Assembly (NCBI GenBank): GCA_902566775.1
Contig: CACFKF010000002.1
Location: 34,993 to 98,992, forward strand
Length of the DNA: 64,000 nucleotides
Direction: 5' to 3'
Origin: an uncultured Pelagibacteraceae bacterium
Lineage (GTDB): Bacteria; Pseudomonadota; Alphaproteobacteria; Pelagibacterales; Pelagibacteraceae
In this document: positions 1-64,000 of the stretch, piece by piece
Layout of the letters: every line of letters begins with the position of its first letter
How positions within the stretch are numbered: the stretch's first letter is position 1
Notes under the pieces: generated by a model
What the model saw: the letters and a program-made list of their open reading frames with translations, nothing else
Database searches by the model: none
Told to the model about the DNA's origin: nothing
Made by a program: the position numbers and the translations under genes

Positions 1-864
1 TTGTTTAGCACCATCATCAATTACCAACTTTCCCCTTGGAGCAATTGAACCAACTATCCATTTTTTTCTAGCATCTAACTTGGAAATTTTTGGTAAAAAC
101 CACGTACAATTATTTTTTTTTATTATTTGTTGAATAGGTCTTTCTAGCAATCCGTTAGCAATAGCCATAACACATCCTGATAATTGACATATTTTTGCTG
201 CATCAATTTTTGTTTTCATTCCACCTGTACCATGTTCGCTAATGCTATTAGTTGAAATTTTTTCAATTTTATTATCAATATTGTTTATTTCTTTTATTAG
301 TTTTACATTTTTATCCAGTTTTGGGTTTTTGGTGTATAGTCCATCTACATCTGACAACAAAATTAAACAATCAGCGCCAGATATTTGAGCTACTCTTGAA
401 GCTAACCGGTCGTTATCTCCATATTTTATTTCTGTAGTTGCTGTACTATCATTTTCATTTACAATGGGAACAAAACCTAATTCAAATAAGTTTTCAAAAG
501 TTCTTTTTGCATTCATTGACCTTCTTCGTTGTTCAGTATCCTCTAAAGTTAATAATATTTGAGATATATTAATTTTATTTTTAGAAAATGTTTTGTTAAA
601 AAGATTCATTAATTCTATTTGACCAATAGAAGCAATAGCTTGACTTTTATCTAATTTTAAATTTTTTTTATTTATATTAAGTTTTTTGCAACCAATTGCA
701 ATTGCTCCCGAGCTAACAATAATTACTTTTTTATTTTTTTCTAATAATTTTTTTATATCTTTTGAAAATTCTGATAACCATTTTACTCTAACTTTTTTTG
801 ATTTATCTATAAGTAAAGATGAACCAATTTTAATAACAATTTTTTTTGAATTATTAAGATACAT
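1..864 (-). CDS. proB: Glutamate 5-kinase, C-terminus cut by window edge
   Basis: This gene is absent from the ORF track because its stop lies left of base 1. It opens with an ATG at 864 and stays open for 288 codons. It phosphorylates glutamate to glutamyl 5-phosphate, the first step of proline synthesis. Visible are the amino-acid-kinase start (VIKIGSSLL), VSSGAIAIG, the central VNENDSTAT and DNDRLASRVA motifs, and the GTGGMKTKIDAA nucleotide-site loop. The read part ends in WIVGSIAPRGKLVIDDGA, the usual entry into a C-terminal PUA domain, so the missing end probably encodes one. The start overlaps the obgE stop by 11 bases, implying co-transcription in a rplU-rpmA-obgE-proB operon; proA may follow outside the window. 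Confidence 0.93.
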   Translation of the reverse strand, partial: MYLNNSKKIVIKIGSSLLIDKSKKVRVKWLSEFSKDIKKLLEKNKKVIIVSSGAIAIGCKKLNINKKNLKLDKSQAIASIGQIELMNLFNKTFSKNKINISQILLTLEDTEQRRRSMNAKRTFENLFELGFVPIVNENDSTATTEIKYGDNDRLASRVAQISGADCLILLSDVDGLYTKNPKLDKNVKLIKEINNIDNKIEKISTNSISEHGTGGMKTKIDAAKICQLSGCVMAIANGLLERPIQQIIKKNNCTWFLPKISKLDARKKWIVGSIAPRGKLVIDDGAKQ

Positions 865-1837
865 AATTTAATAGTTTTGATTTAATTTTTTTTACAGAAT
901 CTTTATTAAAAGTAGATAAAGCTATCACCTCACTTTTTTTGTTTTTCGAAAAGTTTTTAACAATCTTTTTTACAGTTTTTTTATCCAATAAATCAATTTT
1001 ATTTAACACTATTACTTCTTTTTTTTTTAACAATTCCTTACTATAATTCCCTAATTCTTTTTTAATTTGATTATATGATTTTTCTAAATTTTCCTCAGTT
1101 ATGTCAATCAAATGAAGTAACGTTTTGCATCTTTCAATATGTTTTAAAAATTTAATTCCTAAGCCTACTCCAGTATGAGCACCTTCAATTAACCCAGGTA
1201 TATCTGCTAAAGTGATTTCTTTATCACTATAAGTGGCAACACCCAAATTAGGATTAAGAGTTGTAAATTTATAATTTGCAATTTTAGGATTTGCATTTGT
1301 AATTGCAGCAAGCAAACTTGATTTTCCCGCATTGGGCAAACCTAAAATACCTATATCAGCAATTGTTTTTAATTGTAGCCATATCCAATATTCTTCCCCC
1401 AAAGTTCCTTTTGTAAATTTTCTCGGGGCACGATTCGTGGAACTTTTAAAATTTGTATTTCCCAATCCACCCTTCCCACCATTGGCTACAACAAATTCTT
1501 CTTTTTCTTTTTTAAAATCAAACAGTAAAGTTTTATTATCTTCTTCTAAAATTTGGGTTCCTAAAGGAACTCTTAAATATAAATCTTTTCCATTTCTTCC
1601 AGTTTTATTTTTGCCCATTCCATTTTGACCTTTTTCTGCTTTAAAATGTTGTGTGTATCGATAATCTATCAAAGTGTTTAAATTTCTTTCAGCTATAAGA
1701 ATTATTGAGGCGCCCTTACCTCCATTTCCGCCATCAGGTCCGCCAAATTCTATAAATTTTTCTCTTCTCATGCTGGCAGAACCTGAGCCACCATCACCTG
1801 CTTTTACAAAAATTTTTACTTGATCTAAGAATTTCAT
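854..1837 (-). CDS. obgE: Obg family GTPase
   Basis: Ribosome-associated GTPase involved in large-subunit maturation and stress signalling. The glycine-rich Obg fold fills about residues 1-158. The G domain follows, with P-loop GLPNAGKSS at 166-174, switch motif DIPGLIEGAH and an NKID base-specificity motif. At 327 residues it lacks the optional C-terminal OCT domain, a common form. It sits directly behind rpmA and rplU, the classical L21-L27-Obg arrangement, and overlaps proB by 11 bases. Confidence 0.97.
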   Translation of the reverse strand: MKFLDQVKIFVKAGDGGSGSASMRREKFIEFGGPDGGNGGKGASIILIAERNLNTLIDYRYTQHFKAEKGQNGMGKNKTGRNGKDLYLRVPLGTQILEEDNKTLLFDFKKEKEEFVVANGGKGGLGNTNFKSSTNRAPRKFTKGTLGEEYWIWLQLKTIADIGILGLPNAGKSSLLAAITNANPKIANYKFTTLNPNLGVATYSDKEITLADIPGLIEGAHTGVGLGIKFLKHIERCKTLLHLIDITEENLEKSYNQIKKELGNYSKELLKKKEVIVLNKIDLLDKKTVKKIVKNFSKNKKSEVIALSTFNKDSVKKIKSKLLNYVS

Positions 1838-1870
1838 AATACAACTCTGTTTAATTTCTTGTTGTATTGA

Positions 1871-2125
1871 TTAATTGGGTTTTACTGAAACAAATGTTCT
1901 GTCTGATTTGCTTTTTTTAAATTCTACTTTTCCTTTAATTAAGGAAAAAATTGAATGATCTTTTCCCATTGCAACATGCTGCCCAGGGAAAATTTTAGTT
2001 CCTCTCTGTCTAACAATTATATTTCCAGGATTTACAAACTGACCACCATATTTTTTTACTCCAAGCCTACGACCGGCACTATCACGTCCATTTCTTGATG
2101 ATCCACCTGCTTTTTTTGTTGCCAT
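1871..2125 (-). CDS. rpmA: 50S ribosomal protein L27
   Basis: Bacterial L27, 84 residues, whose N-terminal tail reaches towards the peptidyl-transferase centre. The start [18 protein letters not shown] is the conserved short form without the cleaved N-terminal extension found in Firmicutes. [22 protein letters not shown] also matches the family. It lies 14 bases behind rplU and 33 bases ahead of obgE. Confidence 0.98.
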
Positions 2126-2139
2126 AATAATTTACCTAA

Positions 2140-2532
2140 TTATTTTTTTTTTGACTTAATTTCCTTTTTCTCTGATTTTTTTTCTTCTTTGGCTTCAGAC
2201 AACACACTACCATCTTTAGAAAAAATTTTTTTTATTTTTACAAGAGAAAAAAGTTGTCTGTGTCCATTTTTTCTTCGTGAATTTTTTCTTCTTCTTTTTT
2301 TAAATACTAATATTGTTCTATTTTTTCCATTTTTTATTAATTCTGCTTCAACTTTAGCGCCTTTAACAAGAGGTGAGCCAACTTCAATGTTTTTGTCATC
2401 TCCATACGCTAAAATTTCATTGAATTCAATTTTACTTTCAGGTTTTAAACTTTCTAGCTGTTCAATTTTTAGTATTTCACTAGCTTTAACCTTATATTGT
2501 TTTCCACCTGTTTGTATTATTGCAAAAGACAT
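2140..2532 (-). CDS. rplU: 50S ribosomal protein L21 with charged tail
   Basis: L21 of the large ribosomal subunit, first gene of its operon. The N-terminal FAIIQTGGKQYKV and the RRRKNSRRKNGHRQLFSLVKI region are diagnostic. The length is 130 residues rather than about 103: a lysine/glutamate-rich tail (EAKEEKKSEKKEIKSKKK) is added after the core. Such low-complexity tails occur in alphaproteobacterial L21. A promoter with TTGACT and TATATT lies just upstream. Confidence 0.97.
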   Translation of the reverse strand: MSFAIIQTGGKQYKVKASEILKIEQLESLKPESKIEFNEILAYGDDKNIEVGSPLVKGAKVEAELIKNGKNRTILVFKKRRRKNSRRKNGHRQLFSLVKIKKIFSKDGSVLSEAKEEKKSEKKEIKSKKK

Positions 2533-2558
2533 TTTGTATCCTAATTTTTATACGGTGA

Positions 2559-2586
2559 AATATAGACTTAGGTTAATTATAGTCAA
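2559..2586 (-). promoter_or_regulatory. Predicted sigma-70 promoter of rplU operon
   Basis: On the minus strand TTGACT (2586-2581) and TATATT (2564-2559) are separated by 16 bases. Transcription would begin near 2553, giving a leader of about 20 bases that contains AGGA ahead of the rplU ATG. Prediction from motif and position only. Confidence 0.6.
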
Positions 2587-2596
2587 GTCGAATAAA

Positions 2597-3358
2597 TTAA
2601 AAATTATCCTTTAAATCTCTTAATTTTGAAAAAGTTGCAAGGGAAGAACTAGTAACAATGTTTAAATTAGTTTTAATATTCTCATTGTCACTTCTTAAAA
2701 AAATATTATTTTTTAGTTCATCCTCTATAGTGGAAGGTATTGTTGGTTTATTGTTTTTTAATTTTTCATTTATCTCTTGAATTTTTTTAATTAAATTTTG
2801 GTTTTCCTTGTCATACTGAATACAAAACTTTGAATTCTGCAATGTATACTCATGTCCACAATAGATTTTTGTTTTAGGAGGTAATTTTTTAATCTTTTCT
2901 AATGAAGAAAACATTTGTTCATAAGTTCCTTCAAAAATTCGTCCACAGCCTAATGAAAATAAAGTGTCACCAGTAAATAAATTATTATCTTTGTAAAAAT
3001 AGAAGCAAATATGCCCTAAGGTGTGTCCAGGTATATGTATTACCTTTGCTTCAAAATTATCTTCTTTCCAAGTTTCTCCATCTTTTAACTTAATGTCAAT
3101 TTCTGGAATCCTTTTATAATCTTCCTTAAAACCAACTACTTTCGCTTTGTATTTTTTCTTTAATTCACTATTTCCTCCAACATGATCATAATGATGATGA
3201 GTATTCAAAATGTAATTTAATTTTAAATTATTTTTTTCTAAAAAATTTATTATTGGTTTTGACTCACTTGGATCAACCACGCATGTTTTATTGTTTCTTT
3301 CATCAATAACAACGTAAGAATAATTATCTTTTAAGCAAGGTATAATTTCAACTTTCAT
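2597..3358 (-). CDS. gloB: Hydroxyacylglutathione hydrolase (glyoxalase II)
   Basis: Metallo-beta-lactamase-fold hydrolase that releases D-lactate and glutathione from S-lactoylglutathione, the second step of methylglyoxal detoxification. The metal motif THHHYDHVGGN, HIPGHTLGHICFY, FTGDTLFSLGCGR and YCGHEYTLQN are all present, and 253 residues is the normal length. It is last in the metX-metW-gloB run, one base behind metW; this neighbourhood is common in alphaproteobacteria and need not mean shared function. Confidence 0.95.
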   Translation of the reverse strand: MKVEIIPCLKDNYSYVVIDERNNKTCVVDPSESKPIINFLEKNNLKLNYILNTHHHYDHVGGNSELKKKYKAKVVGFKEDYKRIPEIDIKLKDGETWKEDNFEAKVIHIPGHTLGHICFYFYKDNNLFTGDTLFSLGCGRIFEGTYEQMFSSLEKIKKLPPKTKIYCGHEYTLQNSKFCIQYDKENQNLIKKIQEINEKLKNNKPTIPSTIEDELKNNIFLRSDNENIKTNLNIVTSSSLATFSKLRDLKDNF

Positions 3359-3359
3359 T

Positions 3360-3956
3360 TTATTTTTGTATTAAAAATATTCCTAATTCAGAACTAAGAT
3401 TTTTTATATTTATATTTTTTTTATTTATTTTAGAAGTTTTATCACCATTTAAAGCAATTGATTTAGTTAAATCGATTTTTTTTTTAAAACAAAAATTGTA
3501 AAAATCTTTTATTGAACACATATGTAAATTTGGTGTATCATACCACTCGTTTGGCAGAGCATCAGTTACAGGCATTGTTCCTTTTAAAAGCAAATGTATT
3601 CTAACTTTCCAATATCCAAAATTAGGAATAGTTACTATTGCTTTTTTCGCTACTCTTAAAAGATCATCTATTACTTTTTCAGGATTATAGAAAGCTTGCA
3701 AGGTTTGACTCAAAACAACATAATCAAAGCTCAAATTTGGAAATTGATGTAAATCTTTTTCGGCATTTCCCTCAATTATTGAAAGACCTTTACTTATACA
3801 ATTCTGAACGTTTTCTTTTGATATTTCTAAACCTCTTGTATCAACATTTTTTTCATCTTTTAAAAATTTCATTAGAGTCCCATCACCACAACCTACATCT
3901 AGTACTTTAGTGTTATTTTCAATTAGTTCAGAAATTATTTGAAATTCTTTTTTCAT
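3360..3956 (-). CDS. metW: Methionine biosynthesis protein MetW
   Basis: SAM-dependent methyltransferase-fold protein that partners MetX in many proteobacteria; its exact chemistry is not settled. Motif I is VLDVGCGDGTLMKFL near residue 20. SFDYVVLSQTLQ and TIPNFGYWKVR are characteristic of MetW. The length, 198 residues, is standard. It lies 7 bases after metX, so both are probably controlled by the SAM-II riboswitch upstream of metX. Confidence 0.94.
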   Translation of the reverse strand: MKKEFQIISELIENNTKVLDVGCGDGTLMKFLKDEKNVDTRGLEISKENVQNCISKGLSIIEGNAEKDLHQFPNLSFDYVVLSQTLQAFYNPEKVIDDLLRVAKKAIVTIPNFGYWKVRIHLLLKGTMPVTDALPNEWYDTPNLHMCSIKDFYNFCFKKKIDLTKSIALNGDKTSKINKKNINIKNLSSELGIFLIQK

Positions 3957-3963
3957 ACTTAAT

Positions 3964-5073
3964 TTAATAGTTTGCTTCTAAAAAGTTTTTTATTGTTTTT
4001 AAAAATTCTGGAATATCTAGTAAAAAAGAATCATGTCCTTTGTCACTATTTATTTCTATAAAACCAACATTCGCACCTGAAGAATTTAAAGCAATTACAA
4101 TTTCTTTATTTTCTGAAGTTGGGTAAAGCCAATCAGAAGTAAATGAAATAATAAAAAATTTAGTTTTTGTTTTTTCAAATGCTTTAGATAAATTTCCATT
4201 AAATTGTTTAACAAGATCAAAATAATCCATTGCCCTTGTAATATATAAGTAGCTATTTGCATCAAATCTATCAACGAATATTGAGCCTTGATATCTTAGA
4301 TAGCTTTCTATTTGAAAGTCGGCATCAAAACTAAAATTTAAATTATCTTTTTCTTGAAGTTTTCTTCCAAATTTTTCTTGAAGTCCTTTTTTTGAAAGAT
4401 AAGTAATATGTGCTGCCATTCTAGCAACAGCCAATCCTTTGTCAGGAGATAAATTTAATTTTGAATAATCGCCTTCTTTCCAGTTGGTGTCGGCCATTAT
4501 TGACTGTCTTCCAAGCTCATTAAAAGCAATATTTTGTGCAGAGTGGCTTGCTGTACAAGCAATTGGAATTGCAGTTTTAGTTTTGTTAGGAAAATTTGCA
4601 ACAAATTGTAATACTTGCATACCACCCATTGACCCGCCAAGAATACTGTATAACTTTTCAATTTTGAAAAATTCTAACAAATTATATTGTGCATTAACCA
4701 TGTCATTAATTGTTATGATAGGAAAATTTGTCCCATATATTTTTTTTGTTTCAGGATCAATACTTAAAGGTCCACAAGAGCCCATGCATCCCCCAATTAC
4801 ATTTGCACAAATTACAAAAAATTTATTTGTATCGATTGCTTTAGAAGGCCCAACCAAATACGACCACCATCCAGCTTTATTAGTTATTGGATTAATGCCT
4901 GTAACAAATTGGTCGCCTGTTAGAGCATGAAAGGCTAAAATTGCATTATCTTTTTTTTCATTAAGTTTTCCATAAGTTTCATAGGCTACGGGATAATCAC
5001 ATATAGTTTTTCCACAATCTAACTTAAGTGGTTTTTTAACAATTATTTTTTTTAAGTTTTCTTTAGCATTCAT
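3964..5073 (-). CDS. metX: Homoserine O-acetyltransferase (or succinyltransferase)
   Basis: Alpha/beta-hydrolase-fold acyltransferase that activates homoserine for methionine synthesis. The nucleophile elbow is GGSMGGMQ, a downstream Asp lies in ITFTSDW-like ISFTSDWLYP, and the His is in the late KGHDSFLLD. The N-terminal AYETYGKLN and LTGDQFV stretches are also typical. The acyl donor (acetyl- or succinyl-CoA) cannot be read safely from sequence. It starts at the ATG at 5073, about 33 bases downstream of a SAM-II riboswitch, so high SAM should lower its expression. Confidence 0.94.
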   Translation of the reverse strand: MNAKENLKKIIVKKPLKLDCGKTICDYPVAYETYGKLNEKKDNAILAFHALTGDQFVTGINPITNKAGWWSYLVGPSKAIDTNKFFVICANVIGGCMGSCGPLSIDPETKKIYGTNFPIITINDMVNAQYNLLEFFKIEKLYSILGGSMGGMQVLQFVANFPNKTKTAIPIACTASHSAQNIAFNELGRQSIMADTNWKEGDYSKLNLSPDKGLAVARMAAHITYLSKKGLQEKFGRKLQEKDNLNFSFDADFQIESYLRYQGSIFVDRFDANSYLYITRAMDYFDLVKQFNGNLSKAFEKTKTKFFIISFTSDWLYPTSENKEIVIALNSSGANVGFIEINSDKGHDSFLLDIPEFLKTIKNFLEANY

Positions 5074-5105
5074 AATATTGCTCTGAAGATGAATTGTGAG
5101 AAAAA

Positions 5106-5158
5106 AACTTATTTAGCGGTTTTTTTTTAAGCGCTCGCAATTCAGATAAATCAGCGCG
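5106..5158 (-). promoter_or_regulatory. SAM-II riboswitch ahead of metX
   Basis: On the minus strand the segment reads GCGCTGATTTA, then TTGCGAGCGC, an A-rich linker, and GCTAAAT. GCGCT (5157-5153) pairs with AGCGC (5135-5131) as P1, and GATTTA and GCTAAA are the conserved core elements of the SAM-II H-type pseudoknot. This order and spacing match the SAM-II class known upstream of metX/metA in alphaproteobacteria and marine metagenomes. It begins almost at the predicted transcription start and ends about 33 bases before the metX ATG. Confidence 0.92.
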
Positions 5159-5162
5159 TTTT

Positions 5163-5191
5163 TTTGTACAAGATCAGATTCAATATGTCAA
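5163..5191 (-). promoter_or_regulatory. Predicted promoter of riboswitch-metX-metW-gloB
   Basis: On the minus strand a perfect TTGACA (5191-5186) is followed after 17 bases by TACAAA (5168-5163). Transcription would start near 5156, at the first bases of the SAM-II aptamer, which supports both calls. Confidence 0.65.
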
Positions 5192-5268
5192 TTTTTTTGT
5201 GTTAATTCATAATTCTCAATAAATCTTGATTAATTTATTTATAAGGATAGGTATATAAAATAATAAAA

Positions 5269-6351
5269 ATGACTTTACCAAAATTTAAAAGAATTGGCTT
5301 AGAATCTTACAAACCTGGTGCATCCAAATTGTCGAGATTTAGGAATATTATTAAACTTTCAGCGAATGAGTCTGCATTAGGCACAAGTCCAAAAGCTAAG
5401 AGAGAAATTAATAAAAAAATCAATCTTTCCAAATATCCAGATAGCAAATCAAAAGATTTAAGACTTAATATTTCAAAAAAATTTAACTGTGATTTTAAAA
5501 AAATTATTTGTGGTGCTGGATCTGATGAAATTATTCAAATTATTTGCCAGCTATTTTTAAAACCAAGAGACGAGGTAATAGTACCTCAGTTTAGTTTTTT
5601 AATGTACAGAATCTATTCAAAAAACGTTGGAGCTAATGTTGTATATGCAAAGGAAAAAAATTATAAAATATCTGTTTCAGAGGTTATAAAAAAAGTATCA
5701 AAAAAAACGAAAATAGTTTTTTTGGCCAACCCAAACAATCCAACAGGAACTTATTTAGAAAAAAGTGAATTATTAAAACTAAGAAAAAAGCTTAGAGGTA
5801 ATATTTTGTTAGTTGTTGATGATGCTTATGTCGAATATATGAAAAGCAAAAATTATACGCCAGGTTTAAAGCTTTTTAAAAATAGCAACAACGTTATAGT
5901 TTTAAGAACTTTTTCTAAAATATATGGATTAGCATCGTTGAGAATAGGCTGGGGATATGGCCCTAAAAAAATTATTGAAGCTATGAGTAGAATTAAACCA
6001 CCATTTAATACAAATTCAGCAGCGCAGTTAGCAGCAGTGGCAGCTTTGCATGATAAAAGTTTTATCAATAAATCGGTGAAACATAATTTTTTTTGGGCCA
6101 ATAAACTCAAAAAAATATTAAATAATTTTAATATAACTACAAATGAGGTTACTGCTAATTTTTTATTATTAAATTTTAATAAATGCAAATATTCAGCAAA
6201 CTATGTTCAAAAAAAATTAGAGAACAAAGGTATTATTTTAAGAGGAATGCAATCTTATAAAATTAAAAATGCTTTAAGGTTAACTATTGGTAACAATTTA
6301 GAAAATAAGTTATTTTTAAAAAGTATAAATAGGATATTTAAAAATGTTTAA
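5269..6351 (+). CDS. hisC: Histidinol-phosphate aminotransferase
   Basis: PLP-dependent class I/II aminotransferase. It converts imidazole-acetol phosphate to histidinol phosphate and, in alphaproteobacteria, often also transaminates aromatic precursors. KLSANESALGTSP near the start, CGAGSDEIIQ, FLANPNNPTGTYL, DDAYVEYM and the PLP lysine in RTFSKIYGLASLRIGWG are all visible. The length is 360 residues. It overlaps tyrA by 8 bases, so its role here is likely shared between histidine and tyrosine/phenylalanine synthesis. Confidence 0.93.
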   Translation: MTLPKFKRIGLESYKPGASKLSRFRNIIKLSANESALGTSPKAKREINKKINLSKYPDSKSKDLRLNISKKFNCDFKKIICGAGSDEIIQIICQLFLKPRDEVIVPQFSFLMYRIYSKNVGANVVYAKEKNYKISVSEVIKKVSKKTKIVFLANPNNPTGTYLEKSELLKLRKKLRGNILLVVDDAYVEYMKSKNYTPGLKLFKNSNNVIVLRTFSKIYGLASLRIGWGYGPKKIIEAMSRIKPPFNTNSAAQLAAVAALHDKSFINKSVKHNFFWANKLKKILNNFNITTNEVTANFLLLNFNKCKYSANYVQKKLENKGIILRGMQSYKIKNALRLTIGNNLENKLFLKSINRIFKNV

Positions 6352-7243
6352 AAATATTTTGATCATTGGATGTGGTATGATTGGATCCTCAATTCTTAGA
6401 GGAGCCATTAGCCAAAAGTTGTGTAAAAAAGCTTATGTATATGAAAAAAATATTAAATACCAAAAGCAAATAAAAAAAATAAATAAGAAAATTATTTTAA
6501 TCAAAAAACTTGATAAAAAAATAAGGGATATGGATTTAGTTGTTATTTCAACTCCAATGAGCGAATACCAAAAAATAATTATTAAACTAAATAAAAATTT
6601 GAATAATAAAACTTTAATTACTGATGTTGGGTCAACTAGAGAAAATGTTGCAAAATTAATTAAAAAAAAATTATCAAAAAAATTAAATTGGGTAATGAGC
6701 CATCCCATATCTGGTTCTGAAGCTAGCGGACCAAAATATGGCAGTAAAAATTTATTTAAAAATAAATGGTGCATTTTGATAAAAAGCAAGAAAAACAAAT
6801 TACTAGAAAACAAATTGTCTAGGTTTTGGAAAAAATTAGGTTCTAGAATTTTGTTTATGCAAGAACAGGAGCATGACAAAATTTTTGCAGTTACAAGTCA
6901 TCTACCACACTTGGTTGCATACAATTTAATTAAAACTGCTCAAGATTTTCAAAAAACCCATAAAAAAAATATAATTAAATACAGCGCAGGCGGTTTAAGA
7001 GATTTTTCTAGGATAGCGGCATCCAATGAAATTATGTGGAGAGATGTATTTTTTAATAATAGTAAAAATATTTCTAAAATAATCGATTTATTCATTAGAA
7101 ACTTAAAGAAATTTAAGATGGATATTAATAAAAAAAGAAATTCTTTATTACTTGATAAGCTTAAAAAATCAAAAAAAGCCAGACAACAAATCTTGTTATT
7201 AAAACAAGATATTAGTAAACCAGATTTCGGTAGAGAAAATTAA
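6344..7243 (+). CDS. tyrA: Prephenate/arogenate (cyclohexadienyl) dehydrogenase
   Basis: NAD(P)-dependent oxidative decarboxylase of prephenate or arogenate in tyrosine synthesis. The Rossmann motif GCGMIGSSILRGA lies at residues 9-21. VISTPMSEY, TDVGSTRENV and SHPISGSEASGP are the family signatures, and TSHLPHLVAYNL lies in the C-terminal helical domain. The length, 299 residues, fits the short monofunctional type without ACT or chorismate-mutase domain. It is translationally coupled to hisC and converges on the NlpC/P60 gene with a 4-base overlap. Confidence 0.93.
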   Translation: MFKNILIIGCGMIGSSILRGAISQKLCKKAYVYEKNIKYQKQIKKINKKIILIKKLDKKIRDMDLVVISTPMSEYQKIIIKLNKNLNNKTLITDVGSTRENVAKLIKKKLSKKLNWVMSHPISGSEASGPKYGSKNLFKNKWCILIKSKKNKLLENKLSRFWKKLGSRILFMQEQEHDKIFAVTSHLPHLVAYNLIKTAQDFQKTHKKNIIKYSAGGLRDFSRIAASNEIMWRDVFFNNSKNISKIIDLFIRNLKKFKMDINKKRNSLLLDKLKKSKKARQQILLLKQDISKPDFGREN

Positions 7244-7965
7244 ATTCTAAATACTTTTTTTACCTTTAATTTGGCAGTTATTCCTATCCTTTTTATTGTT
7301 TTGTGAATTGGCATTATAATAACTTTTTTCTCTGGACCATAAGCATGTATTAGTTTTTTTGAATCTATACAAACTGCAACATGTCCCTTCCAAAAAATTA
7401 TGTCACCTTTTTTAAATTTTTTTTTTATTATGCTTACTTTTTTATATTTTATTTGATCAACAGTATCTCTTGGAAAAAATTTATTATTAAATTTATAAAA
7501 AATTTGAACTAAGGCTGAACAGTCGATACCTTGGTAAGTTTTACCTCCCCACTTATATTTGCAATTTGTAAATAATTTAAAAATTTTGATAAAATTTTTT
7601 TCTTTTTTATTTATTAAAGTAATATCTTTTAGTTTTATCCATCTATTTTTTTTAAACATAACATAACTTTTTCTCTTCTTTAAAATTTCAATTTCACTTG
7701 AAAATGGTAAAAATTTATTTGATTTGTAAATTTTAGTCTTTAAAACCTTGACTTTGTGGGTGGGTTTAAATTTTTTAATAAAATTTTTGTTTTTTATATA
7801 ACCAGGATATTTATCATAAAATGTTCTTATTTTTATAAAATTTTTTATATTTTTTAAAATTTTAAATTTTTCACCATAAATAATTTGTGAGCTAATTTTA
7901 GAATTAATCGAAGGTCTTTCGTAAATATTGATATACGGATTATTACAATAAAAATTAGCTTGCAC
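7240..7965 (-). CDS. SH3-domain NlpC/P60 peptidase
   Basis: Predicted peptidoglycan hydrolase that cleaves stem peptides. The first 125 or so residues look like two SH3b-like repeats (INIYERPSINSKI; YIKNKNF). The C-terminal NlpC/P60 domain has the catalytic Cys in YQGIDCSALVQ, a His in FWKGHVAVCID, and a late LIHAYGPEK. No signal peptide is seen, so it may work on recycled muropeptides in the cytoplasm, which fits its position directly behind an AmpG-like permease. It starts with GTG and overlaps that permease by 11 bases. Confidence 0.88.
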   Translation of the reverse strand: MQANFYCNNPYINIYERPSINSKISSQIIYGEKFKILKNIKNFIKIRTFYDKYPGYIKNKNFIKKFKPTHKVKVLKTKIYKSNKFLPFSSEIEILKKRKSYVMFKKNRWIKLKDITLINKKEKNFIKIFKLFTNCKYKWGGKTYQGIDCSALVQIFYKFNNKFFPRDTVDQIKYKKVSIIKKKFKKGDIIFWKGHVAVCIDSKKLIHAYGPEKKVIIMPIHKTIKRIGITAKLKVKKVFRI

Positions 7966-9328
7966 CTATTTTTACTTTATGCCTTATAAGCCATAGACAT
8001 ATTAAAGATGGAATAACCATTATTGTAGTTAACACAAAGAATGTTCCCCAATCTCCATTTAGCCAGTCAACAAGGGCTCCCGAAGATGAAGCAAGAGTTG
8101 TTCTACCAGCAGTTCCTATAGAAGCAAGTAGTGCATATTGTGTTGCTGTGTAAGTTCTATCAACTAACAATGAAATAAATGCAACAAATGCAACTGTTGC
8201 AAACGCGGCTGTAATATCATCAGCTATTACAGCAATTGCAAATAATAATTCAGATTTTCCTGTCCAAGCTAAAACTGCAAATAGAAGGTTTGTTAAAGCC
8301 ATTAATCCTCCTGCAAAGAACATTGTTTTGATAGTCCCTGCTCTCATTGCCATTACACCTCCTAACAAAGTAAAAACTACAGTAGTAATCCATCCTAGCC
8401 CTTTTGAATAAATTGCAATCTGTCCTTTAGAAAATCCAATTTCTTTATAAAAAACAATAGACATTCTTCCAAGAAACGCTTCTCCAATTTTAAATAAGAA
8501 TACAAACCCTAATATTCCTACTGCAATAGCAAATCCGTTTTTCCTAAAAAAACTAATTATAGGTCCACCTATAGTTCCAGTAATGTATGCAATAAAATTA
8601 GTTATAATATTGCTAGATCCAAGCTTTCCTTCTATCATTTTGTCAGTTTCTCTTTGTTTCGCTTGTCTATCAGTTTCAATTGGTTCATGAACAAACATTA
8701 AACCAATGTTCATTAAAATTATTACAACTCCTAAAACTAAAAAAGTAGTTTGCCAGTAATCTGCTACGCCCATATTTTCAAAAAATTCTGCTGTAAATAA
8801 AGCAATTACGCCTCCTAGTTTATATCCAGTCCACCAACCAACCACTGCCATTGCGGCACCAGCTGCCATAGATTTTCCTTCATTCTCATTAATTTGTTCA
8901 ATTCTTAAAGCATCTACAGTTATATCTTGAGTAGCTGATGCTATTGCAATAATTAATCCTACGGTAATTAATAGAGCCAAATTTTCTGTTGGGTTTATAA
9001 AACTCCAAACTACCAAGCTTAGTAAAATTGTAATTTGCATTAAAACTATCCATCCTCTTCTGTGGCCTAGTTTTTTTGTTAAAAATGGTATTTGAATTCT
9101 ATCTATTATTGGTGCCCATAAATAATTAAATGCATACACACCAAAAATTAAACCTGCCCATCCTATTGTTGATCTACTAAGTCCTTCTTCTTTTAGCCAA
9201 AGGCTTAAACTGCTTGCAATTAAGACCCATGGAAAACCACTTATTGCTCCTAGCAGCAGTATTCTGACCATTCTTATGTCTTTATAAACTTTAAGAGAAT
9301 CCAACCAACTTTGTTTTGTTTCAGTCAT
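7955..9328 (-). CDS. AmpG-like MFS permease (muropeptide importer)
   Basis: Multi-pass MFS transporter resembling AmpG, which imports anhydromuropeptides for cell-wall recycling. LLLGAISGFPWVLIASSLSLWL and FNYLWAPIIDRI in the first helices, followed by RRGWIVLMQ and ATQDITVDALRIEQI, match the AmpG/acetyl-CoA-transporter-like branch. About 457 residues. The ORF track starts at a TTG at 9343; I prefer the ATG at 9328 (MTETKQSW), which gives a 2-base gap from trkH instead of an overlap. The substrate is inferred from family and from the NlpC/P60 neighbour. Confidence 0.85.
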   Translation of the reverse strand: MTETKQSWLDSLKVYKDIRMVRILLLGAISGFPWVLIASSLSLWLKEEGLSRSTIGWAGLIFGVYAFNYLWAPIIDRIQIPFLTKKLGHRRGWIVLMQITILLSLVVWSFINPTENLALLITVGLIIAIASATQDITVDALRIEQINENEGKSMAAGAAMAVVGWWTGYKLGGVIALFTAEFFENMGVADYWQTTFLVLGVVIILMNIGLMFVHEPIETDRQAKQRETDKMIEGKLGSSNIITNFIAYITGTIGGPIISFFRKNGFAIAVGILGFVFLFKIGEAFLGRMSIVFYKEIGFSKGQIAIYSKGLGWITTVVFTLLGGVMAMRAGTIKTMFFAGGLMALTNLLFAVLAWTGKSELLFAIAVIADDITAAFATVAFVAFISLLVDRTYTATQYALLASIGTAGRTTLASSSGALVDWLNGDWGTFFVLTTIMVIPSLICLWLIRHKVKIGAS

Positions 9329-9330
9329 AA

Positions 9331-10776
9331 TTATTTTTGCCAAAATGAAGGCAAGAACAGGACTAGTATAGCAAATAATTCCAATCTACCCAAGATCATT
9401 CCGAGGCTTAATATCCACTTTGAAAAGTCAGGTAATTGAGAAAAATTGCCATTTGGGCCTATTAAATCTCCAAGTCCAGGTCCAACATTTGAAATTGAAG
9501 TTGCTGCGCCAGAAATCGAAGTAGTAAAATCTAATCCGCTTAGAGATAATAAAGCAGCAATTATAAAAAAAATAATTATGTAAAGATATATAAACGAAAT
9601 TATTGAAGCCATAAATTTATCATTAACATTACTATTATCATACTTGATCACGAATATTCCCCTAGGGTATATAATTTTTTTTAATTGGTTCTTTAAAAAT
9701 AGATACAAAATTTGAACTCTAAAAATTTTAATTCCACAAGTTGTTGAGCCCGCGCAGCCACCAATAAACATTAAAAACAAAAAATAAACTAACGGAAAAT
9801 TTCCCCAACTATCAAAATTTGTCGTTACATATCCAGTTCCAGTTAAAATTGAAATCACATTAAATGAAACAGATCTTAGACTAACAGTAGAAAAACTTTT
9901 ATTAAATAATGTTAAATATATAAATAAAATTAATATTGAAAAAAAAATGATTTTGATAAATGATTTAATTTGTATGTCAGTGTAAAAAATGTTTTTTTTA
10001 CCACTTAAATATTTAATATATGCGATGAAGGGTATACTTCCTAAAATAATAAAGATCATCGAAGTAATTTCAATATTAAAATTATTAAAATGGCCAATTG
10101 AATTATTATAATTTGAAAAACCACCAGTAGCTATTGTTGTCATTGAATGTGTAAGACTATCAAAAAACTTCATCCCAAAAATTTTATAAAAAAATGCACA
10201 AAGAAAAGTCAAAACTAGATATATTATTATTATTCTTACAGTTATTTCTTTTGTTTTGGGCAGTATTTTTTCTGAAGCATCACTGCTAGATACTTTTAAT
10301 AATTGCATACCTCCAACATTCATAATTGGCATCAAAGTAATTGCCATTATTATTATGCCAATACCCCCAAGCCACTGGAGAATTGCTCTCCAAATAAGAA
10401 TTGCTTTGGGAGCTGAATTTAAATCAGTAATTATTGTTGAGCCAGTAGTTGTAATGCCTGACATACTCTCAAAAAATGAGTCGGTAAAACTTAAATTTAG
10501 ATCTGAAAAAACAAATGGAAGCGAACCAAATAGTGCAACACTAACCCATGATAGAGAAGTTAATAAAAATGCATTTTGCAAATTCAATTTTTTATCATTT
10601 TCAAGGTTAGATAACAAAAATAACGTTCCAAATATAATTGTAATTATTGAAGAACTTATGAAAGAAGAATCTAATTCTTCAAATATAAACTGAGTAATAA
10701 TTGGAAAGATCATTGATAGACCAAGTATGATTTGTAAAATACCTAGTATAAAAAAGACTGTTTTGTAATTAGACAT
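9331..10776 (-). CDS. trkH: Trk potassium transporter membrane subunit
   Basis: Potassium-translocating subunit of the Trk system. The protein, 481 residues, is strongly hydrophobic. Four pore loops are recognisable: SGITTTGSTI, MTTIATGGFS, ILTGTGYVTT and SISNVGPGLG, with filter glycines present in each. GGCAGSTTCGIKIFR is also typical. The regulatory NAD-binding subunit TrkA is not in this window. It is divergent from lysK across about 90 bases. Confidence 0.94.
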   Translation of the reverse strand: MSNYKTVFFILGILQIILGLSMIFPIITQFIFEELDSSFISSSIITIIFGTLFLLSNLENDKKLNLQNAFLLTSLSWVSVALFGSLPFVFSDLNLSFTDSFFESMSGITTTGSTIITDLNSAPKAILIWRAILQWLGGIGIIIMAITLMPIMNVGGMQLLKVSSSDASEKILPKTKEITVRIIIIYLVLTFLCAFFYKIFGMKFFDSLTHSMTTIATGGFSNYNNSIGHFNNFNIEITSMIFIILGSIPFIAYIKYLSGKKNIFYTDIQIKSFIKIIFFSILILFIYLTLFNKSFSTVSLRSVSFNVISILTGTGYVTTNFDSWGNFPLVYFLFLMFIGGCAGSTTCGIKIFRVQILYLFLKNQLKKIIYPRGIFVIKYDNSNVNDKFMASIISFIYLYIIIFFIIAALLSLSGLDFTTSISGAATSISNVGPGLGDLIGPNGNFSQLPDFSKWILSLGMILGRLELFAILVLFLPSFWQK

Positions 10777-10867
10777 TTTGAATGAACATTATTTTATGGT
10801 AAATAAATTTCAACTCTATATGAATTGATAAAAACAAGAATTATTTGACTTTTTACTATTAAAACAC

Positions 10868-12430
10868 GTGATTGAAAAAACAAATTTAGAAAAAACCAAT
10901 GCCTGGCCATTTATAGAGGCAAAAAAAATTTTAAAAGACAGAAAAGAATTTATAGAAAAAAAAGGTAAAATAATTTTACAGACAGGTTATGGCCCAAGTG
11001 GATTGCCCCACATAGGCACTTTTGGAGAAGTTGCAAGGACAACAATGGTTGTTAATGCATTAAATCATCTAACTGATTTACCAAAAGAAATAATTACTTT
11101 TTCTGATGATTTAGATGGTTTAAGAAAAATACCAGACAATGTTCCAAAAAAAGAAATATTAAACAGCAATTTGCACAAACCTTTGACATCAATTCCAGAT
11201 CCATTTGGGAAATATAAAAGTTTTGGAGAACATAATAATGAAATGCTAAAAAAATTTTTAAATAAATTTAATTTTAAATATAATTTTAAAAGTTCTAGTG
11301 AACTTTATAAATCAGGATTTTTTAATCCAACTCTTAAATTAATTTTGGGACAATATCAGTCCATTGTTGAAATAATATTACCAACTCTGGGGAAGGAAAG
11401 ACAAAAAACTTATAGTCCTTTTTTGCCAATATGTCCGGAAACTGGAATTGTTTTAGAAATTCCAGTAATAGAAATCGACAAAAAAAATTCAAAAATTGTT
11501 TTTGATAATAATGGCAAGAAACTCGAAACTAGTATTTTGGATGGAAATTGTAAATTACAATGGAAAGTTGATTGGGCTATGAGATGGTATGCACTTGATG
11601 TAGATTTTGAAATGTATGGAAAAGATTTAATCGAAAGCGCAATTTTATCAACTAAGATATTAAAAATATTAGGAAAAACTAATCCATCAGGATTTGCTTA
11701 CGAGCTATTTTTAGACGAGAAAGGAGAAAAAATTTCTAAATCAAAAGGAAATGGAATTACAATAGACCAGTGGTTAGAATATGCCTCTCCTGAAAGTTTG
11801 TCGCTTTTTATGTACCAAAACCCTAAAAGAGCAAAAAAATTATATAAAGAAATTGTCCCAAAGGCAGTTGATGAATATTTAGATTTTATAGAAAAAGGGA
11901 ATAAACAAGAAGAATTAGAACTATTAATGAATCCTGTCTGGCATGTGCATAATGGCAAGATGCCAAAAGAAAAAATTATTATGACTTTTTCAATGCTTCT
12001 CAATTTAGTTGAGGCAAGCAACGCAGATTCAAAGGAACTCCTATGGAAATTTGTAAAAAAATATAAACATAACATATCAGAAAAAAACGTCCCTATTTTT
12101 GATAAACTTATTGGTTATGCGATTAAATATTTTAATGATGTAATTAAAAAAAATAAAAAATATAAAAAACCAAATGTTCAAGAAAAGAAAGCCCTTGAAG
12201 CATTAATAAGTGCTTTAGAAAAATGTAATGATAATATGCAACCCGAGGATATACAGACCCAAATTTATACTGTTGGAAAAGAAAATGGCTATAAAGAAAA
12301 TTTGAGAGATTGGTTTAAACTGATTTACGAAGTAGTTTTTGGAGATGAAAATGGTCCAAGGTTGGGTTTCTTTATTAGTTTTTTTGGAGTTAATGAGACA
12401 AAGCAATTAATAAACGATAAAATTAACTGA
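10868..12430 (+). CDS. lysK: Lysyl-tRNA synthetase, class I
   Basis: Class I LysRS, the Rossmann-fold type found in archaea, spirochaetes and alphaproteobacteria instead of class II. The HIGH equivalent is LPHIGT near residue 45 and the KMSKS equivalent is KISKSKGNG near residue 290. The length is 520 residues. It starts at a GTG; I see no better start upstream. Its last base overlaps the pyrD ATG, implying coupling. Confidence 0.95.
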   Translation: MIEKTNLEKTNAWPFIEAKKILKDRKEFIEKKGKIILQTGYGPSGLPHIGTFGEVARTTMVVNALNHLTDLPKEIITFSDDLDGLRKIPDNVPKKEILNSNLHKPLTSIPDPFGKYKSFGEHNNEMLKKFLNKFNFKYNFKSSSELYKSGFFNPTLKLILGQYQSIVEIILPTLGKERQKTYSPFLPICPETGIVLEIPVIEIDKKNSKIVFDNNGKKLETSILDGNCKLQWKVDWAMRWYALDVDFEMYGKDLIESAILSTKILKILGKTNPSGFAYELFLDEKGEKISKSKGNGITIDQWLEYASPESLSLFMYQNPKRAKKLYKEIVPKAVDEYLDFIEKGNKQEELELLMNPVWHVHNGKMPKEKIIMTFSMLLNLVEASNADSKELLWKFVKKYKHNISEKNVPIFDKLIGYAIKYFNDVIKKNKKYKKPNVQEKKALEALISALEKCNDNMQPEDIQTQIYTVGKENGYKENLRDWFKLIYEVVFGDENGPRLGFFISFFGVNETKQLINDKIN

Positions 12431-13470
12431 TGTTTTCTAAAATAAGATCTTTATTATTTAAACTAGATCCTGAATTAGCTCATACTTTAGCAATTAAAGC
12501 TTTAAAGTTTAATTACAAACCAATTGATAATATTAAAAAAGATAGCTCTATTGAAACTAGTGTATTTGGAAAAACAATTATTAATCCCATTGGTATAGCA
12601 GCAGGTTTTGATAAAGATGCTGAAGTTTATAATTCTTTATTTGGATTAGGTTTTGGTTTTGTAGAAGTGGGAACTATTACGCCTTTAAAACAATATGGAA
12701 ATCCAAAACCAAGAATATTTCGTTTAGAGGAAGACGAAGCATTAATTAATAGATTGGGTTTTAATAATTCTGGAGCCGATATAGTAAGTTCTAGAATTAG
12801 ATTAAATAATCCAAAAGGATTATTTGGAATAAATATTGGGCCTAATAAGGATACAAAAAATAGGTTAGAAGATTATTTAATTTGTTTACGCAAATTTAAT
12901 GAACTTAGCGATTATTTAACAATAAATATTTCTTCACCAAATACTGAAAATTTAAGAAGTTTCCATAATCAAAATGAATTAGATGAATTATTAAATGCAA
13001 TACAAGAAGAAAAACAGACTTTAAAATCTAAAATATTAATTGGAATAAAAATTTCGCCAGATATTGAAGAATCTAATATCGAAAAAATTTCTGAACTGCT
13101 TCTTAAATATAATATATTTGCAGTTATAATTTCAAATACTACAGATAGAAACAGGGAAAATTTAAAAAATATTAATAAACTCGAAAAAGGAGGGTTGTCT
13201 GGAAAACCTTTAGAAAAAAAATCTAACATATTAATTAATAAATTTTATAAAATTTTAAAACAAAAGGTAAAAATAATTGGCGTAGGAGGTGTTGACTCTG
13301 GCAAAAGTGCATATGAAAAAATTATTAATGGAGCTAGTTTAATTCAGTTATATACAGGCATGATATATAAAGGCCCAAATGTTGCTTCAATTATTAGTAA
13401 TGAATTAATAGATATTTTAAAAAAAGAAGGAATAAAAAATATATCAGAAGCAATAGGCACCAAAAATTAA
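12430..13470 (+). CDS. pyrD: Dihydroorotate dehydrogenase, class 2
   Basis: FMN enzyme that oxidises dihydroorotate to orotate with quinone as acceptor, at the inner membrane face. The N-terminal helical segment (LLFKLDPELAHTLAIKAL) is the class 2 membrane-associated region. IGIAAGFDKDAE, VEVGTITP, RIFRLEEDEALINRLGFNN and TINISSPNTENLR carry FMN and substrate contacts, including the catalytic serine region. The length, 346 residues, is normal. It is coupled to lysK by a one-base overlap. Confidence 0.95.
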   Translation: MFSKIRSLLFKLDPELAHTLAIKALKFNYKPIDNIKKDSSIETSVFGKTIINPIGIAAGFDKDAEVYNSLFGLGFGFVEVGTITPLKQYGNPKPRIFRLEEDEALINRLGFNNSGADIVSSRIRLNNPKGLFGINIGPNKDTKNRLEDYLICLRKFNELSDYLTINISSPNTENLRSFHNQNELDELLNAIQEEKQTLKSKILIGIKISPDIEESNIEKISELLLKYNIFAVIISNTTDRNRENLKNINKLEKGGLSGKPLEKKSNILINKFYKILKQKVKIIGVGGVDSGKSAYEKIINGASLIQLYTGMIYKGPNVASIISNELIDILKKEGIKNISEAIGTKN

Positions 13471-13472
13471 TC

Positions 13473-13501
13473 TTGACGGAGAAGTTTCGAGCGCCTATAC
13501 A
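13473..13501 (+). promoter_or_regulatory. Predicted rpmB promoter
   Basis: TTGACG (13473-13478) and TATACA (13496-13501) are separated by exactly 17 bases in the short pyrD-rpmB gap. The start of transcription would lie near 13508, only about 6 bases before the rpmB ATG, so the mRNA would be almost leaderless. Motif-based prediction. Confidence 0.55.
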
Positions 13502-13513
13502 GTCATTAATTTT

Positions 13514-13795
13514 ATGTCTAAAAAATGTGAACTTACAGGAAAAATACCACTTAAGGGTCATAAAGTTAGTCACGCTAACAATAAGACTAAAAGAAAATTT
13601 TTACCAAATCTTAAAAAAGTAAAATTTAAAAGTGAAATATTAAATAAAAGTCTTAGATTAAGAGTATCAAATGCTGCAGTAAGATCTGTAGACAAAAAAG
13701 GTAGTTTAGATCAGTATATAAAATCTGCTAAAACAAGACATTTATCTTTAAGGCTTAGAAAAATAAAAAAGTCTTTGCTTAACAAATCTGCGTAA
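13514..13795 (+). CDS. rpmB: 50S ribosomal protein L28
   Basis: Large-subunit protein L28, 93 residues. KCELTGKIPLKGHKVSHANNKTKRKFLPNLKKV is the conserved N-terminal half; LRLRVSNAAVRSVDKKGSLDQYI follows. The first cysteine of the metal-binding form is present but the full CxxC pair is not. Its stop overlaps the ATG of the downstream transporter by one base. Confidence 0.97.
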   Translation: MSKKCELTGKIPLKGHKVSHANNKTKRKFLPNLKKVKFKSEILNKSLRLRVSNAAVRSVDKKGSLDQYIKSAKTRHLSLRLRKIKKSLLNKSA

Positions 13796-14343
13796 TGAAT
13801 CGTCTATTTCTTATCCTATCATTTTTGATGGGAGTGATCGTGTTAGGTTCAAATTATTTGGTTAAGTTTCCAGTTAAATACTATGGTTTAGAAGAAATAT
13901 TAACTTATGGAGCATTTAGTTACCCAATTGCTTTTTTAATTACAGATTTAGCTAATAGATCTTACGGCAAAACTATAGCTAGAAAAATTGTTTATATAGG
14001 ATTTTTTATAGGAGTTTCTTTTACTATTTTATTTTCAACAAATTTTTCAGAATTAATTTCGATAAGAATTGCTATTGGATCTGGCACAGCTTTTATAATT
14101 GCTCAGTTATTAGATGTACAAATTTTTGATAAACTAAGAAGAAAAAAATGGTTTGTGGCTCCTTTAACATCTTCATTTATTGGATCTACTATTGATACTT
14201 TTTTATTCTTTTCAATTTCATTTTATGGAACTGAAATACCGTGGATTACTTTAGCACTAGGAGATTTAGTAATAAAAATTTTAGTAGCTTTTTTGATGTT
14301 AATACCTTTTAAGCTATTATTAGGAACTCTTAAAGCTGCTTAA
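13795..14343 (+). CDS. VUT family transporter (YhhQ-like queuosine precursor importer)
   Basis: Small integral membrane protein of 182 residues with about six hydrophobic segments. YGAFSYPIAFLITDLANRSYGK and the later APLTSSFIGSTIDTFLFFSISF match the VUT/YhhQ family (PF02592), whose members import queuosine precursors. Substrate assignment rests on family. It is coupled to rpmB and converges on speB with a 24-base overlap. Confidence 0.85.
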   Translation: MNRLFLILSFLMGVIVLGSNYLVKFPVKYYGLEEILTYGAFSYPIAFLITDLANRSYGKTIARKIVYIGFFIGVSFTILFSTNFSELISIRIAIGSGTAFIIAQLLDVQIFDKLRRKKWFVAPLTSSFIGSTIDTFLFFSISFYGTEIPWITLALGDLVIKILVAFLMLIPFKLLLGTLKAA

Positions 14344-15213
14344 CAAAAATTTATAAGATAAAATTTTATAAGCTAATTTAGCCACCAAAAAATTGTAAGA
14401 ATTAAATCCTTTAATTGGAGACAATTCATTTATATCAGCACCAACAATAATTGAATTTTTTGCCGCTATTCTTATAATATTTAATGTTTCATTCCAGAAT
14501 AAACCTCCAGGTTCAGGTGTTCCAGTTGCGGGCATAATGCTAGAATCTAATCCGTCAACATCAAATGTTAGATAAACAATTTTATTTTTTATCATTTTCT
14601 TAAATTTGTTTAAATTCCACTTAGCTTTATCTTTTGCCCAAAATATTTTAATTCTAGAAGAATTTTTTTTTAGATATAGAATTTCGCTCTGAGATATATT
14701 TCTTATACCAAAAGATATTACAGATACATTTTTATGATCAAGACATCTTCTAATTGCTGATGCATGTGAAAATTTTTCACCATTATAACTTTGCCTTAAA
14801 TCCGCATGGGCATCAAAATGCAACAAGCATAATTTTTTATGTTTTTTAATAAATGGAGCAATGCATCCTGGTGTAATAGAGTGTTCTCCACCAAAAGTTA
14901 TTGGAAAAAGTTTTTTATTTAAAATTTTTTCATTAATATCTGACATTTTTTTTAAAGCTATATTAATATTTTTGTTAATTTTAAATGGTTTTAGAGTTTT
15001 TATTCCAATTTCTTTGTATGGTTCACAATTTAATTCTTCATCATACAGCTCTACTTGATGAGATGCTTTGATAATTTCTTTTGGTCCATTTTTTGTGCCT
15101 CCACCATAACTAACAGTTTTTTCTAGACCAAAAGGAACAACAACCACCTTTTCTTTAAAATTAAATTTATTATCAATTCCAAGAAATCCTTTTTTATTTG
15201 ATAAATAGTTCAA
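14320..15213 (-). CDS. Agmatinase/arginase-family ureohydrolase
   Basis: Binuclear manganese ureohydrolase of 297 residues. The metal ligands are visible in GGEHSITPG, LLHFDAHADLR and TFDVDGLDSSIMPATGTPEPGG, with DINELSP near the end. The family includes agmatinase (SpeB), arginase and relatives; agmatinase is the closest by motif. It is third in a polyamine cluster after ornithine decarboxylase and a deoxyhypusine-synthase-like enzyme. No arginine decarboxylase is seen in the window, so free agmatine is not an obvious substrate; a guanidino-polyamine is possible. Confidence 0.82.
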   Translation of the reverse strand: MNYLSNKKGFLGIDNKFNFKEKVVVVPFGLEKTVSYGGGTKNGPKEIIKASHQVELYDEELNCEPYKEIGIKTLKPFKINKNINIALKKMSDINEKILNKKLFPITFGGEHSITPGCIAPFIKKHKKLCLLHFDAHADLRQSYNGEKFSHASAIRRCLDHKNVSVISFGIRNISQSEILYLKKNSSRIKIFWAKDKAKWNLNKFKKMIKNKIVYLTFDVDGLDSSIMPATGTPEPGGLFWNETLNIIRIAAKNSIIVGADINELSPIKGFNSYNFLVAKLAYKILSYKFLLSSFKSS

Positions 15214-15216
15214 TTT

Positions 15217-16260
15217 TTATCCAAATATTTTTGAAAAGTTTTTTCTGATTCTTTTTTTCCAATTACTCTTGTGGTAGGCATCGCTTGTAATTAAAGGTAA
15301 AACACTTGTTGCTTCAGCAAAAACCATTTGTTCTTTAGTTATATCAACTTTACCCCATGAGCTTGCTTCTTTTAAAGTAGAACTACTACAAGCCCCATCT
15401 CTTGAATCAGCAACAGTTATTTGAATGGCATATTTATGCATACTTACATTTTTGCCTAAAAGTTCAGCACAAATAACAGTGTCTTGTATGAAATTTTTTG
15501 GAACACCTCCACCAATCATAAATAATCCAGAATCTTTTGATTTAATTTTTATTTCTGTAAGTTCACGAAACTCTCTTACCGAATCTATTGTTATATGTTT
15601 TTTAGGGTTTTTCTCTTGGTGCATTACTAAACCAAATCCTGCGCTAGAATCAGTAAAGGCTGGACAAAAAATTGGAACTCCATTGTCATAAGCAGTTTCA
15701 ATCAAAGAATTTTTTTTTTTGGCATTAGTTTTTAAGTATTTGCCTATTTCGTTAATAAATTCTCTTGAAGTGTAACTTCTTGGCTCTAATTTGTCTGCAA
15801 TATCACATATCGTTTTGTCACACATTTGCAATTCATCTTCATCAATATATGTATCATATATTCTGTCGATATAATTTTTTCTTAATTCTGTATCATTTTG
15901 AAACTGCGAACCTTGATAATGTTTAAAACCAAGTGCTTCAAATAAATCCATATCAATAATTGAAGCTCCAGTAGCAACAACAGCATCTACCATATTATAT
16001 TTAATCATATCTCTATAAACATGCATACATCCAGCAGCAGAAGTAGAGCCGGCTAAAGTTAGGAAAATTGTACAATTTTTGTCCTCAATCATTTGATTAA
16101 ATATATTTGTAGCATTTGCAATTTCTCTTGAAACAAAAGACATTTTTGCCATAGAGGAGATTATTTTTCTTGCATCAAATGATGTAATATCTATGTGTTC
16201 GACTTCTTTATTAAGAAAATCTTTTTTGCTGTTATGACCTAGATTTTTTTTATCTGACAT
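15217..16260 (-). CDS. Deoxyhypusine-synthase-like aminobutyl transferase
   Basis: NAD-dependent enzyme of the deoxyhypusine synthase family, 347 residues. TLAGSTSAAGCMHVYRDMI, VVATGASIIDMDL, FCPAFTDSSAGFG and MIGGGVPKNF are family motifs. SSWGKVD at 300-306 aligns with the eukaryotic WGK that holds the catalytic lysine, here K304. Bacteria have no eIF5A, so protein hypusination is unlikely; such enzymes are thought to make homospermidine or related polyamines by aminobutyl transfer. It lies directly after ornithine decarboxylase, one base apart, which would supply putrescine. The exact product is inferred. Confidence 0.85.
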   Translation of the reverse strand: MSDKKNLGHNSKKDFLNKEVEHIDITSFDARKIISSMAKMSFVSREIANATNIFNQMIEDKNCTIFLTLAGSTSAAGCMHVYRDMIKYNMVDAVVATGASIIDMDLFEALGFKHYQGSQFQNDTELRKNYIDRIYDTYIDEDELQMCDKTICDIADKLEPRSYTSREFINEIGKYLKTNAKKKNSLIETAYDNGVPIFCPAFTDSSAGFGLVMHQEKNPKKHITIDSVREFRELTEIKIKSKDSGLFMIGGGVPKNFIQDTVICAELLGKNVSMHKYAIQITVADSRDGACSSSTLKEASSWGKVDITKEQMVFAEATSVLPLITSDAYHKSNWKKRIRKNFSKIFG

Positions 16261-17439
16261 TTAAGCAACAAGAAACTCTCTACTAGTTTCTTTGTTGTAC
16301 ATAGTCATTATTGGATTATCTTCGACTTCATAAATTTCATCGGAATAAAAACCATTAAACTCTGTCCTAAAAGTTAAACCATACGCTCCAAGTTGACCTA
16401 ATTCTATATAATCATTTTCTTTAATATTATTTGGAAGGATAAAAGGACCTTTCATATAATCCATACCATCACAGGTAGGTCCATAAAAATCGAAAGAGGT
16501 TAATTTTTTTGATACTACTCTTCCATTTGTAATTAGACGAGAAGGATAAACTATATTTGGCACTCCAGCATCAAAAAGAGTTCCATATGTGCCATCATTA
16601 ATATAAAGTTTTTGTTTCTTTCTCAAATTTACCCTAACAATTGTTGATCCACTTTCTGCTACTATTGCTCTTCCTGGTTCACAAAGAATTGTTGGCAATT
16701 TACTTAATTTTAAATTTTTTAGACTCTTTTTAATTTCTTCGAAATAATTTTCCAAGGGCTGTGGAACTAAGTCAGGATATATTGTAGGAAAACCCCCACC
16801 TACATTTATGTAGTCAGGAACTATTTTAGTTTTTTTAATTATATTTCCTATTTCTGTAATTCCTTTAACGTATGAAATCGGATGCATGCATTGAGATCCG
16901 ACATGAAAACTTAAACCAATTCTTTTAGCATACTGCTTAGTTAATCTTAGTAGACCATTAGCTTCTGAACTTAAAGCCCCAAATTTTTTTGATAAATCTA
17001 CTTCAGCATGTTCGTTTGAAACAAACACTCTCACAAATAATTCTAAATCTTTTGCATGATTTGTAGATTCAATAATTTTTATCAATTCATCTTTTGAATC
17101 TAATGCAAAAGTTTTAACCCCATATTTAAAATAAGCTTCATTTATGTCCTCTCGGCTTTTTACAGTATGCATGTATGAACACTTAGCAGTAGGGTTTATT
17201 TTTTTTATATCTTTAATTTCTTTTATTGAGGCTACATCAAAATCTTCAATTCCACTTTGTAAAATTATTTTTAATACTTCAGGGTTAGGATTAGTTTTTA
17301 CGGCGTATAATATTTTTCCTGGAAACAATTTTTGAAAAATTTTTGAGGCCACTTGTATCGACTTTTTCCTGATACAATAAACTGGCTTTACTGGTCTTAG
17401 TTGACTTATTAGTTCGTCAACTGTTTTAAATTTTTGCAT
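16261..17439 (-). CDS. Ornithine (or lysine/ornithine) decarboxylase, alanine-racemase fold
   Basis: PLP-dependent group IV decarboxylase that makes putrescine, or cadaverine if lysine is used. The PLP lysine is K48 in YAVKTNPNPEV. HVGSQCMHP, NVGGGFPTIYP, EPGRAIVAESGS and the dimer-contributed YGPTCDGMD follow. The length, 392 residues, fits eukaryote-like ODC rather than the longer arginine decarboxylase. The start has an unusually strong Shine-Dalgarno (AGGGGG) about 8 bases upstream. It leads the three-gene polyamine cluster. Confidence 0.9.
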   Translation of the reverse strand: MQKFKTVDELISQLRPVKPVYCIRKKSIQVASKIFQKLFPGKILYAVKTNPNPEVLKIILQSGIEDFDVASIKEIKDIKKINPTAKCSYMHTVKSREDINEAYFKYGVKTFALDSKDELIKIIESTNHAKDLELFVRVFVSNEHAEVDLSKKFGALSSEANGLLRLTKQYAKRIGLSFHVGSQCMHPISYVKGITEIGNIIKKTKIVPDYINVGGGFPTIYPDLVPQPLENYFEEIKKSLKNLKLSKLPTILCEPGRAIVAESGSTIVRVNLRKKQKLYINDGTYGTLFDAGVPNIVYPSRLITNGRVVSKKLTSFDFYGPTCDGMDYMKGPFILPNNIKENDYIELGQLGAYGLTFRTEFNGFYSDEIYEVEDNPIMTMYNKETSREFLVA

Positions 17440-17591
17440 TTCATATGCCCCCTAAAAAAATTTAACAAAAAAAATTTCTCAACAAATTATTGAAAAACTT
17501 TATATGATTCAGCAGTTAAGGCAATAAATTATTAATGTAAAGTAAATAATTTGCTTGAAATGTGGAAAACAGTTACCATATGATAACCATT

Positions 17592-18155
17592 ATGGCTGAG
17601 CCGGTTTCAATAAAAAACATCAAAGATTACAAGGAAAAATCGCTACTCATAGTTGATGATGACAATCCATTTAGGGAGAGACTTGCAAGAGCAATGGAAA
17701 AAAAAGGCTTTAGCGTAACTCAAGCGGTAGGTGTAAAAAAAGGCATAGAATCTTTAAAAATAATAAATCCCGCATTTGCTGTGGTTGATTTAAGGCTAAA
17801 TGATGGAAATGGACTTGAGGTTGTAAAAGAGATCCAAAATTTAAATAACAATAGCAAAATTATAATGCTTACAGGTTATGGAAATATTCCAACAGCTGTT
17901 GCTGCTATAAAACATGGTGCGATCGATTATCTTGCAAAACCTGCTGATGCAGATGACGTAGAAAAAGCACTTTTAGCAGATCCAAAGTCTAAAGCACAAC
18001 CTCCAGAAAATCCAATGACAGCTGATAGGGTAAAATGGGAGCACATTCATAGAGTATTTGAGTTATGCAATAGAAATGTATCTGAAACAGCCAGAAGACT
18101 GAAGATGCACAGAAGAACTCTCCAAAGAATACTATCAAAAAGATCACCAAGATAG
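17592..18155 (+). CDS. regA: RegA/ActR/PrrA-type response regulator
   Basis: Response regulator of the redox-responsive RegB/RegA type. The receiver domain has acidic pocket VDDDNPF, phospho-Asp in AVVDLRLNDGNG and conserved Lys in YLAKPAD. A short linker leads to the Fis-like helix-turn-helix VSETARRLKMHRRTLQRIL at the C-terminus, nearly invariant in RegA. The ORF track starts at a GTG (17562); I prefer the ATG at 17592 (MAEPVSI) because RegA proteins begin close to the receiver. The sensor RegB is not adjacent. It is divergent from the polyamine cluster. Confidence 0.92.
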   Translation: MAEPVSIKNIKDYKEKSLLIVDDDNPFRERLARAMEKKGFSVTQAVGVKKGIESLKIINPAFAVVDLRLNDGNGLEVVKEIQNLNNNSKIIMLTGYGNIPTAVAAIKHGAIDYLAKPADADDVEKALLADPKSKAQPPENPMTADRVKWEHIHRVFELCNRNVSETARRLKMHRRTLQRILSKRSPR

Positions 18156-18174
18156 TTTTAGTATAAAATTTTAT

Positions 18175-19107
18175 CTATTGTTTATTAGTTACTCCTAAAA
18201 AAACATCTTCTAGATCACCTTCATCAGTTGATATATCTAGTATTTTTACATTATTATTATGTAATAAATTGATTATTTCTTCCATTTTTATTTTATTTTT
18301 TTCATATGAAAAACTAATCTCATTTTCTTTAAAAGATAAAACTTTTAGAGAGCCCAATTTATTATTGTCAATTTTGATAGGACTGTCCAATTTAAATGTG
18401 ACTTTTTTTGTTTGAATTTTATTTAAAAGATTTTTAGTACTATCAAGAGCAACGAGATTTCCTTTGCTTAGTATTCCAATTCTGTTACACATTTTCTCAG
18501 CTTCTTCTATATAATGTGTAGTTAATATTATTGTAACACCTTGGTTGTGTAGTAATTTTAAATTTTCCCAAAGATTTTTTCTTAGTTCAACATCTACTCC
18601 CGCAGTGGGTTCGTCTAAAATTACTATAGGAGGCTGGTGAACTAAAGATTTTGCTATCAATAATCTTCTTTTCATACCTCCGGATAAACTTCTAGCATAA
18701 CTGTTAGCATGCTTTTCAAGTGATACAAGTTTTAAGATTGTATCAGTAATTCTATCTTTTTTTTTAACTCCATAAAGACCCGCTTGTAAATCTAATTGTT
18801 TTTTAGGAGTAAAAAAAGGATCAAGATTGATTTCTTGAGGCACAATACCAATAGACGCACGAACTTGTCTTGGATTTTTATCAAGATCAAAACCCCATAC
18901 ATTAACTTTGCCAGAAGTTTTTACTACAATACCAGCCAAAATATTTATAAAAGTTGTTTTTCCTGCGCCGTTCGGACCTAGCAATCCAAAAATCTCACTT
19001 TTTTGCACGTCTAAGTTTAAATTATTTATAGCATGTATTGGCTTGCCACTTTTTTTTGAATAAATTTTATTTAAATTTTTAACAGAAATTACGTTTTTTT
19101 TGTCCAT
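18175..19107 (-). CDS. ABC-2 type exporter ATP-binding subunit (YadG-like)
   Basis: ATPase of a type-2 ABC exporter, 310 residues. Walker A is LLGPNGAGKTTF, the signature is SLSGGMKRRL and Walker B is PIVILDEPTAGVD, followed by TTHYIEEAEKM. An extra C-terminal region after residue 220 is typical of YadG/DrrA-like proteins. No permease is next to it. The matching YadH-like permease lies at 42305-43117 in this window and is its probable partner. Substrate unknown. Confidence 0.88.
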   Translation of the reverse strand: MDKKNVISVKNLNKIYSKKSGKPIHAINNLNLDVQKSEIFGLLGPNGAGKTTFINILAGIVVKTSGKVNVWGFDLDKNPRQVRASIGIVPQEINLDPFFTPKKQLDLQAGLYGVKKKDRITDTILKLVSLEKHANSYARSLSGGMKRRLLIAKSLVHQPPIVILDEPTAGVDVELRKNLWENLKLLHNQGVTIILTTHYIEEAEKMCNRIGILSKGNLVALDSTKNLLNKIQTKKVTFKLDSPIKIDNNKLGSLKVLSFKENEISFSYEKNKIKMEEIINLLHNNNVKILDISTDEGDLEDVFLGVTNKQ

Positions 19108-19158
19108 AAGAAATTATACATTTATAACATTCGTGAGAATTAAGATAACATTATTTAA

Positions 19159-21942
19159 ATGGATAAAATAAAAAAAACAGATCATTTTTATTTGATTGAC
19201 GGCTCAGGCTATATTTTTAGAGCATATTACGCACTACCACCTCTAAGCAGAAAAAGTGATGGTTTGCCGACTGGTGCTGTAAGTGGTTTTTGCAATATGC
19301 TTTTCAAGTTATTGGAAGATTCAAAATCAGATGACAACAATCAAAAACCAACTCATTTTGCAGTAATTTTTGATTCAGCAAGAAAAAATTTTAGAAATGA
19401 AATTTATTCAGAATATAAAGCCAATAGATCAGAGGCTCCTGAAGATTTGGTTCCCCAATTTGAATATATAAGAAAATCCGTTAATGCATTTAATTTACCT
19501 TCAGTAGAACTAATAAATTATGAGGCTGATGATTTAATAGCAACCTATGTTGAACAAATTTTAAAAGAAGGTGCAAAAGTTACAATAATTTCATCAGATA
19601 AAGATTTAATGCAATTGTATAAAAAAAATGTTCGTATCTATGATCCAATGAAAAACAAATTTATTTTAGAAAAAGATGTTTCAAGTAAATTTGGAGTGAC
19701 ACCAGATAAAATTATTGATGTCCAGGCACTTGCTGGAGATAGTAGTGATAATGTTCCAGGAGTTCCTGGGATAGGTATAAAAACTGCAGCTGAATTGATT
19801 AACAAATACGGATCATTGGAAAAATTATTGAAAAAAGCAGAAGAAATAAAACAAAATAAAAGAAGAGAAACTATAATTGAAAATAAAAATAAGGCCTTAT
19901 TAAGTAAAAAATTAGTTACTTTAAAAAAAAATGTGCCAGTTGAAAAAAAGATTGAAGAATTTGTTTTAAAAAAAATAGATAAAAACAAGCTATATAGTTA
20001 TTTAAGGGAAATGGAATTTAATAGATTATTAAGTTCGGCAATCTCAACATATGGAGATCAAGATTTTGCAGATGATTTAAACAATAAAAGTTTAACAAAA
20101 AAAATTGGTAGACAAGAAAGTATAAATAAAAAAAATTATTTCTTAATAAGAAAAGAAAAAGAACTTGATGAGTGGATTGAAGAAGCGGAAGAGCATGGAG
20201 AAATTGCAATAGATACAGAAACAAGTTCAATTGATCCTCACCAAGCAAAATTGATAGGAATTTCACTCAGCACAAAAATTGGGAAAGCATGCTATATACC
20301 AATTGGCCATAAAAATGATTCTTGTTTAAATAAAACAAGTGTTATCAAAAAACTAAAAACTATTTTAGAAGATAAAAGCATAAAGAAAATAGGCCAAAAT
20401 ATTAAATTTGATTTTATTATTTTATATAAACTAGGAGTTAAAATGAACTCTATGGAAGACACAATGTTAATGTCTTATGTTTTAGATGCTGGAAAGAATA
20501 GACATAATATGGATACATTATCTGAAATTCATTTAAATCATAAGACAATAGCATTTAAAGATTTAGTTGGTTCGGGAAAAAAGCAAATAAATTTTAGTGA
20601 AGTTGAAATAATAAAAGCAATGGAATATGCAGCTGAGGATGCTGATATCACATTTAGATTATATAAAATATTTACAGAAAGTTTAAAAGACCAAAAACTT
20701 ACTAATATTTATGAAATTTTTGAAAAACCAATGATAAAAATTTTGGCTTTTATGGAAATTTATGGAGTTAAAATAGATAACAAGTTCTTAAAAAATTTGT
20801 CTGAAAAGTTTGAAAAAAGAATAATGGAATTAGAGAAAAAGATTTTTAAAATTTCTAAAAAAGAATTTAACATAGGTTCAACAAAGCAACTTGGCGAAAT
20901 AATGTACAATGAACTTAAAATTTCATCTTTAAAAAAAACAAAAAAAGGTAGTTTTGCAACAAGTGCGAATGTATTAGAAGATCTTGCTTATAAAGGTCTT
21001 GAGCTTCCAAGGTTAGTTTTAGATTGGAGACAAGTGTCAAAGTTAAAAAATACTTACTCGGATTCTTTGCCAGAATACATAAATTCTCACACAGGAAGAG
21101 TTCATACTTCTTTTTTACTTGCTGCTACAACAACAGGCAGATTGGCATCTAGTAACCCAAATCTACAAAATATCCCAATCAAATCAGAGGAAGGAAAAGA
21201 TATAAGAAAAGCTTTTATTGCTGAAAAAGGAAATATATTAGTTTCAGCAGATTATAACCAGATAGAAATGAGAATTCTTGCAGATTTAGCAGATGTCAAA
21301 GATCTAAAAAAAGCTTTTAAAAACAATGAAGATATACACACTCTTACTGCCAGCCAAGTATTTAATATAGATATTAAAAAAGTAAATCGAGATACCAGAA
21401 GAAAAGCCAAGGCAATTAATTTTGGAATTATTTACGGGATCTCTCAATATGGTCTAGCTAAACAAATTATGGTTTCAAATAATGAAGCTGTAGAATTTTT
21501 AAATTCATATTTTTTAAAATTTCCAGAAATAAAAGAATATATGAATTCTACAATTAAGTTTTGTAGAAAAAGTGGATATGTTCAAAATATTTTTGGAAGA
21601 AGAACTCATCTTAGGGGAATTAATGACAAAAATTATAATGTAAGAAACTTTCAAGAAAGGGCAGCAATTAATGCACCAATCCAAGGATCTGCTTCAGAGT
21701 TAATGAGACTTGCTATGATAAGATTAAATAAGAGATTTAATGCTATAAAAGATATTAGGACAAAAATGTTATTACAAATTCATGATGAGTTAATTTTTGA
21801 AGTTCCAAAAAATGAATTAAAAAAAGTTAATAATATAATTAATGAAGAAATGACAAGTATAATAAAAAGTGATTTGCACTCCTTTTCTATACCTTTAACT
21901 GTAGATATAAATTTTGGAGAAAACTGGGGAATACTTCATTAA
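19159..21942 (+). CDS. polA: DNA polymerase I
   Basis: Repair and Okazaki-fragment polymerase, 927 residues, with all three domains. The 5'-3' exonuclease occupies roughly residues 1-300 (FYLIDGSGYIFRAYYALP; YEADDLIATY; SSDKDLMQL; DSSDNVPGVPGIG). The 3'-5' exonuclease keeps its catalytic motifs AIDTETSSID, NIKFDFIIL and YAAEDADIT, so proofreading looks intact. The polymerase domain has TTGRLASSNPNLQNIP, SADYNQIEMRILA, RRKAKAINFGIIYG and LLQIHDELIFE. Confidence 0.97.
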   Translation: MDKIKKTDHFYLIDGSGYIFRAYYALPPLSRKSDGLPTGAVSGFCNMLFKLLEDSKSDDNNQKPTHFAVIFDSARKNFRNEIYSEYKANRSEAPEDLVPQFEYIRKSVNAFNLPSVELINYEADDLIATYVEQILKEGAKVTIISSDKDLMQLYKKNVRIYDPMKNKFILEKDVSSKFGVTPDKIIDVQALAGDSSDNVPGVPGIGIKTAAELINKYGSLEKLLKKAEEIKQNKRRETIIENKNKALLSKKLVTLKKNVPVEKKIEEFVLKKIDKNKLYSYLREMEFNRLLSSAISTYGDQDFADDLNNKSLTKKIGRQESINKKNYFLIRKEKELDEWIEEAEEHGEIAIDTETSSIDPHQAKLIGISLSTKIGKACYIPIGHKNDSCLNKTSVIKKLKTILEDKSIKKIGQNIKFDFIILYKLGVKMNSMEDTMLMSYVLDAGKNRHNMDTLSEIHLNHKTIAFKDLVGSGKKQINFSEVEIIKAMEYAAEDADITFRLYKIFTESLKDQKLTNIYEIFEKPMIKILAFMEIYGVKIDNKFLKNLSEKFEKRIMELEKKIFKISKKEFNIGSTKQLGEIMYNELKISSLKKTKKGSFATSANVLEDLAYKGLELPRLVLDWRQVSKLKNTYSDSLPEYINSHTGRVHTSFLLAATTTGRLASSNPNLQNIPIKSEEGKDIRKAFIAEKGNILVSADYNQIEMRILADLADVKDLKKAFKNNEDIHTLTASQVFNIDIKKVNRDTRRKAKAINFGIIYGISQYGLAKQIMVSNNEAVEFLNSYFLKFPEIKEYMNSTIKFCRKSGYVQNIFGRRTHLRGINDKNYNVRNFQERAAINAPIQGSASELMRLAMIRLNKRFNAIKDIRTKMLLQIHDELIFEVPKNELKKVNNIINEEMTSIIKSDLHSFSIPLTVDINFGENWGILH

Positions 21943-21998
21943 TTATTAGTAGTACTTGCCCAATTGATGACAATTTAGTATTTTTATATTTATTGAAA

Positions 21999-22697
21999 AT
22001 GAATCAAACAATTGCATTAATCGATGATGATAGAAACATACTTACGAGCATAAGTATGGCATTAGAAAAAGAAGGATTTAAAGTGCAAACTTATCTTGAT
22101 GGCGAAAGTGCATTAATTGGTTTGTCTAGAATGCCACCCGATTTGGCTATTATTGATATCAAAATGCCAAAAATGGATGGGGAAGAGCTTCTAAAAAAAT
22201 TAAGAAAAAAAACAACTTTGCCAGTAATTTTTTTGACATCGAAAGATGAAGAAGTTGATGAGTTGCTTGGTTTAAAGTTAGGAGCAGATGATTTTATCAA
22301 AAAATCTGGAGGTTTTTCAACTAAGGTATTAATTGAAAGAATCAGAGTCCAATTAAGGAAAAAAAATATAAATATAGAAGATACAAAAAATATTATTCAA
22401 CATGGCAAATTAAAACTAGATCCTTCGCAATTGGAATGTGAATGGGATGGAAAACAGTTACCAGATAAATTAACAACCACAGAATTTTTGATAGTTAAGG
22501 AACTGGCAAAAAGACCAGGCATTATTAAAGAAAGATCTCAACTAATGGATATTGCTTATAGAGAAGATACAGAAATTGAAGACAGAACTATCGATAGTCA
22601 TGTAAAGAGAATAAGAAAGAAGTTTAAAAAAATTGATAACAATTTTTCCGCAATCGAAACTAGATATGGCAGTGGGTATAGATGGAATGTTAGTTAA
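21999..22697 (+). CDS. chvI: ChvI-like OmpR-family response regulator
   Basis: DNA-binding response regulator of the alphaproteobacterial ChvG/ChvI envelope-stress system. Receiver: IALIDDDRNI, phospho-Asp in AIIDIKMPKMDG, and the conserved lysine of FIKKSGGFS. C-terminal winged helix: TTTEFLIVKELAKRPG and DSHVKRIRKKFKKID...TRYGSGYRW. The ORF track begins at a TTG (21993); the ATG at 21999 is the better start. Its stop overlaps the chvG ATG by one base. Confidence 0.93.
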   Translation: MNQTIALIDDDRNILTSISMALEKEGFKVQTYLDGESALIGLSRMPPDLAIIDIKMPKMDGEELLKKLRKKTTLPVIFLTSKDEEVDELLGLKLGADDFIKKSGGFSTKVLIERIRVQLRKKNINIEDTKNIIQHGKLKLDPSQLECEWDGKQLPDKLTTTEFLIVKELAKRPGIIKERSQLMDIAYREDTEIEDRTIDSHVKRIRKKFKKIDNNFSAIETRYGSGYRWNVS

Positions 22698-24226
22698 TGT
22701 TAAGTTCTGTTTTAAAAAATTTATCGATATTAAAAAAATTTTTATTTATTAACTCAGTAGTTTTTATAATTATTGGCCTTGGTACTATCTTTTATCTTAA
22801 AACTGTTCAGCCTAATTTAATTAAAAAAAAAATAGCAAATCACATTCAAATAATTGATAATACAATAAATCATATACAAAGATTAAATGTTAAATTTACT
22901 GAGGATGATCTTAGGAGGTTTTTATTTTCAACAAGATTTTTATTCCAGAATCTAGACAGGGTATTATTTTTTGATGAAGAATTTAATTTAATCGCTGACA
23001 CTGATACATTGGATCTAGACCCTAGATCATTTTCTAAAAAAGCTGATATTGTTGAACAAGAAAACTTGGCAGAAGATAAAAAAGATAAAAAAAAAATAAA
23101 AATAAAACAAAAAAAAAATAATTTAAAACTAGTTTTAAGTAATTATTCAAATTCCAAAGATTATGGTAAGCCTTATACTTATACAGAAGAAACTTATAAC
23201 CGGTTTCTTCTAACCACTGTAAAAAATGTAAATCTAGATGGAAAAAATCTTGGTTTTTTAGCAATCTCTGAAAATGCCAATGAAATAAGAACAGCGATAA
23301 ATGAAAGAAAAAATTTTGTAATTAGAACGGCCATTCTTGTTGTTGTCGCAATATTAATTTTTTCTTTAGTATTAAACAAGTATTTTTTAAAACCTATTAA
23401 AAATTTAGTTAATTATACAAAAATTATTAAGGAAAAAAGTAAAGAAAAATCAAATATTGAAATTTTAAAGAAAAGAAATGATGAGATTGGAGTTTTATCA
23501 AAATCTTTAGATGATATGACCAACGATTTATATAAAAGAATAAATGTAGCTGAAAACTTTTCTAGGGATTTGGTTCATGAAATAAGAAATCCATTAGCAT
23601 CGTTAAAAAGTGCTTCTGAAATAATTATTGAAACTGAGGATAAAAATAAAAGAGAAAAATTAGTAAAAATTTTATCTCATGATGTAGAACGTGTTGAAAG
23701 ACTTATAACAGATTATTCACAAATGTTAAAAGATGAAGTGGCATTAAGCACTGAACAAATGAATAAAATAGATTTAAAATCTATTGTTCAATCGGTTGTA
23801 GAAGATTTTAATAATATTTATGTAGAAAAAAGGGGAATTAAAATTGATTTAAAAATCGAAGAAACAAAAAATGGTTTTATTATTTTAGGGATTGAGAATA
23901 GAATTGAACAAATATTAGCAAATCTTTTAGATAATGCTATTTCATTTAGCAAAGACAATCAAAAAGTTATAGTGGAAGTTCAAGAAAAACAAAGTGATAA
24001 AATAGCTTTAAGAGTTATTGATCAAGGCCAAGGCTTTAAGGAGAAAAAATTAAATAAGATTTTTGATCGATTTTATAGTAACAGGCCTGATAAATTTGGA
24101 GAACATTCGGGACTAGGATTAAATATAGTTAAAAATTTAGTTGAATTGCATGACGGAATAATAGCAGCTTCAAATAATCCAAACAATATTGGAGCTAGAA
24201 TAGAGATTTATTTTCCAAGAGTTTAA
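22697..24226 (+). CDS. chvG: ChvG-like sensor histidine kinase
   Basis: Membrane sensor kinase paired with ChvI. A transmembrane helix near residues 15-35, a periplasmic domain of about 170 residues with a lysine-rich stretch, and a second helix near 210-230 (VVVAILIFSLVLNKYFL) come first. HAMP follows. HisKA has the phosphorylatable His in LVHEIRNPLASLKSA; HATPase motifs are NLLDNAISFS, DQGQGF and HSGLGLNIVKNLV. The length is 509 residues. Confidence 0.93.
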   Translation: MLSSVLKNLSILKKFLFINSVVFIIIGLGTIFYLKTVQPNLIKKKIANHIQIIDNTINHIQRLNVKFTEDDLRRFLFSTRFLFQNLDRVLFFDEEFNLIADTDTLDLDPRSFSKKADIVEQENLAEDKKDKKKIKIKQKKNNLKLVLSNYSNSKDYGKPYTYTEETYNRFLLTTVKNVNLDGKNLGFLAISENANEIRTAINERKNFVIRTAILVVVAILIFSLVLNKYFLKPIKNLVNYTKIIKEKSKEKSNIEILKKRNDEIGVLSKSLDDMTNDLYKRINVAENFSRDLVHEIRNPLASLKSASEIIIETEDKNKREKLVKILSHDVERVERLITDYSQMLKDEVALSTEQMNKIDLKSIVQSVVEDFNNIYVEKRGIKIDLKIEETKNGFIILGIENRIEQILANLLDNAISFSKDNQKVIVEVQEKQSDKIALRVIDQGQGFKEKKLNKIFDRFYSNRPDKFGEHSGLGLNIVKNLVELHDGIIAASNNPNNIGARIEIYFPRV

Positions 24227-24266
24227 AGGTTGATTAATTTGATTTAAGTTGTTAAAAAACTTTTTC

Positions 24267-25553
24267 ATGAATGATTATAAAGTAAAAGATATTTCGCAAG
24301 CGGAATTTGGAAGAAAAGAAATTTCTTTAGCAGAAACCGAAATGCCAGGATTGATGGCACTTAGAAAAGAATATAAAGGAAAAAATCCTCTTAAAGGAGC
24401 AAAAATTATTGGGTGTTTACATATGACTATTCAAACTGCAGTACTTATAGAGACTCTTGTTGAATTAGGTGCAGAAGTAAGATGGTCTTCATGTAATATA
24501 TTTTCGACACAAGACCATGCTGCAGCTGCAATTGCTAAAGCAGGCATACCCGTATTTGCATGGAAAGGTGAAACTGAAGAAGAATACTGGTGGTGTATTA
24601 AACAAACTATTGAAGGGAAAAAAGATTGGAAAGCAAATATGCTTTTAGATGATGGTGGAGATTTAACTGCTCTAATGCATAAGGATTATAAAGAGATGTT
24701 AAAATCAATAAAAGGTGTTTCTGAAGAAACAACTACAGGGGTTAAAGCTTTAATAAAAATGCAGTCGCAAAATAAACTATTAATTCCAGCTATTAATGTT
24801 AATGATTCGGTAACAAAATCAAAATTTGATAATTTGTATGGTTGCAGAGAAAGTTTGGTAGATGGCATTAAAAGAGCAACAGATGTTATGATGTCAGGAA
24901 AGGTTGCAATAGTTGCAGGTTTTGGAGATGTTGGAAAAGGTAGCGCTGCGTCTTTAAGACAAAGCGGAGCAAGAGTTATGGTAACAGAGACAGACCCAAT
25001 TTGTGCACTTCAAGCGGCAATGGAAGGATATGAAGTTGTGTTAATGGATGAAGTGATTGAAAATGTTGATATAGTTGTTACAGCAACTGGCAATAAAGAC
25101 ATTGTGACAGCTGATCATATGAGAAAAATGAAAGATAGAGCAATTCTATGTAACATTGGGCATTTTGATAATGAGATACAGGTTGAGGCATTAAAAAATT
25201 ATAAATGGACAGAAATAAAACCTCAGGTACACGAAATAGAATTTCCTGATAAGAAAAGAATTATTTTGCTGGCAGAAGGAAGGTTAGTAAATTTAGGATG
25301 TGCTACAGGACACCCAAGTTTTGTAATGAGCGCTTCATTTACTAATCAAGTAACGGCCCAAATAGAATTATGGAACAATTCTGATAAATATGAAAAAAAA
25401 GTATATGTATTGCCAAAACATCTTGATGAAAAAGTAGCAAGACTACATTTGGACAAAGTTGGAGCTAAATTAACAAAACTATCAAAAGAACAAGCTGATT
25501 ATATCAGTGTAACACCTGAGGGACCTTATAAGCCAGATACATATAGATATTAA
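24267..25553 (+). CDS. ahcY: Adenosylhomocysteinase
   Basis: NAD-dependent hydrolase that splits S-adenosylhomocysteine into adenosine and homocysteine, closing the methyl cycle with MetX-derived methionine. [66 protein letters not shown] and the C-terminal KPDTYRY are diagnostic. The ORF track uses a TTG (24249); the ATG at 24267 ([10 protein letters not shown]) fits the family N-terminus. It follows chvG directly, whereas many alphaproteobacteria have hprK and PTS genes in between. Confidence 0.97.
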
Positions 25554-25565
25554 ACTGGCAGGCGG

Positions 25566-26015
25566 ATGAAAATTCCATCTATTCGTGAATTAGAAAAAAT
25601 AGCAGATAAGATAAATAAAATATTATCACTTGGAGATGTAGTTTTTCTATATGGGGCAATAGGAGTAGGAAAAACTACTTTTGCAAGACTTTTAATACAT
25701 AGGTTTGAAGACAAAAAAAAAATAAAAAAAAGTGAAGTTTTAAGTCCAACTTTTAATATTGTTTTTGAATATGAAATTAAAAAAATTAAGATAAAACATT
25801 ATGATTTATATCGCATAAAAAATTATGACGATATTAAAAATATTGGATTATTTGATAATTTAGAGCAAAATATCACTTTAATTGAATGGCCTGAATTAAT
25901 AAAAAATAAACCACTAAATCGTATTGATCTATTTTTTGAATATACAGAAGATTATAAGGAAAGATCTTTAATTATAAAAACTAATGGAAGATTAAAAAAA
26001 CATGAATTTTGGTAA
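25566..26015 (+). CDS. tsaE: tRNA threonylcarbamoyladenosine synthase ATPase TsaE
   Basis: P-loop ATPase required with TsaB/TsaC/TsaD for the t6A modification at position 37 of ANN-decoding tRNAs. Walker A is LYGAIGVGKTTFARLL; SPTFNIVFEYE and HYDLYRI follow, with IEWPELI near the end. The length, 149 residues, is normal. It overlaps the downstream kinase by 14 bases. Confidence 0.94.
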   Translation: MKIPSIRELEKIADKINKILSLGDVVFLYGAIGVGKTTFARLLIHRFEDKKKIKKSEVLSPTFNIVFEYEIKKIKIKHYDLYRIKNYDDIKNIGLFDNLEQNITLIEWPELIKNKPLNRIDLFFEYTEDYKERSLIIKTNGRLKKHEFW

Positions 26016-26967
26016 AGGGAAAATAATACAAGTCAGAGGCGATGCATCTTTTAGAAAATTTTATAGAAAAAAGTTCAATAATAAAAGGTCAATAATTATA
26101 TATTCAAAAAAAGAAAAAAATAAAAACTTATTAAATTATGAAGCAATAAACAAACTTTTAAATAAAAATAAAATTTCAGCACCTAGTCTTATTTTAGAAA
26201 ATTTTAGAAAAAATTTTATTGAAGTAGAAGATGTTGGTAAAAAATCAGTTTTGGATATTTTAAATAAAAAAAATAGTAGCAAAATAATAATATACAATAA
26301 AATATTAAAAATATTAATTAAATTGCAAAAAATTAAATCAAAAAAAGTTAAAAATTTTCAAAATAAATTTTACAAAATTCCAAAATATTCTAAAAAATTA
26401 ATTTTTAATGAGGCAAATTTATTTTTGGATTGGTATGTTCCACAAGTTATAAATAAAAATAAAATATCTATAATAAAAAAAGATCTTAAAAAAATCATAG
26501 CTTCATTAACCAAAAAAATTCAATTACCAAATAACACCTTTGTACATAGAGATTTTCACGTATCAAATTTAATGATTGATAAAAAAAAATTTTCAGTAAT
26601 AGATTCACAAGATGCTGTTTATGGAAATATTGCTTATGACTTAGTATCTTTAATTGACGATGTTAGGATAAAAACTTCAAAAAATTTAAAGAAAACTATT
26701 TATAAAAATTATTTATATTTAAATAAAAAAAAAATAAACAATAAAAAATTCAAAAACGATTTTGATATTTTATCTGTGTTAAGAAATTTAAAAGTTATAG
26801 GTATTTTTTCTCGCTTAGCCAAAAGAGATAATAAAAAAAAATATTTAAAATTAATACCTTATGCATGGAAATTAATAGAATATAGAGTAGATAATAATAA
26901 TTTGTTTGTCGATTTAAAAAAAAAATTAAAAGATAATTTTCCAAATAAAATTAGAATAAAAAAATGA
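26002..26967 (+). CDS. amgK: AmgK-like sugar kinase (APH fold)
   Basis: Aminoglycoside-phosphotransferase-fold kinase of 321 residues. The catalytic loop is FVHRDFHVSNLMID and the metal-binding Asp is in VIDSQDAVYGNIAYDL. It is coupled by a 4-base overlap to a MurU-like nucleotidyltransferase. That pair matches AmgK/MurU, which phosphorylates and then uridylylates N-acetylmuramic acid in cell-wall recycling. The AmpG-like permease and NlpC/P60 enzyme elsewhere in the window fit that pathway. Very lysine-rich. Confidence 0.85.
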   Translation: MNFGKGKIIQVRGDASFRKFYRKKFNNKRSIIIYSKKEKNKNLLNYEAINKLLNKNKISAPSLILENFRKNFIEVEDVGKKSVLDILNKKNSSKIIIYNKILKILIKLQKIKSKKVKNFQNKFYKIPKYSKKLIFNEANLFLDWYVPQVINKNKISIIKKDLKKIIASLTKKIQLPNNTFVHRDFHVSNLMIDKKKFSVIDSQDAVYGNIAYDLVSLIDDVRIKTSKNLKKTIYKNYLYLNKKKINNKKFKNDFDILSVLRNLKVIGIFSRLAKRDNKKKYLKLIPYAWKLIEYRVDNNNLFVDLKKKLKDNFPNKIRIKK

Positions 26968-27653
26968 AAGTTAAAACAGCATTAATTTTGTGTGCAGGAT
27001 TAGGCAAAAGACTTAATCCATTAACTCTTAAAAAGCCTAAACCACTTTTAGAATTAAATAATATAACTCTTTTAGAAAATACAATTAATTTAATTAAAGA
27101 AATAGGAATAAAAAAAATTTTTTTGAACACTTTTCATCTTGAAAATCAAATTTACGATTATTTAAAAGAGAAAAATTTTAATGTTTCAATTAATATAATT
27201 TCTGACGGTCATGAAATTCTTAATACAGGAGGTGGTATTAAAAATATGATGTGTAACTCAGATGAAAAAAATTTTTTTGTCTTTAACTCAGACACTGTTT
27301 GGGATTTAAATTATTTGAAATATATTAAAGAAATGGAAAAATTTTTTGAAAATAACAACATCAGCAACACGCTGTTAGTTGTAAATAAAAAACTAAGCTT
27401 TGACAAAAAACTTAATGGTGATTTTAACTTAGAGAAAAATTTGTTAACCAAAAATAAAGAAAATCAATATATTTACACTGGCTGTCAAATAATTAGTAAA
27501 GTATTATTGGATAATACGAAAAATTCTTTTTCTATCACAGAAATATGGAACGAATTAATTAAGAAAAATAATTTATTTGGTATTGATTGTAAAAATAAAT
27601 TTTACCATATAAAGGATTTAGAAATTTATAATAAATTAAAAAATAAAGTTTGA
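26964..27653 (+). CDS. murU: MurU-like sugar-1-phosphate nucleotidyltransferase
   Basis: NTP-transferase-fold enzyme, 229 residues, that would make UDP-MurNAc from MurNAc-1-phosphate. The nucleotide motif is LCAGLGKRLNPLTLKKPKPLLEL at the N-terminus; FVFNSDTVWD supplies the metal Asp and TGCQIISK is typical. It is coupled to the AmgK-like kinase. Specificity for MurNAc over other sugars is inferred from this pairing. The gene ends 136 bases before trxA, with no addB/addA between. Confidence 0.85.
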   Translation: MKVKTALILCAGLGKRLNPLTLKKPKPLLELNNITLLENTINLIKEIGIKKIFLNTFHLENQIYDYLKEKNFNVSINIISDGHEILNTGGGIKNMMCNSDEKNFFVFNSDTVWDLNYLKYIKEMEKFFENNNISNTLLVVNKKLSFDKKLNGDFNLEKNLLTKNKENQYIYTGCQIISKVLLDNTKNSFSITEIWNELIKKNNLFGIDCKNKFYHIKDLEIYNKLKNKV

Positions 27654-27755
27654 TTTTAATTATAATTTTTATATCAGTTAATGAATTTGTGATGCCAGTA
27701 CAAAAAAATACGAAAATGTCTTATGTGGATAATTTAAAAAAATTATTATTATTAG

Positions 27756-27783
27756 TTGCAATAAAACTATTTATTTATATATA
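27756..27783 (+). promoter_or_regulatory. Predicted trxA promoter
   Basis: TTGCAA (27756-27761), 16 bases, then TATATA (27778-27783). The predicted start of transcription coincides with or just precedes the trxA ATG at 27790, suggesting a leaderless mRNA unless an upstream promoter is used. The remainder of the 136-base murU-trxA gap is AT-rich with no visible gene. Confidence 0.45.
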
Positions 27784-27789
27784 GAAGCT

Positions 27790-28110
27790 ATGGCGACAGT
27801 TAGTGTTACAGATGAAAATTTTGATTCGGAAGTAATTAAAGCATCCAAACCAGTTATAGTTGACTTTTGGGCCGAATGGTGTGGTCCATGTAAAATGATT
27901 GGCCCTGTATTAGAGGAGATCTCAGGCGAGATGTCGGATCAGGTAATAATTGCTAAACACAATATTGATAATGAACCTAATACTCCAGTTAAATATGGAA
28001 TTAGAGGAATACCAACAATGTTACTATTTAAAGAAGGAGAATTAAAAGCTACAAAAGTTGGAGCAACAACTAAATCTAATATTGTTTCCTGGATAAAAGA
28101 AAATATTTAA
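27790..28110 (+). CDS. trxA: Thioredoxin
   Basis: Cytoplasmic thiol-disulfide reductant of 106 residues. The active site is WAEWCGPCKMIGP, and IRGIPTMLLFKEGE contains the cis-proline. The full fold is present with no signal peptide. It converges on folC with a 4-base overlap. Confidence 0.98.
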   Translation: MATVSVTDENFDSEVIKASKPVIVDFWAEWCGPCKMIGPVLEEISGEMSDQVIIAKHNIDNEPNTPVKYGIRGIPTMLLFKEGELKATKVGATTKSNIVSWIKENI

Positions 28111-29372
28111 TTTAAATTTAGAACTTCACCTACCAAATATAAACTTCCAACAATTAAACAGATATTATTTTGATATTTATTAATTGATTGAATACTTTCC
28201 TCAATACTGTTGCACAAATTAATTTTTTTTTTAATTCCGTTTAATTTGTTTTTAAAGTCTTCCTTTGGAATTGATCCTGCTTGGTTAGGTATGTCTATTA
28301 ATGTAATAGATTTTACATTGTTTTTAAAACATTCAATAAAACCTTGATGATCTTTGTCTTTCATCATCCCAATCACTAAATGTACGTCTTGATTTTGTTG
28401 TTTTATCCATTTTGTAATTGCTTTTGCTGCATTAATATTATGGCCTCCATCACAAACCAATCTATTTGATCCTATAATTTTTTTAAGTTTACCAAACTTA
28501 ATTTCTTGAAGTCTTCCTTTAAGATCAATTTTTATTATTGCATTTTTAATATCCTTATCTTTTATATTAAATAATTTTCTTGATGCAGAAATAGATGTAC
28601 TTATATTCGAAAGTTGATGATCACCCAATATATTGGGCTCAGGTAAGATTATTGATCCATCTTTGTCTTCATATTGAATGAAAGAATTTTCTGCTTTTAA
28701 AATATTAAAGTCTGTTCCAAAAAAGTATTTTTTAGATTGATTATTTATCAAGGCTTTTTCTATTTTTGATTTTATTTTTTTATTATCTTGCTTATTAACA
28801 AATATATTTGAGTCTAATAGATTTGCTGTTTTTTCATGAATTATTCCTTCAATTGTTTTATTTTCAATCCATTGTAAGTGATCTAGTCCAACAGAGCCTA
28901 TTATAGAAGCCAAATTTTTTTTAAAAACATTGGTGCTATCAAATTTATGAAAAAGACCCGCCTCAATTAATGTTATGTTTTCTTTAAATTGTTCACAGTA
29001 TTTTAAATATGCGCATGTTAAAATTTCAAAAAGTGTTGCTTGACCATAACCTAAAGTTTTTTCAACATCTTCAAGCAAATTAATAAGAATTTCTTCATTT
29101 ATTTCTTTATCGTTAAATACAAATCTTTCAGTATAAGATTGAAGATGAGGAGACAGGTATAAATTACATTTATAACCTGACTGATTAAGTATAGCTTTAA
29201 GGCTTTGACAGATACTATATTTAGAGTTTGTACCTACAACAGAAATTACATTATTTAATTTATCTTGAGGATTTCCTAATTTATTTAAAAGATCGAAAGT
29301 TCTTTCCAAAGAAAGATCTAACTTTCTATGATGCTTTTGCTGCAGTCTCGAAATTAGCTTCTGAAGTTTCAT
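28107..29372 (-). CDS. folC: Dihydrofolate/folylpolyglutamate synthase
   Basis: Mur-ligase-fold enzyme that adds glutamate to dihydropteroate and to folates, 421 residues. KLDLSLERTFDLLNKLGNP at the start, GLDHLQWIENKTIEGIIHEKTA and DGGHNINAAKAI are family motifs. The P-loop reads VVGTNSKYSI (GTNSKYS at 47-53) instead of the usual GTNGKGS; the lysine is kept. The start lies within the end of accD (47-base overlap) but matches the family N-terminus, so I keep it. Last gene of a 14-gene co-directional run. Confidence 0.93.
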   Translation of the reverse strand: MKLQKLISRLQQKHHRKLDLSLERTFDLLNKLGNPQDKLNNVISVVGTNSKYSICQSLKAILNQSGYKCNLYLSPHLQSYTERFVFNDKEINEEILINLLEDVEKTLGYGQATLFEILTCAYLKYCEQFKENITLIEAGLFHKFDSTNVFKKNLASIIGSVGLDHLQWIENKTIEGIIHEKTANLLDSNIFVNKQDNKKIKSKIEKALINNQSKKYFFGTDFNILKAENSFIQYEDKDGSIILPEPNILGDHQLSNISTSISASRKLFNIKDKDIKNAIIKIDLKGRLQEIKFGKLKKIIGSNRLVCDGGHNINAAKAITKWIKQQNQDVHLVIGMMKDKDHQGFIECFKNNVKSITLIDIPNQAGSIPKEDFKNKLNGIKKKINLCNSIEESIQSINKYQNNICLIVGSLYLVGEVLNLN

Positions 29373-30258
29373 CTGATATTCTATTATTTATATCAGAATT
29401 TTTCTTTAACAATATTGATAAAAGGGAACTTATTTTTTCTTGTAAATCTTTTCTTTCAACAATTAAATCAACAAAACCGCATTCTTGAACATATTCTGCA
29501 CGTTGAAAGTTTTCTGGCAAATCTTCTTTTACTGTAGCTTGAATTACTCTGCGTCCAGCAAATGCAATTAAAGAATTTGGTTCTGCAAGAGTTATGTCAC
29601 CCAACATAGCAAAAGATGCAGTAATACCCCCAGCTGTTGGATCTGTAAAACAAACTATATAGGGAATGTTATTTTTTTTTAATTCATTAACAGCTAAAGT
29701 TGTTCTGGTCATTTGTGTAAGCGCAATTGGTGACTCCATCATTCTTTGACCCCCTCCGCAAGGGAAAAACACAAATGGATTATTATTGTCAATTGCATGT
29801 TGAATTCCTGTAATAACTGCTTCACCTTCTGCCGAGGCAACACTACCACCAATAAAATCAAAATTGATTGCACCAGCTGTAATATTTATTCCATTTATGT
29901 TTCCTCTTGATATCATTACAGCACAATCTTGGTTAGTTTTTTTTCTAGCTTCTTTTAATCTATCGGTATATTTTTTTGAGTCTTCAAATCCCAAAGGATC
30001 GTCTTTAGGTATTGGTGTCTTTATTACTTCGTAATTATTTTTTCCAAAAAAAATATCAAACCTTTGTCTACAACTAATTCTATGATGTTTGCCGCATGAA
30101 TTACAAACCCATAGGTTTTCCTCAAGTTCTTTTTTTAAAATTGGCCCTTTGCAACAAGATGTCCAATCACTACTCTCGATTTCTTCTTTAGTTGGTCTTT
30201 TTTTTAATACCTTTTTTATTTTATCACCAATATGAAGAACACGTTTTATCCAATTCAT
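29326..30258 (-). CDS. accD: Acetyl-CoA carboxylase carboxyltransferase beta subunit
   Basis: Beta half of the carboxyltransferase that makes malonyl-CoA. The crotonase-like core has GGSVASAEGEAVITGIQHA, FFPCGGGQRMMES and FTDPTAGGITASFAMLGD. The N-terminal zinc region is present but altered: Cys pairs are C35-C36 and C52/C55 rather than CxxC...CxxC. Length 310. It lies between trpA and folC, an order conserved in alphaproteobacteria. accA is at 52619 in this window. Confidence 0.96.
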   Translation of the reverse strand: MNWIKRVLHIGDKIKKVLKKRPTKEEIESSDWTSCCKGPILKKELEENLWVCNSCGKHHRISCRQRFDIFFGKNNYEVIKTPIPKDDPLGFEDSKKYTDRLKEARKKTNQDCAVMISRGNINGINITAGAINFDFIGGSVASAEGEAVITGIQHAIDNNNPFVFFPCGGGQRMMESPIALTQMTRTTLAVNELKKNNIPYIVCFTDPTAGGITASFAMLGDITLAEPNSLIAFAGRRVIQATVKEDLPENFQRAEYVQECGFVDLIVERKDLQEKISSLLSILLKKNSDINNRISDETSEANFETAAKAS

Positions 30259-31058
30259 AATATTTTATTTTTTAACCTTGTTACCATCTTAACAACATTT
30301 GTGACAGGATTTTGTCTTTTTTTTAAAGATTCTGAAATTTTCTTACATAATGCGCTTCCTACTACTAAGCCATCGGCTTTTTTTAGCGATGAAATAGTTT
30401 TTTCAGTAATTCCAAAGCCAATCACAACATTTTTTGATCTATTTATTTTTTTAATAGATAAATATTTTTCCAAAATTTTTTTTGAAGAAACTTTAAGTTT
30501 GCCCCCAGTTGTTGATAGCATGCTTATATAATAAATCATATCATGTGAATCTTTTATAATTTTCTTCATTCTTTCTTTAGAAGTTGTAGGTGATAAGAGT
30601 TGAACAAAGCTTATTGATTTTTTCTTACATTTTTGAGCAAATTTTTTGTTTTCGGGCCAAGGCAAATCAACAACAATTAATCCATCTACTTTAGATAATT
30701 TGCAGTTTTTTAAAAAATTATTTTCACCGTTCTGATAAATTAAATTATAGTAACCCATTAATATTAAAGGTTTTTTAGGATTATTTTTTTTAAATCTTTT
30801 AGCAATTTGAAAAGTATCCTTTAAAGTGGTTCCATTTTTCAAAGATCTATAAGTGCTATTTTGAATCTGGCCTCCATCTGCAATAGGACAGTTGTGTAAA
30901 AATGATAGTTCTAGAATATCAACATATTTTGCAATTGAATTTAATATTTTTAATGAATTTTTTTTGGTATTATCGCCAGCAACAGTAAAAGATATGAGAG
31001 CTGTTCTTTTTTCTCTTTTAGTTTTTTTAAATGCTAAACTAATTGGAGATATTGTCAT
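30255..31058 (-). CDS. trpA: Tryptophan synthase alpha subunit, divergent
   Basis: TIM-barrel lyase that cleaves indole-3-glycerol phosphate, 267 residues. The catalytic Glu is kept in DILELS and the Asp in PIADGGQIQ; ILMGYYNLIY, GLIVVDLPWPE and the phosphate site VIGFGI...GLVVGSAL are present. However the normally near-invariant ELGxPFSDPxADGP reads ELSFLHNCPIADGG, and the loop SxxGVTG reads SMLSTTGG. Its neighbours trpF and trpB show parallel departures. It overlaps accD by 4 bases. Confidence 0.9.
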   Translation of the reverse strand: MTISPISLAFKKTKREKRTALISFTVAGDNTKKNSLKILNSIAKYVDILELSFLHNCPIADGGQIQNSTYRSLKNGTTLKDTFQIAKRFKKNNPKKPLILMGYYNLIYQNGENNFLKNCKLSKVDGLIVVDLPWPENKKFAQKCKKKSISFVQLLSPTTSKERMKKIIKDSHDMIYYISMLSTTGGKLKVSSKKILEKYLSIKKINRSKNVVIGFGITEKTISSLKKADGLVVGSALCKKISESLKKRQNPVTNVVKMVTRLKNKIL

Positions 31059-31061
31059 TAT

Positions 31062-32288
31062 TTAAATTCCTAATCTCTGCTTTAAGATATCTTTGTCTTT
31101 ATGTGCATCACCACATGAGTTTACAATTATAACTGTATCCTTGCTCAATTTTGGAGCTAATTTTATTGCCTCTGCAAATGCATGGCTAGGTTCCAAGCTT
31201 GGATTTAAATTTTCAAATTTGGTTACTAACATATATGCACTTAATGCTTCTTCATCAGTGGCTGCTGTGTACCTTGCTCTTTTTGCATCCTTTAAAAAAC
31301 AATGTAGAGGAGAAACTCCTGGATAATCTAATCCAGCGCTAATAGATTCCGTTTCTTCTATTTGACCTTCTGGGGACATAATTACATATTGAGAGGCACC
31401 ATGGAGAATTCCTATTTTTGAACCATAAGTTAGTGGAGCTGCATGTTTTTTACTTTGCTTTGGTCCCCCTGCTTCAACACCAACGAACTCAATTTGTTTT
31501 TTATTATAATGCATAAATTCATTCCAAAAGCCAAAGCTTGAAGAACCTCCTCCGACACAATTTAACAATTTTATTTTTTTTGGGATACTTCCAAACTCTT
31601 TTTTTATTTGTATAAAAAGTTCTCTAGAAATTTGTGATGTACTCCAGCCACAAATTTTGACGAAAATATTAGGTCCTACAGTTGAGCCTACACACATATG
31701 AGTAGTATCACAATTTGATACCCAGTATCTCATGCATTCACTAACAGCATCAACAAGTGTTTGGCTGCCCGTATAAACTGGAACTATTTCAGCGCCATTT
31801 TTTTTCATTGCATCACAGTTGGGTTTTTGTCTTTTAATGTCTTTTGCACCCATAAATATTTTACATTTTAAGCCAAATTTTTTTGCAGCCATACTAAGCA
31901 TTTTTCCTGCATACCCTGCTCCTGTATCACCTACAATATATTTTTTTCCAGCTCTTTTAGCTATAAGGCAATGAACTGTAGCATTGTAAATTTTATGAGC
32001 ACCTCCATTGGCTTCAGAAACAATTTTTGTCCATATTTGAGCACCGCCCAGACTTTTAGTTAAGTTTTCCAATTTTACGAAAGAAGTTGGCGATCCTACC
32101 CAATTTTTAAAATAATAATCTCTTTCTTTAATAAATTTTTTGTCTCTTCTTAATTTTTCAAACAAAACAGTAAGATCTTCGACAGGTTTTTTCAGTGTTT
32201 CAGGAATAAAATTGCCTCCGAATTTGCCTCCCCAAAAACCATTTTTATCATGTTGGTCAATTAATGGTATGTCCTTTTTAATTTTCAT
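31062..32288 (-). CDS. trpB: Tryptophan synthase beta subunit, divergent active site
   Basis: PLP enzyme joining indole and serine, 408 residues. The PLP lysine (K99 in GGAHKIYNA) and SISAGLDYPGV are kept. Several hallmark motifs differ: ETGAGQHG is DTGAGYAG, so the catalytic glutamate is aspartate D121; GPHP is GPNI; the phosphate loop GGGSNA is GGGSSS; HSISAGLDYPGVGPEH is ESISAGLDYPGVSPLH; and the C-terminal SGRGDKD is SCGDAHKDKD. Position in trpF-trpB-trpA favours tryptophan synthase, but altered kinetics or substrate are possible. It overlaps trpF by 11 bases. Confidence 0.88.
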   Translation of the reverse strand: MKIKKDIPLIDQHDKNGFWGGKFGGNFIPETLKKPVEDLTVLFEKLRRDKKFIKERDYYFKNWVGSPTSFVKLENLTKSLGGAQIWTKIVSEANGGAHKIYNATVHCLIAKRAGKKYIVGDTGAGYAGKMLSMAAKKFGLKCKIFMGAKDIKRQKPNCDAMKKNGAEIVPVYTGSQTLVDAVSECMRYWVSNCDTTHMCVGSTVGPNIFVKICGWSTSQISRELFIQIKKEFGSIPKKIKLLNCVGGGSSSFGFWNEFMHYNKKQIEFVGVEAGGPKQSKKHAAPLTYGSKIGILHGASQYVIMSPEGQIEETESISAGLDYPGVSPLHCFLKDAKRARYTAATDEEALSAYMLVTKFENLNPSLEPSHAFAEAIKLAPKLSKDTVIIVNSCGDAHKDKDILKQRLGI

Positions 32289-32895
32289 TGTTTAGTTTTT
32301 TTAACTTATTCAAAAAGTTTTTAATTTTTGATATATCTTTTACTTTATTTGTTTCTAAAGCACCAGAAACATCAACTATATCAGCTAAATTAAAAATTCT
32401 TTCAAGTTTATCTATGTTAATATTTCCAGCAATCATTTTAGTGACTTTGCTTTGAATTGAATTCATCCAATCAAAATTCCAATCTAAACTTAGTTCAAGC
32501 CCCGAACTATCCCAAAGAATAATATCGGCAATCTTTTCGAATTGTTTATAGTTTAAGATATCTTTTTTATTTTTAATTTGAATAGTTACAATTACTTTTT
32601 TATTAAATTTTAATTTGATATCAGAAATTGATTTTTCATTATAATTTCCATAGATTTGAAAATAATCTATATTTAGTTTTGAAAATTTTTCTAACTCCTC
32701 ATTTTTTGGATTAACTAATACGCCAACATATTTTGTATATTTTTTTTCTATGTTTGTTAATTCCTTTGCTTTTTCAAATTGAATAAATCTATGACTTTTT
32801 GGATAATTTAAAATGAAACCACAATAATCTGCCTCATGTTGTACACAAGTTTTTACTTGTTCTGCACTGGAAAGACCACACACTTTCACTTTCAT
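32278..32895 (-). CDS. trpF: Phosphoribosylanthranilate isomerase, divergent
   Basis: TIM-barrel isomerase of tryptophan synthesis, 205 residues. The catalytic Cys is kept in VKVCGLSS and the catalytic Asp in ILWDSSG. Family motifs QLHG, GGTG and LAGGL are replaced (QIYG; no GGTG after the Asp; MIAGNI), and DVSSGVE reads DVSGALE. The call rests on the N-terminus, overall layout and its place ahead of trpB-trpA. It lies 4 bases behind pyrF. Confidence 0.86.
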   Translation of the reverse strand: MKVKVCGLSSAEQVKTCVQHEADYCGFILNYPKSHRFIQFEKAKELTNIEKKYTKYVGVLVNPKNEELEKFSKLNIDYFQIYGNYNEKSISDIKLKFNKKVIVTIQIKNKKDILNYKQFEKIADIILWDSSGLELSLDWNFDWMNSIQSKVTKMIAGNINIDKLERIFNLADIVDVSGALETNKVKDISKIKNFLNKLKKLNNEN

Positions 32896-32899
32896 TATT

Positions 32900-33571
32900 T
32901 TAATTTAATGATTTAATTAATCTTTGCATATTCTTACTAATATTTCCTTGCGTAATACTTCTGCCAATTACAATTGAAGTAGCTCCATTTTTAAAAGCTT
33001 TTCTTGGAGTCATGATACGTTTTTGATCTTTAGCTTTGTCTCCAATTAATCTGATACCTGGAGTAATTATTTCTTTTTTAAAAATGTTTTTTACAAAGGG
33101 AACTTCATGTGCACTGCAAACAAAGGCATCCAAATTTGCTTTTGCGGCTAATCTAGCTTGTTTAACAACTAGTTTATTAACTGATTTAGTATGACCAATT
33201 TGTCTCAGTTTTCTATCATTTAATGATGTAAGCGTACTAACACCCACTATTTTAATTTTCCCAGATACTCTTTTCACAGCTTTTAGTGCATCTAGTCCTG
33301 AACTTATATGAATTGTTAAGTAATTTATCTTTAAATCTTTAATTGCTTTTACGGCAGAAGCACAGGTATTTGGTATGTCATTTAGTTTTAAATCTAAAAA
33401 TGTAATTTTTTTTTTTATTTTTGAAACATAGTATCTGCCATATTTTGAATTAATAAATTCTAAACCAAATTTATATCCGATTTTTAAATTTTTTGTTTGA
33501 GTAAGCTTAATTATCTTTTTAACTTTTGAAATATTATTAGTGTCACAAGCTATAAAAATTTTATTATTCAT
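32900..33571 (-). CDS. pyrF: Orotidine 5'-phosphate decarboxylase
   Basis: Last step of UMP synthesis, 223 residues, TIM barrel. FIACDTNN at the start, the catalytic charged network in FLDLKLNDIPNTCASAVKAI, ITPGIRLIGDKAKDQKR and VIGRSITQGN are present. It overlaps ihfB by 8 bases, within the rpsA-ihfB-pyrF-trpFBA run. Confidence 0.95.
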   Translation of the reverse strand: MNNKIFIACDTNNISKVKKIIKLTQTKNLKIGYKFGLEFINSKYGRYYVSKIKKKITFLDLKLNDIPNTCASAVKAIKDLKINYLTIHISSGLDALKAVKRVSGKIKIVGVSTLTSLNDRKLRQIGHTKSVNKLVVKQARLAAKANLDAFVCSAHEVPFVKNIFKKEIITPGIRLIGDKAKDQKRIMTPRKAFKNGATSIVIGRSITQGNISKNMQRLIKSLN

Positions 33572-33854
33572 TATTGTTTATTTTTTTAAAAAGCTTTTTA
33601 CTCATTTTAAATCGAATTTTTCTTTTTTCTGGAGTTTCAAGTTTTTCACCCGTTCTTGGATTTCTTGACAATCTAGCTTTTTGAGTTTGTACAGACCATG
33701 TGCCAAAGTCCCTTAATTCAACATTTTCTCCTTTATTTAAAGCTATCTTAATTTCATTAAGAACAATATTTAAAGTTTTTTCTAAGTCTTTTTTTAAAAA
33801 ATTGGGGTAATTATCAGAGAGTTGTTTTAGCAGCTTAGATTTTACAATAGCCAA
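33564..33854 (-). CDS. ihfB: Integration host factor beta subunit
   Basis: HU/IHF-family DNA-bending protein, 96 residues. LRDFGTWSVQTQKARLSRNPRTGEKLETPEKRKIRFKMSKKL is the DNA-binding arm and C-terminus, with the intercalating proline in RNPRTGE. The position directly after rpsA is the classical place of ihfB (himD) in proteobacteria, which separates it from HU and IhfA. Confidence 0.93.
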   Translation of the reverse strand: MAIVKSKLLKQLSDNYPNFLKKDLEKTLNIVLNEIKIALNKGENVELRDFGTWSVQTQKARLSRNPRTGEKLETPEKRKIRFKMSKKLFKKINNNE

Positions 33855-33860
33855 CTTGGA

Positions 33861-35591
33861 TTACTTTTTTTCTTTTTTTTGTTTTTTTTCCAATTTATCT
33901 GATAAAGACGAAAATGGAAGATTTTTTCCTGAAAGTGGTGAACTAAATTTAGAAACTGCCTCTTTATTTTTTAACTCTTCTAGCAATTTTATACTAAGCG
34001 AGACCTTTCTTTTTTTTAAGTCTAATTCTGCAATTGCAGCATCAATACGTTCAGATCCAACAAATCTAGAAGGTCTAGCATCAGCAGAATTAATTGCAAT
34101 TTGTGATTTTTTTATTATAAAATCCAATTCACATCCTTCTGGCTTGACCACAAGACCTTTATTATCAGAACTAACAACTTTCACGGTGATCGCATCATTT
34201 ACTTTTTTGTACTTGAACCAGTCGAAAGGATCTGCTTTAGTTTGACGCAAGCCAACTCTAACTTTTTGTTGATCTTTTTTAATTTCTAAGACTTTTACTT
34301 TAAGCTTATCACCTTTTTGGTATTTTTTTAATTCAGCCTCTGGATCTTTTCCATATGTAAGATCATTACAATGAAGAAATGCATCAATTCCCAAATCATC
34401 TATTGTTAAATATATAGCATATTCGTTAAAGGTTTTTACAACACCTTCAACTTCAGTTCCAATTGGGTATTTTTTTTCCATCAATTCATATGGATTTTTT
34501 TGAGTTAGACGGTGAGAGATTGCAATTCTTCTTTTTTCTTTGTCAATTTCAGTAATTACACATTCAATTTCATCACCTACTTTGAACATTTTTTTTGCAG
34601 AAGGATTTTTCTTTGTCCAACTTAATTCGCTTGAATGTAACAAGGTAGAGAGTCCAGGCTCTAATTCGCAAAATGCTCCAAAATCCATTATTTTAACAAC
34701 CTTTACTTTGTATGGTTTATTTAATTCATAGTTTGAAATGTGTCCAAAAGGATCAGGAGAAAGTTGTTTTATGCTACAGCCAACTTGTAATTTTTCTTTA
34801 TCAACACTAATGACTAATAAATCATGTTTTTCACCAATATTAAAAATTTCATCTGGGTGATTTATTCTTGAGTAACTTATTTCTTGTAAATGGACCAACA
34901 CATCCAATTCAGAATTGACATCAAAAAAACAGCCAAAACTTGAGTAACCTTTAACTACCGCATTTTTAATTACATCTCCAACCTTATACTTTTCAACAAT
35001 TTTTGCTTTATCTTCTTTTTTATTTGAAGAAATTATTTGTCGTCTTGATACGCAAGCATTTCCCCTAATTTTGTCCAATTTGATTAGCGCAAATTTCTGA
35101 GGTTCATTCATTAAATGAGAAATATCTTTTAGTGGTTTATCCGAAATTTGAGATCCAGGACAAAACATTAATGATCCTGTATCAAGATGTTCAACTATAA
35201 CACCACCTTTACACTTTGAAGTAATTTTACCAATTATAGGCTCATTTTTTTCATAAGCTTTTTCTAATTCAAACCATCCTTTAATTTTTTGTGCTTTTAT
35301 TGCCGAAACTACAACTTCACCATTTCTATCCTCGATTTTTTCAAGCAAAACTGAAATTTTATCTCCAACTTTAATATTTTCATAAATTTTTATAGTCTTT
35401 ACTTCATTAATATCTAATACTGGCTCTGATTTTAATCCTTCGATAAATAAGAATATAAATTTTTCAGTAATTTTTGAGATCTTTCCTTCTACAATTTTTC
35501 CTTCTTCAATTTTATTTCTTGATAATTGGTTATTTAACAGTTCAACAAATTCTTTGGAAGCGGTAGTATTTATTTCTTTATAAATTTCCAT
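33861..35591 (-). CDS. rpsA: 30S ribosomal protein S1
   Basis: Six-repeat S1 protein of 576 residues that binds mRNA on the small subunit. Repeats are visible as GKISKITEKFIFLFIEG, GKITSKCKGGVIVEHL, NAVVKGYSSFGCFFDV, VKVVKIMDFGAFCEL, GVVKTFNEYAIYLTI and VKVVSSDNKGLVVKP. The tail is lysine-rich. It overlaps cmk by 14 bases; cmk-rpsA-ihfB is a conserved order. In a genome with few Shine-Dalgarno sites, S1-mediated initiation may matter more; that is inference. Confidence 0.97.
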   Translation of the reverse strand: MEIYKEINTTASKEFVELLNNQLSRNKIEEGKIVEGKISKITEKFIFLFIEGLKSEPVLDINEVKTIKIYENIKVGDKISVLLEKIEDRNGEVVVSAIKAQKIKGWFELEKAYEKNEPIIGKITSKCKGGVIVEHLDTGSLMFCPGSQISDKPLKDISHLMNEPQKFALIKLDKIRGNACVSRRQIISSNKKEDKAKIVEKYKVGDVIKNAVVKGYSSFGCFFDVNSELDVLVHLQEISYSRINHPDEIFNIGEKHDLLVISVDKEKLQVGCSIKQLSPDPFGHISNYELNKPYKVKVVKIMDFGAFCELEPGLSTLLHSSELSWTKKNPSAKKMFKVGDEIECVITEIDKEKRRIAISHRLTQKNPYELMEKKYPIGTEVEGVVKTFNEYAIYLTIDDLGIDAFLHCNDLTYGKDPEAELKKYQKGDKLKVKVLEIKKDQQKVRVGLRQTKADPFDWFKYKKVNDAITVKVVSSDNKGLVVKPEGCELDFIIKKSQIAINSADARPSRFVGSERIDAAIAELDLKKRKVSLSIKLLEELKNKEAVSKFSSPLSGKNLPFSSLSDKLEKKQKKEKK

Positions 35592-36243
35592 TAATTTTTA
35601 ATTTTTTATCAATTATTTTTTTTATTTTTAAAAAACATGCTCTTTTAGATAAATTTGTAGTATTAATCAAGATTGAATCTTTTGTTCTTTTAAGGGGCGA
35701 TATTCTTCTATTATAGTCACTTTTATCTCGTTTTTTAATGCTTTTAAGTACCTTGTTATATGGTATTTTTTTATTAAGACTTTTTAGTTCCAAGTATCTT
35801 CTTTTTGCTCTTGTTTTAATGCTTGCAGTAATGAAGAATTTAAAATCTGCATTAGGAATAATTTTATAAGTTATATCTCTTCCATCCAAGCAAGATCCAT
35901 TATATTTTTTTGGTGGGTTATATGCACATTTAATCTGAAAATTATGAACTAGTTTTCTAATTTTTTTGTTTTTTGCAATAATTGATGCAGCTACTCCAAC
36001 TTCATTAGTTAATAATTTTTTATTTTTTAAATCTGTTATTTTTAATTTTTTTATTTTGTTAATTATGAAAGAAGAACTAAATTTTTTTGAATTTTTAATT
36101 TTATAATATCCTAAAAGTCTATAAATTTTGCCAGTATCTAAATATAATAATTTATAATGCTTTGAAATTAGTTTAGCCTGTGTTCCTGCACCAGCAGCAG
36201 CTGGACTATCTATAGCGACTTTTAGATTTCTTTTTAACTTCAT
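35578..36243 (-). CDS. cmk: Cytidylate kinase with altered P-loop
   Basis: CMP/dCMP kinase by position (aroA-cmk-rpsA) and by LLYLDTGKIYRLLG, NEVGVAASIIA, CLDGRDITYKIIPNADFKFFITAS and RDKSDYNRRISPLKRTKDSILINT. The P-loop reads DSPAAAGAGTQAK where the family has DGPxxxGKGT, so the phosphate-binding lysine is alanine at residue 19 (codon 36189-36187). All other CMP kinase signatures are kept, and 221 residues is normal. It is probably active with another residue compensating, but that cannot be seen here. Confidence 0.9.
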   Translation of the reverse strand: MKLKRNLKVAIDSPAAAGAGTQAKLISKHYKLLYLDTGKIYRLLGYYKIKNSKKFSSSFIINKIKKLKITDLKNKKLLTNEVGVAASIIAKNKKIRKLVHNFQIKCAYNPPKKYNGSCLDGRDITYKIIPNADFKFFITASIKTRAKRRYLELKSLNKKIPYNKVLKSIKKRDKSDYNRRISPLKRTKDSILINTTNLSKRACFLKIKKIIDKKLKINGNL

Positions 36244-37583
36244 AAATTTATTTTTGACCCAAGATCTTTTTTAAGAATTTTGAAAAATGATGGAAATGAA
36301 GTTCTAATTGATTCTGGATTATGTATTTTCCATTCTCCGCCAAGGGTTAATGCTGCAATTGTACTCATTGCCATAACTCTATGGTCTTTTAAATAATTTT
36401 TTATTTCGTATCTATTATTTAATTTTAAGTTTGGTTGTCCCCATATTTTGATACCATGATTTTTAATTAATTTATTTTTAACACCCATCATACTTAGAAT
36501 TTTTGATCCCCAATCTAATCTTCTAGATTCTTTTTTGTTTAATTCTTCGAGATTTTTGAAGTAAGAAACTCCTTTAGCCTTAGCGGCAGCAAGAAAAATT
36601 ATCAGAAATTCATCGATGGCACTAGTATTTAATTTAGAAGGACAGTTTATTGAATTTAATGATTTAGCACTTCTTACATGAATATCGGCAACCATCTCAC
36701 CTTTGTAATTTTTTTTATTTTTTAAATTTATTTTTGCACCCATTTTATTTAGTATTTGTATGATCCCACTTCTTGATTTATTTACTCCTACATTTTCTAT
36801 AATAAGTTTACTATCTTGAGACAATAGGGTTAACACAATAAAAAAAGCACTAGAGCTAATGTCTGAAGGAATATTATAGTTAAAGGCTTTAAAATTTTGT
36901 TTACCTTTAACTTTGATAATTTCAAAATTGTTAAATTTTTTTATTTTTATAGGAATTTTTAAATACTTGAATAAAAGTTCAGTATGATTCCTTGAAGGTT
37001 TGCATATTAGTTTAGTTTCACCAGGAACAGATAAAGCGGCGAGCATAACAGCACTTTTACATTGGCTAGAACCTTTGAGTTCTAAGTAGTTTATTGGAGT
37101 TAAATAATTACTACCTTTTATATATAAAGGTAAAGTATATTTGTTTTTTGGATAAAAAGTTGCACCAAATTCTGTGAGTGGATCAATTATTCTTTTCATG
37201 TCTCTCTTTGATAATGATTTATCTCCTATTATTTTTATTTTTTTCGAAGAGTTAATTAGAAGAGAGGTCAGCAGCCGTACACAAGTGCCCGAATTGTTTC
37301 CGTTTAAAGTTAAATTATCTTTATATACATAACTATTTAATCCATTGCCAGTAATTAGACAAAAATTATTTTTTTTATCCCATCTAATTTTTACTCCAAG
37401 TTTTTTTAGACAATTAATTGTACTTTCTACATCTTCAGATTTTAACAAATTGTCAGCTTTTGATTTTCCAATTGCTTGTGAAGCTAGGATAGCAAAACGA
37501 ATACTTAAACTTTTATCACCATCTACTTTTATTTTTTTATTATATTTTTTTATTATACGATTAATTATAATAGGTTTTGGCAT
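36240..37583 (-). CDS. aroA: 3-phosphoshikimate 1-carboxyvinyltransferase (EPSP synthase)
   Basis: Shikimate-pathway enzyme joining shikimate-3-phosphate and PEP, 447 residues. GDKSLSIRF keeps the Lys-Ser-Arg triad; GNNSGTCVRLL, SRNHTELL, SAIDEFLI, KKESRRLDW, DHRVMAMST and SIRTSFPSF follow in order. Several linking residues differ from textbook motifs (for example KRDMKR for RPM), typical for this divergent lineage. It overlaps cmk by 4 bases. Confidence 0.93.
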   Translation of the reverse strand: MPKPIIINRIIKKYNKKIKVDGDKSLSIRFAILASQAIGKSKADNLLKSEDVESTINCLKKLGVKIRWDKKNNFCLITGNGLNSYVYKDNLTLNGNNSGTCVRLLTSLLINSSKKIKIIGDKSLSKRDMKRIIDPLTEFGATFYPKNKYTLPLYIKGSNYLTPINYLELKGSSQCKSAVMLAALSVPGETKLICKPSRNHTELLFKYLKIPIKIKKFNNFEIIKVKGKQNFKAFNYNIPSDISSSAFFIVLTLLSQDSKLIIENVGVNKSRSGIIQILNKMGAKINLKNKKNYKGEMVADIHVRSAKSLNSINCPSKLNTSAIDEFLIIFLAAAKAKGVSYFKNLEELNKKESRRLDWGSKILSMMGVKNKLIKNHGIKIWGQPNLKLNNRYEIKNYLKDHRVMAMSTIAALTLGGEWKIHNPESIRTSFPSFFKILKKDLGSKINL

Positions 37584-37595
37584 TTTGACTTTCTA

Positions 37596-38375
37596 TTAAT
37601 TGAATTTAAATGAATCGCCAAAATATTGACTTCTTGCCGTAACATTATTCATAAGTTGGGAAGGTGTTCCTTGAGCTATGACTTTTCCATTAGAAAGTAT
37701 TATCGATGAGTCTGCTACAGCTAAAATATCTCTAGCTGCATGATCACATATAATGATTGAAATTTTTGGATTTTCTGTTTGCAAGTTTACAATTATTTCT
37801 TGAAGCATTTTGATTGTAAGTAAGTCCAATGCAGAATAAGGTTCATCAAGCAATAATATTTGAGGATCCCCTAAAAGCGCTAGTGCAATTACACATTTTT
37901 TTCGTTGTCCACCAGATAATAATTTAGTTTTTATATCCCTGACTGAATCTAATTCAAATTTTGAAATTAGTTTATTAATTTTTTCGTTTCTAATTCGATC
38001 ATCTTTTATTAAAACTTCACCAACACACTTTAAATTTTCATACAATGTAAGATCGGAAAAAAAACCACCATATTGAGGACAAAAACCTATTTTAAATTTT
38101 GTTGTTCTTTCATAAATTGGATAATTTGTTGCATTGATACCATTAAATAATATTGAACCGTAAGCTGGTTTTATTAAACCAGTTATCAAATTGAAAATAG
38201 TAGATTTTCCAACTCCGTTTGGCCCCAATAATCCTAGAATTTGTCCTTGATTAGCATCAAAATTAATATTGTCTAAAATTTGTCTCTTGCCAAATGATAA
38301 AGAGATTTTTTTTAAAGAAACTATTGGTTTTTGTTTTTTAAATGATTTGATTCTAAATTTTTTTATTACAGCCAT
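37596..38375 (-). CDS. lptB: ABC ATPase in the LptB position
   Basis: ABC ATP-binding protein of 259 residues. Walker A is LLGPNGVGKSTIF, the signature is LLSGGQRKKCVIALAL and Walker B is ILLLDEPYSALD. It resembles LptB, the ATPase that powers LPS transport to the outer membrane, in length and in lying next to an LptC-like gene and kdsD. The signature is less typical than standard LptB (usually LSGGERRRxEIARAL), so the call leans on context. lptA is missing from its usual place between lptC and lptB. Confidence 0.78.
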   Translation of the reverse strand: MAVIKKFRIKSFKKQKPIVSLKKISLSFGKRQILDNINFDANQGQILGLLGPNGVGKSTIFNLITGLIKPAYGSILFNGINATNYPIYERTTKFKIGFCPQYGGFFSDLTLYENLKCVGEVLIKDDRIRNEKINKLISKFELDSVRDIKTKLLSGGQRKKCVIALALLGDPQILLLDEPYSALDLLTIKMLQEIIVNLQTENPKISIIICDHAARDILAVADSSIILSNGKVIAQGTPSQLMNNVTARSQYFGDSFKFN

Positions 38376-38384
38376 AATTATTTT

Positions 38385-38981
38385 TCATTTATAATTTATT
38401 ATTTTAATTTTTTCAGAATTATTATCCATAAAAATTTTAGTATTTTTTGTTATTAAATCAATTTCCAATCTATCAGCAGTTAATTTTGTTCCTGGTTTGT
38501 TATAAACTATATTTTTATACATCGATGCTTTATTATCATTAAATGATATATCTAAATTTTCACTAGTTGTTTTATGAATTAAATGAGTTAATTCAACATT
38601 TTCAAAAAAATTGGTTTCATGATCTATTTTGTTATAAATCGCATATTTTGACACTATTTTGATTGGTGGACTGTCTTTTAAATATATTAAAGCTTTTACA
38701 TTAGTCATAAACATTTTATTTGAATTTTGAATATCAACTTTTCCAAATTCTGAAAAAAGTTCATAATAGTTACCAGATTTATCAGAAAATGAATAATTTA
38801 TATCTTTTATTAAAGTTCCAGTTTCACTGTCAATTTTTGTTTCTGTATTTATAATTTTATCTGTTTCTAAGTTTGTTTTTTTTTGGCTTTTTTCTTCACT
38901 AAAATAAATAAAAAAAACAGATAAAATTATTCCCAATAATATTATAAATAATAATAATTGAATTATTATTTTTTTATTCAT
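38385..38981 (-). CDS. lptC: LptC-like LPS export protein
   Basis: Protein of 198 residues with one N-terminal membrane anchor (IIIQLLLFIILLGIILSVFFIYF) followed by a periplasmic beta-rich domain, as in LptC, which bridges the inner-membrane LPS transporter to LptA. YAIYNKIDHETNFFENVELTH and TADRLEIDLITKNTKIFM fit the LptC/OstA-like jellyroll. It lies between kdsD and lptB, the conserved LPS-export neighbourhood. Sequence identity in this family is low, so context carries weight. Confidence 0.75.
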   Translation of the reverse strand: MNKKIIIQLLLFIILLGIILSVFFIYFSEEKSQKKTNLETDKIINTETKIDSETGTLIKDINYSFSDKSGNYYELFSEFGKVDIQNSNKMFMTNVKALIYLKDSPPIKIVSKYAIYNKIDHETNFFENVELTHLIHKTTSENLDISFNDNKASMYKNIVYNKPGTKLTADRLEIDLITKNTKIFMDNNSEKIKIINYK

Positions 38982-39956
38982 TTACCGAACATTTTCTAGG
39001 ACTTTATGTATATGTAGCACGCCTATAGTTTTATTTTTTTTATTATTTTTGTGAACAAGAAGGCTAGTTATACGTTTGCTATTCATTAAATTTAAACATT
39101 GGATCGCAAGCATATCTCTATCTATACTCAATGGCTTTTTAGTCATGATGTCTTTAACTTTTAAATCATGTAGGTTTTTATATTTTTGACTAGCTCTTTT
39201 CACATCTCCATCAACTATCAGGCCACTTGTTAATTTTTTTTTATTTCTAACAACAAGAAGTCCTAATTTTTTTTTAGAAAGTATTTTTAAAGTTTTTTTC
39301 ATTTTACTATTTTCTGATATAAAAGGTGGCTTAACCATTAAGTCGCTTGAACAAAGAAGTTTTTTTGACAAAGTTCCACCAGGATGAAATTTGCGAAATA
39401 CTTTTATACCGTGTTTTTTATATTTCATAACAGCAATTACTAGAGAACTTCCTATTGATGCCTGGGTAATTAAGCTACTACTTGGAACAATGCTTCCTTC
39501 GCCTGCTTCTTTAACTTCGGGAATTAAAATTTTTATATTAGCTGCTTTATATAAAACAGAATTTTTTTTAGAAGTTATTCCAATTAATGTTATATTGTGT
39601 TTTTTAGAATATGAGATAATTGGATCAAGCTCAGAAGATGAACCTGAATTACTGATAAGTATTAAAATATCTTTTTTTATAGATGTTGATATTGCACCAA
39701 GATCGCCATGAGCAGCATCAGCAGCAGACTGCAAAGCGAAAGAACTTGCTCCAATTGAATTCAATGAAGAAGCAATTAAGTTTGCTAAGTGACCAGATTT
39801 TCCAACTCCAACCAATATACATTTAGATTGACAATCACCTATAGCTTTTACAGCTTTGTTAAAAGAGTTGCCAATTGATTTTTTTAATTTATTTAAAGCT
39901 GATATTTGTAGATTTATAGTAGTTTCTGCTGATTTATTGTATTTATTATTTTTCAT
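38982..39956 (-). CDS. kdsD: Arabinose-5-phosphate isomerase
   Basis: SIS-domain isomerase (KdsD/KpsF family, 324 residues) converting ribulose-5-phosphate to arabinose-5-phosphate, the first step to Kdo. The SIS domain shows LVGVGKSGHLANLIASSLNS, SAADAAHGDLGAI and LILISNSGSSSEL. Two CBS repeats fill the C-terminal third (VKPPFISENSKMKK; VKDIMTKKPLSIDRDMLA). It overlaps rnd by 4 bases. kdsB at 45853 acts later in the same pathway. Confidence 0.92.
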   Translation of the reverse strand: MKNNKYNKSAETTINLQISALNKLKKSIGNSFNKAVKAIGDCQSKCILVGVGKSGHLANLIASSLNSIGASSFALQSAADAAHGDLGAISTSIKKDILILISNSGSSSELDPIISYSKKHNITLIGITSKKNSVLYKAANIKILIPEVKEAGEGSIVPSSSLITQASIGSSLVIAVMKYKKHGIKVFRKFHPGGTLSKKLLCSSDLMVKPPFISENSKMKKTLKILSKKKLGLLVVRNKKKLTSGLIVDGDVKRASQKYKNLHDLKVKDIMTKKPLSIDRDMLAIQCLNLMNSKRITSLLVHKNNKKNKTIGVLHIHKVLENVR

Positions 39957-40579
39957 TCATGACTCCATATATCTATATTTTCATATCCAGCCAAATCAAG
40001 ATCCACTCTTACTTTTAAATATTTTAAAGCATTTTTATAAAGTTCCATTCTTTTTTCTCTAATCAAAATTTTATTTAGTTCTTGATTTATTTTTGAAATA
40101 TATAAAACGTCATTGCTAGAATATTTTAATTGTTCTGGGTCTAAATTTTTTTTTCCAAAATCTGAAGATTGTTTAGCTTTTGATATTGATACACCGCAAA
40201 ATTCTTGGACTAAGACTTTATAGGAATGCAAACTCGAATATCCTCTCGCTAGTTTACTTTGTAATTTAGTACATTCAATGTTTTCAACATCTATTTTTAG
40301 AGCCCATTTTATCATTTGTAAGTCTTTACGCGCGTAATGAAAAATTTTTTTGACATTTTGGTTAGTTAATAATTTAACTAAATTTGGCGATTTATACGTT
40401 TCTCTATTAATAAATTGAACTATGTGTACTTCTTTAGACCCTTCAAAATGTAATTGGATAAGACATAGCTTGTCTTTAGGAGGATTCAAACCTGTAAACT
40501 CGCAATCACATGCGACCACAGGGCCTAATTTTAAATTTGCTGGAAGATCATCTTTATGTAGTTTAATAATAGTACTCAT
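39953..40579 (-). CDS. rnd: Ribonuclease D-type 3'-5' exonuclease
   Basis: DEDD-family exonuclease of 208 residues containing only the catalytic domain. Exo I is VACDCEFTGLNP, Exo II includes KKIFHYARKDLQMIKWAL and Exo III is YSSNDVLYISKI. The HRDC domains of longer RNase D are absent, a common alphaproteobacterial form. It is the first gene of the 14-gene minus-strand run ending at folC. Confidence 0.87.
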   Translation of the reverse strand: MSTIIKLHKDDLPANLKLGPVVACDCEFTGLNPPKDKLCLIQLHFEGSKEVHIVQFINRETYKSPNLVKLLTNQNVKKIFHYARKDLQMIKWALKIDVENIECTKLQSKLARGYSSLHSYKVLVQEFCGVSISKAKQSSDFGKKNLDPEQLKYSSNDVLYISKINQELNKILIREKRMELYKNALKYLKVRVDLDLAGYENIDIWSHE

Positions 40580-40612
40580 TGCTAATGTTTATTTATATAT
40601 ATTTATTGTGAT

Positions 40613-41575
40613 ATGAAACCTAAAAATTGTCTAATTTTTGGCGCTTCGGGATTAATTGGTCGTCATTTAATAAGAAAGTTAACTAAAAATAATTACAAAG
40701 TAACAGCTATAACAAGAAATATTCATCAAAAAGGATATTTATTAAAAACCCAAGGAAATGCTGGATATATTGAAATTGTTGAGGCTAGTATTTTTGATGA
40801 GGATAAAATTGATAATTTAATAAAAAATGCAGATGTATGTATAAATCTGATAGGAATTTTATATCAGAAAGGAAAGCTCAATACATTTAAGAATATTCAT
40901 GAAAAATTTCCAATTTTTTTATCAAATTTATGCAGAAAGCATAAAGTTGAACAGTTTTTTCATTTGTCTGCTCTTGGAATTGAAAATGCAGAAGATAGTT
41001 TATATGCATCTAGTAAGCTAAAAGGTGAATTTTTTATAAGAAAAAATTTTAAAGAAGCAAATATATTAAAACCCTCTGTGATTTATTCTGTTGATGACAA
41101 ATTTACTACCAGTTTTATGAGAATTCTTGCTTTATCACCAATGTTTCCTTTGTACTATAATGGCTCAACTTTGTTTAGACCTATTTATATTTCAGATCTT
41201 ACTGAAATAATTTATCAGATGATTGAAAAAAATATAAAATCTACAATAATGGAATGTGTTGGTCCAGAAGAAATCTCTCTGAAAAATATTTTAAAAAGAC
41301 TATCGAAATTAATTGATAAAAAAAGACTATTAATACCTATACCTTTGCCAATTGCAAAATTATCAGCAATTTTTTTTCAATTTTTTCCTAGACCATTGAT
41401 AACATTGGATCAACTTAAACTATTAAAATATAATAATGTTCCTTCAGGAAAATATAAAACTAATTTTGATTTTAAAATGCCCAGCATTACATGTTTTGAG
41501 GATGGAGTAAAAAAATATTCTTTTATGTGGAGAGATGGCGGACAATTTTCTACAGTCAAAGAAACGAAAAATTAA
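40613..41575 (+). CDS. Complex I NDUFA9-family NAD(P)-binding protein
   Basis: Atypical short-chain dehydrogenase/epimerase-like protein of 320 residues. The Rossmann motif is IFGASGLIGRHLIRKL. DVCINLIGILYQKGKLNTF and FFHLSALGIE match the complex I NDUFA9-like family of alphaproteobacteria and mitochondria. It is thought to support complex I or quinone-linked functions; no catalytic role is established. It is divergent from rnd across only 33 bases. Confidence 0.83.
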   Translation: MKPKNCLIFGASGLIGRHLIRKLTKNNYKVTAITRNIHQKGYLLKTQGNAGYIEIVEASIFDEDKIDNLIKNADVCINLIGILYQKGKLNTFKNIHEKFPIFLSNLCRKHKVEQFFHLSALGIENAEDSLYASSKLKGEFFIRKNFKEANILKPSVIYSVDDKFTTSFMRILALSPMFPLYYNGSTLFRPIYISDLTEIIYQMIEKNIKSTIMECVGPEEISLKNILKRLSKLIDKKRLLIPIPLPIAKLSAIFFQFFPRPLITLDQLKLLKYNNVPSGKYKTNFDFKMPSITCFEDGVKKYSFMWRDGGQFSTVKETKN

Positions 41576-41661
41576 TATAACTAAATATTTTTAATAATAA
41601 ATAAGTCATTAAAAAAATTTTTAAATTAAATAATTAAATATAAAGTGGTTGATCCAATATT

Positions 41662-42177
41662 TTAAGCTGACTTGATTTTTTTCTCAATAAATTTAGGAAC
41701 TTCATCTTCTTTTTCTACCACATCTTCTTTTTTTGTCCTAGGTTGGAATATTACCATAAGATGGAGTGGACAATAGCTAAATTTCTGTTTTGCACTATTA
41801 ACAGTTTTTCTTCCACAAAATGTTGCATTTGGTTCATTTGGATGCACGTTATGATCCATATATTTACAAGTATCTTCGGTTAATTCTTCCAAAGTTAAGT
41901 TTCTTGAGGGTTCAAAATTTTTTTCTATTAAAAGAGATCTAAATTTGTTTCTTCGTCCTCTAATTTTTGTTTTTTGAAATTTTTCACTGATTCCTTTTGA
42001 AATTACTTCATCGGCGCTTTTGCTATTTTTTATTTTTGTAGAAAGAGAAAGTCTATGTGCTTTACCAATTACTGCATTCCTACTTACATCTCCAATTATC
42101 TCTGCTATTTGGCTCGCTGTACTTCCTTTTCCCCATAATTCTTTCAATTTTTTTACTTTTTCTTCATTCCAGCTCAT
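41662..42177 (-). CDS. gcrA: GcrA cell-cycle regulator
   Basis: Alphaproteobacterial transcription factor that, in Caulobacter, works with sigma-70 at promoters carrying CcrM-methylated GANTC sites. The N-terminal MSWNEEKVKKLKELWGKGSTASQIAEIIGDVSRNAVIGKAHRLSL is diagnostic; the later SYCPLHLMVIFQP matches the family C-terminus. The ORF track adds 18 hydrophobic residues upstream; the family start is MSW at 42177, giving 171 residues. A convergent gap of 86 AT-rich bases separates it from the NDUFA9-like gene. Confidence 0.95.
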   Translation of the reverse strand: MSWNEEKVKKLKELWGKGSTASQIAEIIGDVSRNAVIGKAHRLSLSTKIKNSKSADEVISKGISEKFQKTKIRGRRNKFRSLLIEKNFEPSRNLTLEELTEDTCKYMDHNVHPNEPNATFCGRKTVNSAKQKFSYCPLHLMVIFQPRTKKEDVVEKEDEVPKFIEKKIKSA

Positions 42178-42304
42178 AACAACTATATATAGTATATTTA
42201 ATAAATAATTTACAACATAGAGTACACACAATAATAATTTAAAAACAAGCTAAAATATTGTTTTTTCCACAAAATTTATAAAAAAACGTTATGAATATTT
42301 TAAT

Positions 42305-43117
42305 ATGTCAGGAATGCAAAAAAAATATCAAATTGGAGTAAGAAAATTTGGATTAATTAACTGGGTAGGTTTTTACAATTTATACGTTAAAGAAGTTTAC
42401 AGATTTTTTAACGTGTGGATTCAAACTTTATTTTCACCGCTCATTTCTAGTTTGTTATTCTTATCCGTCCTCTCACTTGCAATTGGAAATGATAGGGGAG
42501 ATGTATTGGGCTTTCCATTCATTAGCTTTTTGGCACCAGGCCTTATTGCTATGTCAATTATTCAACAAAGTTTTTCTCACTCATCTTCTTCATTCATGAT
42601 AGGTAAAATACAAGGAATTATAATTGATACCTTATTAGCACCTCTCTCAGCAGCCGAAGTTACTTTGGCGATAATTTTAGCAGCTGTTACAAGAAGTGTA
42701 ATTATAACAATAATATCAATTTTGGTATTTTCTTTGATAATTGATCTACACATTTATAGTGTACTATATATATTTATATTTGCTTTTTTGGGATCGTTTA
42801 TTCTTGGAGCCCTAGGCATTATTGCAGGTTTATGGGCAGAAAAATTTGATCATATGGCAACAGTTACCAATTTTATTATAACTCCACTATCTTTTTTAAG
42901 TGGTGTTTTTTATTCTGTAGATAGACTTCCAGTTTTCTTTAAATCGATAAGCCAAATTAATCCCTTTTTTTATATGATAGATGGTTTTAGGTATGGTTTT
43001 TTGGGAACATCTGATGGTTCAATTAATTTTGGTATAGCTTATTTAACAATTTTATCAATTATAATGTGGTTCATATCTTATTATTTATTTAAAATAGGAT
43101 ATAAAATTAAATCTTAA
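42305..43117 (+). CDS. ABC-2 type permease (YadH-like)
   Basis: Integral membrane subunit of an ABC-2 exporter, 270 residues with about six helices. SPLISSLLFLSVLSLAIG, FLAPGLIAMSIIQQSFSHSSSSFMIGKIQG and PLSFLSGVFYSVDRLPVF are typical of YadH/DrrB permeases. No ATPase is adjacent; the YadG-like ATPase at 18175-19107 is the probable partner. It lies between gcrA and argD, which are neighbours in many alphaproteobacteria. Confidence 0.87.
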   Translation: MSGMQKKYQIGVRKFGLINWVGFYNLYVKEVYRFFNVWIQTLFSPLISSLLFLSVLSLAIGNDRGDVLGFPFISFLAPGLIAMSIIQQSFSHSSSSFMIGKIQGIIIDTLLAPLSAAEVTLAIILAAVTRSVIITIISILVFSLIIDLHIYSVLYIFIFAFLGSFILGALGIIAGLWAEKFDHMATVTNFIITPLSFLSGVFYSVDRLPVFFKSISQINPFFYMIDGFRYGFLGTSDGSINFGIAYLTILSIIMWFISYYLFKIGYKIKS

Positions 43118-43120
43118 AAA

Positions 43121-44293
43121 ATGGTGAGCGCACTTGCTAAAAATTATAGTAGAAGAAAAATTTCTTTTAAAAAAGGAAAAGGAAGTTTTCTCTATGCTAA
43201 TAATGGGAAAAAATATTTAGATTTTGTTCAAGGGATAGCAGTAAATTCTTTAGGACATTCAAATCCGAATTTAATCAAAGCAGTTAGTCAACAATCAAAA
43301 AAATTATGGCATATATCAAATGCATTTATTATACCTGAGGGCGAAAGATTAGCTAAAAGGTTAACAAAAAAAACATTTGCAGATTATGTTATTTTTCAAA
43401 ATAGCGGAACAGAAGCAACCGAAGTAGCAATAAAAGTTGCAAGAAGATATTTTTATTCAATTGGGCAACCAAAAAAAAATAGAGTTCTTTGTATAAAAAA
43501 CTCATTTCATGGCAGAACATTGGCAGCAATTTTTGCAAGTGGTTCAAAAAAAATGATTGAGGGGTTTGGACCAAAAGTACAGGGTTTTGACCACTTTGAA
43601 TTTGGCAACATTAAATCTCTAAAAAAATCTATAACAAAGAAAACAGCAGCAATTATGGTTGAAACTGTTATGGGCGAAGGAGGAATTAAAGTTATTTCAA
43701 AAAAATTTTTAAAAGAAATTGAAAAAATTTGTAAGAAAAAAAAAATTTTATTAATTTTTGACGAAATACAATGTGGAATAGGGAGAAGTGGAAAATTTTT
43801 TGCTTATGAATATTCAAACGTTAAACCTGATATTGTTCCTATAGCAAAAGGCATTGGGGGAGGATTTCCAATTGGTGCAGTTTTAATGAATAAAAAAGTA
43901 GCATCAGGAATGATACCTGGCTCCCATGGCTCCACTTTTGGGGGCAATCCGTTAGCAATGAGCGTAGGTAACGCTGTATTAGATCAGATATTTAAAAGAG
44001 GTTTTTTAAAAAATGTTCAAAAAATTTCTAAATATTTTCATTCTGAGCTCAAGAAAATTTGGAAAGATTATCCAAACATAATTAAAGAAGTAAGAGGATT
44101 AGGGCTATTGATAGGATTACAACTTCATCAAGATCAATCAAGATTTATTAAAAAATTAATGGAAAATAATCTTTTAACAATAAAAGCTGGAGAAAATGTA
44201 GTAAGAATACTTCCACCGCTTACAGTTAAGAAAAAGGAAGTTGATTTAGCAATTAAGATTATAAAAAAAGTTTGTAAGATATACAAAGTTTAA
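43121..44293 (+). CDS. argD: Acetylornithine aminotransferase
   Basis: Class III PLP aminotransferase making N-acetylornithine in arginine synthesis, 390 residues. QNSGTEATEVAIKVARRY, SFHGRTLAA, LIFDEIQCGIGRSG and the PLP lysine in PIAKGIGGGFPIGA are clear. The ArgD assignment over other class III enzymes rests on coupling to argF with a one-base overlap. Confidence 0.94.
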   Translation: MVSALAKNYSRRKISFKKGKGSFLYANNGKKYLDFVQGIAVNSLGHSNPNLIKAVSQQSKKLWHISNAFIIPEGERLAKRLTKKTFADYVIFQNSGTEATEVAIKVARRYFYSIGQPKKNRVLCIKNSFHGRTLAAIFASGSKKMIEGFGPKVQGFDHFEFGNIKSLKKSITKKTAAIMVETVMGEGGIKVISKKFLKEIEKICKKKKILLIFDEIQCGIGRSGKFFAYEYSNVKPDIVPIAKGIGGGFPIGAVLMNKKVASGMIPGSHGSTFGGNPLAMSVGNAVLDQIFKRGFLKNVQKISKYFHSELKKIWKDYPNIIKEVRGLGLLIGLQLHQDQSRFIKKLMENNLLTIKAGENVVRILPPLTVKKKEVDLAIKIIKKVCKIYKV

Positions 44294-45222
44294 TGAAACA
44301 TTTTATAAATCTTAAAGATATTCCTGCTTCAGATTTAAGAAAAATTATTTTAGATGCAAAAAAAAGAAAGAAAAAAAGAAAAAATCTTAATACTTTAGAT
44401 TTGGACAAGGATAGACCATTAAAAGGAAAACTACTTATCCAAATGTATGAAAAAGCAAGTTCAAGAACAAGAATAAGTTTTTATCTTGCAATAAAACAAT
44501 TGGGTGGAGAAACTTTAACTCTCAGGGCTAATGAATTGCATTTAGGAAAAGGAGGCGAAAGTCTGGCAGACACAGCAAAAATTTTATCGACTTATGGAAA
44601 TGGTTTCATGCTTAGAACTGACAGTGATAAAAAAATAGAAGAATTTAGTAAACATTTAACTATCCCAATTATTAATGGCTTGAGTCCATCATCACATCCA
44701 ACACAAGTCCTATCAGATGTATTTACAATTGAAGAAATTAAAAAAAAACCTATTTCAAAATTAAATATTTGCTGGATAGGAGATTCAAACAATGTTCTAA
44801 ATAGTTTGATTGCGGCTTCTGTTAAATTTTCATTTAATTTAAATGTTAGTTGTCCAAAAAATTATGAACCAAAAAAATTTGTAATGAATTGGGTTAAAAA
44901 AAATAAAAGAAAAATTAATATATTTAATAATCCAAAAAAAGCCGCTAAAAATGCTGATGTTATATTTTCTGATAAAGTTGTGTCTTTAAACGATAAGGTA
45001 AATAAAGTAAAAAAAATTAAAGATTTTAAAAAATTTAGGATAGATTCAAAATTAATGAGCTTTGCTAATAAAGATGCAATTTTTCTGCATTGTTTGCCTA
45101 GAGGACCTGAAGTTTCAGAAAAAGTTTTTTTTGATAAACAATCAAAAGTTTGGCAGCAAGCACTTAATAGAGTTCATGTACAGAAAAGTATTTTATTATA
45201 TTGTTTAGAAAAATTAAGGTAG
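44293..45222 (+). CDS. argF: Ornithine carbamoyltransferase
   Basis: Makes citrulline from ornithine and carbamoyl phosphate, 309 residues. The carbamoyl-phosphate loop reads EKASSRTRISF (family STRTR). THPTQVLSD-like SSHPTQVLSDVFT, WIGDSNNVLNSLI and FLHCLPRGPEVSE complete the signature. It competes with ornithine decarboxylase in this window for ornithine. It converges on cycM with a 9-base overlap. Confidence 0.95.
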   Translation: MKHFINLKDIPASDLRKIILDAKKRKKKRKNLNTLDLDKDRPLKGKLLIQMYEKASSRTRISFYLAIKQLGGETLTLRANELHLGKGGESLADTAKILSTYGNGFMLRTDSDKKIEEFSKHLTIPIINGLSPSSHPTQVLSDVFTIEEIKKKPISKLNICWIGDSNNVLNSLIAASVKFSFNLNVSCPKNYEPKKFVMNWVKKNKRKINIFNNPKKAAKNADVIFSDKVVSLNDKVNKVKKIKDFKKFRIDSKLMSFANKDAIFLHCLPRGPEVSEKVFFDKQSKVWQQALNRVHVQKSILLYCLEKLR

Positions 45223-45747
45223 AGGTTTAGGATTATCACTATTTTCATTAAGGTAAAGTATTACTGAGGCTCTATCTTCTTCCTTTTTTAAACCTGCAAA
45301 TCCCATTTTGTTACCTTTTATCCATTTAGATGGTTTTATTAAAAAACCATTCATTTCTTCCCAAGTCCATTCTTTGCCATAAGATAATAATGCTTTTGAA
45401 TATTTATAATCAGATACCGAACCTATAGGTCTAAACATTACGTTCCAAAGTTTTGGGCCAATTTTATTTCCTCCACTTGCATTTATTGAATGACAGGCTG
45501 CACATTTTTTAAATACTTTTTTACCATCTTCAGCGCTACCTAATGCTAGAAGAGACGCAATATCAATTTGGCTTTCAGAATTTTCTGCTGCGCTTGAGGC
45601 ACTAGCAGCTTTAACTTCAACTTTGTAGCCTGGTATATCTGGTTTTTTTACATGAAATATTATGTCGGTTATTTTGCCTATGCCAAAAACAAGTAATACT
45701 GTAACTAAAATTGCAGCAATTATCTTATTTATTTCAAATGAATCCAT
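45214..45747 (-). CDS. cycM: Membrane-anchored cytochrome c
   Basis: c-type cytochrome of 177 residues with an uncleaved N-terminal helix (IIAAILVTVLLVFGIGKITDII), a short alanine/serine linker and a class I cytochrome domain. Haem attachment is CAACH; the axial Met is in KGNKMGFAG. It resembles CycM/c552, which carries electrons between the bc1 complex and cytochrome oxidase in alphaproteobacteria. It is divergent from kdsB. Confidence 0.92.
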   Translation of the reverse strand: MDSFEINKIIAAILVTVLLVFGIGKITDIIFHVKKPDIPGYKVEVKAASASSAAENSESQIDIASLLALGSAEDGKKVFKKCAACHSINASGGNKIGPKLWNVMFRPIGSVSDYKYSKALLSYGKEWTWEEMNGFLIKPSKWIKGNKMGFAGLKKEEDRASVILYLNENSDNPKPLP

Positions 45748-45816
45748 TTTAATTTTTTAAATAATAAACATATAACATGATAAATTGAAAATTACTTAAG
45801 TTTTAATTTGTTAATT

Positions 45817-45833
45817 TGCGTCCGTTGGACGCA
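45817..45833. promoter_or_regulatory. GC-rich perfect hairpin upstream of kdsB
   Basis: TGCGTCC, loop GTT, GGACGCA form a 7-bp perfect stem ending 19 bases before the kdsB ATG. It stands out in an otherwise AT-rich spacer. The flanking genes are divergent, so a terminator is not expected; an operator or a 5'-UTR hairpin is more likely. No known family recognised. Confidence 0.5.
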
Positions 45834-45852
45834 TAGGCTAAAAGCATCAAAA

Positions 45853-46593
45853 ATGAGCAAAGTTTTAATTTTAATTCCATCAAGGATGGCAGCTAAACGA
45901 TTGCCGGGCAAGCCTCTTTTGGAGATCAAAGGCATCCCTATAATTTCTCATGTAGTAAAAAGAGGACAAGAAACTGAGCTTGGAGAGGTAGTAGTATGTG
46001 CCGAAGATAAAGAAATTGTTTTAGCAGTAGAAAAAAATGGAGGAAGGGCTATTTTGACTGGAAATTATCATAAAAATGGAACAGAGAGAATTTATGAAGG
46101 TTTACAAAAACTACAAATTGCAGATGTTGATTATGTAATATCTTTGCAAGGTGATGAACCACAAATTAATCCAGAGGATATAAAAAATTTATACAAACAT
46201 GTAAATGAAAATAATTCAGATATTGGAACATTAGCAGCAAAAATTGACGAAGATAAAATATTTGATAATGCAAATATCGTAAAAGTTAAAACTCAAGAAA
46301 AATTAAAAGATAATAATTTTGTTCTAGCAAAGGATTTTTCAAGAAAAAATCTTTCAAAAGAAAGTTCAAATGTTTATCATCATATAGGAATTTATTGTTA
46401 TAAAGTTTCAATTTTAAAAAAATATGTTAATTTAAAACATAGCCCAAATGAAATTGAAAATAGACTGGAGCAACTTCGTGCTCTTGATAACAATATAAAA
46501 ATTAATGTAGCCTTAGCTAGATCTTCACCTATTGGCATTGACACCAAAGAAGATTATATAGCTTTAAAAAAAATTATGGAATATAAGTCTTAA
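45853..46593 (+). CDS. kdsB: CMP-Kdo synthetase
   Basis: Activates Kdo as CMP-Kdo for LPS inner-core synthesis. ILIPSRMAAKRLPGKPLLEIKG is the nucleotide-binding start; NGTERIYEG, SLQGDEPQINPEDI and YHHIGIYCYKVSILK follow. The ORF track begins 15 codons earlier, but that extension runs through the GC hairpin. The ATG at 45853 (MSKVLILIPS) gives 246 residues, the family length. Confidence 0.94.
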   Translation: MSKVLILIPSRMAAKRLPGKPLLEIKGIPIISHVVKRGQETELGEVVVCAEDKEIVLAVEKNGGRAILTGNYHKNGTERIYEGLQKLQIADVDYVISLQGDEPQINPEDIKNLYKHVNENNSDIGTLAAKIDEDKIFDNANIVKVKTQEKLKDNNFVLAKDFSRKNLSKESSNVYHHIGIYCYKVSILKKYVNLKHSPNEIENRLEQLRALDNNIKINVALARSSPIGIDTKEDYIALKKIMEYKS

Positions 46594-46596
46594 ATT

Positions 46597-47424
46597 ATGA
46601 AAATTGCATATCAAGGAATTAAAGGTAGCTATAGCGAAAGCTGTGCAAAAGAATTATATCCTGACTGCATGATGATTTCATGTAAAACATTTGATGATGT
46701 TTTTAAGAAAGCTAATGAAGATGATCAAGTCATGGCTATTATTCCAGAGTCAAATAGAACAACGGGAAATATAGGCGTAGAATATTTAATTTTTAAATAT
46801 CGTTTAAATATATATAAGGAAAAATTTTATCCAATTAACCATCACCTGTTAGCTTTGCCTGGATCTAAAATTCAAGATATACAAAATGTTTATTCTCACT
46901 CACAAGGTTTAAGTCAGTGTTCAAATTTTATTAAAAAAAATAATCTTATAGAAAATGTTCGTGCGGATACGGCTGGTAGTGCAAAATATATATCTGAAGC
47001 CAAAATTAAAAGTGAAGCAGCTATAGCATCAAAAGAAAGTGCAAAAATTTACAATTTAGAAATAATATCATCTGATATCCAAGATGAGAAAGGTAATGTA
47101 ACTAGATTTTTGTTAATGGGAAAATCAGTTAAACAACCCCCATTAAAAAAAGAAAAATATATAACTTCTTTTTTATTTAAATTAAAAAGTAAACCCGCAG
47201 CACTATATTCTGCTTTGTCAGGCTTTGCTATTCAGGGAGTTAATTTAACTAAGCTACAAAGTTATCCAGAAAAAAATTCATTTTCATCTTATTTTTTTCT
47301 TTGTGATTTAGATGGTCATATAGAGGAGCCAAAGGTACAAAAATCATTAGAAGAACTTGGATTGCATTGTGAGGATTTTCACGTATTAGGTGTTTTTATT
47401 TCAGATAAATTTAGGGATAAATAA
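46597..47424 (+). CDS. pheA: Prephenate dehydratase
   Basis: Converts prephenate to phenylpyruvate; 275 residues with a catalytic domain and a C-terminal ACT domain for phenylalanine feedback. IAYQGIKGSYSESCAKELYP starts the protein and the catalytic TRF is in GNVTRFLLMG. SKPAALYSALSGFAIQGVNLTKLQSYP is the ACT motif. The usual ENSxxG is replaced by SNRTTG. It lies 3 bases after kdsB and is followed by the SRP RNA gene. Confidence 0.92.
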   Translation: MKIAYQGIKGSYSESCAKELYPDCMMISCKTFDDVFKKANEDDQVMAIIPESNRTTGNIGVEYLIFKYRLNIYKEKFYPINHHLLALPGSKIQDIQNVYSHSQGLSQCSNFIKKNNLIENVRADTAGSAKYISEAKIKSEAAIASKESAKIYNLEIISSDIQDEKGNVTRFLLMGKSVKQPPLKKEKYITSFLFKLKSKPAALYSALSGFAIQGVNLTKLQSYPEKNSFSSYFFLCDLDGHIEEPKVQKSLEELGLHCEDFHVLGVFISDKFRDK

Positions 47425-47441
47425 ATTTATTTTTACTTTTC

Positions 47442-47471
47442 TTGTGGAATAGAAAACTTTACTGTTATAAT
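47442..47471 (+). promoter_or_regulatory. Predicted promoter of the SRP RNA gene
   Basis: TTGTGG (47442-47447), 18 bases, then a perfect TATAAT (47466-47471). The predicted start lies 6-7 bases downstream, exactly where the terminal helix of the SRP RNA begins (47478). Confidence 0.65.
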
Positions 47472-47477
47472 AAGTTT

Positions 47478-47565
47478 GGAGGCCAATCAGGTGAAGGTAC
47501 CATGAATTCCCCCAGGCTTGAAAAAGAGCAAGGGTAATGAGTAATATTCAGGTTGGTTGGTCTCC
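47478..47565 (+). ncRNA. ffs: Signal recognition particle RNA, small bacterial (4.5S) type
   Basis: The domain IV core is visible: CCAGGCTT, a GAAA tetraloop, then AAGAGCAAGG, with the asymmetric CAGG/AGCA loop that binds Ffh. The ends form an 11-bp helix: GGAGGCCAATC (47478-47488) pairs with GGTTGGTCTCC (47555-47565), including G-U pairs. The size, about 88-95 bases, fits a hairpin-type SRP RNA. ffs directly ahead of dnaX is a familiar location. It overrides the first 13 codons of the dnaX ORF in the track. Confidence 0.9.
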
Positions 47566-47575
47566 TATTTATATC

Positions 47576-49261
47576 ATGAATAATAATAAAATTTTAGCAC
47601 TAAAATATAGACCACAAGCTTTTGAAGATTTAATCGGGCAAGATGTGGTAGCTAAAACTATATTGAATTCTTTAAAAGAAAAAAAAATTCCAAATGCATA
47701 TTTATTTACTGGAATTAGAGGAGTTGGAAAAACCACAATAGCGAGGATAATTGCAAAAGCTTTAAATTGTGGAAAAGGAATAGAAAATCTTTGTAAAGAA
47801 AAGATGTGTGAACACTGTGAGGCTATAACAAATTCAAATCACATCGATGTTCTCGAAATGGATGCTGCCAGCAAAACTGGAGTTGATGATGTTAGAGATT
47901 TAATTGAATTTTCTAGATATGGACCCACATCTGCAAAATACAAAATTTTCATAGTTGATGAAGTTCATCAAATGTCAAAGTCAGCATTTAATGCACTGTT
48001 AAAAACTTTAGAAGAACCACCTCAGTATTTAAAATTTATATTTGCAACAACAGAAATTAAAAAATTGCCAGTTACAGTGGTGTCAAGATGTCAAAGGTTT
48101 GACTTACCTAGAATTAAATCAAATGAATTATTTGATTTTATTAAAAAAGTTAGCGAAAAAGAAAAAGGAAAAGTTACAGACGAAGCATTAAAGTTAATTG
48201 TAAAAATTTCTGAAGGTTCAGTCAGAGACGCTCTTTCACTTTTGGACCGTGCTCTTGTTAGTTTAGAAAAAAATTCTGAATTAGATCTGGATATGGCTCA
48301 AAAAATATTTGGGTGTTTTGATAAATCAAATTTAATTGAATTATTTGAATCAATATTTTTGGCAGAAGAAAAAAAAGTAATAGATATTTATAGATCAATT
48401 TACAATCAAGGAGTAGAGCCAAAGGTATTTTTAAATGATTTTTTAGAAATACTTTATTATTTAAAAAATATTTCTTACTTAAAAATTGATGGAACAAATT
48501 TTAATTTAAATGATACAGATTTTAGTAGGATAAAAAAATTAGCTAGCTCAGTTAATAATGAAATTTTGTTGTTGTTTTGGCAATTTACTATTAAGACTTT
48601 GGAAGAAGTAGAAGTTGTATCTAATCAACATATAGCAATGGAGATGTTCTTAATAAGGTTAATGTACTTAAAAGAAATATCAAATTATAATTTAGCAGAG
48701 ATTAACAACAATAAATCTAATGAATATAGCATTGACAAAGGTTTAGAAAATAGAACTGTAGATAACAAAAACAATGATGATTTATCTGATATTAAAAATA
48801 AAACAATAGGACAAATAAAAAATATTGTTCAAGAAAAAAAACAAACAGAAAAAACAATATTTAAATCAACAGATCAGACAAAATTAGTAATAAAAAGTTT
48901 TGAAGATCTAATTAATCATTGTTCTTCAAAAAGAGAAATTAAATTAAAACACGAATTAGAAACTAATGTAAATTTAGTAAGTTTCGAAAATAAAAGAATC
49001 GAAATTTCTTTTAACGAAAAATTGGATAAAGAGTTTATAAAAAATTTATCTTCTAAATTATATGAGTGGACACATGATAGATGGATTATTTCCTTATCAA
49101 AAGAAAGTGGTCAGCTATCAAAAAAAGAAAAAGAAGAAATTTTAAAAAATGAACTTTTAGAGAAAGCAAAAAAAAGTGAAACATACAAAAAAGTTTTAGA
49201 AGTTTTTCCAGATGCTGAATTAATTAACGTTGAAAAAAATATGGATAAAAAAAATGACTGA
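47576..49261 (+). CDS. dnaX: DNA polymerase III subunits gamma/tau
   Basis: Clamp-loader ATPase, 561 residues from the ATG at 47576 (MNNNKILALKYRP). The track start at 47537 would lie inside the SRP RNA. Walker A is FTGIRGVGKTTIARIIAKALNC; the zinc module is CKEKMCEHCEAI; Walker B is FIVDEVHQMSKSAFNALLKTLEEPP; SRCQRFDLPRI carries the arginine finger. A lysine-rich tail beyond residue 380 suggests a tau-length product. It overlaps ybaB by 8 bases. Confidence 0.95.
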   Translation: MNNNKILALKYRPQAFEDLIGQDVVAKTILNSLKEKKIPNAYLFTGIRGVGKTTIARIIAKALNCGKGIENLCKEKMCEHCEAITNSNHIDVLEMDAASKTGVDDVRDLIEFSRYGPTSAKYKIFIVDEVHQMSKSAFNALLKTLEEPPQYLKFIFATTEIKKLPVTVVSRCQRFDLPRIKSNELFDFIKKVSEKEKGKVTDEALKLIVKISEGSVRDALSLLDRALVSLEKNSELDLDMAQKIFGCFDKSNLIELFESIFLAEEKKVIDIYRSIYNQGVEPKVFLNDFLEILYYLKNISYLKIDGTNFNLNDTDFSRIKKLASSVNNEILLLFWQFTIKTLEEVEVVSNQHIAMEMFLIRLMYLKEISNYNLAEINNNKSNEYSIDKGLENRTVDNKNNDDLSDIKNKTIGQIKNIVQEKKQTEKTIFKSTDQTKLVIKSFEDLINHCSSKREIKLKHELETNVNLVSFENKRIEISFNEKLDKEFIKNLSSKLYEWTHDRWIISLSKESGQLSKKEKEEILKNELLEKAKKSETYKKVLEVFPDAELINVEKNMDKKND

Positions 49262-49571
49262 TTTTGATAAAATTTTAAATAAAGCCAAAGAATTAGAGAC
49301 CAAGATGAAAGAAAGCCAGGAGAAAATAAAAAGTATTCAGGTTCAAGGAACTTCCGGAGCAGACTCTGTAAAAGTTACACTTAATGGAGATGGTGAAATG
49401 GTTAAATTAGAAATATCCTCAGAAACAGTTAAAGAAGAAAAGTCTATTATTGAGGATTTAATAGTTGCTGCTCATAATAATGCAAAAGCTCAATTAAAAA
49501 CAAAAACTTCTGAAGAAATTTCAAAAGCCACAGGAGAATTTGGTATACCTGGATTTAAATGGCCAATTTAA
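49254..49571 (+). CDS. YbaB/EbfC nucleoid-associated protein
   Basis: Small DNA-binding protein of the YbaB family, 105 residues from the ATG at 49254 (MTDFDKILNKAKELETKMKESQEKI). The N-terminal coiled helix, VKVTLNGDGEMVKLEI and a final GEFGIPGFKWPI are characteristic. dnaX-ybaB-recR is a widely conserved order. The start lies within the end of dnaX (ATGACTGA overlap). Confidence 0.94.
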   Translation: MTDFDKILNKAKELETKMKESQEKIKSIQVQGTSGADSVKVTLNGDGEMVKLEISSETVKEEKSIIEDLIVAAHNNAKAQLKTKTSEEISKATGEFGIPGFKWPI

Positions 49572-49575
49572 TTTA

Positions 49576-50190
49576 ATGAAAAATATTGATGAAATAGAAG
49601 AATTGGTTAAATTAATATCAAAATTACCAGGTTTAGGCCCCAAGTCAGCAAAAAGAATAATATTAAAACTAATAAACTCCAGGGAAGAACTTATGAAGCC
49701 AATGGCAAATTGTTTGGTTAAAGCCTATAAAAATGTTTCAAGATGCAATTCTTGCGGGGCATTAAAATCTAACTTAATTGGTTGCAATAATTGTGAAAAA
49801 GTCGAGAAAAAATATAATAAAATTTGTGTGGTAGAAACTATTGCTGACCAGTGGAGTATAGAAAATTCAAATATATACCAAGGTTATTTTCATATTTTAG
49901 GAGGAACGCTTTCTTCCTCTAATAGTCAGAGAAAAGAAGATCTTTTAATTTCATCTTTAGTTGAACGAGTGAAGAAAGATTCAATAGAAGAAGTGATAAT
50001 AGCTACTAGCGCAACTGTAGAAGGACAAACTACTGCTCATTATATAAAAGATAGTCTTAAGGATACAAATGTTAAGGTTTCAAAATTGGCACAAGGATTA
50101 CCAGTTGGTGGTGAAATTGAAAGTTTAGATGATGGAACTTTATTTTCCGCTTTTAAAAATAGAAGGCATATAGAACATAATTCTGATTAA
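49576..50190 (+). CDS. recR: Recombination mediator RecR
   Basis: RecFOR-pathway protein, 204 residues from the ATG at 49576 (MKNIDEIEEL). The helix-hairpin-helix is LPGLGPKSAKRIIL; the zinc finger is CNSCGALKSNLIGCNNC; the Toprim domain shows CVVETIADQWSIE and GYFHILGGTLSS; ASAxxEG appears as SATVEGQTTAHYI. It converges on glcB with a 4-base overlap. Confidence 0.95.
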   Translation: MKNIDEIEELVKLISKLPGLGPKSAKRIILKLINSREELMKPMANCLVKAYKNVSRCNSCGALKSNLIGCNNCEKVEKKYNKICVVETIADQWSIENSNIYQGYFHILGGTLSSSNSQRKEDLLISSLVERVKKDSIEEVIIATSATVEGQTTAHYIKDSLKDTNVKVSKLAQGLPVGGEIESLDDGTLFSAFKNRRHIEHNSD

Positions 50191-52361
50191 TTTTTTTTAA
50201 GAAGTCTATTTAAATGAAGAATAGGCTCGGTGTAACCTGAAGGCTGAATTCTCCCATGAAAAATAAGTTCACAAGCCGCTTTAAAAGCTATCGATTTATC
50301 AAAGTTACCAGACATAGTCTGATAAGGAGCATGTCCTTTTAAAGCAGGGTCTTTAATGTTTTGGTTATCAACCACCTTTGCCATTTTTTTCATAATTTCT
50401 AAAACTTGTTTTTTACTACAGGCGCCGTGATGTAACCAATTAGCAATATGTTGTGAAGAGATTCTTAATGTTGCTCTATCTTCCATTAAGCCAATTCCGT
50501 TGATATCAGGAACTTTGGAGCAACCTACTGATTGATCAATCCATCTTACTACATATCCTAAAATTCCTTGAGCATTATTTTTTAATTCCGTAGTAATTTC
50601 TTCCATTGACCAATTTGGTCTATCAGCAATAGGAATAGTTAAGAGATCTAAAAGTTTTGCTGGTTTTCTTTTTAACAATTCTTTCTGTTTAGCAAAGACA
50701 TCAACCTCATGATAGTGCATGGCATGCAATGCTGCTGCGGTAGGACTTGGAACCCAAGCGCAATTAGCTCCTGCCAAAAGATGAGCAATTTTTTGTTTAA
50801 TCATTTCTGCCATTAAATCAGGTGCAGCATACATTCCTTTACCTATTTGTGCTTTACCTAAGAATCCACATTCAAGTCCAATATCTACGTTATTATTTTC
50901 ATAGGCGGTTATCCATTTTGATGATTTCATATCACCTTTTTTAATCATTAGACCAGCTTCCATTGATGTATGCATTTCGTCCCCTGTTCTGTCTAAAAAT
51001 CCTGTATTTATGAAAAAAACTCTATTTTTTAAAGCCCGAATACACTCTTTTAAATTTACAGAAGTTCTTCTTTCTTCGTCCATTATTCCGCATTTAATTG
51101 TGTGTTTCTTTAAATTTAATAACTTTTCAACTTTTTCGAAAATTAAGTCAGTAAAAGCACATTCATCAGGCCCATGCATTTTTGGTTTAACAATGTAAAT
51201 AGAGTTTAATTTAGAGTTTTCTTTTCTTTTTAAATCATGGAGACATGCAGTAGAAGTAATAAAAGCATCAAGAATTCCTTCTGGACATTCTGAGCCATCT
51301 TTTAAAAGAATAGCAGGATTAGTCATAAGATGGCCAACATTTCTATTCAACAATAATGATCTACCAGACAATTTAAATTTTTTACCTGTAAGAGATATAT
51401 AACTTCGATTTGGATTTAATTTTCTTAAAAGATTCTTGCCATTTTTTTTAAATTCTATTTTTAGGTTACCTTTCATCATACCTAACCAATTTTTATAACC
51501 AATAACTTTGTCTTCAGCATCTACTGCAGCAACACTATCTTCATGATCACAAATAGTTGTAATTGCTGATTCCAAAAACACATCGTGTATTTCAATAATA
51601 TCTTGATTGCCATCAGGGTTATTCACTTCAAGTGTTCCATCTTGATCAAATAAAATATCAATATGAAGATTATTATTTACAAATAAAAGTGAAGAAAGAA
51701 GCTTGGATTTTTTTGTATATCCAACAAACTGTTTAGGATTTTTTAAATTTAAATCTATTTTATTATTATTTACCTTAGGAATTTTTTTAAGATCTTTCCA
51801 ACTTTTGTCTTTTAAAGGTACAAATTTATCCAAGAAATTACGAACATAATATATTACCCTTTCACCTCTAAGAGGATTATATGTTTTTCCACGTAAAGCT
51901 CCTTTTGTTTCAGGAATAACATCCGTACCATACAAAGAATCATATAGACTAACCCAACGCGCATTTGCAGCATTCAGTGCATATCGAGGATTTGAAATAG
52001 GCACTACTAATTGTGGACCACAAATTTTTGATATTTCAGCATCTACATTTTTTGTTTTGATTTTAAAATTTTGACCAGTTTTTTTTAAGTAACCGATTTT
52101 TGTTAAAAATTCCTTATATTTGTTTATATTAATTTTTTGACCTTTTCTATTTTTGTGCCAATTATCTATATTTTTTTGTAATTTTTCCCTTACCTCTAAT
52201 AATTTTTTATTTTTGGGTGCTAATTCATGAACATATCTATCAAACCCTTCCCAAAAAAATTTTTTTTTAATTTTAGTTCCAGGTAATAATTCTTCATTTA
52301 CAAAATTAAGTAACTTTTCGGAAACAGATAAATTTTTAATTTTTATATATTTTTCCTTCAT
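50187..52361 (-). CDS. glcB: Malate synthase G
   Basis: Condenses glyoxylate and acetyl-CoA to malate, 724 residues, the long monomeric G isoform. NARWVSLYDSLYGTDVIPE at the start, MKGNLKIEF, KPKMHGPDECAF, IMDEERRTSVNLKECI (acid/base region), INTGFLDRTGDEMHTSMEAG and ANCAWVPSPTAAALHAMHYH are family motifs. A tandem glycine riboswitch directly upstream couples expression to glycine, a link already described for SAR11 bacteria, where glycine can be converted to glyoxylate. Confidence 0.97.
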   Translation of the reverse strand: MKEKYIKIKNLSVSEKLLNFVNEELLPGTKIKKKFFWEGFDRYVHELAPKNKKLLEVREKLQKNIDNWHKNRKGQKININKYKEFLTKIGYLKKTGQNFKIKTKNVDAEISKICGPQLVVPISNPRYALNAANARWVSLYDSLYGTDVIPETKGALRGKTYNPLRGERVIYYVRNFLDKFVPLKDKSWKDLKKIPKVNNNKIDLNLKNPKQFVGYTKKSKLLSSLLFVNNNLHIDILFDQDGTLEVNNPDGNQDIIEIHDVFLESAITTICDHEDSVAAVDAEDKVIGYKNWLGMMKGNLKIEFKKNGKNLLRKLNPNRSYISLTGKKFKLSGRSLLLNRNVGHLMTNPAILLKDGSECPEGILDAFITSTACLHDLKRKENSKLNSIYIVKPKMHGPDECAFTDLIFEKVEKLLNLKKHTIKCGIMDEERRTSVNLKECIRALKNRVFFINTGFLDRTGDEMHTSMEAGLMIKKGDMKSSKWITAYENNNVDIGLECGFLGKAQIGKGMYAAPDLMAEMIKQKIAHLLAGANCAWVPSPTAAALHAMHYHEVDVFAKQKELLKRKPAKLLDLLTIPIADRPNWSMEEITTELKNNAQGILGYVVRWIDQSVGCSKVPDINGIGLMEDRATLRISSQHIANWLHHGACSKKQVLEIMKKMAKVVDNQNIKDPALKGHAPYQTMSGNFDKSIAFKAACELIFHGRIQPSGYTEPILHLNRLLKKN

Positions 52362-52445
52362 ATTAACTCACTGGCCCCATCTGTCTTTTTACCTGAGAGA
52401 TTTACTCCTTCGGTGAGATCTAGTCTTCTTTCCAGAGTTAATATG
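52359..52445 (-). repeat. Inverted repeat enclosing aptamer 2 and the glcB start codon
   Basis: Transcript CATATTAACTC (52445-52435) is the perfect complement of GAGTTAATATG (52369-52359), whose last three bases are the glcB ATG. A further TGG/CCA (52434-52432 with 52374-52372) extends the helix after a 2-base bulge. It closes the second glycine aptamer, so it looks like an extended P1 that would hide the start codon when formed. Confidence 0.75.
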
Positions 52446-52514
52446 TTTAAGGTCCTTTTGCCTGAGAGTTTCCGGGGCGGTTGCTCCTTCGGCGCCACAA
52501 AAGCAGTCTCTCCC
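52376..52514 (-). promoter_or_regulatory. Tandem glycine riboswitch ahead of glcB
   Basis: On the minus strand two glycine aptamers follow each other. The first starts GGGAGAGACTGC at 52514 and ends in CTCTCAGGCAAAAGGACC near 52450. The second runs from about 52437 to 52376, with CACCGAAGGAG and CTCTCAGGTAAAAAGACAG. Both carry the conserved GCCGAAGGAGCAA / ACCGAAGGAGTAA stem-loop and the AGGxAAAAxGAC motif. A -10-like TATAGT (52530-52525) places the transcript start at the edge of aptamer 1. An 11-base inverted repeat links the inter-aptamer segment to the glcB start codon. Confidence 0.95.
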
Positions 52515-52618
52515 TTAAAAATAAACTATATTCTATTATGTAAATTAATAATAATCTAATAAATATTTGAACATTTTGTGGCCTTTTTTTGCTATTAACT
52601 AGTAAATATATTTTGAAA

Positions 52619-53716
52619 ATGAAAAATTATTTAAACTTTGAAAATGATATAAAAAATCTTGAAGTAGAACTGGACAAACTAAAAGATCCTTATAACAAAG
52701 AAGGCTTATCAGAAGTTGATACTAAAAGAATTTCAGAGATACAGCTTGAAATTAATAGCAAGTTAAAACAAGTATATTCAAATTTAGATTCCTGGCAAAA
52801 AACTCAGGTTGCTCGCCATGAAGATAGACCCAAATCAAGATTTTTTATTGAAAATTTATTTGAAGAATTCATACCACTATCTGGAGATCGTTTTTATGGA
52901 GAAGATAAATCAGTAATAACTGGTTTTGCAAAATTTAAGCAGACTTCTGTCTTAGTTATTGGTCAAGAAAAAGGTGATGATTTAAATACAAGAATTGAAA
53001 GAAATTTTGGAATGATGAGACCAGAAGGTTACAGAAAAACAATTCGATTAATGAAATTAGCAGATAAATTTAATATTCCTATTATTTCATTCATAGATAC
53101 CCCAGGAGCTTATCCAGGCGTTGGCGCTGAAGAAAGGGGTCAGGCCGAAGCTATTGCAAAATCTATAGAATGTTGCATGGAATTAAAAGTTCCTACAATT
53201 TCTATTATTATTGGAGAAGGCGGGTCAGGAGGAGCTATTGCATTGGCTTCATCAAATAAAGTTTTAATGTTTGAGAATGCAATTTATTCAGTAATTTCTC
53301 CAGAAGGATGCGCCTCAATACTTTGGAGAGATCCAAAAAAAACTTTAGAAGCAGCAGAAGCCATGAAATTATCATCAAAAGATCTTTTTGAACTAGGAGT
53401 TATAGATGAAATAATTCCTGAGCCTATAGGTGGTGCTCACAGAGATAGAGAACTATGTTTAAATAATGTTAGAGAATCGATCCAAAAAAATTTAGATGGG
53501 ATGAAATCAATGAACAGAGATGAAATTTTTTATCAAAGAAAGAATAAATTTTTATCAATAGGTAGAAGCAAAGGTTTTTCAAGCTCATTAGAAGTGGAAA
53601 AAAATTTAACAATGAAAGAAAGTTTTTTACAAAAAATTATATTAAAATTTCAGAAATTTAAATTCCAAGTACTAGCTTTATTATTTGTTGCTATAATAAT
53701 TTATTATTTTTTATAA
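52619..53716 (+). CDS. accA: Acetyl-CoA carboxylase carboxyltransferase alpha subunit with C-terminal anchor
   Basis: Alpha half of the carboxyltransferase. The track start is a TTG-like codon 10 residues early; the ATG at 52619 (MKNYLNFEND) matches AccA N-termini. WQKTQVARHEDRPKS, LSGDRFYGEDKSV, FIDTPGAYPGVGAEERGQAEAIA, IIGEGGSGGAIAL and SVISPEGCASILWRD are diagnostic. The normal core ends near residue 316. A further 49 residues carry a basic stretch and a hydrophobic end (VLALLFVAIIIYYFL), a predicted tail anchor. It converges on secA with a 6-base overlap. Confidence 0.95.
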   Translation: MKNYLNFENDIKNLEVELDKLKDPYNKEGLSEVDTKRISEIQLEINSKLKQVYSNLDSWQKTQVARHEDRPKSRFFIENLFEEFIPLSGDRFYGEDKSVITGFAKFKQTSVLVIGQEKGDDLNTRIERNFGMMRPEGYRKTIRLMKLADKFNIPIISFIDTPGAYPGVGAEERGQAEAIAKSIECCMELKVPTISIIIGEGGSGGAIALASSNKVLMFENAIYSVISPEGCASILWRDPKKTLEAAEAMKLSSKDLFELGVIDEIIPEPIGGAHRDRELCLNNVRESIQKNLDGMKSMNRDEIFYQRKNKFLSIGRSKGFSSSLEVEKNLTMKESFLQKIILKFQKFKFQVLALLFVAIIIYYFL

Positions 53717-56245
53717 AGACCCATGACAGTGTTTATATTTTTTTCCTGAGCCACAGAAGCAGGGCTCATTTCTCTTCATTTTTTTTTTAATATTTATTGG
53801 TTCTTCTTTTTTTTTCATATTTTCAATAGGCTCTTCAACAAACGTAAGGTTGATTAATAATGCAACTAGATCTCTTTTTAATTTTATTAATAAATTTTCA
53901 AATAGTTCAAAAGCTTCTTTTTTATATTCTATTAAAGGATCTCTTTGACCATAAGATCTTAATCCTATTACTTGTCTTAACTGTTCTAAATATTGAATAT
54001 GAGATTTCCAATTCACATCGACAATTTTTAAAAAAAATCCTTTTTCAATTTCTTCAGCTCTTTTTTCCCCCAATAAACTTATTCTTTCATTTCTTTTTTC
54101 TTGAAATTTATTATTAATTTTTGAATTAAAATCTTTTTCCTCTAATTTAATTAATTCATTTATTTCTTCGTTTGTAAAACTTTTTCCAAAAATAGATATA
54201 AATTTTCTATTAAAATCATTAGTCTTGGGGCTAGTTAAATATTTTTTTTTATCTTCTACAAGATCCTTAATTATATCTTGTAAAAAAACATTTGAATAAT
54301 TAAATATTTCTTTGTTATTCATAACATTATTTCTTTCAGAAAAAATAACCTGTCTTTGATCCGATAAAACGTTGTCAAATTTTAAGAGTGTTTTTCTTAT
54401 ATCAAAGTTTCGCGCCTCTACTTTTTGTTGTGCTCTTTCTAGTGCTTTATTTATCCAAGGATGATCAATGCTTTCGCCATCTTTTAAACCAAGTTTTTCT
54501 AACATTTTACTCATTGATTCAGATCCAAATATTCTCATTAAATCATCTTCAAGACTCACATAAAAAACTGAATTTCCTTCATCACCCTGTCTACCTGATC
54601 TTCCTCTAGCTTGGTTATCTACCCTTCTAGATTCCATTCGCTCAGTTCCAATTACAAATAAACCACCTAGAGATTTGACCTTTTCTTTTTCTTTGTTAAG
54701 TTTTTGTTCTTCAACACTTCCTTTTTTCCCTCCAAGTTGTATATCAACTCCTCTTCCTGATATGCTTGTGGTAATAATTATTGAACCTATTTTACCCGCA
54801 TTAGCTATTATTTCTGCTTCACTTTCGTGGTTTTTTGCATTTAGTACAGTGTGAGAAATGCCTTCAGATCTAAGAAGTTTTGAATAGTGTTCAGATTTAT
54901 TAATGCTTGAAGTAAAAACAAGAAGCGGTTGTCCTTTTTTATTACATTCAGAAATTTTTGATATAATGGCATTGTTTTTTTCAATTTCAGTTCTAAAAAT
55001 TTGATCGTTCCAATCTTTTCTTATCATTTTTTTATTTGTGGGAATAACAACTATTGAAAGATTATATATTTCAAAAAATTCCTCAGCTTCTGTTGCAGCA
55101 GTTCCAGTACATCCAGAAATTTTATTATATAGTTTAAAATAATTTTGATAAGTGGTTGAAGCAAGAGTTTGATTTTCTTGTTGGATTTTAATTTTTTCTT
55201 TTGCTTCTAATGCTTGATGCATTCCGTCTCCAAATCTTCTCCCTTCTAAAATTCTACCAGTTAATTCGTCTATAATTTTTAGTATTCCGTCTTTAACTAT
55301 ATAATCTCTTCCCTTTTCAAATATATGATTAGCTCTTAAAGCCTGATTTACATGATGAACCAGTTCTAAATTTTTTGGGTCATAAAAATTATTATTTTTT
55401 AACACACCTGCTGACGAAAAAATTCTTTCAACGCTATCAATTCCTTTATTTGTTAAAAGAACATTTTTATCTTTTTCGTCAATTTCATAATCATCCTTTG
55501 AAAGTTGTTTGATTAATTTATCGATTGCTAAATATTGATCAGTTTTATCTTGCACAGGTCCAGATATAATTAATGGCGTTCTAGCTTCATCAATTAGACA
55601 TGAATCAATTTCATCTACTATGCAGAAATTGAGTTTTCTTTGCACAATATCTTCTTTGGAAAATTTCATATTGTCTCTTAAATAATCAAATCCTAATTCA
55701 CTATTTGTTGCATATGTAATTTCACAGTTGTAATTTTCTTTTCTTTCCTCATCATTTTGGTTGTTATTGATGTAGCCTGACTTTATTCCTAGGAAGTTAT
55801 AAACTTTAGCCATATTTAAGCAGTCTCTTTTCGCCAGATAGTCGTTAACAGTCACAACATGCACTCCTTGTCCAGTAAGCGCATTAAGGTATGCGGTTAA
55901 GGCAATTGTTAAAGTTTTACCTTCACCCGTTTTCATCTCAGCAATTTTTCCTTCATGAAGCACAATGCTTCCTATAATTTGAACATCAAATGGTCTTTCA
56001 TTTAATGTTCGTTTTGCAGCTTCTCTAGCGCAGGCAAAAACTTCAGGAAGCAAATTGTCTATTGATTCACTTTTCTTTATTCTTTCTTTAAACTCATCAG
56101 TTTTGGCCGGAAAGTCTTTATTTTCTAGATTTGCAAAACTTGGTTCTAATTCATTAATTTTCAAAACAATTTTACTGTATCTGTCCAGCTCCCTTTGATT
56201 AGGAGATTTTATGAATTTAGATATTAAATTTAATGGATTAAGCAT
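53711..56245 (-). CDS. secA: Preprotein translocase ATPase SecA
   Basis: Motor of the Sec pathway, 844 residues. MKTGEGKTLTIALTAYLNAL is Walker A; VDEIDSCLIDEARTPLIISG is the DEAD-like motif; GTERMESRRVDNQARGRSGRQGD is the second motor domain. The C-terminus keeps the zinc-binding SEC-C element (RNEPCFCGSGKKYKHCHG) that contacts SecB and lipids. It is divergent from argJ, as often seen in alphaproteobacteria. Confidence 0.97.
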   Translation of the reverse strand: MLNPLNLISKFIKSPNQRELDRYSKIVLKINELEPSFANLENKDFPAKTDEFKERIKKSESIDNLLPEVFACAREAAKRTLNERPFDVQIIGSIVLHEGKIAEMKTGEGKTLTIALTAYLNALTGQGVHVVTVNDYLAKRDCLNMAKVYNFLGIKSGYINNNQNDEERKENYNCEITYATNSELGFDYLRDNMKFSKEDIVQRKLNFCIVDEIDSCLIDEARTPLIISGPVQDKTDQYLAIDKLIKQLSKDDYEIDEKDKNVLLTNKGIDSVERIFSSAGVLKNNNFYDPKNLELVHHVNQALRANHIFEKGRDYIVKDGILKIIDELTGRILEGRRFGDGMHQALEAKEKIKIQQENQTLASTTYQNYFKLYNKISGCTGTAATEAEEFFEIYNLSIVVIPTNKKMIRKDWNDQIFRTEIEKNNAIISKISECNKKGQPLLVFTSSINKSEHYSKLLRSEGISHTVLNAKNHESEAEIIANAGKIGSIIITTSISGRGVDIQLGGKKGSVEEQKLNKEKEKVKSLGGLFVIGTERMESRRVDNQARGRSGRQGDEGNSVFYVSLEDDLMRIFGSESMSKMLEKLGLKDGESIDHPWINKALERAQQKVEARNFDIRKTLLKFDNVLSDQRQVIFSERNNVMNNKEIFNYSNVFLQDIIKDLVEDKKKYLTSPKTNDFNRKFISIFGKSFTNEEINELIKLEEKDFNSKINNKFQEKRNERISLLGEKRAEEIEKGFFLKIVDVNWKSHIQYLEQLRQVIGLRSYGQRDPLIEYKKEAFELFENLLIKLKRDLVALLINLTFVEEPIENMKKKEEPINIKKKMKRNEPCFCGSGKKYKHCHGSL

Positions 56246-56316
56246 TTTGTAATTTTTTTTATATATTATTTATGTCTATTTTTTAATATAGGTATTAAAT
56301 AATTTATTTAAATACT

Positions 56317-57618
56317 ATGCCAATTAATATAAAAAATTTTCTTTTGTCTAAAAATAAAAAGTCCAAAATTGGTGACTTTCAGGACTTAGAACATATAGAT
56401 GGTGTTGCAATTTCTGCAATATCAGCAGATCTATATAAAGAAACAAGAGATGACCTAGTTCTTTTTTATTTTAGAGATGGGGCTAATTATGCATCAGTTT
56501 ATACTCAATCAAAGATAATTTCAGAAAATATTAAGTGGAATTTAAATTTAAAATCTAATTCTGTAAAAGCTTTACTTGTAAATGCAGGAAACGCTAATGC
56601 TTTTACAGGAAAACAAGGATTTAAAGGAATCGCTCAAATTGCAGAAGAATTATCTAAAGAGCTTACAATTAAAATGTCCGAAGATGAAGAAAAAAAAAAT
56701 TTCGTTAAATCAAATGAAATACTTTTTGGTTCAACCGGAACAATCGGAGAAAAATTTCCTGCTGAAAAAATTAAAAATTCTTTGCCAGATTTAATAAAAA
56801 AAATTAAATATACTCAAAATAAATATTTATGGATGAAAGCAGCTCTGGGAATAATGACAACAGATCTGGTACCAAAACTATCAATGGAAGAATGCTTAAT
56901 TGGAAACTCCGAAGTTAAAATTTATGGTATAGCTAAAGGAAGTGGAATGATTTTTCCAAATATGGCTACAACTTTAGGGTATATTTTTACAGATGCTGAT
57001 ATTCCCTCAGGCATATTAAAAAAATTACTAAAAAAAAATATTGAAACAACTTTTAATGCTATAAGCTGCGATGGAGATACTAGCACAAATGATATGGTCA
57101 CATTTTTTTCAACAAAAAAAACTAAACATTCAAAAGTAAAAAGTATAAACGACAATAAACTTAAAGAATTTGATAAAAGTCTACATGCAGTGATGCTTAA
57201 TTTAGCAAAAAGAATAGCTGCTGATGGCGAAGGAGCTTCAAAGTTTATTTCTGTAAAAGTTAGAAGTGCAAGAAATATTAGCGATGCAAAGAAAGTTGCT
57301 TTTTCAATTGCAAATTCTCCTTTGGTAAAAACAGCAATAGCTGGAGAAGATCCAAATTGGGGAAGAATTATAATGGCAATAGGAAAGGCAAAAGCTGATT
57401 TAAATTTAAATAAGTTAGCCATTAGTTTTGGAGACATTAAAGTAATTGAAAAAGGCCAATTATTTTCAAATTATGAAGAAGCTGTAGTTGCAGAATATTT
57501 ACAAGGAGAAAAAATAGATTTGGTAGTGGATTTGAATGTTGGAAGCAAAGATTTTACCGCATATACAATGGATTTAACAAAACAATATATTGAAATTAAT
57601 TCTGACTATCGAAGTTAG
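56317..57618 (+). CDS. argJ: Glutamate N-acetyltransferase / ornithine acetyltransferase
   Basis: Recycles the acetyl group between acetylornithine and glutamate in arginine synthesis, 433 residues. It is made as a precursor that self-cleaves before the nucleophilic threonine in FPNMATTLGYIFTDADI. LLVNAGNANAFTGKQG, GDGEGASKFI-like ADGEGASKFISV and GEDPNWGRIIMAIGKA are conserved. With argD and argF in this window it completes the middle of the pathway in cyclic form. Confidence 0.96.
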   Translation: MPINIKNFLLSKNKKSKIGDFQDLEHIDGVAISAISADLYKETRDDLVLFYFRDGANYASVYTQSKIISENIKWNLNLKSNSVKALLVNAGNANAFTGKQGFKGIAQIAEELSKELTIKMSEDEEKKNFVKSNEILFGSTGTIGEKFPAEKIKNSLPDLIKKIKYTQNKYLWMKAALGIMTTDLVPKLSMEECLIGNSEVKIYGIAKGSGMIFPNMATTLGYIFTDADIPSGILKKLLKKNIETTFNAISCDGDTSTNDMVTFFSTKKTKHSKVKSINDNKLKEFDKSLHAVMLNLAKRIAADGEGASKFISVKVRSARNISDAKKVAFSIANSPLVKTAIAGEDPNWGRIIMAIGKAKADLNLNKLAISFGDIKVIEKGQLFSNYEEAVVAEYLQGEKIDLVVDLNVGSKDFTAYTMDLTKQYIEINSDYRS

Positions 57619-57658
57619 GAGATATTGAATAATTTAAATAAATTATTAAATATATGAA

Positions 57659-58087
57659 ATGATAAAATACAGATTAATTTGTAAAGATTGTGATAATGCG
57701 TTTGATAGTTGGTTTTCATCATCAAAGGAATATGAAAAATTAAAAAAATTAAAACATTTAAATTGTCACAAATGTAATTCACTTAAAGTTGAAAAAACTT
57801 TAATGGCCCCAAGTGTCGTAAACACTAAAGACAAAATTGTATCGATTTCAAAAGATAATAAATTTTCTAAAGTAAAAAATAAAATTAAGGAATATCAGAA
57901 ATTTGTTAAAAAGAACTTTGACTACGTCGGAGATAATTTTGTTAATGAAGCAAGAACAATTCATTATAATAAAGATAGTAAAAAGAAAGGAATTTATGGC
58001 AAAGCTAATTTTGAGGAAATATCTGAACTTAGGGAAGAAGGAATAGAAACAGAAGTAATTCCATGGTTTAAAGATAATGAAAATTAA
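57659..58087 (+). CDS. DUF1178 family protein
   Basis: Protein of 142 residues with an N-terminal zinc-ribbon-like region: CKDCDNAFDSWFSS and later CHKCNSLKVEKTLMAPSV. The C-terminal EISELREEGIETEVIPW is shared by the family (PF06676), common in alphaproteobacteria. Function unknown. It follows argJ after 40 bases and converges on ubiG with a 4-base overlap. Confidence 0.85.
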   Translation: MIKYRLICKDCDNAFDSWFSSSKEYEKLKKLKHLNCHKCNSLKVEKTLMAPSVVNTKDKIVSISKDNKFSKVKNKIKEYQKFVKKNFDYVGDNFVNEARTIHYNKDSKKKGIYGKANFEEISELREEGIETEVIPWFKDNEN

Positions 58088-58812
58088 TTTTTTTTAAAAT
58101 TAGCTATATAGTTCACAGATTTGTCGTTAGCCAAATTCCACCTATCCAAGATTGGATTAAATTTTAATCCGCTCATGTCTAACAGTTTTAATTGATAATT
58201 TTTTGTAATATTTATCAAATTATCAGGTTTAATAAATTTTTCCCAATCATGTGTTCCAATCGGTAGCCAATTTAATATATATTCAGCACCAATAATTGCA
58301 AAAGCATAAGATTTTAATGTTTTGTTTAGTGTAGCAATAAACATTAAACCATTTTTTTTTAAAAATTTTACACTTTGTTTTACAAATAAATTAATATCAT
58401 TAACATGTTCAACAATTTCTAACATTAACAAGACATCAAATTTTTTTTTTATTTTTAATTTTTCTGGTGATGAACAAATATATTTTATTTCAAGATTATT
58501 TTTTTTTGAGTAAATTTTTGCTACATTAATATTTTTTGAAGAAGCGTCTATGCCAACTACATCGGCACCTAGCTTTCTCATTGGCACTGAAATCAGACCT
58601 CCTCCGCAACCAACATCTAATATATCTATACCTTTTAGAGGCTCATTTTTAGATTTAATTTTGAAGTGTTTAATTATGTTTTCTTTTATATATTTTATTC
58701 TGATTGGATTAAATTTGTGCAGAGGCTTAAAACTACCCTCTGGATTCCACCATTCAGTAGCTAATTTATTGAACTTGTTAATTTCTGTTTTATTTATAGT
58801 GGTTGTTTTCAT
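58084..58812 (-). CDS. ubiG: Ubiquinone biosynthesis O-methyltransferase UbiG
   Basis: SAM-dependent methyltransferase performing both O-methylations in ubiquinone synthesis, 242 residues. NKFNKLATEWWNPEGSFKPLHKFNPIRI is the UbiG N-terminal signature, motif I is DILDVGCGGGLIS, and LEIVEHVND and GTHDWEKFIKPDNL follow. It is divergent from lysC, a conserved alphaproteobacterial pair. Confidence 0.95.
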   Translation of the reverse strand: MKTTTINKTEINKFNKLATEWWNPEGSFKPLHKFNPIRIKYIKENIIKHFKIKSKNEPLKGIDILDVGCGGGLISVPMRKLGADVVGIDASSKNINVAKIYSKKNNLEIKYICSSPEKLKIKKKFDVLLMLEIVEHVNDINLFVKQSVKFLKKNGLMFIATLNKTLKSYAFAIIGAEYILNWLPIGTHDWEKFIKPDNLINITKNYQLKLLDMSGLKFNPILDRWNLANDKSVNYIANFKKN

Positions 58813-58882
58813 TCAGTTGTTGACATTACAATTAAGATGTATTTTATCAACATAATTTAATTATTAAAAAAAATAATTATCA

Positions 58883-60097
58883 ATGAAAATTGTTGTTTTA
58901 AAATTTGGAGGTACTTCAGTAGGTACTGCTGAGAGAATTAAGAAAGTAGCCAATATAATAGTAGGCTATGTTAAAAAAAAATTCAGAGTAATTGTAGTTT
59001 CATCTGCAATGAGTGGAGTAACAAATAATTTGATAAAAAAATCAAGAAATATTTGTGATAATTTTAAATCTTCAGAATATGATGTGCTTGTTGCTGCGGG
59101 CGAACAAATGTCATGTGCTTTAATAGCTGGGAGATTAAATCATATGGGATATAAATCACAATCTTGGATGAGTTGGCAAATTCCAATATTAACAGAAGGA
59201 CAACACAGATCTTCGAGAATAAGCAATATTAATAAAGGAAAAATCCTAAATTATTTAAAGTCTGGAGGCATTCCAGTTATCACAGGTTTTCAGGGAATAA
59301 ATAATAACAACAGAATAACAACACTTGGAAGAGGAGGATCTGATGCTTCAGCAATTATGTGTGCAAAATTTTTTAAGGCAAAAAAATGTGTTATTTTTAC
59401 AGATGTAGAAGGTGTTTATACAACAGATCCAAGCAACTTAAAGAATGCAAAAAAAATAAAAGTTATATCTTATGAGGAAATGTTGGAAATGGCATCATTA
59501 GGAGCAAAAGTTATGCAACCACACTCTATACAGGATGCAAGATTAAATAGGATTGAAATTGAAGTAAAATCTTCATTTATTAATAGAAAAGGAACTTTAA
59601 TAACAAAAAGAAAAAATATATTTAGAAATAGAACAATTACCGGATTAACTTCTACAAAAAATGATGCAAAAGTAACTCTTGTTGGAGTTAAAGATAGACC
59701 TGGAGTAGCAGCTTCTGTATTTAAACCACTTTCTAAAAATCAAATAAATGTAGACATGGTTGTTCAAACTTCTTCAAGCAATAACAGAGAAACTGATATA
59801 ACTTTTACCATTAAATTAGAAGATTTATCTAAAACTTTAAGACTTATAAGGCAAAACAAAAAAATAAAATATAGAGATTTGATAGTGAATAAAAATGTAT
59901 CCAAAATATCAATTATTGGTGTTGGAATGGTAACTACACCTGGTGTAACATATAGAATGTTTCAAACACTGGCAGATAAAGGAATTAATATTTTGGTTAT
60001 AGCGACGTCAGAAATAAAAATATCTGTGTTAATAAATAAAAAAAATATAAATAAAGCAATATCTGCACTTCATAAAGAGTTTAAATTAAATAGATAA
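58883..60097 (+). CDS. lysC: Aspartate kinase
   Basis: First enzyme of the aspartate family (Lys, Thr, Met), 404 residues. [42 protein letters not shown] and [13 protein letters not shown] form the kinase domain. Two ACT domains follow ([36 protein letters not shown]) for feedback control. It feeds homoserine to MetX. It starts a five-gene plus-strand run to the DUF4167 gene. Confidence 0.96.
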
Positions 60098-60101
60098 AAA
60101 A

Positions 60102-61202
60102 ATGAGTCTTAGACCATTTAGAGATATTCATAGAAGAAAAACCAAAGAAATTAATGTTGGCAATATTAAAATCGGAGGCAATAATCCAATTTCAGTTCAA
60201 TCAATGACAAATACACTTACCAAAGACGCTAAAACAACTATAAAACAAATTATAGAAATAGCAAATGAAGGAGCTGATCTTGTTAGGGTTTCATGTCCTG
60301 ACGAAGACTCTACAAAATCTTTAAAAGAAATAGTTAAACATTCTACTGTACCAATAGTTGCAGATATTCATTTTCATTATAAGAGGGCTCTAGAATCTGC
60401 AGATAATGGAGCCAAGTGTTTAAGAATCAATCCTGGAAATATAGGAGATAAAAAAAAAATTAAAGAAGTAATTTCTGCTGCAAAAAATAATAATTGTGCA
60501 ATAAGAATTGGAGTAAATGCTGGTTCTCTTGAAAAAGATATATTGGAAAAATATAAAGAACCTTGTCCAGAGGCATTAGTAGAAAGCGCTTTAAGAAATA
60601 TTAAAATCATTGAAGATGAAGATTTTTTTAATTTTAAAGTTAGTGTAAAATCTTCGGATGTTTTTTTGACAATAAAAGCATATAGACAACTATCAAAAGT
60701 TATAGATTATCCACTTCACTTGGGCATAACTGAAGCTGGATCATACTTACCAGGAAGTATCAAATCTTCAATTGGGCTGGGAAATTTATTATTAGATGGC
60801 ATTGGAGATACAATTAGGGTTTCTTTGTCAGATGATCCTGTTAAAGAAGTAAAAATTGGCAATGAAATATTAAAATCATTGAACCTTAGAGAAAGAGGAT
60901 TAAAAATCATATCATGTCCATCATGTGCTAGGCAGGCATTTAATGTCATTGATACTGTAAAGATTTTAGAACAAAAACTTTCTCATATTAAATCTCCAAT
61001 TACATTATCTATAATTGGGTGTGTGGTTAACGGACCAGGGGAGGCTGCATTTACAGATATTGGAATTACAGGAGGTGGCAAAGGAAGTAATATGCTTTAC
61101 TTAAAAGGTATTCAAACTGAAAAACTATCAAATAAAGATATTATTGCAAAGGTAGTTAAGTTAGTAGAGGAAAAAGCAGCAGAAATACAAAATAAAATTT
61201 AA
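60102..61202 (+). CDS. ispG: 4-hydroxy-3-methylbut-2-enyl diphosphate synthase
   Basis: Iron-sulfur enzyme of the MEP isoprenoid pathway, 366 residues. [37 protein letters not shown] and the cluster motif [10 protein letters not shown] plus [22 protein letters not shown] are clear. In many alphaproteobacteria ptsP occupies the lysC-prfA interval; here ispG does. It overlaps prfA by one base. Confidence 0.97.
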
Positions 61203-62275
61203 TGATTCCAATAAATAAAGTCAGAGACTTAATTTCTAAGCATGCACTACTTGAAAAAGAATTATCTACAGGAGAAATCGATAAAAAAAAATTTGCTGAA
61301 AAGTCAAAAGAATACTCTGATATCAATGACATAGTAAATGAAGCTAAAGACTATAGCTCTTTCGAGTCCGAGCGAAAAGAATTAGAAAAAATAATAAACG
61401 ACAATAATAGTGATGAAGAAATGATAGAGTTGGCACAATCAGAGCTTAAAGAATTAATTAAAAAAAATGAAATAAATGAAAAAAAAATTAAGTTATTTTT
61501 ATTACCAAAAGACGAAGCAGATTCAAAAAATGCAATTATAGAAATTAGAGCTGGTACTGGAGGATTAGAAGCGAGTCTTTTTGCATCAGATTTATTTAAA
61601 ATGTATGAAAAAGTAAGCAATAAAAAAAAATGGGTATTAGAAATAATTAGTATTTCAAAAAGCGATGCTGGTGGTTTAAAAGAAGTAATAGCAACTATAA
61701 AAGGAAAAAATATTTATTCATCACTAAAATATGAAAGTGGAGTTCATAGAGTCCAGAGAGTGCCAGATACAGAGACACAGGGAAGAGTTCATACTTCCGC
61801 AGCAACCGTAGCTGTCTTACCTGAAGCAGAAGATGTTGATGTAAAAATTGAAGATAAAGATTTGAGAATTGATGTGTTTAGAAGCAGTGGTCCTGGAGGT
61901 CAGAGTGTTAATACAACCGATTCAGCAGTTAGAATTACTCACATACCAACAGGGATTGTTGTTAGCCAGCAAGATGAAAAATCTCAGATAAGGAATAAAG
62001 AAAAAGGATTAAAAATCTTGAGATCTAGAATTTATGAATTTGAAAGAAGAAAAAGAGATGAAGAAAGATCAAAAGATAGAAAAAGCAAAATTGGAACTGG
62101 TGATAGATCTGAAAGAATTAGAACATATAACTGGCCTCAAAATAGAATAACTGATCATAGAATAAATTTAACAATAAACAAGTTGACTGAATTTATGGAA
62201 GGAGAAATTTTTGACGAAATGAATGAAAGTTTAATTTTACAGGCTCAAGAAGAAGAGCTTAAAAATATAAAATAA
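61202..62275 (+). CDS. prfA: Peptide chain release factor 1
   Basis: Release factor for UAA/UAG, 357 residues. The GGQ loop is [25 protein letters not shown]. The anticodon-like tripeptide region and [29 protein letters not shown] identify RF1. The C-terminus has [17 protein letters not shown]. prmC, which methylates the GGQ glutamine, follows at once. Confidence 0.97.
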
Positions 62276-62276
62276 T

Positions 62277-63125
62277 ATGGATTACAAAACTATTTTAAGT
62301 CAATCATCTAATTTATTAAAAAATTTAAGCATAAAAAATGCAAAACTAGATAGCGAGTTATTGCTTTCTAGTTCTTTAAAGATTTCTAGGGAAAATTTAT
62401 TACTAAATCTAAATAAAAAAATTATGCTTAAAGAGAATAAAAAATTTAAATTATTATTAGAAAAAAGATTAAAAAAAGCTCCAGTAGCTTACATTCTTGG
62501 GTATAAAGATTTTTGGAAAAGCAAATTTTTTGTTAACAATTCAGTATTAATTCCAAGACCAGAAACAGAACTAATAGTTGAAGAATCATTAAATTATTTG
62601 CCTAAATTCAAATATAAAAAAATACTTGATATTGGAACTGGTTCTGGATGCATACTATTATCCATTTTATTAGAAAGGCCAAAATCTATTGGAGTCGGAA
62701 TAGATATTTCAAAAAATGCAATAAAAATTGCACAGATCAATGCAAAATTACAACAACTTCATAATAGAATAAAATTTTTAAATACAGATGTTGACAAATA
62801 TAATTGGGGCAAATATGATTTGATTGTATCTAATCCTCCATATATTAAAAAAATAAAAATTAGCAGATTAGAAGAGGATATAAAGAATTTTGAACCCAAA
62901 TTAGCCTTAGACGGAGGCTATAATGGATATTTGATAATAGAAAAAGTGATAAATAAGAGTGTAAGTTTGCTAAAAAGAAATGGAAACTTGATTTTAGAAA
63001 TTGGTTATGATCAAGTGGGTTTCGTTTCACGTTTACTAGAAAAATATGGTTTTTATATAAAAAAAATTTCTAAGGATTTATCAAAAAAAGACAGATGTAT
63101 AATTGCGCAGAATATTAAAATATGA
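62277..63125 (+). CDS. prmC: Release factor glutamine methyltransferase
   Basis: N5-glutamine methyltransferase of release factors, 282 residues. The N-terminal helical domain is followed by YILGYKDFWKSKFFVNNSVLIPRPETELIVE, SAM motif ILDIGTGSGCILLSIL and catalytic VSNPPYI. It overlaps the DUF4167 gene by 4 bases and follows prfA by one base. Confidence 0.96.
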   Translation: MDYKTILSQSSNLLKNLSIKNAKLDSELLLSSSLKISRENLLLNLNKKIMLKENKKFKLLLEKRLKKAPVAYILGYKDFWKSKFFVNNSVLIPRPETELIVEESLNYLPKFKYKKILDIGTGSGCILLSILLERPKSIGVGIDISKNAIKIAQINAKLQQLHNRIKFLNTDVDKYNWGKYDLIVSNPPYIKKIKISRLEEDIKNFEPKLALDGGYNGYLIIEKVINKSVSLLKRNGNLILEIGYDQVGFVSRLLEKYGFYIKKISKDLSKKDRCIIAQNIKI

Positions 63126-63511
63126 ATAGTTATAAAAACAATCATAAAAGAAATAGATTTAGATCAAATGGAGATAGGTATTTTAAAAAAAGAAATGGGG
63201 AACCAAAGAAGTTTAACTCCGAATATTCTTCAAATATAAATTTTCAAAGAAAATCTCCAGGTAGAAATAATCACAATGCATCAAAGTTAGTTGAAAAATA
63301 TAACGATCTAGCAAGAGAAGCACTGTCTAAGGGTGATAAAATCTTATCCGAAAATTACTTTCAGCATGCCGACCATTTTGCAAGAATTTTATCAGAAAAA
63401 GAAAATCATAAATTGCAAAAAATTAAAGAGAGCAACGAAACAAATTCAGAAAATATTGAAACGCCATCTAAACATGAAGACATTCAAGAAAAACCAATAC
63501 TAAAAGTTTAG
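63122..63511 (+). CDS. DUF4167 family protein
   Basis: Basic protein of 129 residues with an N-terminal Arg/Asn/Lys-rich segment (HKRNRFRSNGDRYFKKRNG) and the conserved core KLVEKYNDLAREALSKGDKILSENYFQHADHFARIL. The family is alphaproteobacterial, found next to prmC, and thought to bind nucleic acid; function not established. The rest is acidic and low-complexity. Confidence 0.87.
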   Translation: MNSYKNNHKRNRFRSNGDRYFKKRNGEPKKFNSEYSSNINFQRKSPGRNNHNASKLVEKYNDLAREALSKGDKILSENYFQHADHFARILSEKENHKLQKIKESNETNSENIETPSKHEDIQEKPILKV

Positions 63512-64000
63512 TTTTTTTTGTGAATTACTTCAGACTTTAATACATTTGTTTTAATTTTATTAACTTCAAACAATTCTCTATTTTTACCAACCAAAGTTTT
63601 TCCTGATGGGAGTTTTAATGTCTGAGAATTTATTTTTTTTCCATTTTCAATAACTTCATAATGAAGATGGGGACCAGTAGACATTCCAGTGGAACCTACA
63701 TAACCAATAATTCTTCCTTGTTTAACTCTTACTCCTTCTTTAATTCCCGAAGCGAATTTTGATAGATGAGCATAAACTGTTGAGTAAGTTGAGTTGTGTT
63801 TAATCTTAATACAATTTCCTCCACCCCCGCACCATCTTGCTCTAATAATTTTACCATCACCTGAAGCCATTATAGGTGTTCCTTCTGGTGCAGCAAAGTC
63901 AGTTCCTCTGTGCATTTTATTATAACCAAGTATTGGATGTTTTCTCATTCCAAAACTTGAAGATAGTCTGGCGCCATTTATGGGAGTTTTCATTAATGCT
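63508..64000 (-). CDS. M23 family metallopeptidase, N-terminus beyond window edge
   Basis: C-terminal catalytic part of a LytM/M23 zinc endopeptidase acting on peptidoglycan cross-bridges. RLSSSFGMRKHPILGYNKMHRGTDFAAPEGTPI carries the first metal His and Asp; STGMSTGPHLHYEV carries the HxH. The track starts at an internal ATG (63993), but the frame remains open to base 64000 and the family normally has a long N-terminal region, so the gene is cut by the edge. Whether it is an active enzyme or an EnvC-like activator cannot be told fully, though the ligands are present. Confidence 0.88.
   Translation of the reverse strand, partial: ALMKTPINGARLSSSFGMRKHPILGYNKMHRGTDFAAPEGTPIMASGDGKIIRARWCGGGGNCIKIKHNSTYSTVYAHLSKFASGIKEGVRVKQGRIIGYVGSTGMSTGPHLHYEVIENGKKINSQTLKLPSGKTLVGKNRELFEVNKIKTNVLKSEVIHKKN

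Follow-up and report, generated by a model that had tools for sequence, protein, structure and literature searches.

Does a tryptophan synthase beta subunit (TrpB) in which several active-site hallmarks have been replaced still make tryptophan, or has it taken up another chemistry? Tryptophan synthase is a textbook case of allostery and channelling, and the gene that raises the question comes from SAR11, which is among the most abundant groups of ocean bacteria. We analysed a 64,000-nucleotide stretch of DNA from an uncultured Pelagibacteraceae bacterium (the window). An earlier note had described one open reading frame as a TrpB with altered motifs, placed at 31062-32288. These coordinates were exact (minus strand, 408 aa), and DTGAGYAG, GPNI, GGGSSS, GVSPLH and SCGDAHKDKD were all present in the translation, as were the conserved PLP lysine (in GAHK) and SAGLDYP; a motif of the canonical ETGAGQHG type was not seen in it. 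The locus contains the following features, with residues in E. coli/Salmonella numbering:

31062..32288, minus strand: trpB, divergent tryptophan synthase beta subunit of type A (see below), a 408-aa open reading frame.
30255..31058, minus strand: trpA, the alpha subunit, diverged together with trpB; it retains the catalytic residues E49 and D60 but has Cys in place of D56.
30888..30890, minus strand: TrpA D56 to Cys, from the TrpA alignment.
32278..32895, minus strand: trpF, with an 11-base overlap with the trpB start.
31905..31928, minus strand: DTGAGYAG, the substrate carboxylate loop (canonical ETGAGQHG), with D109, Y114 and A115.
31992..31994, minus strand: PLP lysine K87, conserved in the alignment.
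31809..31811, minus strand: R148 to Ala, from the alignment; R148 is the closed-state partner of Q114 (PMC9512447).
31752..31754, minus strand: K167 to Val, from the alignment; K167 is the partner of TrpA D56 (PMC6608616).
31665..31676, minus strand: GPNI (canonical GPHP), from translation and alignment.
31536..31553, minus strand: GGGSSS, the PLP phosphate loop (canonical GGGSNA; N236S), from translation and alignment.
31302..31319, minus strand: GVSPLH (canonical GVGPEH); D305, just before it, is kept.
31095..31115, minus strand: CGDAHKD (alphaproteobacterial canonical CGRGDKD); C377 is ordinary, and R379, G380 and D381 are replaced.

The genomes compared with the window are grouped below into genera (g1, g2 and so on), and their assignment to SAR11 rests on kinship groups, on gene order and on the correspondence between genome G026 and strain HTCC1062. 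In g2, g3 and part of g4 and g10, pyrF lies directly before trpB and trpF was not detected (L076, L099, L100, L153-L157, L160, L163, L164). The window's thioredoxin gene (27790-28110) shares 83% identity with one g2 genome and about 88% with some g1 genomes, and only about 34% with other members of its own genus; thioredoxin genes are thus divergent alleles at this locus. For ribosomal protein S1 (window 33861-35591 and homologues), identity is mostly 61-86% within g1 and mostly 33-46% between g1 and other SAR11 genera, and these between-genus values are low for such a gene.

The window TrpB belongs to the TrpB1 family. Its best family match was TIGR00263, with a full-length alignment (residues 21-402) scoring 380.3 bits, which is below the curated equivalog cut-off of 392.45 bits; other type-A members of the order score 392-406 bits. 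Against TIGR01415 (TrpB2) it reached 85-91.3 bits, below the cut-off of 518.85, and it is therefore not a TrpB2. Comparison with TrpB1, TrpB2 and other SAR11 TrpBs, as the earlier note had advised, revealed that the changes are SAR11-wide. An AlphaFold2 model (mean pLDDT 87.8, pTM 0.89) resembled the best solved TrpBs at a TM-score of about 0.9 and 42-45% identity, the closest being P. furiosus TrpB (6am8; TM 0.92, 42% identity). The model was used for the fold alone, and active-site geometry was not taken from it because its alignment consisted of few, distant sequences.

The replacements are E109D, Q114Y, H115A, H195N, P196I, N236S, G310S, E312L, R379D, G380A and a variable residue 381; H82N, T83G, R148A and K167V go beyond those first listed. 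Kept are H86, K87, the phosphate-loop glycines and serine, R141, D305, E350 and K382-D383. Residue counts were taken over 45 type-A TrpBs from 13 genera, with 24 canonical TrpBs as reference. Of 112 positions that are invariant in the reference (at most one exception), 33 are replaced in type A, far beyond chance. K87 and the phosphate-loop GGGS were nevertheless present in 45/45, H86, S235 and E350 in every member, and position 109 was Asp in all 45, so that the carboxylate is kept while the canonical Glu is absent.

Two of the proposed hallmark losses hold in part. At the C terminus the changes at R379, G380 and 381 stand, but Cys377 is not a lost hallmark, being found in 11 of the 24 canonical rows; CGRGDKD is common among canonical alphaproteobacterial TrpBs. 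Likewise, E109D is present but is no oddity in itself, since Asp109 occurs in 20 otherwise canonical-looking TrpBs of the GTDB collection, including an Ilumatobacter genome group. Ilumatobacter-lineage loci with a natural E109D in a canonical-looking TrpB beside trpA were L134, L135, L140, L141, L147, L150 and L152. In work by Brzovic in 1992, cited in PMC9512447, the E109D exchange reportedly altered the Salmonella enzyme, a point against the best explanation given below; our literature search on E109D found nothing usable.

The earlier note had surmised that the pattern might be a trait of the whole clade, and this proved correct. In a class sample of 142 genomes, two of them SAR11, the other alphaproteobacterial full-length TrpBs mostly scored about 550-658 bits on the TrpB model; two second copies fell lower, at 518 and 245 bits. 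The latter (G454:C7:23639-24775) is a strongly divergent second TrpB in an alphaproteobacterium outside SAR11 that also has a canonical one. In an order sample of 147 genomes nearly all TrpBs scored 320-406 bits, and the divergent TrpB is therefore an order-wide SAR11 (Pelagibacterales) trait; canonical scores (633-649 bits) were confined to G299, G344 and G347, and three g16 genomes had intermediate TrpBs of about 465 bits. Type A was absent at E <= 1e-120 from 298 other genomes drawn across the phylum, and viral contigs contained no type-A relative. TrpBs in phage records did not exceed 43% identity and appear to be contaminating host sequence, so transfer of type A by phage is unsupported. 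The divergent SAR11 cluster as such is already known: Kagan et al. 2008 (PMC2395257) placed the SAR11 sequences in a separate, third cluster of trpB_1, noted an identical gene order and a single trpB in HTCC1062, and concluded that this gene must be functional; their text gives no active-site residues, types B-D, cassette exchange or frameshift. In five SAR11 genomes that are 91-96% complete (G156, G174, G276, G274 and G044) trpC was present and trpA and trpB were not detectable; the simplest reading is an assembly gap, the alternative auxotrophy.

At least four divergent TrpBA types, together with the canonical type of G299, G344 and G347, share this one locus, an arrangement that is apparently new. 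Type A, the commonest, has the TrpB motif D-T-G-A-G-Y/M. Type B reads ESGAGQH(Y/F/W)S and has Gln for D305 in the aligned members, type C reads ETGAGAHLIA with R141L and D305N, and type D reads ETGASMNAR and is 26-34% identical to the other types. On the same count of 112 positions, types B, C and D replace 27, 25 and 47. Genera g1 and g4 contained both type B and type D; type D was also found in g2 and g3.

The alpha subunit has changed with its partner. TrpA keeps E49, D60, Y175, T183, G211, G213, G234 and S235, with exceptions for D60 in type B and G303. In these (L071, L072, L073, L084) the catalytic Asp60 is Glu, beside a changed TrpB. Activation runs in part through the contact of TrpA D56 with TrpB K167 (PMC6608616); canonical enzymes have Asp56 in 19/19 TrpAs and Lys167 in 22/24 TrpBs. 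In type A the canonical pair is absent, with Thr, Cys or Ala at TrpA 56 and K167V in TrpB, each in 45/45. Types B and C retain Lys167 together with Glu56, and type D has Thr56 with Leu167. Types A, C and D have also changed both members of the Q114-R148 pair, whose bond forms in the closed state (PMC9512447). Such joint loss fits a working pair with rewired communication, not a decaying gene. Of the alterations that the earlier note had suggested, altered allostery thus gains support, as far as the loss of contacts on both sides would indicate changed signalling between alpha and beta subunits.

In some g4 genomes the type-A TrpB lies in two pieces, which meet at profile position 105. We found this shifted trpB in 14 of 169 g4 genomes, drafts of 59-86% completeness from 14 species (L217-L230, for example G163:C7:5675-5698), and in no genome outside g4 among 397 genomes drawn from the order. 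The site lies at D109-T110 and reads GTGGGGGAT ACC [A/C]GG C, with one extra base, A in 13 genes and C in one, after GAT ACC (codons 109-110). On the DTGAGYAG loop this is the point between T110 and G111; the window's own trpB has no frameshift. Translation in frame 0 would give V-G-D-T-R-R and meet a stop codon 6-18 codons past the site, and the +1 frame opens 13-14 codons before it and continues through G-A-G-Y-A-G to the normal end. The N-half always ends in IVGDT and the C-half always starts with GAGYAG.

The codons GTG GGG GAT ACC [A/C] GGC were identical in 14/14 shifted genes, and this five-codon run of single codons is the longest in shifted trpB (permutation p = 0.006). Among 35 unshifted type-A sequences the same codons vary freely and the shifted combination is never present. 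A G-run stands two bases before the P-site codon, and the A-site holds a less-used Arg codon (AGG 13% and CGG 1.4% of Arg codons in the shifted genomes). The same genomes contain the prfB site AGGGGGTATCTTTGA. From these features, a programmed +1 frameshift by the ribosome would be the simplest explanation of the split genes, and one at the catalytic residue is apparently new; a literature search on trpB frameshifting found nothing usable. It is unlikely that the halves represent two separate polypeptides, a pseudogene or an assembly error. The split recurs in 14 different species with either A or C inserted, the synonymous context at the junction is invariant, and both halves are under purifying selection (dS mostly >0.8, dN near or <0.1). 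In addition, the C-half has no suitable start, its first ATG lying downstream of the loop, and the shift context is gone in G004, an unshifted genome nested among shifted members that has ordinary codons at the site.

The window gene is real and heavily remodelled, and it very probably encodes a working tryptophan synthase beta subunit. Our best explanation, to which we assign a probability of roughly 0.88, is an ordinary TrpB with a remodelled substrate loop and allostery. PLP would sit on K87 and serine would be converted to aminoacrylate, with indole supplied by TrpA; the acidic residue at 109, here Asp109, would hold indole N1. The substrate loop and alpha-beta communication would have been rebuilt jointly with TrpA, and a subset of g4 type-A trpB genes would be expressed through the programmed +1 frameshift at codons 110-111. 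Strong purifying selection is evident from TrpB dN/dS values of 0.01-0.07 for type-A, type-B and type-C pairs. Genome G026, one contig of 1,308,759 bp that we take to be HTCC1062, encodes a single TrpB, which is of type A, and lacks TrpB2. HTCC1062 grows in a defined medium of pyruvate, glycine, methionine or DMSP, and vitamins, in which tryptophan is not listed (PMC8437039, PMC5069961), and trpC, one other pathway gene checked, was present. Taken together, purifying selection, the sole TrpB of G026, tryptophan-free growth and trpC make tryptophan synthesis the best reading. This role, for which the earlier note had argued from the position between trpF and trpA, is supported also by the gene order and by Kagan et al. 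2008 (PMC2395257). We found no kinetics or complementation for SAR11 TrpBs.

A changed reaction, in which TrpB would use another nucleophile or amino-acid substrate while some other enzyme, such as TrpB2, supplied the tryptophan, is improbable. Several substrate-loop and indole-pocket residues are indeed replaced, and the search for a second trpB that the earlier note had recommended yielded a TrpB2 in the window's own genome (G000:C4, 625 bits; L002 1408-2769 minus, G000:C4:21120-22367), so this particular cell need not depend on type A. However, the TrpB-model search found TrpB2 in only 4/147 order genomes, and this rarity led us to reject it as the real tryptophan enzyme. Moreover, HTCC1062, the strain that G026 matches in size, grows without tryptophan on type-A TrpB alone, and the adjoining TrpA retains its catalytic residues. 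Altered chemistry or substrate, the remaining suggestion of the earlier note, is not supported, because D109 occurs in otherwise canonical TrpBs, in ordinary trpBA operons; an acid stands at 109 in 45/45 and the gene is single-copy in a prototroph. The G000 TrpB2 carries the motifs ETGAGQWG and GGGSNF, and TrpB2, rare in the order, was also seen in G218, G222, G290, G305 and G006.

Still less probable is a catalytically dead TrpB that activates TrpA to release indole, like the eudicot TSB-like pseudoenzyme, in which the equivalent Glu is replaced (PMC12727527). The same residue is changed in SAR11, but every type-A TrpB has an acid at 109 together with K87, H86, S235 and E350, the gene is the single copy of a prototroph, and the TrpA-activating D56-K167 contact is precisely the one that was lost.

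Returning to the remodelled but very probably working enzyme, loci outside the window provide the evidence that trpBA moves between genera as a two-gene cassette, which is apparently new (as they do for the g4 frameshift). G241 (g4) and G160 (g1), both type D, share 90% identity in trpB and 88% in trpA, against 37% in rpsA, 31% in trpF, 36% in accD and 34% in folC; pyrF is at 64%. Conversely, G078 and G026, both g1, share only 38% in trpB and 30% in trpA versus 76% in accD, 66% in folC and 77% in rpsA. What is exchanged is the trpB-trpA pair, and the boundaries lie near the gene ends. Genus g1 needs 9 changes on the TrpB tree versus 2 on the rpsA tree, which recovers the genera, and within type A alone the AU test rejected g1 as one clade (p = 1.8e-4 for trpB, 4.2e-4 for trpA). 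Slow evolution alone is scarcely credible as the source of the cross-genus similarity: TrpB is conserved in general, and type-A identities between genera lie mostly at 60-92%, but different types occur within one genus and the same type across genera, most flanking genes are 31-37% identical where trpBA is 90/88%, and the tree tests conflict with it. One trpB clade of the window, G083 and g3 was also rejected, one g3 member (G042) grouping elsewhere, and we therefore do not claim a single donor. Since accD, folC, trx and pyrF each have more than one allele class within g1, the whole region recombines, which agrees with a report of promiscuous recombination in SAR11 (PMC12374537). Over the roughly 60 kb around the locus compared in a handful of genomes, trpBA is among the most divergent parts.

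We are fairly confident that SAR11 TrpBA is multi-allelic, with at least four deeply divergent, remodelled types whose gene pairs are exchanged between genera at a single locus, much as diversifying selection might produce, and with the TrpB of the shifted g4 genomes made only through programmed +1 frameshifting. Candidate causes of the diversification are an inhibitor, an antagonist within the cell, and drift accompanying promiscuous recombination. The literature that we searched, with few subscription journals, did not contain the active-site inventory, the types, the cassette exchange with co-changed TrpA or the frameshift. Nearly all SAR11 use a remodelled TrpB instead of the textbook version, and these differently rewired TrpBs with co-changed TrpA offer a natural series in which rules of allostery can be tested. 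That an essential two-gene enzyme is exchanged in place between genera raises the question of what selective force keeps a housekeeping enzyme varied. If true, a +1 frameshift at a sense codon of trpB would carry recoding of the prfB kind into amino-acid biosynthesis.

Among known systems, the window TrpB is most readily set beside TrpB1 (TIGR00263; S. typhimurium TrpBA), with which it shares the fold, PLP lysine, H86, S235, E350, R141-D305, the operon with trpA and the role. It differs in the 33/112 replaced positions of type A and in its score (380 versus the 392-bit cut-off). It falls in the SAR11/Pelagibacter trpB_1 cluster (PMC2395257), with the same gene order and a single copy in HTCC1062. 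The natural D109 TrpBs of Ilumatobacter, Saccharopolyspora and Saccharibacteria share Asp109, with trpA adjoining in the Ilumatobacter and Saccharopolyspora loci; in contrast to the window TrpB, their other inspected hallmark motifs are canonical. TrpB2 (TIGR01415) is likewise a PLP beta-replacement family, but the window TrpB matches it at 85-91 bits versus 625 for the G000 TrpB2. The eudicot TSB-like pseudoenzyme (PMC12727527) is also a TrpB relative changed at residue 109, but to Ala, not Asp, and it is a paralogue beside an intact TSB. Finally, the g4 trpB site resembles the programmed +1 frameshift of prfB in its G-rich Shine-Dalgarno-like element just upstream, its +1 direction and its being mandatory for the product, whereas its A-site codon is a sense Arg codon (AGG/CGG) and its spacing is one base shorter.
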